Source of the DNA: Chloroflexota bacterium
Lineage (GTDB): Bacteria > Chloroflexota > Limnocylindria > QHBO01
Assembly: GCA_020848055.1 (NCBI GenBank)
Contig: JADLBB010000278.1
Span: 1-33,649 of the forward strand
Direction of reading: 5' to 3'
DNA length: 33,649 bases
Shown here one piece after another: positions 1 to 33,649 of this stretch. Both the position numbers and the translations under genes were made by a program. Each line of letters opens with the position of its first letter. Position 1 is the first letter of the stretch. Below the pieces are notes generated by a model that did no database searches, was not told the origin of the DNA, and saw only the letters and a program-made list of their open reading frames with translations.

Positions 1-192
1 GACGGCTCCACGGACGGCTCCACCGACGGCTCCACGGACGGCTCCACCGACGGCTCCACGGACGGCTTCACGGACGGCTTCATCGACGGCTCCACGGACG
101 GCTTCACGGACGGCTTCATCGACGGCTCCACCGACGGCTCCACCGACGGCTCCACCGACGGCTTCACGGACGGCTTCATCGACGGCTCCACC
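1..192 (-). repeat. 12-nt tandem repeat, 16 units, in frame with the CDS, encoding [GG/RG/RE/DE]AV
   Basis: Sixteen contiguous units of gacggct(c/t)ca(c/t)(g/c); minus-strand consensus (GGT|CGT|GAT)(GGA|GAA)GCCGTC. Confidence 0.95.
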
Positions 193-426
193 GCCGAGCA
201 TGTGGGCGGCAATCGGTCCCGCCGTCGCCACGACCAGTGGCGACGGGCACCACACGATGACCTTGGGTTCGGGCAGCCCGGCATAGCGGTAGCAGGCGCG
301 AGCCGCCTCCTCGAAGCGCGGCCGGTCCGCTGGGGCGGTGGCCAGCCCCACCGCGATCCAGCGGTCCGCCCACTCATCGAAGCGGGCCTCCTGCTCTGGC
401 GTCAGGCGCGTGATGCGCTTCGGCAT
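1..426 (-). CDS. DUF6745-like N-terminal domain followed by tetrapeptide (xxAV) repeats; C-terminus truncated by window edge
   Basis: Minus-strand reading from ATG at 426 (TGATG overlap with upstream gene stop): [78 protein letters not shown] then [16 protein letters not shown]... open to position 1. Absent from the ORF track because no stop lies in the window. Confidence 0.8.
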
Positions 427-752
427 CAGTCGGCCACCTGCCGCGGCTCCATGTCGGCCGCGGTGTACTCGCGCTGGCGGATGACCTCGTAGTCGCCCGG
501 CGGCAGGGTGATGGTGGCGTGCTCCTCGTGGACTACATCGACCGAGCTGACGAGGCGCAGGAAGCGGGCTTCCTCGGCATCGGTCAGCAGCGTCGCCTCG
601 GTCGGCGGCGCGGCGATGGCGTGGGCGTGGCCGGTGACCTCGCCGTAGGCCAGCACGATGCGGCCGTTGTCGCGCGGCACGACCTTGGTGCTGTCGGGGA
701 TGCCCTCGACGCGTCGAATGAGCACGTCGCCCTGGCGGTAGATGGTGTCCAT
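426..752 (-). CDS. Small conserved phage protein (MDTIYRQGDVLIRRVEGIP...)
   Basis: ATG at 752 preceded by AAAGGAGGAACC; recognisable 'YRQGDVLI...GEVTGHAHAI' pattern. The 291-aa track ORF starting at 1301 is probably an overextension. Confidence 0.75.
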   Translation of the reverse strand: MDTIYRQGDVLIRRVEGIPDSTKVVPRDNGRIVLAYGEVTGHAHAIAAPPTEATLLTDAEEARFLRLVSSVDVVHEEHATITLPPGDYEVIRQREYTAADMEPRQVAD

Positions 753-781
753 GGATGGTTCCTCCTTTGTTCGGCTAGTCA

Positions 782-1301
782 TCAGTCGGTCCCTCCGTAC
801 GTCGGCCAGCAGCGCGAGCACAGGCCGCTGCTGAGCCAGTAGCAGCCGCCCTGGCAGGCGCGCTCGGTGGTGCACCCGCAGCCGCGGCAGGTCTCCGGCG
901 GCGCGCTGGCCGGGCTCCAGCGCCAGGCGTCGGCGCAGGGCGAGGACCGCGGCCCGGCCGTTGTCGGCGACGTGCGACGAGGCGGCGGGCGACGCCGAGC
1001 CGCCCGCCGTTGCCCCCTCGTCCACCGCGGCAGGCCCTACGCGCTTCCGCGGCTGCTTGGTGCCCGCGGCCGCCGACCGGGGAAGAGAGCCGGCGGCACG
1101 CGGGGTGTCGGGGCCAGCGGCAGACGGAGGTGCCGCCGCTGGCCCGACGGCCGATGGCGCCTCGCTGGACGCCGGGTCGGCCTGCTCAATGAGGGCGGTC
1201 AGCTGGTCGCGCGTCTCGCGCAGCCAGGCAAGCTCGCGCTCGCGGGTGGTGATCTGTTCGTCGGCCAGGTCGCGGGCCGCGGTCAGGTGCTGGACGATCA
1301 T
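782..1301 (-). CDS. Coiled-coil/A-P-rich protein probably ending in a Cys-rich Zn-binding motif in another frame (frameshifted)
   Basis: N-terminus MIVQHLTAARDLADEQITTRERELAWLRETRDQL starts at 1301 (ATGA overlap). The frame ending at 782 reads TCRGCGCTTERACQGGCYWLSSGLCSRCWPTYGGTD* but has no start codon of its own that I could find. Confidence 0.5.
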
Positions 1302-1537
1302 CCGCCCAGCCCCTCACGCGCCTGCCCGATCTCGTGGTAGGCAGCGTTGATCTGGATCCGTTCGCGGTGTGGTCCGAGCACCTCGGCCGCCTGGTTGAGG
1401 AAGGTGATGGCCCGACGCACTGCGCGGCACGGATCGCAGTACAGGCGATTCGCCCGCGAATCAGGCGGCAGGGTCTCCTGACACCGGCGACACAGCCCGA
1501 GGGCCACAGCGCTCGTGTACAAAGCCTCAGCAGGCAT
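1298..1537 (-). CDS. Small zinc-ribbon-like protein
   Basis: CRRC...YCDPC spacing; overlaps next gene by ATGA. Confidence 0.65.
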   Translation of the reverse strand: MPAEALYTSAVALGLCRRCQETLPPDSRANRLYCDPCRAVRRAITFLNQAAEVLGPHRERIQINAAYHEIGQAREGLGG

Positions 1538-1792
1538 CTACTCGGCCCCCGCCAGCTCGCGGGCCTCGGCGACCACGGCCTCGGGGTCCTGGCCCCAGAG
1601 AATGCACACCGGCTTGTCGAGCCCGGCGACTTCGACGTGATCGAAGCAACGCCCGTGCTGCGCCTGGCGCGCCATCTCGGAGACCTTGGCCGCGGGGATC
1701 CGCATCGGCTTGCCGGTCTTCTTGCTCAGCGCGTCGCGCCCGAGCGTCGGCAGGTTCGCGGCGCGCGGCTTGTGGACGGTCGGTCTGCTCAT
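1538..1792 (-). CDS. Hypothetical early protein (84 aa)
   Basis: MSRPTVHKPRAANLPTLGRDALSKK...; strong RBS GAGGAGG upstream of ATG at 1792; upstream part of the track ORF is Arg-rich shadow. Confidence 0.65.
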   Translation of the reverse strand: MSRPTVHKPRAANLPTLGRDALSKKTGKPMRIPAAKVSEMARQAQHGRCFDHVEVAGLDKPVCILWGQDPEAVVAEARELAGAE

Positions 1793-2118
1793 CGCGACCT
1801 CCTCGGCGTATCGCCCAGCACCCGCCGCCAGCAGCCATCGCAGGCCGCCGCGGCGATGCCGGTGGTGACGGTGGTGCGCACGGCGCGCGGCACCAGGCGG
1901 CCGCACTCGCTGCGGTCGTGGGCCGGGTGCACCAGGTGCACCGCGTCGCGGAAGCGGGCCCAGCCCCAGCCCTGCTCCTGGATCCGGATCCAGTAGGCGA
2001 CCGGCACGCCGGCGGCCGCCGCGGCGGCGCGGGTGCGCTCGCCGACGCACAGTCCGCACTCGGGGCCGGTGGCGGCGTGGTGGCAGGTGTTCGGCGCCGT
2101 GCCCACTGCGACAGTCAT
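1789..2118 (-). CDS. Cys-rich hypothetical protein
   Basis: CHH..CGLC...CDGC pattern; ATGA overlap with downstream gene. Confidence 0.6.
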   Translation of the reverse strand: MTVAVGTAPNTCHHAATGPECGLCVGERTRAAAAAAGVPVAYWIRIQEQGWGWARFRDAVHLVHPAHDRSECGRLVPRAVRTTVTTGIAAAACDGCWRRVLGDTPRRSR

Positions 2119-2121
2119 GGC

Positions 2122-2247
2122 TCAGCCCGGCCAGTCGTCGTCGATGCCGAGCCGACGCAGGACGAGGGTCAGCACCACGAGGAGGAGGAGCCCGCCGGCG
2201 AGGAGAACCGTCCAGGCGAAGAGCTCGGCGGTCACGGTGGTGGCCAT
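2122..2247 (-). CDS. 41-aa single-TM microprotein
   Basis: MATTVTAELFAWTVLLAGGLLLLVVLTLVLRRLGIDDDWPG*, tightly packed between SSB and next gene; below the ORF-track length cutoff. Confidence 0.6.
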   Translation of the reverse strand: MATTVTAELFAWTVLLAGGLLLLVVLTLVLRRLGIDDDWPG

Positions 2248-2251
2248 CGGA

Positions 2252-2731
2252 TCAGCTCCCGAAGTCGATGTCGTCGACGGTGAGCGCCGGCTGGGCGGGT
2301 GCCGTTGCCGGGGCCGCCGCGGCGATCGGCTGCCGGTCGGGCGCGCCGGGCGGGCTGGCGGCGGGGATCGGCGGCTCGGCCGACTGGCCGTTGGCCTCGT
2401 CGCGCTCGGCCTTCTCGAGCGACAGAACGCGGGCGAACTTCAGCTCGAGTGCGGTGCCCTCGCGGCCATCACGGGTGGTGTAGTCGCGCCGCTCGAGCTG
2501 GCCCTCGGCGTAGACCCGGTGGCCCTTGCGCAGCTTCTCGGCGGCGCGTTCGGCGGCCTCGTCCCAGAGCTCGACGTTCAGCCAGAGGGTCTGGTCGGCC
2601 CACGACCCGTCGGGCTGCTTCTTGCCGATGTTGTTGGCCAGCCGCAGGTTGACGACGGCCTTGCCGCTGGGCGTGAATTTCATCTCCGGGTCGGCGCCCA
2701 GGTTGCCGATCACGGTCAGGCGGTTGAGCAT
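2252..2731 (-). CDS. ssb: Single-stranded DNA-binding protein
   Basis: MLNRLTVIGNLGADPEMKFTPSGKAVVNLRLANN... OB-fold signature; C-terminus ends in acidic DDIDFGS. Confidence 0.93.
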   Translation of the reverse strand: MLNRLTVIGNLGADPEMKFTPSGKAVVNLRLANNIGKKQPDGSWADQTLWLNVELWDEAAERAAEKLRKGHRVYAEGQLERRDYTTRDGREGTALELKFARVLSLEKAERDEANGQSAEPPIPAASPPGAPDRQPIAAAAPATAPAQPALTVDDIDFGS

Positions 2732-2733
2732 GG

Positions 2734-3915
2734 TCAGGACTCCTGTGTGGGGGCGGCGCCGGCCGGCTCGAGTGGCGCGCCGGCGACCTCCTCGACCCGG
2801 GCCTCGAGGGCCGCCTGTGCCTTCGCCGTGAGCGTCGCGATGTCCTCGGCGCTGACCTCGGACCACGAGCCGTACGGTCCCTCGCCGTTCTGGGCGCGGA
2901 TGGCGTTGACGGCGGCGAGCAGGGCATCGGGGTCCTTGCCGGCGGCGCGAACCAGCTCGAGCATCACGTCGACCGGGTCGCGGGGAGCCGGAGGCGCGGC
3001 GACGGGGGGAGTGCCGCCGGCCTCCGGCGTCGTGGAGGGGGCAGGAGCGGGTGTGTCCGCCGTCTCCTGCCCCCCAGCCGGCGCGTCGAGAGTGCCTTCG
3101 ACTGCCGGCTGTTCAATGGCCGCCCGCTGGATACCAGACGGCGGGATCTCGACCGCGCCGTTGGCTCGCGGCGCCTTCGGCTCGGGCGGTGCGCTCTGCT
3201 CGGCAATCGAGGGCGCCGATTCCAACTGTGGCAGGGGAGTGAATCCAGTCGCCTGCTCGAGGCCCATGGCCGGCGCCGAGGCGTTCAGTAGGGCGGCGGG
3301 GCTGACCTCGACGTCGAGCACCGGCACCGCGTAGCGCAGCGTCTGCGTCTTGCCCTTGGCCTGCTTCTTGGTCGAGCGCTGCTCGAGCCGCAGCCGCGCG
3401 GGCAGGAGGGCACCTCGTCCGGCGGCGGCGATGAGGAGCTCGACGACGCTGGCCAGCTCGCGCGCGGCGTACCAGCCCTGCGTGTCCAGCCGCCACACCC
3501 CGAGCCCGGGCAGGTCGGGCAGCAGGACCGACAGCCGGGTGTGCGGGGTGCACTCGCGGTTCTCGGGATCGCAGCGGCACGGGCCCTGGGTCAGCTGCTC
3601 GGTGACGCCGTCGCAGCGGCGCTGGCAGCCGCCGGCGCTCCACAGCTCGTAGGCCTGGCTGAACGACAGGTCAGACGGCGGGACGATCACGTCGAGCGAG
3701 TCGCGCTCGGTCGTCACCTGCCACTGCTTGCCGGCCGGCGCCTCCCACTCGGTGACCTTGCCGCCGAACGCGGCCGCGGCCTGCTCGATGCGCAGCCGGT
3801 CGGCGCTGGTCAGCCGGAAGGTCTCGAGCTTCGACGGTCGGCCGCCCGACACCTTCTCGCCGATCCGGATCCGGCCGGCCTCGCGGATCGATCGTTGCAG
3901 GTCGACGATGCTCAT
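2734..3915 (-). CDS. Recombination directionality factor-like protein (phiC31 gp3-like family)
   Basis: MSIVDLQRSIREAGRIRIGEKV...LETFRLTSADRLRIEQAA...VVPP/IVPPSDLSFSQAYELWSAGGCQRRCDG...LPGLGVWRLDTQGWYAARELA; family recalled, not searched. Confidence 0.7.
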   Translation of the reverse strand: MSIVDLQRSIREAGRIRIGEKVSGGRPSKLETFRLTSADRLRIEQAAAAFGGKVTEWEAPAGKQWQVTTERDSLDVIVPPSDLSFSQAYELWSAGGCQRRCDGVTEQLTQGPCRCDPENRECTPHTRLSVLLPDLPGLGVWRLDTQGWYAARELASVVELLIAAAGRGALLPARLRLEQRSTKKQAKGKTQTLRYAVPVLDVEVSPAALLNASAPAMGLEQATGFTPLPQLESAPSIAEQSAPPEPKAPRANGAVEIPPSGIQRAAIEQPAVEGTLDAPAGGQETADTPAPAPSTTPEAGGTPPVAAPPAPRDPVDVMLELVRAAGKDPDALLAAVNAIRAQNGEGPYGSWSEVSAEDIATLTAKAQAALEARVEEVAGAPLEPAGAAPTQES

Positions 3916-4829
3916 CGGGCTCCTCCTGGGGCGACGAGCGGCGCGCTCATCACGTTCTTGCTGGTCTGGTACAGCCACCGCGCGCTGTCGCGGATGGCGA
4001 GGAAGGCCTCGAACACCTCGTCGTCGCAGCGGATCGGGTACGCCTCGCAGGACTCGGGGGTGATGTGGATCACGAGGCCGGTGTCGACGGGCGGCATCGG
4101 CACCGCCATCGCCTCCTCGCCCGGTGACAGGGCGTAGTAGCGCCGCCGGAAGCGCTCGACCCGCCGCGGCCGCCAGGCGGCGGCGAACTTGGCGTGGCGG
4201 TAGGCCGCGATCTGGGGGGCGACCTGCTCGGGGTACGGCTTGGTCGGATTGCCTGATGCATCGACCACGCTGCGCGTGCTCTTCTTGTCGGCCAGGAAGC
4301 GGACGCCGTCGATGACGAGGATGTTGTCGAGCGTCCCGCCGTAGCCGAGGTCGGGGTTGTAGACGGCCATCTCGGTGGCCTCGAAGACGGGTGAGAATCG
4401 CTGCAGCCAGCGGTCGTACTGGTCCAGGAAGGGCAGGACCTCGGCGTCGACCTCAGGCCGCTTGCCGGTCAGCTCGTACTCCTCGGCCGCGGCATGGACC
4501 GCGGTGCCCAGGTCGGTCGCCGAGCGCACCCCGCGCGGCTTGCGGAACCGGGCGTCGCGCAGCCACTTGATTACCGCACAGCTCGCGGCGCTGGTGTGCG
4601 GGCAGCCGGGGTCGTCGTCGGCCAGCATCCCGCGCCAGGTCGACTCGGAATGGACCGCGGCCAGGGCGGCCTGCTCGGCAGCCCAGAACAGCAGCGCCGG
4701 CTTGTCGATCGCGCCGAGCAGGGTGGTGACCGACCAGAACAGCCGGTCGTCGGGCTCGGCGCTGACCTCGATCTCGGGCTGGCCGACGACGCCGGCGTGA
4801 CCCGGGAAGCTGATGACGTCAGCGGTCAT
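3912..4829 (-). CDS. PD-(D/E)XK (RecB/Cas4-like) nuclease
   Basis: TDLGTAVHAAAEEYELTG...YGGTLDNILVIDGVRFLADKKSTRSV...YPEQVAPQIAAYRHA: GxxxH, D and DxK motifs plus QxxxY-like element. Confidence 0.8.
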   Translation of the reverse strand: MTADVISFPGHAGVVGQPEIEVSAEPDDRLFWSVTTLLGAIDKPALLFWAAEQAALAAVHSESTWRGMLADDDPGCPHTSAASCAVIKWLRDARFRKPRGVRSATDLGTAVHAAAEEYELTGKRPEVDAEVLPFLDQYDRWLQRFSPVFEATEMAVYNPDLGYGGTLDNILVIDGVRFLADKKSTRSVVDASGNPTKPYPEQVAPQIAAYRHAKFAAAWRPRRVERFRRRYYALSPGEEAMAVPMPPVDTGLVIHITPESCEAYPIRCDDEVFEAFLAIRDSARWLYQTSKNVMSAPLVAPGGAR

Positions 4830-5149
4830 GCCGCGTCCCACGCCGCGTCGACGCCGGAACGCCGCCCGCCCTGCAGGACCGCCAGGATCCCGGCGGCGTC
4901 GGTCGGCGCCCGGCCCTCCGGCAGCCGGTAGCCGGTGCGCCACTCGATCGAGCGCCGGGCCTTGCGCCGGTGGCTGCAGTCGCGGGCGCCGAAGCTGGCC
5001 GCGGTGCACTGGCAGGTCATGGACAGGTCGCGCTGGACGACGACCAGGTGGGCCGGCTCGCCCGATGCACTGCGGACGCGGAACACCGGCAGCGGCCGGG
5101 TCCGCACCAGGAACGCGCGGCGGCGGTCGGGGGTGGCGGCGCGGGTCAT
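4826..5149 (-). CDS. SWIM-type zinc-finger-like small protein
   Basis: MTCQCTAASFGARDCSHRRKA: CxC...CxH arrangement. Confidence 0.6.
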   Translation of the reverse strand: MTRAATPDRRRAFLVRTRPLPVFRVRSASGEPAHLVVVQRDLSMTCQCTAASFGARDCSHRRKARRSIEWRTGYRLPEGRAPTDAAGILAVLQGGRRSGVDAAWDAA

Positions 5150-5367
5150 ATGGACATCCCCGCCTCGCCGTCGAGGGCCATCGTGTCGGCCACCGTGGAG
5201 TACAGACCGGCATCGAAGTCAGAGCCGTGGACGCCATACATCCAGCGCCCGATGAAGTTGGTTCGTGCTCCGACGATGGGTTCGCCGCAGCCGCGCTGGC
5301 CGCAGATCAGCCGGCGGGTGCCGTCGGGGACGGTGACCACCTTGTAGCGAAGATCATGGCGCTTCAT
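5146..5367 (-). CDS. Hypothetical protein
   Basis: 73 aa; ATGA-type overlaps on both sides of a packed operon. Confidence 0.6.
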   Translation of the reverse strand: MKRHDLRYKVVTVPDGTRRLICGQRGCGEPIVGARTNFIGRWMYGVHGSDFDAGLYSTVADTMALDGEAGMSI

Positions 5368-5624
5368 TCGCCCGGTCCCCCGAACAGGGCGATGTATTCG
5401 GCCGTGTCGTGTGCAAAGCAGGCGAGCGCCGCGTAGGCCGCGTCCGCGGCGTCGGACACCGTGACGGGTAGGCTGTCGTCATCGAGGAAGCAGACCTGGA
5501 TGCCGGGCTCGAACCAGTCGTTCGGCGTCTGGACCAAGCACTCGGCGTGGGCCCTGAGGTCGCCCAGCTCGTCGACGCTGTCGCCCGACCGCCGGGCATC
5601 GATGAGGGTGTCGAGGTCGGTCAT
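5364..5624 (-). CDS. Hypothetical protein (86 aa)
   Basis: MTDLDTLIDARRSGDSVDELGDLRAHAECLVQTPNDWFEPGIQVCFLDDD...; start trimmed to fit the overlap with the 5621 ORF. Confidence 0.55.
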   Translation of the reverse strand: MTDLDTLIDARRSGDSVDELGDLRAHAECLVQTPNDWFEPGIQVCFLDDDSLPVTVSDAADAAYAALACFAHDTAEYIALFGGPGE

Positions 5625-5839
5625 GCCCGCAGCCTCTCCGGCACGTCGCCGCGCTGCGCCACCGGCCGCGGGCCCTCGACGACCTCGACGCCCTCGCGCA
5701 TCTGGCGCTGGCGGCCGTCGCCGTTGATCCCGCTGACGTTGCCGTGGACGTCGACCGCGAACACGCGCATCGTCTCGACGTGCTCGGTGCTGCCGACCGG
5801 CCCGCGGACCAGGGAGTCGAGGCGGACGGGGGCGGTCAT
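5621..5839 (-). CDS. Hypothetical protein (72 aa)
   Basis: MTAPVRLDSLVRGPVGSTEHVETMRVFAVDVHGNVSG...; 4-bp overlaps. Confidence 0.55.
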   Translation of the reverse strand: MTAPVRLDSLVRGPVGSTEHVETMRVFAVDVHGNVSGINGDGRQRQMREGVEVVEGPRPVAQRGDVPERLRA

Positions 5840-6147
5840 CCCCGGTAGGCCTCCACGGCGCCGCCGGCACCCAGCGACGGATCCTCGAGGTCGACCTCTA
5901 TCGCGCGCTCACGGGCACGCTCGTCGGCCTCTTCGGCGACCGCCGCGGCGATGTACTCGCGGACCGTCTGGTACGCCGACAGGCGACCCTCGGCCCGATG
6001 GTGGGCGGTCTGGCCGATATGGTCGATTGTCTCGCCGTCGAAGCAAGCGGCCTGCTCGCTGTCGATGCGCTTGACCAGCAGATCCTCGAGCTCGGCGAAG
6101 GTGAACACCGACGGGTGAAGCGGTGTGGCCCGGCGGGCGATCGTCAT
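5836..6147 (-). CDS. Hypothetical protein
   Basis: MTIARRATPLHPSVFTFAELEDLLVKRIDSEQ...; balanced composition and 4-bp overlaps. Confidence 0.55.
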   Translation of the reverse strand: MTIARRATPLHPSVFTFAELEDLLVKRIDSEQAACFDGETIDHIGQTAHHRAEGRLSAYQTVREYIAAAVAEEADERARERAIEVDLEDPSLGAGGAVEAYRG

Positions 6148-6410
6148 CGCGGCACGTCCCCGGCCATGAGCCACAGCAGCAGCGGTGCGCCGATGAACAG
6201 CGTCCCGAACACGATGACGCCGACGATGACCTCGACCGCGTCGTCGACGGTGCCGATCTCGACCCCCATGAACGACGGGGGCGGGGGGCGTCGAACGGGA
6301 CGCGGTGGCAGCTCGTCGAGGTAGGAGTGAGCCGGACGGCGATAGCGGCGATCCCAGCCGCCGTCGTTGCGGATCCGACCGATGACCTGGTCGGCGTCGT
6401 GAGCGGTCAT
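6144..6410 (-). CDS. Small membrane protein
   Basis: C-terminal hydrophobic segment VDDAVEVIVGVIVFGTLFIGAPLLLWLMAG. Confidence 0.6.
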   Translation of the reverse strand: MTAHDADQVIGRIRNDGGWDRRYRRPAHSYLDELPPRPVRRPPPPSFMGVEIGTVDDAVEVIVGVIVFGTLFIGAPLLLWLMAGDVPR

Positions 6411-6580
6411 ACCGCGTGCTCCAGCCGCGCGATGACGAGGCGGGCGGTCTGCTCCAGGCGCGCCACGGTCAGGCGGGCGCCGAGCTCAGTGCGGGCGATG
6501 ACGAACCGGGGTGCCTGGCCGAAGCGGCGAGCGACGCGGAAGCGTCGAAGCGGCTTCGCGCGGGGGAGGATCGGTACCAT
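6407..6580 (-). CDS. 57-aa basic hypothetical protein
   Basis: MVPILPRAKPLRRFRVARRFGQAPRFVIARTELGARLTVARLEQTARLVIARLEHAV*; GGAG RBS about 9 nt upstream; ATGA overlap. Confidence 0.5.
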   Translation of the reverse strand: MVPILPRAKPLRRFRVARRFGQAPRFVIARTELGARLTVARLEQTARLVIARLEHAV

Positions 6581-6656
6581 TTGCTGTAGGCTCCTTTCGC
6601 TGACGCCGTTCCCACTCCGTCTTCGTGGGCTGAGAGGGAGCGGCGTCGGTGTGCCC

Positions 6657-6860
6657 TTAGGCGTCGATCACGACCTGGCGCTTGACGGTGATGCCGTGCT
6701 CCCTGATGAAGCGGTGCACGGTCGTCCGGTGGCGGCTGAGGATCCGAGCCGCGTCGGTGATGCTGCCCTCGGCCTCGACCAGCGCCTGCTCCACGCGGTC
6801 GTGGGTGAGCTCGTCGGGCTTCGTGCAGGCGTCGCAGTCGCTGTGCATCTCGGTCGTCAC
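6657..6860 (-). CDS. Fis-family-like helix-turn-helix regulator
   Basis: VEQALVEAEGSITDAARILSRHRTTVHRFIREHGI; GTG start at 6860, first gene of the leftward early operon. Confidence 0.75.
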   Translation of the reverse strand: MTTEMHSDCDACTKPDELTHDRVEQALVEAEGSITDAARILSRHRTTVHRFIREHGITVKRQVVIDA

Positions 6861-6869
6861 GCCTCAACA

Positions 6870-6952
6870 GTAGCAGGAAACGCGACGAGCGTAGCAGTAG
6901 ATTCCACCATGCGCAAGGTACCTTCGGCTACACCTGTTGCATGACGTGCTAC
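6870..6952. promoter_or_regulatory. Divergent immunity-type control region with four GTAGC half-sites
   Basis: GTAGC on + at 6870 and 6891; GTAGC on - at 6927-6931 and 6948-6952; spacing 21/36/21, symmetric about 6911. Candidate -10s TACGCT (minus, 6888-6893) and TACAGT (plus, 6950-6955) overlap the sites. Confidence 0.65.
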
Positions 6953-6963
6953 AGTACGGAGCA

Positions 6964-7338
6964 ATGCTGGTGACAGAGCGCACCACACTTGCCGTGGAGC
7001 TCCAGGCAGTGATGGCGACCCGAGGCGCTACGGAGTGGTCGAAGATCCTCGACGTCGACCGGACCACCGTGCACAAGTGGTGGTCCGGTGATGCCTACCC
7101 GCGCGGCCGGCAGCTCGAGGCGATCGCACGCGAGGTCGGGATGCGCCTACGGTTCGTCCCCGACGCAGCCGAGGACGCTCCGACCTGGGCGCGTCAGCTG
7201 ACCGAGGAGGTCAAGCGCGAGATTCGCCGGGTCGCTCTGGGTCCTGACGAGCTCCCCGACGGCCAGTCGATCGTGGACCTCGTGATCGCACGTCTCGAAG
7301 CTCAGCGAGGACCTGACGGGCAGCTCGGCGACGAGTGA
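6964..7338 (+). CDS. HTH (XRE/Cro-CI-like) repressor candidate
   Basis: MATRGATEWSKILDVDRTTVHKWWSGDAYPRGRQLEAIAREVGMRLRFV; divergent from the early operon; alternative start at 6937. Confidence 0.7.
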   Translation: MLVTERTTLAVELQAVMATRGATEWSKILDVDRTTVHKWWSGDAYPRGRQLEAIAREVGMRLRFVPDAAEDAPTWARQLTEEVKREIRRVALGPDELPDGQSIVDLVIARLEAQRGPDGQLGDE

Positions 7339-7657
7339 GCACAACTCCGGGGTGACGATGGCGCCACTCGCGCTGAACCTGCGTGACGATCACACCGATG
7401 AGGGCAGGGTTGACTCGGGTCACGAATCGCTCCAAGGCTCGGGAGCCCGATTCGTCGGCTGGGCCGGCCGGGGCACCATCAGATAATGCTTGCGGAGTTG
7501 GGTGGGGTCGAGTGCAGAGCGGGGGATTCTGGTGCAGATAGTCACCGAGGCCCGGCGCCGTCCTATCCCCGCCGTGCTGTCACGCTGGCGGGCGTCAACC
7601 GCACGCCGGGCCGATAGTCATATTGACGATCGCTGCTTATCAGCCGATTACTGAGCC

Positions 7658-8542
7658 ATGAGTGCGCTCGTCCCGAGCCGGAGCCGCCTGTACTTGGCCA
7701 TGGAGCGGCTGCTGCTGGTGTACCTCGCCGCCATCGCGCTGATCATGGTGCTCGGCGGCTATCGGATGACGCCCGACGTGTTCTTCGTCTTCGCCGGCAT
7801 CGCGGCGCTGCTGATGGGCCGCGGCTTCGCGTTCGTCCGGGACTGGTTCCCGCTGGTGGCGATCTTCCTCGCCTGGCAGACCATGCGCGGGATCGCCTGG
7901 CAGGCGGGCTTCACGGTCCAGTCGGATGCGCTGATCGCGGTCGAGCGCGCGATCCACCTCGGCGCGGTACCCACGGTTGTACTCCAGGACGCGCTGCGCG
8001 GGCCGGGCATCTCGCCGCTCGATGTATTCCTGGCCACGGTGTACCACGCCCACTTCCTGCTCCCACTGGCCCTCGGCTTCCTGCTGTGGCTCAGCTCGCG
8101 GCGGCTGTTCTATCGCTACATGGCGGTCCTGCTGGTCGTGTCGATCGTGCAGTTCGTCGTCGCGCTCCTGATGCCTGCCGCCCCGCCGCGCTTCGCCTAC
8201 CAGTTCGGTGAGGATCTCGGTGTCGCCGACGTGAGCCTCGAGGTCACCCAGGCATTCGGCTGGGGCGGGCTGAGCTGGGCGTACGCGAACATGATCGGCA
8301 ACCCGTATGCGGCGTTCCCTTCGCTCCACGCGGCCTACCCGGTCATCGCTCTGCTCACCGGGCGGCAGCGCTGGCCGTGGCTGACCTGGCCGTTCGTGAT
8401 CTACACCGCGACGGTCTGGTTCGCGATCGCGTACCTCGGCCACCACTACCTGATCGACGCCTACGCGGGCGCACTGCTGGCGCTCGGCGTATGGTGGGCC
8501 ATCGGCCGGTGGTTTATCCGGGATACACCACATCCTCGCTGA
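7658..8542 (+). CDS. PAP2-superfamily membrane phosphatase / Aur1-Ipt1-like (PAP2_3)
   Basis: Multi-TM; PAAPPRF ... NPYAAFPSLHAAYPVIAL ... YLGHHYLIDAYAG matches PAP2 C2 and C3 motifs. Confidence 0.85.
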   Translation: MSALVPSRSRLYLAMERLLLVYLAAIALIMVLGGYRMTPDVFFVFAGIAALLMGRGFAFVRDWFPLVAIFLAWQTMRGIAWQAGFTVQSDALIAVERAIHLGAVPTVVLQDALRGPGISPLDVFLATVYHAHFLLPLALGFLLWLSSRRLFYRYMAVLLVVSIVQFVVALLMPAAPPRFAYQFGEDLGVADVSLEVTQAFGWGGLSWAYANMIGNPYAAFPSLHAAYPVIALLTGRQRWPWLTWPFVIYTATVWFAIAYLGHHYLIDAYAGALLALGVWWAIGRWFIRDTPHPR

Positions 8543-9782
8543 ACTCCTCGGTCTCGTCGCTCGACGAGTCCACGCTGATGCCGGTCACCGTGACGGTGAT
8601 CTGGGACCCGGTGTCGGTGAAGGCGAGGATGCCGTATTGCTGTTGCTCGGCCTTGACGATGCCGGAGGTCCACGTCCCGTCGTTCGTCGTGAACCCCGCG
8701 TCGAGGGCCGCGAGCTGCGCGGTGGGAATGCCGCCCGGCGCATTGGTCCCATCGTCGAAGGCGAGGAAGTGGTTGTCGCCGTGGACCATGAACAGGCGAT
8801 CCTTCTTGCCCAGCGTGGTGAACTCGCCGATGAGCTCGTCGCGCTCGGTGGAGAAGCTGCCCCAGGTGATCGAGTCGTCGCCGTTCCACGGCGAGCCGCA
8901 GAAGATGACGATGCACGGCTCGGTCGCGTTGTCCACGATGTCGAGCGCCCACGCCTTCTGCGTCGCTCCCAGCATCGTCTTGGAGCTGTTGTCGGTCGAG
9001 CCATTGGTCGAGCGGTACGAGCGAACGTCGAGGATGATGAAGCGCACCCGGCCGATGACGTAGGTGTGGTAGATGCCCTCATCGTCGGGCAGGGTCCAGT
9101 GCGGGACGTGGGTGCGATACACCGCCTGAGCGGCGGGCTTCGAGGCGGACCCGGCGTGCGAGTCGTTGGGGCCGAAGTCGTGATCGTCCCAGTGGTAGTC
9201 CATCCAGCCCTGCTCGTGCAGCAGCCGCTGCCTGGAGGCCGCCATCACGTCGTTGTAGGCGTTGCGGAACGACGTCTGGTTGTTCGAGCCGATGTCGCGG
9301 TAGTGGCGGTCGCCCATGTGCACGCCGCCGATCAGCTCTCCGGACTCCAGGCGCGCGCGGATGACATCGAAGGTCGGCGCATTGCTCACGTCGTCGTCCA
9401 CGTACTCGCCGCCGGAATGGCCGGCGCACGAGGCCGCCCAGATGGCGAAGTCGTATGCCGTGCCCACGGTCGGGAAGGTGCGGAACGTGCCGGTCACGTC
9501 GGACCCGGCGAAGCCGTAGTAGTAGCGCGTGTCGGGCGACAGGGCGGGCAGGTCGAACTTCCACACGTCGTCGCTGCCCTCGGTGCCGACGACGGTCGAG
9601 AAGCCGGACAGGTCGGAGCTGGTCGAGTAGCGCAGCGTGACGGCCGAGGCGTCGGTCGATCGCGCGAGCACCGTGGCCGCGGAGTCCGAGACGTTGCCGG
9701 CCCACACCCATGAGACGGTGATGGCCGGGGGCTCGACCGGGGTGTAGCCGGCCTGGCCCCCGGAGTGGCCCCAGCGTCTCAC
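8514..9782 (-). CDS. PhoD-like metallophosphatase/phosphodiesterase with FnIII-like N-terminus
   Basis: GTG start at 9782 (GTGA overlap with upstream stop); WAASCAG, GGVHMGDRHYRDI, MDYHWDDHDFGPNDS, VHGDNHFLAFDDG motifs. Confidence 0.8.
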   Translation of the reverse strand: MRRWGHSGGQAGYTPVEPPAITVSWVWAGNVSDSAATVLARSTDASAVTLRYSTSSDLSGFSTVVGTEGSDDVWKFDLPALSPDTRYYYGFAGSDVTGTFRTFPTVGTAYDFAIWAASCAGHSGGEYVDDDVSNAPTFDVIRARLESGELIGGVHMGDRHYRDIGSNNQTSFRNAYNDVMAASRQRLLHEQGWMDYHWDDHDFGPNDSHAGSASKPAAQAVYRTHVPHWTLPDDEGIYHTYVIGRVRFIILDVRSYRSTNGSTDNSSKTMLGATQKAWALDIVDNATEPCIVIFCGSPWNGDDSITWGSFSTERDELIGEFTTLGKKDRLFMVHGDNHFLAFDDGTNAPGGIPTAQLAALDAGFTTNDGTWTSGIVKAEQQQYGILAFTDTGSQITVTVTGISVDSSSDETEEFSEDVVYPG

Positions 9783-10642
9783 GCCGACAGCGGGAAGGGA
9801 TCGATCGCCAGCGCCGTGCCCTCGCGGAACCACGGCACCGCGATCGTAGTCCGGTTGCCCATCGTCGCGGCGCAGGTCGCGAACAGCCACACGTTGTTGG
9901 CCGCGGTGCTCATCGTCTTCGCCCCGATGAACGACCACGAGAAGCCGTCGCGCGAGGCGAACGCGCGATAGATAAGACCCGATCGGTCGATTCGCAGGAA
10001 CCATCCGCTCATCGCCGTCATGCCCGTCCCGGTTTCGCCGAGCACGTTGCTGCCATCCCAACCGATGAGCCGGATCTGGTTGCTCGTCTCGGTGTCGAGG
10101 TGCACGCCTATCGTCTGGCCGGTGGTCCCGGCATACGGCCTGCCGTCGTTGTCGTTGACGGCGATGCCGATGTGCGACTCGTTGTTCGTAGAGGGCAGGT
10201 CGAAGGCCGTCGAGATGTAGGTGACGATGCACTTCCCGTCAGGCAGGGTGTAGTCCTGCTTGAGCTCCACCGAATCGCCGGACGAGGTACCGATCATCAT
10301 CAGCAGCCAGCCGGCGCGCGTGGCCACGTCGTAGATACCGGCCCCGCTGCCGGCCATGAGCGACGCCGTGCCCGACGACCCATCGACGGCGGTGAATGGG
10401 CTGATGCTGCCGGCGAACTCGGCGTCACAGCCGCCGGCCGGCGCCGGTGAGTTGAGGAGGTCCGGGATGGTCAGGCCCCCACCACCACTCGGCGCGTACT
10501 CCAGCGCCGTCGCTCCCGAGTTGACCTTGAGAATCTGGCCGGCCGTGCCGATGGCAAGCCGTGACGGTGCGCCCGATGCCCCGCCCTGGATGATGTCACC
10601 GGCGGCGGTCATCGGGTTTTTCATGAGCGGTACGTCGGCCAT
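9779..10642 (-). CDS. Tail fibre / receptor-binding-like structural protein
   Basis: MKNPMTAAGDIIQGGASGAPSRLAIGTAGQILKVNSGATALEYAP fibre-type N-terminus; RBS AGGAGG; position after tail hub. Confidence 0.7.
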   Translation of the reverse strand: MADVPLMKNPMTAAGDIIQGGASGAPSRLAIGTAGQILKVNSGATALEYAPSGGGGLTIPDLLNSPAPAGGCDAEFAGSISPFTAVDGSSGTASLMAGSGAGIYDVATRAGWLLMMIGTSSGDSVELKQDYTLPDGKCIVTYISTAFDLPSTNNESHIGIAVNDNDGRPYAGTTGQTIGVHLDTETSNQIRLIGWDGSNVLGETGTGMTAMSGWFLRIDRSGLIYRAFASRDGFSWSFIGAKTMSTAANNVWLFATCAATMGNRTTIAVPWFREGTALAIDPFPLSA

Positions 10643-10654
10643 CGGTTCGTCCTC

Positions 10655-13435
10655 CTAGCTGAAGGTGTACGGGCGCAGGAAGTACGTCCCGTTCTCTGAG
10701 TCGCGCATGAGGGCGGCCTCCTCGCCCGAGGTCACCCCGGCGTCGTTGAAGTACGGCAGCCCGTCGCCATCGATGCCCCACTTCGAGGTGATCGAGACCT
10801 CCACGCTGTCAGGGTCTTCGTCGTCGTAGGTCGGCGTGCCGGCATCGACGGTGAAGGCCGTCCCGGTGTCGTCGGTGTCCTCGGCCGGAGTGCCCGGATA
10901 GGACCCGTAGACGTTCGTGCCGCCGTCGTAGGTGAACAACGACACGACCAGCGCCTCGCCGCTGCCGGGCGCGTCAGGCGCGATGTCCCCAGGCCAGATC
11001 ACCGATTCGGGCCAGGTGATCGTGCTGCTCCCGTCGCCGATGATCTTCAGCGTCATCCAGGCGGCTTCACCGTCGGAGGCCCCGTCGAGGCTGACGGTCA
11101 GGTTCGCGCCGAGGGTGCCCTCGTGGTCGGAGCCATCGCCGAAGTCGAACGTCTCGGTGGCGCCCATGGTGCCGTGATCGACGACCGTGGCTCCGGTGCC
11201 GAGGCCAGACACGATGGCGGCCAGCGCCGCGCGCACGTCGCGGACCGTGCTCGGTAGGCCGATCTCGGTCGGGTCGGGGACCTCGATGTCCGAGTCGTTG
11301 AAGTAGTGCTCCCCGTCGTCGGACAGCAAGCCAGCCTCGACGGTCGATCCGGTCGGGACGTAAGTGCCCGGGTCGCCATAGTCGCCCTGCCCTTGGCGCA
11401 CCGTCGTCAGCGGATCGTCACCCACGGTCCCGCTGCCAGTCAGCTCGACCCAGGAGTTCAGCGACGTGGTTGTGACGTCGTCCTCGGGCAGGTCGCTTTC
11501 GGCGGTGTCCCGGAAGCTGATGGCGGCGCCGGTCCCGCCACCGGTCGGCGCGGTATGCAGAACGCCGTACTCGATGACCAGGTAATCGTCCTCGTCGGCC
11601 GAGGCGTACCCAGTGAACGATCCGCCCCACGAACGGTTGACGTGGGTGGGCTGCGCAGCGAGGTTGACGTCCCCGGTGCAGTCGCCGACGTTCCACAGGG
11701 TGGCGACGAAGCCGGTGCCCTCACGGTAGATCCGGCCGCACGTCTCCAGCCGATGGTTCTGGGCGCCCTCGCTGATGCCGGTGCCGTTGCGCGCATTCGC
11801 ACGGTTCTGGCCCCGCACGGTGCCGCCGCTCTGGATCAGCGACGTGATGCCGGCGTGGCCCAGCCGGACCACGTAGCCGCGAATGGCGACGTCGCCGACC
11901 GCGGCATTGACGGCTGACCAGGACACCGAGCCGTTGACCGAGCTCTGCGGCTCGGGGTCCATCATGAAGTACTCGAACGCCGCGCCGTTGTCGTCCTCCC
12001 AGGCAGCGTCGATGTTGCCCAGCCCGAGGTCCGGCGCCGCCAGCTGCTCCGGCATGTCGTCGTGCTCGCCCGACTGGTGATCGGTGTGGTAGAGCCGGAC
12101 GCTGTTGCCCTCGGCAGGCGTCGTCGGTGGTCGGGGCCCGCAGCACATCTCCGAGCCACTGCCCGGTGCGCCCTCGCCACCCATCCCACCGTCGCCGCCC
12201 GGCTCGCTCGACGCGTCGTTGTACTCGCACACCACCCGCAGCGAGCGGTGGGCATCCTCGGTCGTGGCGTCGTGGGCGCCGGGCACGAGCTCGACGCGCA
12301 GGCCGATGAGTCGCACGTCCTCGTCGATCCCGCCGGCGTCGAGCGTGTGCAGGTCGCCGGGCACCAGGTGCTTCCACGGCAGATAGCGCCCGTTCGCCTC
12401 GTCGTCGCCGGGCGTGATCTCGACCTCGCGCGCGACGGTGCGGGCGTGCTGCCGGCGCAGGAACTCCAGCCCGACGCGCTCCAGCATGTCGGGGTCGTCG
12501 CTGTCGCGGTACTCGATCGCCGCCATCCGTCCCGGCCCCGAGCTGTAGCCGGGGTCGGCGACGGTGACGTAGGTGGCGTTGGCTCCCTCGACGCTGACGT
12601 GGGTGTACGGCTCGTCCTCACCCTGCTCCTCGAGGTCGGTCAGGATGTTGCTGAAGACGTCGGCCTCGGCGGTGATGCGGACCTTGCCGGCGCCGAAGGT
12701 GGCCGAGGTGCGGTCGATCCCGAACGAGGTCGTGCCGAAGCCGTTGTAGGCATCGACCTGGAAGTCGAAGCGCTCGACCAGGTACATGTCGCCGGCCTGC
12801 GCCAGGCGCTGGTACAGGTTCCAGGCGTCGGCGTTCGTGTTGATCTCGAAGAAGCGGTCCTCGGCCAGCGAGACCCAGGTGTTGCCGTCGGAGTCGACGG
12901 TGCGCGTGGCGGTCCAGTCGATCGGCGACAGCGGGGTGCCGACGTGGTTCTGCCCTTCCTCGACGCCGCGGGTCATGATCGCGCCCGGCGGCTGCTGCCT
13001 CCACTGCCAGCGGCCCGGGACGTTCGACGAGCCGCGCTCAGCCGATGCCGGCGGCGAGGGTGCAGACGGCACCTCGAGCAGGCGCGCGTGCTGGAACAGC
13101 GACAGGATGCCGAGCCCGCCGACGTGGATGATCTCGTTGACCTCGCCGTTCTGCGACAGCACCGTCGTGTGCGACGGCCCGAGGCGCACGGTCAGGTCGA
13201 CCGGATCGGTCTGGATGGCCGGGAAGGTCACCGTCACCCAGCGCCCGGCCTGGAGCAGGTTCGACGGATCGTCGTGGCGGTTGACCCGGATGTCGATCGC
13301 GTTGAAGCCGTGCGTCGACAGGATCGACGTCGCCTCGAAGGAGATGAGCCGATCGATCGTGCCGAGCGCCGTGGCGCTCCCGCCGGCGACCGGGGGATCG
13401 TCCCTCTCGTAGACGGTGAGGACGACGACGGCCAT
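10655..13435 (-). CDS. Minor tail / tail hub (ReqiPepy6 gp37-like) protein with long C-terminal extension
   Basis: 926 aa; ISFEATSILSTHGFNAIDIRVNRHDDPSNLLQAGRWVTV...; follows distal tail gene. Confidence 0.75.
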   Translation of the reverse strand: MAVVVLTVYERDDPPVAGGSATALGTIDRLISFEATSILSTHGFNAIDIRVNRHDDPSNLLQAGRWVTVTFPAIQTDPVDLTVRLGPSHTTVLSQNGEVNEIIHVGGLGILSLFQHARLLEVPSAPSPPASAERGSSNVPGRWQWRQQPPGAIMTRGVEEGQNHVGTPLSPIDWTATRTVDSDGNTWVSLAEDRFFEINTNADAWNLYQRLAQAGDMYLVERFDFQVDAYNGFGTTSFGIDRTSATFGAGKVRITAEADVFSNILTDLEEQGEDEPYTHVSVEGANATYVTVADPGYSSGPGRMAAIEYRDSDDPDMLERVGLEFLRRQHARTVAREVEITPGDDEANGRYLPWKHLVPGDLHTLDAGGIDEDVRLIGLRVELVPGAHDATTEDAHRSLRVVCEYNDASSEPGGDGGMGGEGAPGSGSEMCCGPRPPTTPAEGNSVRLYHTDHQSGEHDDMPEQLAAPDLGLGNIDAAWEDDNGAAFEYFMMDPEPQSSVNGSVSWSAVNAAVGDVAIRGYVVRLGHAGITSLIQSGGTVRGQNRANARNGTGISEGAQNHRLETCGRIYREGTGFVATLWNVGDCTGDVNLAAQPTHVNRSWGGSFTGYASADEDDYLVIEYGVLHTAPTGGGTGAAISFRDTAESDLPEDDVTTTSLNSWVELTGSGTVGDDPLTTVRQGQGDYGDPGTYVPTGSTVEAGLLSDDGEHYFNDSDIEVPDPTEIGLPSTVRDVRAALAAIVSGLGTGATVVDHGTMGATETFDFGDGSDHEGTLGANLTVSLDGASDGEAAWMTLKIIGDGSSTITWPESVIWPGDIAPDAPGSGEALVVSLFTYDGGTNVYGSYPGTPAEDTDDTGTAFTVDAGTPTYDDEDPDSVEVSITSKWGIDGDGLPYFNDAGVTSGEEAALMRDSENGTYFLRPYTFS

Positions 13436-13438
13436 GTG

Positions 13439-13885
13439 CTACGAACCCGAGCCGGAGGTATCCCAGTCGGGCGATTCGTACGACTCGAAGACCACCGTGC
13501 ACTCGGCGAACTCCGGCACCACCGGGCGCTCGTACTGGCCGAAGGCCCGGCAGTCCAGCGTGCGCACCGAGCCGTCCTCGAGGGTCTCGACCAGATTGCC
13601 GTGGTTCGTGGGCTGGAAGCGCGTCTCGAAGTCGGTGAGGTAGGTGCGCAGCGAGCTGCGCGGATCCAGAGCTGCCGGGTCAGCTTGGACCATGCCGACG
13701 TAGAAGATGCGCCGGCGGTGCAGGCGCCGCGGCCGGGCGAAGACGCCCGGGACCTGGGCCGGCGTCTGATCCTCGCCGATGTACTCCAGCTCCTCGTGGT
13801 CGTGCTGCAGGAAGATGCCCTGGGTGGGGCTGGCGTTCAGCCCGAAGCTGTTCCAGGTCGAGTCGATGACGACGACGCCGCTCAT
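13439..13885 (-). CDS. Distal-tail-like protein
   Basis: 148 aa located between tape measure and tail hub; position-based call. Confidence 0.5.
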   Translation of the reverse strand: MSGVVVIDSTWNSFGLNASPTQGIFLQHDHEELEYIGEDQTPAQVPGVFARPRRLHRRRIFYVGMVQADPAALDPRSSLRTYLTDFETRFQPTNHGNLVETLEDGSVRTLDCRAFGQYERPVVPEFAECTVVFESYESPDWDTSGSGS

Positions 13886-15768
13886 TCGTTGTCGAACCTC
13901 CGGCCGCGACGCAGCCCCTTCAGGTGCCGGACGTTGCGCACGCCCGATGCGATCTCGCTGGTGTTGCGAGCGCGGACGAGGCCCTCGGCGTAGATCGTGA
14001 TGTTGTCGCCACCGCCACCGCCACCGCCGTCAGCTGCCGCCACCATCGAGAAGGCATTGCCGCCGAACCAGTCGCGCAGCGCCTGCGCCGCCCCGGGCGG
14101 GACGACCATCTCGTCGGCATGCAGGAAGGCAGGGCCGGTCTGCGGCACGCGCCAGGCGCCGGTCTGGTACTCGCGCATCTTCGGGTCGGCGGCCGCGATC
14201 GGGACCGTCCTGGGCTGCACGCCGCTGATCTGGTTCTTCGCCGTCTCGCTGCCGCCGGTGATGAAGTCGAAGAACCCACCGATCGCGCTGGCCACGGTCG
14301 AGACGACGCCGAGGATGCCCTCGATCGCTCCGACCACGATGCCGATGGCGGTGCTCACCGCCGAGGCGATGGCGTCGAAGATCCCGGTCACCCATGGCAG
14401 GGCCACGTCGCCGAGCCAGCCGAAGATGGTCTTGACGATGTCCTGGATGCCGAGGAAGTTCGTCTGCCAGGCGAGGAATAGCAGGCCGAGCGCGGTGATG
14501 ATCAGGCCGATCGGACCGCTGGCTGCGATCAGCCCCATGATCGTGCGCCCGGTTGTCAGCAGCGCAGGGATCGCCTGCTTGACCAGCACGCCGGCCATCG
14601 CTCCGATCGCGCTCACGACCGGGGTGAGCAGCGGGCCGAAGCCGGCCAGCACTGGGCCCAGGAAGAGCAACACATCCTTGAACGGGCCGAGCCCGTTATC
14701 GATCATCGCCAGGATCTCGCGACCCCACGCCTGGAACTGCCTGGTCGGGCCCGTCGCGATCGCGTCGCCGGCGCGGGTCGAGGCTCCCTCAATGTCACCG
14801 ATCAGCGACGTGGCAGCGCCTGCGGCGGTGTCGAAGCCGAGGACGATGTCGGCGGTGACGTCCTCCCACTTCGTGCCGTACAGGGCCACGCCCAGCTCGT
14901 CACGCGCGGCGACGTTGTCGATCTCGCGCAGCTTGTCGTTGATCATCTCCATGGCGTCGGCGCCGCTCATGGATCCGTCGCTGATCTTCTCGATCACGTC
15001 GTCGTAGTCGAGCCCCAGCTTCTCGAACGCGTCGCGCGTCGAGGCGCTGTTGTCGGTCAGCCGGATGCTGAACTCCTTGAGCGCGTCGCCGAGGTAGTCG
15101 GTGTTGCGGACGCCCTTCTCCAGGCCGTCGATGAGGATGGCCAGGAACTCCTCGGAGCTGAGGCCCAGCTGGCTCGCGAAGGGTGCGTACTCCTGGAGCG
15201 TGTCGATCAGGTCCTGGCCGGCATCGCCGCCCTGCTGCAGGCCGGACGTGATGAGGTCCATCGCCTGCTGGCCGGACAGCGCGAAGTTGTCCACCAGCGG
15301 GCGTGCGGCCTTCATCGACTCGGCGATGTCGATCCCGAACACGTCGCGCAGGGTGATCGCCGCGGCGGTGATGTCCTCCAACTCGTCGGGCGCCAGCTTG
15401 CCCAGGTTGGACTCGACGGTGGCGACGGCGTCGGCCAGGTCGAGGTAGTCATCCCCGAAGTTGTTCGCGTGCAGGTCCTTGAGCACCTGCTCCTGATCGG
15501 CCAGCCCATCGTTGCTCTCGCCGGTGCGCGCCGACAGCAGAGCCATCGCGTCGGCCAGCTGCGTGGCGCGACCGGCGCCGCCGGCGATGATGTTCGTGGT
15601 CACGGCGCCGACGGCCCCGGCGATCATGTTGCCGAGCTGGCCCTTCAGGGCCTGGCCGAACTTCGTGCTGAACGCCTCGCCGCCCTTCTCGCCGGCCTCC
15701 TTGACCTCGGCCTCGAAGCCCTCGTCGTCGGGCAGCAGCCTCAGGAAGACGTCACCGATCGTCGCCAT
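13882..15768 (-). CDS. Tail tape measure protein
   Basis: 628 aa, helical with hydrophobic stretches; ADAMALLSARTG...ALKEFSIRLTDNSASTRDAFEKLGLDYDDV typical of phage TMPs. Confidence 0.92.
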   Translation of the reverse strand: MATIGDVFLRLLPDDEGFEAEVKEAGEKGGEAFSTKFGQALKGQLGNMIAGAVGAVTTNIIAGGAGRATQLADAMALLSARTGESNDGLADQEQVLKDLHANNFGDDYLDLADAVATVESNLGKLAPDELEDITAAAITLRDVFGIDIAESMKAARPLVDNFALSGQQAMDLITSGLQQGGDAGQDLIDTLQEYAPFASQLGLSSEEFLAILIDGLEKGVRNTDYLGDALKEFSIRLTDNSASTRDAFEKLGLDYDDVIEKISDGSMSGADAMEMINDKLREIDNVAARDELGVALYGTKWEDVTADIVLGFDTAAGAATSLIGDIEGASTRAGDAIATGPTRQFQAWGREILAMIDNGLGPFKDVLLFLGPVLAGFGPLLTPVVSAIGAMAGVLVKQAIPALLTTGRTIMGLIAASGPIGLIITALGLLFLAWQTNFLGIQDIVKTIFGWLGDVALPWVTGIFDAIASAVSTAIGIVVGAIEGILGVVSTVASAIGGFFDFITGGSETAKNQISGVQPRTVPIAAADPKMREYQTGAWRVPQTGPAFLHADEMVVPPGAAQALRDWFGGNAFSMVAAADGGGGGGGDNITIYAEGLVRARNTSEIASGVRNVRHLKGLRRGRRFDNE

Positions 15769-15770
15769 CG

Positions 15771-16214
15771 CTAGGCCCTCGCGCTCATGCGCCGCGGCTC
15801 AACGCCGGGCAGTGCCACCAGGCCGGGGTCGCGCATCGCGATCTGCATCACGGCCTGCTCCAGCGCGCTGCCGGTGAGGGATTCGCCGCCCTTCGCCTGG
15901 GCGCGCTTGGTCTTGAGCCGGCCTCGCTGGCCGCGCCACTTCGCGGCCGCCTTCTTGTCCATGGCCGCGACGGTCCCGATGCGCACGGCCTCGACCTGCG
16001 ACTCGAACCTGGACAGGTACTCGTCGACGGCCCGTTCACCGGAGGCATCGAGATACGCGCGCAGCTGCTCATCGGTCAGCTCACGCCGGATGTACGGCGC
16101 GCTCCAGCCCCATTCGCGGGCGCACCACTCATAGACTGCCGCAAGCTGACCTGCAGCAGCGTCCGGACGTCCGCGTTGTCCAGTGCCAGCCGCAGCAGGA
16201 TGACGGCTAAAGGG
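15771..16214 (-). CDS. Tail assembly chaperone, frameshifted C-terminal part
   Basis: AVYEWCAREWGWSAPYIRRELTDEQLRAYLDASGERA... lies in the -1 frame relative to the upstream chaperone, without a clear start of its own. Confidence 0.75.
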   Translation of the reverse strand, partial: PFSRHPAAAGTGQRGRPDAAAGQLAAVYEWCAREWGWSAPYIRRELTDEQLRAYLDASGERAVDEYLSRFESQVEAVRIGTVAAMDKKAAAKWRGQRGRLKTKRAQAKGGESLTGSALEQAVMQIAMRDPGLVALPGVEPRRMSARA

Positions 16215-16648
16215 AAGGCGGCCGCCAGCACCACGAACAGCCCGGTGATCAGCTGCGGCGCCGTCGCGTTGGCACGGATCCAGTCGTCGTCGGGCAGCAT
16301 GCCATCGACGTCGTACGCGCGCAGCAGCTCCAGCTGCAACGCCGGCATGCCCTGCAGGAAGGCCACCACCACCAGCGGGTTCGCCTCGAGCGACAGGCCG
16401 CCCAGCGTCTCGTCCATGCGGCGCTGGAAGGTCGCCGTCCACTTCTCGTTATCCTCGATGGCCAGCACGCGCAGCTGGACCTCGAGATCGCCGAGGGCGA
16501 GGACGGCGCGCCTGGCGAAGATGTCGTCCAGGGTCCGCTCGGGGAGCATCGCGCGCAGCAGGCGCGCCACACCGCCGGGCCCGGCCGAGGGGATGGGGGA
16601 GGGCGGGAGAGCGGCCGGAGCCGCCCCCCGCTTCTGACCGGAGGCCAT
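16076..16648 (-). CDS. Tail assembly chaperone (upstream frame)
   Basis: MASGQKRGAAPAALPPSPIPSAG...RTLDDIFARRAVLALGDLEVQLRVLAIEDNEKW; between major tail protein and TMP; TGATG coupling. Confidence 0.75.
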   Translation of the reverse strand: MASGQKRGAAPAALPPSPIPSAGPGGVARLLRAMLPERTLDDIFARRAVLALGDLEVQLRVLAIEDNEKWTATFQRRMDETLGGLSLEANPLVVVAFLQGMPALQLELLRAYDVDGMLPDDDWIRANATAPQLITGLFVVLAAAFPLAVILLRLALDNADVRTLLQVSLRQSMSGAPANGAGARRTSGVS

Positions 16649-17178
16649 CAGGATCCCGCGGCCGTGACGATGATGCGGTGCGGCGAGCGCGCCGTCGGTG
16701 ACGCGGCCCACTTCGAGTGGTACTCGCCACGCGGCGACATCATGTTGCCGTCCGACGCGGTGTAGCTGATGTTGCCCTGGTTGATCGCGTTGTCAGCCAG
16801 GAACTTGAACTCCTTGCCGTCGAGGCCGGGGACCACGATCGCGTAATCCTTGAAGGCCGACGTCGGCAGGCGGCGGGTGCCGTCCCAGTCGATCGTCGTC
16901 TCGTCGCCGGCGACGGCGGACGACGAGCCGGCCCACAGCAGGGCCAGCACCGCGGCGCTGATCTCCGGCGTCGTGCAGGCCAGCACCGCCTCTTCGCGGC
17001 GCTTGTACTGCGTGCCGACCAGCATGCCGGCGATGCCGTTCAGGTTGTCGGGCTCGAAGAGCTCCTGGTTGACGGTGAACTCGTTGTCGTCGGCGGTCGC
17101 GCCGACGCTCGCCTCGTCCACCTCGAGATCGCCCGCGCCAACGACGAGGTTGGCGGGGGTCGATGCAGAGATCGCCAT
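16648..17178 (-). CDS. Major tail protein
   Basis: MAISASTPANLVVGAGDLEVDEASVGATADDNEFTVNQELFEPDNLNGIAGMLVG...; position upstream of chaperones. Confidence 0.8.
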   Translation of the reverse strand: MAISASTPANLVVGAGDLEVDEASVGATADDNEFTVNQELFEPDNLNGIAGMLVGTQYKRREEAVLACTTPEISAAVLALLWAGSSSAVAGDETTIDWDGTRRLPTSAFKDYAIVVPGLDGKEFKFLADNAINQGNISYTASDGNMMSPRGEYHSKWAASPTARSPHRIIVTAAGS

Positions 17179-17193
17179 GAGGTTCGTCCTCCT

Positions 17194-17580
17194 CTATGCG
17201 TAGGTGCGCCCCGCCGGGCGTCGCCCCGAGTACCAGCACAGCAGCTGGTCACGTCGGCGCAGTGGGAGAGAGCTCGAGCTCAATCCCGGGATGAAGTCGA
17301 GCGACACGTCCCGAACCTCGACCGTCCCGCAAAACGGGCAGCGGTTCAGGCGCAGCTCGTACAGGCCCCACCGCCCATCCAGCCAGGGGCTGAAGACGTG
17401 GGTCGAATCGGTGCACTCGCGTAGGGTCCCGACCAGGCGGAACGGGTACTCGGTGCGCGCTGTAAAGTGGAGCAGCAGCAGGTCGAGCGTCGCCGGCATC
17501 GGGCGCGCCGGCATGACCTCGGCGTACTCGCCGTCGCCGACCTTGACGATGTTCGGTTCGGCCGTCTGCTCGACGGTCAT
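17194..17580 (-). CDS. Hypothetical tail-region protein with CPFCG motif
   Basis: 128 aa; NRCPFCGTVEVRDVSLDFIPG. Confidence 0.6.
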   Translation of the reverse strand: MTVEQTAEPNIVKVGDGEYAEVMPARPMPATLDLLLLHFTARTEYPFRLVGTLRECTDSTHVFSPWLDGRWGLYELRLNRCPFCGTVEVRDVSLDFIPGLSSSSLPLRRRDQLLCWYSGRRPAGRTYA

Positions 17581-17622
17581 GTTTTCGCTCCTCGCTCCAC
17601 GCCGGCCAGTGGCCGACGCGGG

Positions 17623-18075
17623 CTACGCCACGACCTGGGTCGTGGCGATGGCTTGAACTACGAATCGCTCCAGTGGTTGACCGGTGTCCGGGTCGGTGTC
17701 CTGCTCGCCCCCGCCTTCCTCGAGGGTCTGGTAGATGCCGAGCCCGTTGGCATGTGTGCGTGGCCCGGCGCGGTGCAGCGCGTTTGAGCACGCCCAGCGC
17801 AGCTCGGCCGCCTTGCGTCGATCGACGCCGTAGCAGGCGACGCCGAGGGTGACCGTCTGCACCGGCAGGCTGCGATGGCGCGGGCTGTCGAGGCGGGTGA
17901 CGATCACGAAGTTGTGCGCGTACTTGCGCCGGCCGTCGTCGAACTGCTCCCAGGCCGCGTCGCCCGGTGCCGGCTCGACGCCGCGCACGCGCTGTCCGAC
18001 GAGGGCGGCGACCGCCGCGTCGTCACGCAGCTCGACGATGATCCGGGGCAGGACGTCGGGAACGGCGAGGGTCAC
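17623..18075 (-). CDS. Tail terminator-like protein
   Basis: DVLPRIIVELRDDAAVAALVGQRVRGVEP...; position and pattern. Confidence 0.65.
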   Translation of the reverse strand: MTLAVPDVLPRIIVELRDDAAVAALVGQRVRGVEPAPGDAAWEQFDDGRRKYAHNFVIVTRLDSPRHRSLPVQTVTLGVACYGVDRRKAAELRWACSNALHRAGPRTHANGLGIYQTLEEGGGEQDTDPDTGQPLERFVVQAIATTQVVA

Positions 18076-18500
18076 GCGATCCTCCGCAGCCGAGCCTGGG
18101 TCGCCGGTCGCATCAGCTCCGACGTACGTGGCAGCACGCGGTTCATGGCTGGCGTGAAGAACGGCTGGGCCGGATGGTTCACCGTCCCCAGCTCCTGGAA
18201 CCGCCCAGGGAATCCGAAACCGGCGATGATCTGGATCCGCTGCGTGCCGCGCACCCGGAACGTCCGGGGCTTCTTCGGCTGCTTGCCGTCGAGACCGCCG
18301 CCGCCGATCTTCTTGTCGCCCACGTAGCCGATCCAGCCGCCGTTCGTGACGAGCCCGGCCCCGAACGGGGTGGCGTCCGGCGGATCCGCCTCGCGCACGA
18401 CCGCCTCGCCCACGGCGAGTGCACCGTCAGCGACGGCGAGCCGGACCTCGTCGAGGGCGGCGCGGTTCATGACCACGCGCGCGCTAGGCTTGCGGGCCAT
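18072..18500 (-). CDS. HK97-gp10-like neck protein
   Basis: MARKPSARVVMNRAALDEVRLAVADGALAVGEAVVREA...RFQELGTVNHPAQPFFTPAMNR. Confidence 0.75.
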   Translation of the reverse strand: MARKPSARVVMNRAALDEVRLAVADGALAVGEAVVREADPPDATPFGAGLVTNGGWIGYVGDKKIGGGGLDGKQPKKPRTFRVRGTQRIQIIAGFGFPGRFQELGTVNHPAQPFFTPAMNRVLPRTSELMRPATQARLRRIA

Positions 18501-18798
18501 CGCCCTCCCCCGAACCGGCATCAGGAACTGCGTACGCGGTCTCTACGAGCTCCGGGTGCTCGGCGGCGAACTCAGCCACGACCTGGGCGGCGCGGCGTGA
18601 TGCCGGCCGTCTGGGCGCCTCCGGCTTCGGGAAGCACTCGCCGCACACCGAGTAGCGCCTGCCGATGACAGCGCCGAACACCTCGTCCAGCGTCCGGTAG
18701 CGGGGGCCTCGAGGGGCATGGTCGGCGTAGCGCGCGTGGACGACGTCCTCGCTGACCATGTAGCCGGTGCGCGAGTCGGGAATGATCTGCCTAGGCAC
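18484..18798 (-). CDS. Hypothetical protein
   Basis: 104 aa; CGEC motif; overlaps neighbours. Confidence 0.55.
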   Translation of the reverse strand: MPRQIIPDSRTGYMVSEDVVHARYADHAPRGPRYRTLDEVFGAVIGRRYSVCGECFPKPEAPRRPASRRAAQVVAEFAAEHPELVETAYAVPDAGSGEGDGPQA

Positions 18799-19015
18799 CT
18801 GAAACCTCCTGCGGGATGAGCGAGATCGAGAGGACGTAACCGTCAGGCACGTCGATGCACACGCGCCGCGGCGTCGCCGGCATCGGCTCGGCCGCCGGCT
18901 CGGCGTAGTCCTGGCACGGGCAGCGCGTGACGCGGCAGGCTCCGACCTTGCCGTCGGTCTCCGACTGGTGCGCCTGCAGCTCGTGGACGCAGACGACGCA
19001 CCGCGTATCGGTCAT
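18791..19015 (-). CDS. Small Cys-rich protein
   Basis: CVVCVHELQAHQSETDGKVGACRVTRCPCQDY. Confidence 0.6.
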   Translation of the reverse strand: MTDTRCVVCVHELQAHQSETDGKVGACRVTRCPCQDYAEPAAEPMPATPRRVCIDVPDGYVLSISLIPQEVSGA

Positions 19016-19992
19016 GCCGCCACCTCGCTTCGCTGCTCCAGCCAGCCGGTGAGCGACGCTGCCGCTCGGCGTGATGCGTCGCCACGATGGGCGTACACGC
19101 GCCGGACTGATGCGCGCCGCAGGCGGCGCTGCTCCGGTCGATCCTCAAGGGCCAGGGCGATGGCAGCGCCGAGATCCGCGCCGACGTCGACCTGGATCCC
19201 GACGCTGGCCTCGCGCCAGAAGCGCAGGCCGTGCTCGACATCGCGCCGGTAGGCGGCCGCGTTGAGGACGACCACCGGGCGGTCGGTGGCGGCGAACTCG
19301 TAAAGCGTCGAGACGCCGTCGCACACGTAGGCCGCGGCGACCTGCAGGACCTGGTCGAAGGTCGGGATGAACTCGAGGCGATGGCGCCGGGCCCACGGTT
19401 CGATGCGCGGCGCCGCCTTCGGGTGGCCGTGGATCGCCAGCCGGAAGCGGGCGTCGTCGCGCAGCGCGAGGACCGCGCCGGCGAAGTCGTCCCAGGCCGA
19501 CGTCGTCTCAGGCTGGCTGGCGTTGCCGCCCCAGTGAAAGCTGACGACCACGATAGGCGGCGACGAGCGGAAGTGGATCGGCGGTCGGTCGTTCTTCGGG
19601 CACCCGACCACGGCGACCTGCGCTCGCGGGTAGGCCGCCTGCCAGCGCCGACCCGCTACCTGGTTCGGCACCAGGAACAGCTCGACGTCGTCGCAGCCGA
19701 TGCCGCCCGCGTAGGCGGGGTGATCGTCGCTGAACGACTGGCCGATGCCGTGCTCGATGCGGGCGATGCGCTCGTAGCCGAACTTGCGCGCACGCTTATG
19801 GTCGCCCCAGCTGGCGACGAGGACTGCGTCGCTGATCGGGTGACCGCGGCGGATCCCGAGCCGGGCAGCCGTGGCGGCCTGGTGCGCGGGGATCACGAAC
19901 GCGCCGCGCACGCGCTGCGGCAGCTGCTGCCAGATCGGTGCGAGGTGGTCGGCGAAGTGCGGCTCGCTGGCCAGCAGGTCGATGGTCGTCAC
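19012..19992 (-). CDS. GT-B-fold / CDP-glycerol glycerophosphotransferase-like protein
   Basis: GTG start at 19992 (GTGA overlap). IEHGIGQSF, VVGCPKNDRPP, VVSFHWGGNAS, LAIHGHPKAAPRIEPW, VCDGVSTLYEFAATDRPVVVLNAAAYRRDVEHG. Confidence 0.65.
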   Translation of the reverse strand: MTTIDLLASEPHFADHLAPIWQQLPQRVRGAFVIPAHQAATAARLGIRRGHPISDAVLVASWGDHKRARKFGYERIARIEHGIGQSFSDDHPAYAGGIGCDDVELFLVPNQVAGRRWQAAYPRAQVAVVGCPKNDRPPIHFRSSPPIVVVSFHWGGNASQPETTSAWDDFAGAVLALRDDARFRLAIHGHPKAAPRIEPWARRHRLEFIPTFDQVLQVAAAYVCDGVSTLYEFAATDRPVVVLNAAAYRRDVEHGLRFWREASVGIQVDVGADLGAAIALALEDRPEQRRLRRASVRRVYAHRGDASRRAAASLTGWLEQRSEVAA

Positions 19993-20648
19993 GCCGCCAG
20001 CTCCTGCCAGCGCTCGAAGTCGCCGGGCTTGTCGAAGTCCTCGGTGCGGTCGTTGATCTCGACCATCACGTCGGCATAGAAGCGATGCTTGCGCACCTGG
20101 GCCCCGAGCGCCCCGCCCAGGATGCGTGCCGCCTCCCACGTACCAGAGCGCCGGGTCAGCCCGCGATTCATGAGCTGCACGCTGGTGAGCAGTGCCTGCT
20201 GGTACAGGCCGTTGTGCTCCGGCCACCACGACACTGCGAAGACCTCGCCGTACGGGCAGCCGGTGATGGCGGACGGTCCGAAGCGACAGAAGAGTCGCCA
20301 CTCGCGTGGCGCGTGGCCGACGATCGTGTCCATGGCGGCGTCGGTGTAGTACGTGTCGCCGAAGAGCTGGACGGTGCGATCGTCGTCGGACCACCAGGCG
20401 ACGTTGTTCAGGGCGTGGTCGCCCTTGCCGTTGCTCGGCGTCGACGGCGGGACGACGCACACCGCGTCGAGACCGGCGTAGGTCCCCGGGCGCGGCTCGG
20501 TGACGACGACGTCGACCACGTCGCGCGCGCGCAGCTGGCGCACCATCCGCTCGAGCAGCGTCTCGCCGTCGACCTGCAGCAGCTGCTTGCGCACGCCGAA
20601 CGCGTCGTACATGTCGTCGGGGCCGGCGGCCATCACGATCGCCCTCAT
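19989..20648 (-). CDS. Nucleotidyltransferase (NTP-transferase, sugar-phosphate/MobA-IspD-like)
   Basis: MRAIVMAAGPDDMY...RKQLLQVDGETLLERMVRQLR...LFGDTYYTD...VEINDRTEDFDKPGDFERW. Confidence 0.75.
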   Translation of the reverse strand: MRAIVMAAGPDDMYDAFGVRKQLLQVDGETLLERMVRQLRARDVVDVVVTEPRPGTYAGLDAVCVVPPSTPSNGKGDHALNNVAWWSDDDRTVQLFGDTYYTDAAMDTIVGHAPREWRLFCRFGPSAITGCPYGEVFAVSWWPEHNGLYQQALLTSVQLMNRGLTRRSGTWEAARILGGALGAQVRKHRFYADVMVEINDRTEDFDKPGDFERWQELAA

Positions 20649-21376
20649 GCCCGCACCCACGTCGCGTCGATCGACTTCGTCATCGGCAGCAGGCCCGTCG
20701 AGTCGAAGGCCTCGGGCGGCTTGACCGCCTGCTTCTCCTTGCGCGCGATCGCCTCGAAGCCCTGTGCCTCGATGGCATTGACCAGAGCCGTGGCAGCGGC
20801 CCGCTGATCGAGCACCTGCTCGAGCGTCGGGCGCACCCGGTGCAGCACGAGGTCGGCGCGGACGTGGATCTCCATAGCCACCACCCGCACGTAGTCGGGC
20901 AGCTGCCACAGCTCGGGCATGCCGTACTCGCCGAACTCGACGTCGCACTTGATCACCGCCGGGCGGTGAGCGCTAAGCAGATCGCCGAGGGTGACGACCG
21001 GGACGGTGGTGGCGGTGCGCCCGGGCTCGTGGCCGAGCGTCGTGTTCAGGAACGGGCGATCGGGCCGGCTGTAGAGCTGAGCCTCGCCGGCGGCCGGGCC
21101 GACCACAGCGGCGATGATCTCGGCCGGGAAGCCTTCCAGGTTGCGGCGCAGGACGGCGAGGTTCGCCGGATCCGGCTCGACTGCGATGACCTTCGCCGCG
21201 CCGCGCTCGAGCATCAGCCGGCTGGCCGCACCGATGTGCGCACCCAGGTCCAGCACGACGTCGCCCGGCTCGATCGGCACCGGCGCGTACACGGCGCGGA
21301 CCTCGTCGATGATGAAGCGATCCATAGCGGTCGGGCGGAACCACAGCCCGGTCGCCGAGTCCTGGCGCAGCTTCAT
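20645..21376 (-). CDS. FkbM-family methyltransferase
   Basis: VVLDLGAHIGAASRLMLERGAAKVIAVEPDPANLAVLRRNL SAM-binding motif; VIKCDVEFGEYGMPELW. Confidence 0.85.
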   Translation of the reverse strand: MKLRQDSATGLWFRPTAMDRFIIDEVRAVYAPVPIEPGDVVLDLGAHIGAASRLMLERGAAKVIAVEPDPANLAVLRRNLEGFPAEIIAAVVGPAAGEAQLYSRPDRPFLNTTLGHEPGRTATTVPVVTLGDLLSAHRPAVIKCDVEFGEYGMPELWQLPDYVRVVAMEIHVRADLVLHRVRPTLEQVLDQRAAATALVNAIEAQGFEAIARKEKQAVKPPEAFDSTGLLPMTKSIDATWVRA

Positions 21377-22089
21377 GTCAGGGCCCCCCAGTTGATCGCG
21401 AAGCGCTGGCGGATGCGATCCGACAACGGGATCCGAAACGACCCGCTGAAGTCATCGCTGATCGCGTCGACGTGGCGCAGGTACAGCCAGCCGATATCGA
21501 CCGCGACGACGTCGACCGGTGCCACCGAAGCGGCCCGCCGGTGGCCGAAGTCGTACACGCACAGGTCGTCACCGGCAGGCGCGAACAGGGTCTGCATCAG
21601 GCGGGTCGCATCGCGGCACGGCGCCCAGGTCTGCCCGTCGGTCCGGATCCCCGACATCGCGACGAAGATGCGCCGCTGCCGGCCGTGCCTGGCGGCCGCC
21701 TGGATCCGGGCGAGGTAGTCGGTGGTGATGGCGTCGTCGTCGTCGAGCCGCATCTGCAGTCGAGGTCCGGGCGTCATCGCCGAACGCCAGTCAGCGAAGT
21801 ACGCCGACGCCGCCAGCTGCTGAATGTACGAGCCGACGCGGTTCGACCAGGGCACCCGCACCGGGCGCGTCGTGCAGTCGATGGCCACGCCGTCGAGCTC
21901 GCGGATGATCGCCTCGCGCTCGGCTCGTAGTGGATCCTGCGGATGCAGCGCGACGACCCAGGTGAAGGGTGCCGTCTGCGACGCCAGCGATCGGGCCGTC
22001 ACCTCGCGCAGCAGCTCGAGCCGCCGGCGGTTCAGATCGATGTGGACGTCGGGCGCAAACGCGCTGCGCGTCAGGACATAGTGGTTCAT
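21373..22089 (-). CDS. Putative rhamnosyltransferase-like glycosyltransferase
   Basis: MNHYVLTRSAF...RRRLELLREVTARSLASQTAPFTWVVALHPQDP...LQMRLDDDDAITTDYLARI (DxD-type motif). Confidence 0.75.
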   Translation of the reverse strand: MNHYVLTRSAFAPDVHIDLNRRRLELLREVTARSLASQTAPFTWVVALHPQDPLRAEREAIIRELDGVAIDCTTRPVRVPWSNRVGSYIQQLAASAYFADWRSAMTPGPRLQMRLDDDDAITTDYLARIQAAARHGRQRRIFVAMSGIRTDGQTWAPCRDATRLMQTLFAPAGDDLCVYDFGHRRAASVAPVDVVAVDIGWLYLRHVDAISDDFSGSFRIPLSDRIRQRFAINWGALT

Positions 22090-22676
22090 GCCTGGAAGAC
22101 CCACGCCGTGCGGTGCTCGGGATGTCCGATGAACGACGGCCCGACTCGGTGGTCGACCAGGGACGGCAGCGCGAACAGCGCCTCCTCGTCGTTGGCCCGC
22201 AGCCAGAGCTTCATGCGGTCGTCGTCGCCGAGGGTCGGGTCGAGCTCGTCGCAGAAGGCGATCAGGTCGGCGATGCGGTGGGTGGGCACGACGACGCCGG
22301 GACCGAGGATGTTGTTGTGGGCGAAGACGCCGCGGCCGTGCCGCAACGCCACGTTGGCCCGTGCGATCGCCTCGGGCCAGGTGCGCTTGTGCCGGTAGAA
22401 CAACCCGTACACGCGCTCGCCTCGCTGGATCAGCTGCTCGAGGTGGTCGACGAAGTCGCTGCACGGGATCGCGTCGTCCTGGATGACGCAGTGAAACGGC
22501 GCATCGGTGTGCAACAGCAGCGCCGCGCGCTTCGTTCGCCAGCACGGCCCGCGGTCGCGCTTCGTGGCGTACGGCGGCTCGGCCCACGCGACCGGCACGT
22601 CGCCGAGCTGGGCCTGCAGCTCCGCGACCCAGGCGGCTCGTTGCGGATGCGCCATGATCGCGATCGAGACGTTCAC
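22086..22676 (-). CDS. GT25-like glycosyltransferase
   Basis: MNVSIAIMAHPQRAAWVAELQAQLGDVPVAW...CVIQDDAIPCSDFVDHLEQ...GDDDRMKLWL. Confidence 0.7.
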   Translation of the reverse strand: MNVSIAIMAHPQRAAWVAELQAQLGDVPVAWAEPPYATKRDRGPCWRTKRAALLLHTDAPFHCVIQDDAIPCSDFVDHLEQLIQRGERVYGLFYRHKRTWPEAIARANVALRHGRGVFAHNNILGPGVVVPTHRIADLIAFCDELDPTLGDDDRMKLWLRANDEEALFALPSLVDHRVGPSFIGHPEHRTAWVFQA

Positions 22677-23101
22677 GAGCCGTCTCCGTCCGGCGCGGCG
22701 CCGGCGTAGCCCAGCTGCGGGTTGCTCACCAGGCGCGCGTCGATCTGCAGGTGGTGCCCGGCGCCGGCCGCGTCGCCGAGGCCGACGATGTCGTACGTCG
22801 CCTCCGGCAGGTCCGGATCGGCCGGGCAGGCATCGGGGTTGTGATAGATCGCGTCGGAGCTGCGCAGCGCCACGCCCTGCAGGTAGATGCGCGTGTCAGA
22901 CACCGCCACGCCGGCCTCGTGCAGGGCCGCGATCTCGCGCATGCCGCGGGGCTGGATCCCCGCCGCGACCGCGGTGGCGATCGTGTCGGTCTCGCTCTCC
23001 GGCTGGCCGTAGTCGTCCAGGATGGCGTCGCCGAGCTGGTCGAGGGTGGGCACCTGGCGCAGGACACTGACGCGGTGGTTCAGGAACCGGAGGCCGATCA
23101 T
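22673..23101 (-). CDS. Head closure / head-tail adaptor protein
   Basis: MIGLRFLNHRVSVLRQVPTLDQLGDAILDDYGQPESETDTIATAVAAGIQPRGMRE; position. Confidence 0.7.
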   Translation of the reverse strand: MIGLRFLNHRVSVLRQVPTLDQLGDAILDDYGQPESETDTIATAVAAGIQPRGMREIAALHEAGVAVSDTRIYLQGVALRSSDAIYHNPDACPADPDLPEATYDIVGLGDAAGAGHHLQIDARLVSNPQLGYAGAAPDGDGS

Positions 23102-23625
23102 CAGAAGACCACCAGCTCGTCCGGCTCGAGCGACGCGAGGATCGCCTCCCGCTCAATCTCGTAGTTGAACACGCTGTTCGCTGCGTAGCTGGCCTGCCAA
23201 TCGCCCAGGCGCTCCCCGGTCAGCCCGGGCTGGTAGTTCACGTCGAGCTTCACGAGCGCGATCGCGACGCGGTCACGCTGGCTGTCGGAGATCCCGTTCG
23301 TGTAGGTCACGTCGACGTAGCCGCGCCATAGGCTCCCGGGGTTCGTGCCGGTGTCCTTGCGCTCGACCTGCCGACCGCGCGGGCGCAGGGCGTATTCGTT
23401 GGCAGCCAGGGTGTCGCCGTCCTCGACGACCGCGGTCACGGCCGAGGCCCGGTGGGCCAGCATCAGGAGCCGGCCGCTGGCACCGACCCGGCGCTCGGTG
23501 ATCGATCCGCTCGGACCGTAGCGCTCGGTGATGGCGTCGTAGGCAGCGTTGAGCAGCAGCGTCAGCTCGGCGTCACCGAGCTGCGTCTGGACGTGACCCC
23601 TGAGTTCCTCAACGCTGAGCGCCAT
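23101..23625 (-). CDS. Head-tail connector protein
   Basis: MALSVEELRGHVQTQLGDAELTLLLNAAYDAITERYGPSGSITERR...; position. Confidence 0.75.
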   Translation of the reverse strand: MALSVEELRGHVQTQLGDAELTLLLNAAYDAITERYGPSGSITERRVGASGRLLMLAHRASAVTAVVEDGDTLAANEYALRPRGRQVERKDTGTNPGSLWRGYVDVTYTNGISDSQRDRVAIALVKLDVNYQPGLTGERLGDWQASYAANSVFNYEIEREAILASLEPDELVVF

Positions 23626-23631
23626 CGCGCT

Positions 23632-23859
23632 CTAGGCCTTCGGCTTGGGCCGGGTGACAGCAGGACGTCGCGCGACCGGCGACGACGGCGCGATGCTCGT
23701 CCGCTGCGGCGGCTCGGAGTGGGTGAAGGTCGGCTTGAACGGGGCGAAGAACGCCTCGCGCCCACGCATCAGCGGATGGCCCTCGGTGATGGTGTCCCCC
23801 ACGGTGACGGAGACGCCGTCGATCACCAGGCTGGTGGTCGCGACGAACAGCTTCGGCAT
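23632..23859 (-). CDS. Small capsid-adjacent protein
   Basis: MPKLFVATTSLVIDGVSVTVGDTITEGHPLMRGREAFFAPF, typical downstream of actinophage capsid genes. Confidence 0.65.
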   Translation of the reverse strand: MPKLFVATTSLVIDGVSVTVGDTITEGHPLMRGREAFFAPFKPTFTHSEPPQRTSIAPSSPVARRPAVTRPKPKA

Positions 23860-23883
23860 GGGTCGGTCCCTCTCGCGCTAGGG

Positions 23884-23918
23884 GCCGGACCGGGGCGCGC
23901 GAGGTGCCCCGATCCGGC
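23884..23918 (-). terminator. Hairpin between major capsid and downstream genes (terminator/processing candidate)
   Basis: GCCGGA-C-CGGGGC (9-nt loop) GCCCCG-A-TCCGGC: 12 bp with one mismatch; no obvious U-tract. Confidence 0.45.
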
Positions 23919-23935
23919 GGTGCTCAGGCGTCAGC

Positions 23936-25393
23936 TCAGGAGCCGGCGCCGATGGTCAGGAGGCGGAAGGCGTTGATCGTGGTGAGCCCGGTGTCGTTCC
24001 GCCAGCGGGCGTAGATGCCGCGACGGCCGAGCGGTCGGCCATCGCCGTTGAAGACCATCGGGATGAACTCGGTCGAGAGACCGAGCCGATCCACGATGAC
24101 GAAGTGGTTGAAGTCGCCGAAGAGCAGCGGCTCCGAATCGTTCGTCGTGGTCTTGTCCATGTTGTTGCTGATCCGCGCCCGGTAGCCGCGCAGCGTCCCC
24201 GACATCGGGTCGTAGATGCTGTTGGCCGGCTGGCCAGCGGTCCCGAAGGCTCGGGCCAGCTGGTAGATCTTCCGAGCAGCCAGCCACTGGGCGCGGCTGA
24301 TGAACCGGTCGCCGAGATCGCCCTCGACGCTGTCGACGTCGGTCAGCGCGAAGGCGTTCGGAGCTGCCGACGGCACGACGCTCGCGCCGCCCGAAAGGGC
24401 GAACACGATGCCGAGCGGCTCGCCGGAGCCGGAGCCGTTGACGAACTTCTCGGCCTCGAGGACGTTCTTCGCGTCGGCGATCAGTCGACCGAGCTCGGAG
24501 GCGATGGCCGCCGGGCCATAGTCCTCGCTGTACTCGGCGCTGAAGTCGACCGACACGTGGGCGCGGATCGGGGTGATCGACGGCGAGGCGACGTCCGAGG
24601 GCGCGGCGTCGGAGGCGGCGGCGGTCTCGACCGCGTACGTCGCGGTCACGCCGCCGGTCGTGACCGGCGACCACTGCTTCGTGGTGATCGTCTCGACGCG
24701 GGCCATGCCGTCGCGGAGCGGGTTGACCGCGCCGTCGGTGGTGAGCACGAACGTCGGGTCGATCGTGACCGGGATGGCCACGCCGCCGTTGGCGTCGCTG
24801 TACGTCTGCAGCGCGGCCTGGAGGCGCGAGGGCACTGCCTGCAGACCACCGGAGACGTAGCGCGCCCACGCCTCCTGGTAGATCGGCGCCGTGGTGCCGA
24901 TGACGCGGCGCGAGACGACGCCGTACTCCTCGTCCTTGTGCTTCTCGACGAGATCGGCCAGGCGGGCGCGCGCCTTGTCCGTGTCGGGCGCGACGGGGAG
25001 GGATGCCTTCTCGATGATGCGCATCGCGCCGTCGCGATACGCCTGCGGGAGGTCCTCGACGTCGCGGACCTGCTGCCGGTAGGCCGACAGGTCGAAGATG
25101 TTGTCGGGGGCCGAGATGACGTTCGGCGCGTTGAAGCGCGCCTCGCCGACGGTCTCGACGCCGTTCGGCTTCTGGGTGGCTTCGGCCACGGCGGCCTGGC
25201 GGAGCTCGAGCTCCTTGACGATGCCGGCGAGCTCCTCACGCTGGGCGAGGATGCCCTCGAACTCGGCGAGCTGCTCCGCGCTGAACGGGCGCCCGTCGGC
25301 CTCGGACTCCAGCTCAGCGAGGCGGGCCGCCAGCTCGGCGTCGGCCGAGCGGTGGGCGTCGAGCCCTCGCAGGCTCTTGAGGTCGATGGTCAC
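23936..25393 (-). CDS. HK97-family major capsid protein
   Basis: N-terminal coiled-coil delta domain, then SAYRQQVRDVEDLPQAYRDGAMRIIEKA...AVNPLRDGMARVETITTKQWSPVTTGGVTATYAVET. Confidence 0.93.
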   Translation of the reverse strand: MTIDLKSLRGLDAHRSADAELAARLAELESEADGRPFSAEQLAEFEGILAQREELAGIVKELELRQAAVAEATQKPNGVETVGEARFNAPNVISAPDNIFDLSAYRQQVRDVEDLPQAYRDGAMRIIEKASLPVAPDTDKARARLADLVEKHKDEEYGVVSRRVIGTTAPIYQEAWARYVSGGLQAVPSRLQAALQTYSDANGGVAIPVTIDPTFVLTTDGAVNPLRDGMARVETITTKQWSPVTTGGVTATYAVETAAASDAAPSDVASPSITPIRAHVSVDFSAEYSEDYGPAAIASELGRLIADAKNVLEAEKFVNGSGSGEPLGIVFALSGGASVVPSAAPNAFALTDVDSVEGDLGDRFISRAQWLAARKIYQLARAFGTAGQPANSIYDPMSGTLRGYRARISNNMDKTTTNDSEPLLFGDFNHFVIVDRLGLSTEFIPMVFNGDGRPLGRRGIYARWRNDTGLTTINAFRLLTIGAGS

Positions 25394-26496
25394 GGTCTGG
25401 TGCTCCTCTGCTCCATTCGTTCGAGCGCCGCGCGGCGCTGGGCATGCGTGGCGGCAGGTGCCGCCGGTTCAATGGGTGCGACTCTCGCGGTGAGGTCGGG
25501 GACGAAGGCCTCGAGCTCGACCGTCTCGGCCAGTTCGGCCACGAGCTCGACCGTCCCGGACCCCTCGATCGCGGTGGCGCCGATGACCTGCCGGCCGCCG
25601 CGGCGCGGCTGGAACCGCTGGACGGTCTCCTCGAGGGTGGCGATGCGGTCGACCATGCCGGCCGCCTTGGCCTCTGTGGCCATCATCGTCCGACCCTGGC
25701 CGTACGAGTCGCCGACCACCGTCGTGCTCACGCTGCGGCCTTTGGCCACGTCGCTGATGAACATGCGGTGGAAGGCGTCGACCTGGTGCTGCATCTGCGA
25801 GCGCGCCTCGTCGGTGAGCGGCTCGAACTGGTTACCCTCGACCTTGTATTTGCCGGCGCTGATGAGCGTGGGTGTGACGCCGGCGGCGTCGTACGCGCGG
25901 CTGACGTCCTGGTGCATGGCGAACACGCCGATCGAGCCGACCTCGGCCGATGGCGTGGCCACGATCTCGTCCAGCTGCGCGGCCAGCCAGTAGGCGGCCG
26001 ACGCGGTCAGGGTGTTCGCGACGCCGATGAGCGGCTTCGAGCCGCGTGCCTTGCGCAGCTCCTCGGCGAACTCGGGCACGCCGTCGACCGATCCGCCAGG
26101 CGAGTCGATGTCGAAGACGATGGCCTGCACGTCCGGATCCGCCATCGCCTCGCGGAACGCGGCGCGCAGGCTGTCGATGCTGGCGCCGCCGCTGAACTCG
26201 CTGAGCAGCGTGGCGCGCTGTGTGATGAGTCCGTACATGGGCAGGACCGCGACGGGTCCGATCTGCACGCCGCCGCGGCGCTCGCCCTGTTCGGCCCGGG
26301 CGGCCGCCAGGCGCGCCTCGATCTCCTCGGCCGAGATGACCTCGCCGACGAGGCGGCCCTGGAGGATGTCTGCCATCCGGAACAGGAGCTCCGGGTTCGC
26401 GCCGGTCGGCCCGCCGCTCAGCGCCCAGGGGTGGTCGTAGACGCGCTCGAGCACATGGGCGTACGAGCGGGGCCGGCTGGCGTTCGCGTGTCGCAT
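25390..26496 (-). CDS. S49-family (SppA-like) prohead peptidase
   Basis: VQAIVFDIDSPGGSVDGVPEFAEELRKARGSKPLIGVANTLTASAAYWLAAQLDEIVATPSAEVGSIGVFAMHQDVS. Confidence 0.93.
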   Translation of the reverse strand: MRHANASRPRSYAHVLERVYDHPWALSGGPTGANPELLFRMADILQGRLVGEVISAEEIEARLAAARAEQGERRGGVQIGPVAVLPMYGLITQRATLLSEFSGGASIDSLRAAFREAMADPDVQAIVFDIDSPGGSVDGVPEFAEELRKARGSKPLIGVANTLTASAAYWLAAQLDEIVATPSAEVGSIGVFAMHQDVSRAYDAAGVTPTLISAGKYKVEGNQFEPLTDEARSQMQHQVDAFHRMFISDVAKGRSVSTTVVGDSYGQGRTMMATEAKAAGMVDRIATLEETVQRFQPRRGGRQVIGATAIEGSGTVELVAELAETVELEAFVPDLTARVAPIEPAAPAATHAQRRAALERMEQRSTRP

Positions 26497-26559
26497 CGCC
26501 GCGATGCTCGGCCCTGACCCACCGGGCAGGTCAACGTGCAGAACGGGTCAGCCTGGGGG

Positions 26560-28197
26560 TCAGCCGCGGGCGTGGCTCTCCTGGCGCACGCGCTTCACGG
26601 TCGAGGCCGAGACGTTCAGCAGCGCGCCGACGGCGTCGTCGCCGTACTGGGTGCCCTGCGCGCGCAGCTGCTCACGAGCCTGGTGGACCTGGGCCCACGT
26701 CACGAGCCGCTCCGAGGTGGCGACCTGCTCGAACATCGACGGGAAGTGCATGACCAGCGGATGGTCGCCGGTGTAGGTGCCGCCGGCGTGGATCGTGCCG
26801 AGCGCGCGGAGCGGATCGTCGACCGACCAGAAGTCCTGGCGCACGCGGAAGGCGGCAGGCGGCGCGGCAGCGGATGCCGGCGCAGCCCCCGGCTCCTGCA
26901 GCTGGACTGAGAGCTTGCCGCTGTGACGGAGCAGACCGAAGTCCTCGGCCTCGACCGCGGCGACGACCGAGTCAGGATCCCAGCCGCCGTCGGCCAGCGT
27001 GCGCATGGCGGTCGCCTTCGTGTTGATCGTGTCGGCCCGGTCCTTGGCCTCTTCGCGCAGGAGCGGCACGTCGCGGACGTCGTACCACAGCCGGGTGCCG
27101 GCGGGCGGCGGCATGATCGTCTGCATGCTGCCGGCGACGTCCTCCCACAGCGGATGCAGCGCTGCGCCGGCGACCAGGCGGATGGCCTGGCCGAAGTTGC
27201 CAGAGTTCAGCGACGAGCCCTGCAGCCCCTCCGACAGCGCCACGACCACCGGGTGCATGCCGGTCAGCATCGCGATCCGCGTCTCGGCTCGCCCCTGGAC
27301 GGTGGCGAAGTCGAGCTCCTTGAAGTTCGTCCCGACCGGCACGGCCTCGACACCGGCACCGAGGAAAATCGTCTTGAAGGCCTTCGTCGCGCCGCGGTGC
27401 TCCTGCTCGAACAGCTCGATCCACTCGAGCGCCTTCTCCTTGTTCATCGCCGGCGGGAACTTCAGCGCGAGGTTCGGGGTCGCCGCGTTCTCGAAGAAGC
27501 TGAGCTTGTAGGTGGTCGAGGCATTGTCGGCGAGCACCTCGCGCAGGCCGGCGGTCAGCAGGCTGATGCCGCGGTTGCGGGCGAGCGGATCCTTCGTCGG
27601 GGTGAAGTGCGCGATCTCCTCGGGCAGGAAGTGGACCGGCTGGCTGCCCGACGTCGGCCCGCCGGGGTAGTAAGTGAAGCCGATGATCTCGGCGTCCGGG
27701 TCCCAGCTGCCGAGCTCGGTGCTGCGGCCCTTCGAGCCGTAGGCGATCGTGACCCAGTCCGGGCGCAGCCGACGCGTCGCGTCGCGTCGGCCGAGGGCGA
27801 TGCCGTGGCCGCCCAGGTCCGCGTCGAGGATGAGACTCGACAGCAGGTCGCTCGTCGTCTTGCCCGGCTCGGGGAACTCGAGGCGCGCCAGCTCTGGCGT
27901 GCCGAACAGGTTGCCCGGGCGACCGGCGCGCAGCTGCTGGAACTGGAAGCGAGCGGTGCTGAAGAGGCGGGCGCGGACGGCCAGGCAGGCGAAGACGACG
28001 CTGTTGCGCAGGTACGCGCCAGTGACCAGGCTGGCGAACGAGCCGTCGTTGCGCTCTTCCTGGACCGGCATGGTGGTCTGCAGCATCGACGGCAGGGACT
28101 CGAGGCCCCACAGGCCGACCCAGTCGTCGAAGCTGTTGATCGGGCCGGCGCGCCGCTGTCGGCTGACCGGCGAGAGGGACTCGATCAGCGCGGCCAT
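26560..28197 (-). CDS. Portal protein (HK97-like) with HTH-like C-terminal tail
   Basis: NSVVFACLAVRARLFSTARFQFQQL...FTPTKDPLARNRGISLLTAGLREVLADNASTTYKLSFFENAATPNLALK...; C-term VHQAREQLRAQGTQYGDDAVGALLNVSASTVKRVRQESHARG. Confidence 0.9.
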   Translation of the reverse strand: MAALIESLSPVSRQRRAGPINSFDDWVGLWGLESLPSMLQTTMPVQEERNDGSFASLVTGAYLRNSVVFACLAVRARLFSTARFQFQQLRAGRPGNLFGTPELARLEFPEPGKTTSDLLSSLILDADLGGHGIALGRRDATRRLRPDWVTIAYGSKGRSTELGSWDPDAEIIGFTYYPGGPTSGSQPVHFLPEEIAHFTPTKDPLARNRGISLLTAGLREVLADNASTTYKLSFFENAATPNLALKFPPAMNKEKALEWIELFEQEHRGATKAFKTIFLGAGVEAVPVGTNFKELDFATVQGRAETRIAMLTGMHPVVVALSEGLQGSSLNSGNFGQAIRLVAGAALHPLWEDVAGSMQTIMPPPAGTRLWYDVRDVPLLREEAKDRADTINTKATAMRTLADGGWDPDSVVAAVEAEDFGLLRHSGKLSVQLQEPGAAPASAAAPPAAFRVRQDFWSVDDPLRALGTIHAGGTYTGDHPLVMHFPSMFEQVATSERLVTWAQVHQAREQLRAQGTQYGDDAVGALLNVSASTVKRVRQESHARG

Positions 28198-28349
28198 GTC
28201 AGCCTCCCGGCTCGGTTTGGATCGAACGTCACGGCGGCCAGGATTGCCAGACCGGAGGCGATGAAGGCGGCCGGCGGGTAGATCAGCGCGATGCCCGCGA
28301 TGATCAGGGCCAGCGCCGCAACCAGCGACAGCTGCGGCAGGTACTTCAT
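28185..28349 (-). CDS. 54-aa membrane microprotein
   Basis: MKYLPQLSLVAALALIIAGIALIYPPAAFIASGLAILAAVTFDPNRAGRLTWPR, two hydrophobic segments, between TerL and portal. Confidence 0.65.
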   Translation of the reverse strand: MKYLPQLSLVAALALIIAGIALIYPPAAFIASGLAILAAVTFDPNRAGRLTWPR

Positions 28350-29809
28350 CGGACCACCACCCAAGGCTCGGTCTCGGGCTCGTCCTCGAGGTTCTCGGTG
28401 GCCCACCGGTGGACCATACCGGCCCCGGTCAGCGCATCGATCACGCGGCGCTCCTGCTGTGCCAGGCGTCCGCTCGACGGCCGATCGAACCGGATTCGGC
28501 CGCCGGGCAGCTCGCGAGCCACCGCGTTGAGGGCGTGGCGTGAGAGCCCAGGGTCGCCGGTGTGGTGGAGCCAGCCGTTGCGGAACGCAGCCATCATCGA
28601 GTCGTAGTCGGCGGCATGGTCGGGGTTCTGCTGCGCGCGATCGACGACCAGGACGCCGAGATCATCGGAGATCCAGGCGGCGAGGTCCTCGGCGCGGCTC
28701 GTGTCCATGACCACCACGTTGATCGGGTTGCGCTCATGGATGGCACGCAGTCCGTCCTTCACCCGATCCGGATGCAGAGAGGAACCGTCCCGCGGCGGCG
28801 TCAGGATCGTGGCGGGTCCGAGCAGCCGCTTCTGCGGCTCGGGCACCCACAGCGGGACGGCAGCAGTGGTGTCCAGCTTCCAGGCGACGTCGAGCCCGAC
28901 GTCGACGGGTTCGCCGGCCGGGATCTCCTCATCGCTCTTCCACGCCTCCCACTCCGCGTCGGTGATGGCTGACGCCTCCGAGCGCGTGGCCTGGTTGCAG
29001 CGGAAGCGCCGCCAGTGCGGCAGCGTCATCGTCGGGGTGGCGAACTTCGCAGCCAGGGTGTCCTGGGTGATCCGCGGCGAGGGGTTGGCCAGCTTCACGG
29101 TGGCCATGTCGGTCACGTCGCTGTCGTCGGGCACGGCGTACTCGTGAAGCGCGATCAACTTGGAGCGGCAGTGAACGTACCCGGGGCGGCGCTCGACGAC
29201 GGGGGTCTCCTCGCGGATCCGCTCGCGGGTCAGCTCGAACTCGCTGTACGGCTCGCCGGCGATGCTGATGGTGGCCAGCTGGCCCTGGCGCTTCTCGCTC
29301 TTGCCCGACCAGGTCCGGTACAGCGCCAGGCTCTTGTGACGGTGCAGCTCGTCGATGAACGAGTCGGAAGGGATGACGCCGTCGCCGGTCGCATCGTCGG
29401 CGGCGAAGATCTGCATCCGATTGCCGTTCAGCTTGTTGCGGATGCGCCGGTAGCCCTCGAGGCACTTGAACATGGCGCGCAGCCGAGGCGAGCGCAGGAT
29501 GAACCCCTCGGCCTGGCGGTACCCGATCTCGGCCTGGTCACGGGACGACGCGGCCCACGGGATCCATGCACCGCGTCGGAACTCGAGCAGGTAGACGCCG
29601 AGTCCACCGAGCGCGGTCGTCTTGCCGTTGCCCTCTGGCACGATCAGCCAGCACTCGGGGATGCCGGCGAAGTAGTCCTCGAGGAACGATTCGAAGTAGT
29701 CGTCGACGATCCAGGGCTGGCCGTTGTCGAGCTCGAGCTCGGAGGCCCAGGCGCGGAAGTGGGGGACGGTGAATGGCGTTTGCTCGAGCGCCGGCGCCCG
29801 TAGCGCCAT
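28346..29809 (-). CDS. terL: Terminase large subunit
   Basis: ECWLIVPEGNGKTTALGGLGVYLLEF (Walker A-like), DSFIDELHRHKS (Walker B-like), VDVGLDVAWKLDTTAAV nuclease-domain segment. Confidence 0.92.
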   Translation of the reverse strand: MALRAPALEQTPFTVPHFRAWASELELDNGQPWIVDDYFESFLEDYFAGIPECWLIVPEGNGKTTALGGLGVYLLEFRRGAWIPWAASSRDQAEIGYRQAEGFILRSPRLRAMFKCLEGYRRIRNKLNGNRMQIFAADDATGDGVIPSDSFIDELHRHKSLALYRTWSGKSEKRQGQLATISIAGEPYSEFELTRERIREETPVVERRPGYVHCRSKLIALHEYAVPDDSDVTDMATVKLANPSPRITQDTLAAKFATPTMTLPHWRRFRCNQATRSEASAITDAEWEAWKSDEEIPAGEPVDVGLDVAWKLDTTAAVPLWVPEPQKRLLGPATILTPPRDGSSLHPDRVKDGLRAIHERNPINVVVMDTSRAEDLAAWISDDLGVLVVDRAQQNPDHAADYDSMMAAFRNGWLHHTGDPGLSRHALNAVARELPGGRIRFDRPSSGRLAQQERRVIDALTGAGMVHRWATENLEDEPETEPWVVVR

Positions 29810-30147
29810 CAGCGCGCGACCCCGACGACAACCGCGGTCGCGACCGGACGCAGCAGGCCGCTCTTCGCTCGCTGGTTGCAGGTGCCGCAGGCAGCGACCC
29901 AGCCGGCAGACGGGTCGCCGTCCATCACGTGAGCGGCATGGAACGGATTACTCGGTCGGAGCACCCGCCCACACCCGTACGCGCATGGCGCCGGAAGGCT
30001 GCGCTTCAGTTGCGCGCGGGCGGCCTTGTGGGCAGGGCCGTACCCGCGCTGGGCGGTTGATCGCACGTGCCGGGCGCAGAAGCCGCGGCGGCCGCCGTTC
30101 GCATCGCCGCGACAGCCCCTCTCGCGACAGGCCCGGATCATCGGCAT
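29809..30147 (-). CDS. HNH endonuclease
   Basis: FCARHVRSTAQRGYGPAHKAARAQLKRSLPAPCAYGCGRVL...FHAAHVMDGDPSAGWVAACGTCNQRAKSG, immediately upstream of TerL. Confidence 0.8.
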   Translation of the reverse strand: MPMIRACRERGCRGDANGGRRGFCARHVRSTAQRGYGPAHKAARAQLKRSLPAPCAYGCGRVLRPSNPFHAAHVMDGDPSAGWVAACGTCNQRAKSGLLRPVATAVVVGVAR

Positions 30148-30254
30148 CAGTGCAGCTCCCGCGGGCCGTGCAGCGCGTCCCACACCAGCAGCGCCACGAA
30201 GCCGGCCATGGCCAGGCTGACGCTGATGCACACGCCGAGGGCGAGGATCTCCAT
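30147..30254 (-). CDS. 35-aa TM microprotein
   Basis: MEILALGVCISVSLAMAGFVALLVWDALHGPRELH*; TGATG coupling with the upstream ORF. Confidence 0.55.
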   Translation of the reverse strand: MEILALGVCISVSLAMAGFVALLVWDALHGPRELH

Positions 30255-30394
30255 CAGTCGTCGTTGCCTCGCGTGTTCAGGGTCGGTCGCTCCCGCCGCC
30301 GCATCCGTCGCAGGGCACGCTGATCGTGGCGCAGCATGAGCACGGCGCCAACGACGAGCACGGTGACGAACAGGAGCAGCGGGAGCTCGGCCAC
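30254..30394 (-). CDS. 46-aa TM microprotein (GTG start)
   Basis: MAELPLLLFVTVLVVGAVLMLRHDQRALRRMRRRERPTLNTRGNDD*; N-terminal TM then basic tail; absent from track (short). Confidence 0.5.
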   Translation of the reverse strand: MAELPLLLFVTVLVVGAVLMLRHDQRALRRMRRRERPTLNTRGNDD

Positions 30395-30402
30395 GAGTCG
30401 GC

Positions 30403-30741
30403 CTAGCCCTGGGCGTTCGCGCCGGTGAGGCTGTTCGGAGCCCGCACGACGTCGTCATGGATGCCCATCGCCAGGCGCAGGATTCCGTACCAGGCGGCGA
30501 GTGCGGCGAGCACGACAGCGACCCAGCCGGTGACGTCGACCGGTGGCGTAGTGCTGACCGAGGTGACCACGCCGAGGCCGACGAACAGCACCGCCAGCAG
30601 CGCGGCAGCCTGCTGCTCGCGGCCGGTGACGAGGCCGGGCACGAGGCGCTTGACGACCTCGACCAGGCCGGAGACGAAGCCGGAGATGGTGACGAAGGCC
30701 GTGGGCAGCAGCAGCTGGTCGGGCGAAAGGGTCAGGTCCAT
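30403..30741 (-). CDS. Holin candidate
   Basis: 112 aa with three hydrophobic segments (LLPTAFVTISGFVSGLV; QQAAALLAVLFVGLGVVTSV; VTGWVAVVLAALAAWYGILRLA), adjacent to endolysin. Confidence 0.75.
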   Translation of the reverse strand: MDLTLSPDQLLLPTAFVTISGFVSGLVEVVKRLVPGLVTGREQQAAALLAVLFVGLGVVTSVSTTPPVDVTGWVAVVLAALAAWYGILRLAMGIHDDVVRAPNSLTGANAQG

Positions 30742-30744
30742 GGT

Positions 30745-31572
30745 TCAGCTCTCCTTCAGGCTTGCGGTTGCGGCCTCGATCGCCGCGGTGGCGCCGGCCA
30801 GGGCGGTCAGGCCGCGGTCGATCCGGGCCTCGAGCGCGCTGCAGTCGGCGGGTGGCAGCAGCAGCCGTCCGGCGGCGCTGAGCAGGAAGTCGGAGGCCAG
30901 CGGGCGAGCGATCCACCAGCCCTCCGGATCGACGTCGCGCAAGTGGATCCAGTCGTGCCCGGTCGAGCCCGGCAGCACCCACTGTCCACCGGCCGGCTGG
31001 TACTCGAGGACGTCGAACATGCGGGCCGCCGTGAGCAGGTGGGCGCGGGCGGTCATGCTCGGCTGCTTGCGCAGGTTGTTGCCGGCACCGACCCAGCAGG
31101 TCGCCAAGGCGACCGGGTCGTCACCGATCTGGCTCTGCTCGAGCAGCGGGATCGGATCCAGGCGGACGCCGTGCTCGCTGATGTCGAAGTGCAGGTGCAG
31201 CTCGGCGGTGCCGGTCCTGCCGACCAACCCAAGCTGCTGATAGCGCTCGACGCGATCGCCGACGGCGACCTCGAGGTCGGCCATGTGACCGTAGCCGGAG
31301 CTCCAGCCCTCACCGTGATCGATGCGGACCTCGCCCTGCTTCGGGTTCACCACGCTCACGCGCCCGGAAGCCATGGCCAGCACCGGATCACCGCCCTGGT
31401 AGTTGCCGATGTCGGCGCCGAGGCCTCGCTTCGAGGCGGCGTGCTCGGCGTAGGTCGACGTGACCCGGAACGCGTCGCGCCCGTTGGCCAGCTTGTCGGT
31501 CGGTAGGCGCGGCTTCCCGCGCGGCACGATGCGCGGACCGGGCACCGGGTTCGTGAACAGCGGGCGGGTCAC
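30745..31572 (-). CDS. Endolysin, M23-family peptidase with C-terminal SH3-like region
   Basis: AASKRGLGADIG...VLAMASGRVSVV...VRIDHGEGWSSGYGHMADLEVAVGDRVERYQQLGLVGRTGTAELHLHFDI (HxxxD/HLHF). Confidence 0.88.
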   Translation of the reverse strand: MTRPLFTNPVPGPRIVPRGKPRLPTDKLANGRDAFRVTSTYAEHAASKRGLGADIGNYQGGDPVLAMASGRVSVVNPKQGEVRIDHGEGWSSGYGHMADLEVAVGDRVERYQQLGLVGRTGTAELHLHFDISEHGVRLDPIPLLEQSQIGDDPVALATCWVGAGNNLRKQPSMTARAHLLTAARMFDVLEYQPAGGQWVLPGSTGHDWIHLRDVDPEGWWIARPLASDFLLSAAGRLLLPPADCSALEARIDRGLTALAGATAAIEAATASLKES

Positions 31573-31708
31573 GTGCAGTGCTCCGGCGGGCAGCGGTTCT
31601 GCAGGGTCGTCGACGGGGGCTCAACGTCCGCGACGCTTGGCTGGCAACCGTGATGCGGCTGACCATCCTCCTTTCGAGGCAGCCCGCCGGAGCATGAAAT
31701 GAGGGTCC

Positions 31709-32125
31709 TCACGGCTGCGGCGCTACCGGACCGACGCCGATGGCCGGGCCGCCGAAGAACGTCCAGATCACGCCGAGGATGAGCGCGACGAGGCCCCAGA
31801 ACACCTGCCAGTGCTGCGTGAACCAGCGGAAGGCGAGCATGACGACGTACCAGCGGCCGCGGTCGAATGCCTCTTCCAGCTCCTGGGCGGCCTGCCACTG
31901 CTCGAGCGCATCGAGGCGCCGGTTCGTCTCGGCACGGTACGTGTCCACCAGCGTCCGGGTCGCGGCGGCCTCGTTGCGATACGTGGCCTTCAGCTCGTCG
32001 ATCGCCTGGGCCGTGCGGCGGTCCTGGTCGCTGACGATCGTCAGCACGTCGTGCAGCGCGACATAGCCTTCTCGGCGTCCGATGGGCGCATCCCCGGGCA
32101 TGATCCGGGTCAGGCTCGCGAACAT
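31709..32125 (-). CDS. Coiled-coil membrane protein near lysis genes
   Basis: Helical segment DRRTAQAIDELKATYRNEAAATRTLVDTYRAETNRRLDALEQW then VFWGLVALILGVIWTFFGG TM. Confidence 0.6.
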   Translation of the reverse strand: MFASLTRIMPGDAPIGRREGYVALHDVLTIVSDQDRRTAQAIDELKATYRNEAAATRTLVDTYRAETNRRLDALEQWQAAQELEEAFDRGRWYVVMLAFRWFTQHWQVFWGLVALILGVIWTFFGGPAIGVGPVAPQP

Positions 32126-32156
32126 GGCCGCTCGGCCGCACGATCTGCAGGACGCA

Positions 32157-32192
32157 TCGGACGCCATATACCGAACTGGCGTCCGAAGTCAA
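32157..32192 (-). promoter_or_regulatory. Candidate leftward promoter with overlapping perfect inverted repeat
   Basis: Minus strand TTGACT (32192-32187), 16-nt spacer, TATATG (32170-32165); perfect IR TCGGACGCCA-N10-TGGCGTCCGA at 32157-32186. Confidence 0.6.
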
Positions 32193-32196
32193 GACG

Positions 32197-32490
32197 TCAG
32201 GCCGCCACAGCCTCCGGAGCGAGCCGTCGCTGACCGGGCCGGCCGGCAGGCGCGTGATACATCCCACGTCGTCGAGCGCCCCGCGTTCCGAGCGGCTTCG
32301 AGGGTGACGGCGGCCGCGGCCGGAGCACGTTCGTCTGCAGCCAGAGCACGACGTCGTCGAGGGTCATGGGCTCCTCGGGGCCGTCGTCGCGGAGCACCGC
32401 CAGGGCCTCGATCAGCAGCGTCGGCGTCAGCTGCCCGTCGACCAGGCGCGGCATCTTCGGCGAGGTGGGCCAGCGTCGGCGCGCGCTCAT
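32197..32490 (-). CDS. Hypothetical protein downstream of integrase
   Basis: MSARRRWPTSPKMPRLVDGQLTPTLLIEALAVLRDDGPEEPMTLDDVVLWLQ...; ATGA overlap with integrase stop. Confidence 0.55.
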   Translation of the reverse strand: MSARRRWPTSPKMPRLVDGQLTPTLLIEALAVLRDDGPEEPMTLDDVVLWLQTNVLRPRPPSPSKPLGTRGARRRGMYHAPAGRPGQRRLAPEAVAA

Positions 32491-33649
32491 GCCGACCTCG
32501 CGGCAGCCGGGCGCAGCGGCGTCGGGGTTCGAACCGTGACGGTGATCGGTCCGACTCCTCTCGCCCCGACCACCGTCACAGATTGAGCCCCGACGAGGCC
32601 GACAGCGGCCGGGGTCGGGATGATCGTTAGCTCGCGGCAGCCGAGCGCGTCGACGTGGATGAACAGCTGCTCGGCCAGGCGCCGTCGCTCGTCGGCCCTC
32701 GCCTCGGTCCACATCCGGGCCAGGCTGCGCAGCCAGGGCAGCAGCTCGGGCCAGCGCGCCCCGGCCGGAGGTCCGGAGGTCCGGAGGTGATTCTCCTCGG
32801 TATCGAGCGTCGCCATCGTCGCCTCGAGGCGGGATGCGTCACGGTCGCGGCGGTACCTGGCGAGGGCGCGATCGCGCTCGGCCTCGATGCGCTTCAACGC
32901 CAGCCCATCGGTCAGCGCTGACCTTCTCGAAGAATCGATGGCCGCCGCCTCGGTCAGCTGGCCCGGATCCAGAGCCCACTGCTCGAGCGCAGATCCGATC
33001 GCGCCCTCGTACAGCGCCTGGGCATACGACGTGCCGAGGCTCTTCACGAGCTGGTTCTTCCAGGCCCGGCGACGTCGGGCGGCGGTGAACGCGGCGCACG
33101 GCCGGCGGTGCCGGTAGCGCCCGGTGTCACCGATCAGGCGCTCGCCGCACGCCGCGCAGCGGAGCATCGGCAGCGCATACGTGCGGAACGTCTCGGGCTT
33201 GCCGCCGCGGGTACGCCGGCGCGCACGCTGATCCTGGACGGCCTGCCAGGTGGCGACGTCGACGATCGGCTCCACCGCCGCCGGCGAGCCGTCGCGCAGG
33301 CGGCCGACGTAGATCGGGTTGGTCAGGATCCCGCGGACGGTGTCGATGGGGAGGCCCACCTTCTGAGCCACGCGTCGGTCAGGGGCGCCCGATGCGGCAA
33401 GGTCAAACGCACGACGACAGATCGCTTGGTGTTCGGGATCAGGCTCCAATCGAGGTGGTCGGCCGGCTCGATGCCATCCGAACGGAGGGCGGCCTCCAGG
33501 CTCTCCAAGTCGGCGCCGCTTAGCTGCATAACCCTCACGGATCCGCCGCCCGAGCTTCCGGCTGTAGCTCTCGGCCTCGACGGCCTCGCGGGCCCACTCG
33601 TCCCATCGTTCGTCGTCACTGGTCAGGATCCTCTCGTCTGCGAACAGGA
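32487..33649 (-). CDS. int: Large serine recombinase (integrase), N-terminus truncated by window edge
   Basis: Frame open to the edge: LFADERILTSDDERWDEWAREAVEAESYSRKLGRRIREGYAAKRRRLGEPGGRPPFGWHR, then recombinase domain TVRGILTNPIYVGRLRDG and zinc ribbon LRCAACGERLIG. Confidence 0.92.
   Translation of the reverse strand, partial: LFADERILTSDDERWDEWAREAVEAESYSRKLGRRIREGYAAKRRRLGEPGGRPPFGWHRAGRPPRLEPDPEHQAICRRAFDLAASGAPDRRVAQKVGLPIDTVRGILTNPIYVGRLRDGSPAAVEPIVDVATWQAVQDQRARRRTRGGKPETFRTYALPMLRCAACGERLIGDTGRYRHRRPCAAFTAARRRRAWKNQLVKSLGTSYAQALYEGAIGSALEQWALDPGQLTEAAAIDSSRRSALTDGLALKRIEAERDRALARYRRDRDASRLEATMATLDTEENHLRTSGPPAGARWPELLPWLRSLARMWTEARADERRRLAEQLFIHVDALGCRELTIIPTPAAVGLVGAQSVTVVGARGVGPITVTVRTPTPLRPAAARSA

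Follow-up and report, generated by a model that had tools for sequence, protein, structure and literature searches.

A glycan gene cassette in the connector region of an uncultured phage and a candidate C-terminal serine tag on its capsid and tail-tube proteins

Organisation of the glycan genes

Within the window, that is, the whole stretch of 33,649 nucleotides of DNA analysed here, five glycan genes run in the same direction on the minus strand, from position 22676 to 19012, and occupy the slot between the head closure and the neck genes (Table 1). Their products are, in order, a glycosyltransferase (GT_A), a rhamnosyltransferase-like glycosyltransferase (GT_B), an FkbM methyltransferase, a nucleotidyltransferase (NT) and a GT-B-fold transferase (GTB); all five open reading frames that the first-pass annotation had placed between head closure and neck were recovered. 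The upstream flank carries the terminase, portal, protease, major capsid protein (MCP) and connector genes, and the downstream flank those for the neck, tail terminator, tail tube (MTP) and tape measure. The five ORFs have a GC content of 69-72% and a GC3 of 0.89-0.93, and the neighbouring structural genes are similar.

All the junctions overlap by 4 bp, reading, in order, GTGA (head closure/GT_A), ATGA, ATGA, ATGA, GTGA (NT/GTB) and ATGA (GTB/sm1). The ATGA or GTGA described for every internal junction can thus be read directly in the sequence, whereas the coupling to head closure, previously given as ATGA, is a GTGA. Since 4-bp overlaps occur in 19 of the 45 same-strand gene pairs across the whole window, the overlaps, although real, were overstated as support for a special unit: coupling alone is weak evidence for one, and we dropped it as a mark. 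For sm1, the small ORF coupled to GTB, family searches (Pfam, PHROG) gave no convincing match.

Table 1. Cassette genes and other genes discussed in the text, in window coordinates
Feature	Position	Strand	Remarks
Major capsid protein	23936..25393	-	PHROG 10, E 7e-25; ends ...IGAGS
Head closure (Hc1-like)	22673..23101	-	weak PHROG 25 / PF05521; ends ...GDGS
GT_A	22086..22676	-	GTG start, 196 aa; PHROG 854, phmmer relatives
GT_B	21373..22089	-	238 aa; PF11316, DDDD motif
FkbM-family methyltransferase	20645..21376	-	243 aa; TIGR01444, PF05050
NT, MobA/IspD-like nucleotidyltransferase	19989..20648	-	219 aa; PF12804, PHROG 33187
GTB, GT-B-fold transferase	19012..19992	-	326 aa; conserved motifs, AlphaFold2, Foldseek
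sm1, small ORF	18791..19015	-	ATGA-coupled to GTB
Neck protein (HK97 gp10-like)	18072..18521	-	PHROG 5, E 7e-4; downstream border of insertion slot
Major tail (tube) protein	16648..17178	-	PHROG 885, E 2e-6; ends ...TAAGS
Protein after tape measure	13439..13885	-	ends ...SGSGS; possible further acceptor

Family assignment and distribution of the cassette proteins

GT_A falls into PHROG 854 ('glucosyltransferase', E 9e-19) and gave no match in the Pfam search. The earlier 'GT25-like' label thus has a motif as its only basis. GT_A belongs with the gp110/gp38-type phage glycosyltransferases: its phmmer relatives are phiAsp2 pas35 (2e-22), gp36 of the cluster O phage Firecracker (4e-11), Che8 gp110 (4e-9) and Sbash gp88 (3e-9), which have in common with it the motifs DDA.P..DF and PSLVDH.

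The next three assignments agree with the first-pass annotation. Specifically, GT_B matches the Pfam family Rhamno_transf (E 1.3e-11) above the curated cut-off, and the motif R.DDDD is invariant in its aligned relatives. The methyltransferase belongs to the FkbM family, scoring 64 bits against TIGR01444 (E 1.4e-17, cut-off 37.7) and carrying the SAM motif VVLDLGAHIG. NT matches NTP_transf_3 with 29.2 bits (E 1.2e-6, cut-off 27) and PHROG 33187 with an E of 4e-32; its resemblance to IspD is confined to the first 50 residues. NT and Rooney gp32 share 35% identity, and nine Streptomyces phages in all gave matches to NT. Scans of IMG/VR with the single GT_B and NT sequences returned no matches; a later scan with the GT_B alignment yielded 33 loci, of which 31 were new.

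The description of GTB as a CDP-glycerol-transferase-like GT-B protein agrees with its fold and with a distant family resemblance. The AlphaFold2 model (pLDDT 92.6) was assigned by Foldseek to the GT-B superfamily, the nearest PDB folds (TM about 0.7) being those of other GT-B proteins, UDP-GlcNAc 2-epimerases among them; compared with the PDB and BFVD, the model is clear as to fold class without pointing to a donor. Against PF04464 (Glyphos_transf) the window protein reached 17.7 bits (E 0.0019), below the curated cut-off of 22.1, while 23 of its 32 relatives reached E<=0.01, the best of them 7e-11. GTB resembles the CDP-glycerol glycerophosphotransferase family distantly, and we do not file it as a member. 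It is like the CDP-glycerol/ribitol-phosphate transferases TagF and TarL in the HP and D-x-S-S region, with weak profile similarity, but differs from them in its nearest folds and is much shorter than the 583-residue TarL chain. The motifs HG, HP, D-x-x-S and VEHGLRFW are kept across 34 homologues.

Of the 51 non-redundant loci of uncultured viruses in which the GTB gene was found, 43 have it next to recognised structural genes. A search of 150 relatives of the host genome gave three weak partial matches, so that GTB is not a host gene there, and a search of 85k genomes by one conserved motif gave 4 loci only. The arrangement is common to dozens of uncultured phages, and most GTB-bearing relatives have no detectable GT_A.

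C-terminal serines of the capsid and tail-tube proteins

The main new point of the analysis is a terminal serine tag. In the GTB-bearing loci, 41 of the 44 MCP and tail-tube proteins, from 6 sequence families, end in serine, compared with 146 of the 1029 other proteins (14%; p=1e-29, computed over related sequences, so that p-values overstate independence). The serine is usually preceded by Gly or Ala, and four serine codons and all three stop codons are used, which argues that selection acts on the residue. In addition, the terminal serine of the tail tube is invariant in 7 GTB-bearing homologues. Other proteins of the window share this ending: head closure, whose last serine codon lies at 22678-22676, ends in serine in 8 of 11 homologues from fetched loci, and the protein encoded after the tape measure in 4 of 4.

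Terminal serines are also found on the MCP and MTP, respectively, of Che8 (NKTGS, YSDGS), Firecracker (LVGS, KGDS), Brujita (ETAS, EAGS), Sbash (ETAS, GDGS) and Rooney (SALS, TAGS); among the 17 Che8 late proteins read, only MCP, MTP and one other end in serine. The window phage thus has the C-terminal hydroxyl residue of Che8/Corndog-type phages on both proteins. A literature search, in which the original 2023 glycosylation paper was not covered, found no report in which a serine at the end of a phage capsid protein acts as a signal for glycosylation.

We made the comparison with cassette-free sister phages that the first-pass annotation had proposed. In L095, L096 and L100 (MCP identity 48-55%) head closure directly overlaps neck and the cassette is missing; their MCP ends in KVQ, whereas the window MCP, in the alignment, has three extra residues and ends in GS. 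In a locus set found through the protease, and thus blind to glycosyltransferases, 4 of the 9 loci that carry glycan genes had an MCP end of the [GA]S type, as against none of the 33 that lack them (p=0.001). Within capsid family k11 the link between the tag and detected glycan genes was not significant, partly because loci are incomplete; three of its 'GT-negative' members (L205, L211, L212) carry GT_A homologues and a fourth, L209, has GTB further upstream. The tail-tube families A2 and A3 gave alignments too divergent for a collection scan.

Some of the data would fit a cassette that decorates the virion at internal Ser/Thr residues or on other tail proteins, the serine ends serving assembly and co-occurring by chance. 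In the L068/L069 lineage a large cassette is present, yet the MCP ends in V or I (the L068 MTP ends in S), and some cassette-free phages end in serine: the REQ1 MCP ends in KAS with no cassette within the stretch read, and capsid proteins of the HK97 type often end in RS where no cassette is present. Because of these RS ends we replaced 'any terminal Ser' by a small residue plus Ser as the definition of the tag. We nevertheless consider internal sites improbable, since capsid and tail families with no relation to one another bear the tag and since two reports place the glycans of Che8 and cluster O phages, whose proteins end in GS or DS, at the C-terminal ends of the capsid and tail-tube proteins (PMC12619734, PMC11600133), the latter describing both proteins as modified in cluster O. 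The serine ends track the cassette, being present with GTB and in the five phages listed above and absent in the sisters; therefore, the terminal serine of capsid and tail-tube proteins is likely the acceptor of a glycan.

Known systems and proposed role of the cassette

A few mycobacteriophages have been shown to carry glycosylated virions. The cassette is a variant of this known mycobacteriophage sugar-coating and is less unusual than the first-pass annotation, which stressed its self-contained nature, had proposed. Cluster O phages (Corndog, Firecracker) carry an O-methyltransferase and three glycosyltransferases within the structural operon (PMC4351075); as in the window, the genes overlap, the last glycosyltransferase is homologous to GT_A and both tags are present. 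In this case, however, the block lies between portal and protease, NT and GTB are absent, and the methyltransferase, annotated as an O-methyltransferase, gave no match to the FkbM cluster model. In Che8 (cluster F, gp108-110), gp110 is homologous to GT_A and MCP and MTP end in GS as in the window, but its glycosyltransferases are encoded close to the right end of the genome, apart from the structural genes, with no adjacent methyltransferase or NT annotated. Rooney and its relatives share with the window the related NT, an FkbM-like methyltransferase, overlapping genes and tagged proteins. The deposited Rooney GT-NT-MT run (genes 31, 32, 33), unlike the window cassette, sits after the tail and lysis genes; its GT31 belongs to another family (k4), and no GT_A, GT_B or GTB was detected among the three genes.

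On the basis of these sequence comparisons, we propose that the cassette likely makes a small, probably methyl-capped O-glycan and, with late expression, attaches it to the C-terminal serines of MCP and tail tube; perhaps head closure and another protein of the tail region are targets as well. The earlier suggestion of a possibly O-methylated glycan on the virion, and not on the lysogen surface, is supported by three independent lines: the homology of GT_A, the recurrence of the cassette among head genes of unrelated phages, and the tags that follow it. We infer the donor, the order of transfer, the initiating glycosyltransferase and the glycan itself. NT would activate a sugar or polyol phosphate to a nucleotide donor, GT_A, GT_B and GTB would transfer residues, and the FkbM protein would O-methylate the product, which may end the chain. 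We favour GT_A as the initiator because capsid glycosylation is reported to depend strictly on its homologues Che8 gp110 and Corndog gp38 (PMC12363180); given the GTB-bearing relatives with no detectable GT_A, the initiator may differ between lineages.

Equally improbable as internal sites is a modification of the host envelope, either a cell-wall glycan or a teichoic-acid-like polymer, made late or in the lysogen and blocking superinfection. The distant relationship of GTB to teichoic-acid transferases would fit this, as would the partial serine integrase in the window, which makes the phage probably temperate. No flippase or polytopic membrane protein was found, however, and the five proteins, with no clear transmembrane segment (maximal KD19 1.59), lie among structural genes, unlike the membrane flippase and membrane glycosyltransferase by the integration site of lysogenic serotype-conversion gtr systems; the embedding of most relatives among structural genes and the C-terminal tags that follow the cassette also speak against it. 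Glycosylation of phage DNA bases against restriction is least probable of all: hypermodification of DNA is a known activity of phage glycosyltransferases (literature cited by PMC12619734), but no base hydroxymethylase was found among the window proteins scanned, the cassettes adjoin head and not replication genes, and the serine ends would be left unexplained.

Returning to the virion glycan, we tentatively advance a broader scheme, which we hold to be somewhat less than an even chance: unrelated capsid and tail families may have convergently acquired the (Gly/Ala)-Ser tag, a portable site for glycosylation that largely phage-confined transferases (GTB and exchangeable partners) would recognise. 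Cassettes of different chemistry, with pyruvyl, methyl, deacetyl, dehydratase and CDP- or NDP-activating genes, would then provide every phage with a particle coat of its own, and where GTB is involved, a phospho-polyol could take the place of a sugar as the first residue. Our data suggest that virion glycosylation is widespread in uncultured phages, and provide a sequence sign for it, namely glycan genes together with capsid and tail-tube proteins that end in a small residue plus Ser. The sign predicts the exact acceptor residue; in the window, the predicted acceptor serine codons are 23941-23939 in the MCP gene and 16653-16651 in the MTP gene.

Gene order and identity of the cassette proteins

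The cassette-bearing 33.6 kb make up one whole contig of a 2.0 Mb genome (294 contigs, ~85% completeness). All five genes named in the first-pass annotation are present on the minus strand, where transcription runs from terminase, portal, protease, major capsid protein (MCP), connector and head closure, through GT_A, GT_B, FkbM, NT and GTB, to two small ORFs, neck, tail terminator, tail tube (MTP) and tape measure. The proposed ATGA/GTGA overlaps of 4 bp were found at every cassette junction, the one with head closure being GTGA rather than ATGA; since 19 of 45 same-strand pairs across the window overlap by 4 bp, this is a style of the genome. The codon-position GC and base composition of the cassette match those of the neighbouring genes.

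Features of the window
Feature	Position	Strand	Observation
GT_A	22676-22086	minus	glycosyltransferase (GT)
GT_B	22089-21373	minus	rhamnosyltransferase-like
FkbM	21376-20645	minus	methyltransferase
NT	20648-19989	minus	nucleotidyltransferase
GTB	19992-19012	minus	GT-B-fold transferase
MCP	23936-25393	minus
MTP	16648-17178	minus
Small ORF	18791-19015	minus	overlaps GTB by ATGA; several cysteines, within first half; no convincing family match
Small ORF	18484-18798	minus	no convincing family match
Integrase, C-terminal part	32487-33449		PHROG 95, serine-recombinase type; close to contig end
Repeat array	1-190		contig end; near-identical 12-base units (gacggctccacg and variants)
Possible receptor- or glycan-cleaving tail enzyme, from sequence matches	8514-10232		downstream of fibre-like protein gene; PHROG 24476 'phosphodiesterase' (3e-76) and a hydrolase PHROG

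From this partial integrase, the phage is judged likely to be temperate and the contig to be incomplete.

FkbM and GT_B pass curated thresholds, and NT passes that of NTP_transf_3 narrowly. NT has counterparts in nine Streptomyces phages (31-35% identical), the one in Rooney lying between a GT and a methyltransferase. GT_A has a match to PHROG 854, and direct comparison puts it in one GT family with Che8 gp110, Firecracker (cluster O) gp36, Sbash gp88 and phiAsp2 pas35, sharing the motifs DDA.P..DF and PSLVDH; its weak matches reach 532 phage records, mostly of mycobacteriophages. GTB is predicted to adopt a compact GT-B fold (AlphaFold2 mean pLDDT 92.6) with strongly conserved motifs HG, HP, D-x-x-S and VEHGLRFW. 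Its closest sequence profile, a weak match, is CDP-glycerol/ribitol-phosphate transferase, and among solved structures its model comes closest to UDP-GlcNAc 2-epimerases and other GT-B proteins.

Recurrence of the cassette and its empty site

Scanning IMG/VR with GTB returned 60 loci, 51 of them non-redundant with a called GTB gene. A recognised structural gene lies within 8 genes of GTB in 43/51, co-directional in every case, and another glycan gene within 5 genes in 41/51; genes were called with a simple purpose-written finder and glycan genes recognised by HMMs built from clusters, by which singletons may go undetected. The partners vary, and include GT2, galactosyltransferase-like and GT4-like enzymes, FkbM and other methyltransferases, cytidylyltransferase (TagD/RfaE-like), UDP-GlcNAc 4,6-dehydratase-like protein, PIG-L deacetylase and pyruvyl transferase. 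In window-type phages (loci L008, L013, L021, L024, L068) the cassette's slot is bordered by head closure on one side and by neck (or tail terminator) on the other, and in other phages it lies elsewhere among the head genes. An independent GT_B scan gave 31 new loci, 21 with GTB, many lying between terminase/portal and capsid. The window MCP alone retrieved three relatives, with glycan genes after head closure in both of those (2/2) having enough downstream sequence.

In three near sisters found via the protease (L095, L096, L100; MCP 48-55% identical to that of the window), head closure overlaps neck, leaving an empty site. In Eyre, Kita and Mcklovin, cultured phages with related MCPs, this slot likewise holds no genes.

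In seven loci of another phage lineage (L231, L232, L234, L235, L241, L244, L245), GTB and a rhamnosyltransferase-like gene are flanked directly by a portal-like gene on one side and a capsid-like gene on the other; an AS, GS or TS end is again found on most of the presumed capsids. In addition, a cultured bacterium, Halalkalibacter JCM 9152 (L081), has a homologue of GTB whose gene call is split in two.

C-terminal serine on capsid and tail tube proteins

In GTB-bearing loci, 41 of 44 MCP and MTP sequences end in Ser, across six families (PHROG 10, 777, 1328 and 792, window-type MTP and window-type MCP), preceded by Gly or Ala in 37 cases; the compared sequences share kinship, and p-values are indicative. 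The corresponding figures are 146/1029 for other proteins of the same loci and 6/173 for cassette enzymes. The terminal Ser is encoded by four different codons and followed by three different stops, so it is not a nucleotide motif.

Che8, glycosylated according to the literature, ends in TGS (MCP) and DGS (MTP), and Firecracker in VGS and GDS; further phages bearing GT genes end in TAS/AGS (Brujita), TAS/DGS (Sbash) and ALS/AGS (Rooney). Among homologues without a recognised cassette, the MCP ends in TTV in Eyre, Kita and Mcklovin (partial read), TTA in Shagrat and KVQ in L095, L096, L097 and L100, and the MTP in GTP (Eyre), TTP (Kita), ETP (Mcklovin), AIV (Shagrat), EIG (L095), MSA (L096) and AVG (L100). 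For Mcklovin, Jflix2, REQ1 and prophiGD90-1, the lack of GTs is judged from partial reads. In the protease-based set, chosen blind to GTs, a [GA]S MCP end was observed in 4/9 loci with glycan genes vs 0/33 without. Exceptions are L068/L069, whose MCP ends in V/I; REQ1, whose MCP ends in KAS and whose lack of GTs is judged from a partial read; and family k11, tagged almost throughout, whose loci are incomplete.

Relation to known virion glycosylation and proposed mechanism

In cluster O phages, the genes between portal and protease include one for an O-methyltransferase and three for GTs, for which a role in capsid modification was put forward in 2015 (PMC4351075). According to later papers, the virion proteins of Che8, Corndog and Myrna bear glycans, which are placed at the capsid and tail tube C-termini (PMC12363180, PMC12619734, PMC11600133). 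Our data indicate that the window cassette, read in the first-pass annotation as decorating the virion with a possibly O-methylated glycan, is a variant of this known glycosylation, differing in its slot, an added NT and a distinct GT-B family (GTB). It is further distinguished by its wide spread among uncultured phages and by a rule that identifies the likely glycan acceptor from sequence, which the original glycosylation paper may already state.

In the mechanism that we propose, late transcription would yield the cassette enzymes together with the structural proteins and NT would activate a donor. GT_A would probably begin the glycan on the terminal Ser, because PMC12363180 calls its homologues essential for glycosylation of the capsid. 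GT_B and GTB would then lengthen the glycan and FkbM would add a methyl, in an order of transfer that we infer. In GTB-bearing relatives the first step may be taken by GTB, because GT_A is rare among them. In L010, L013, L021 and L068, a TagD/RfaE-like cytidylyltransferase (k45) accompanies GTB in the cassette, suggesting a CDP- or ADP-activated donor.
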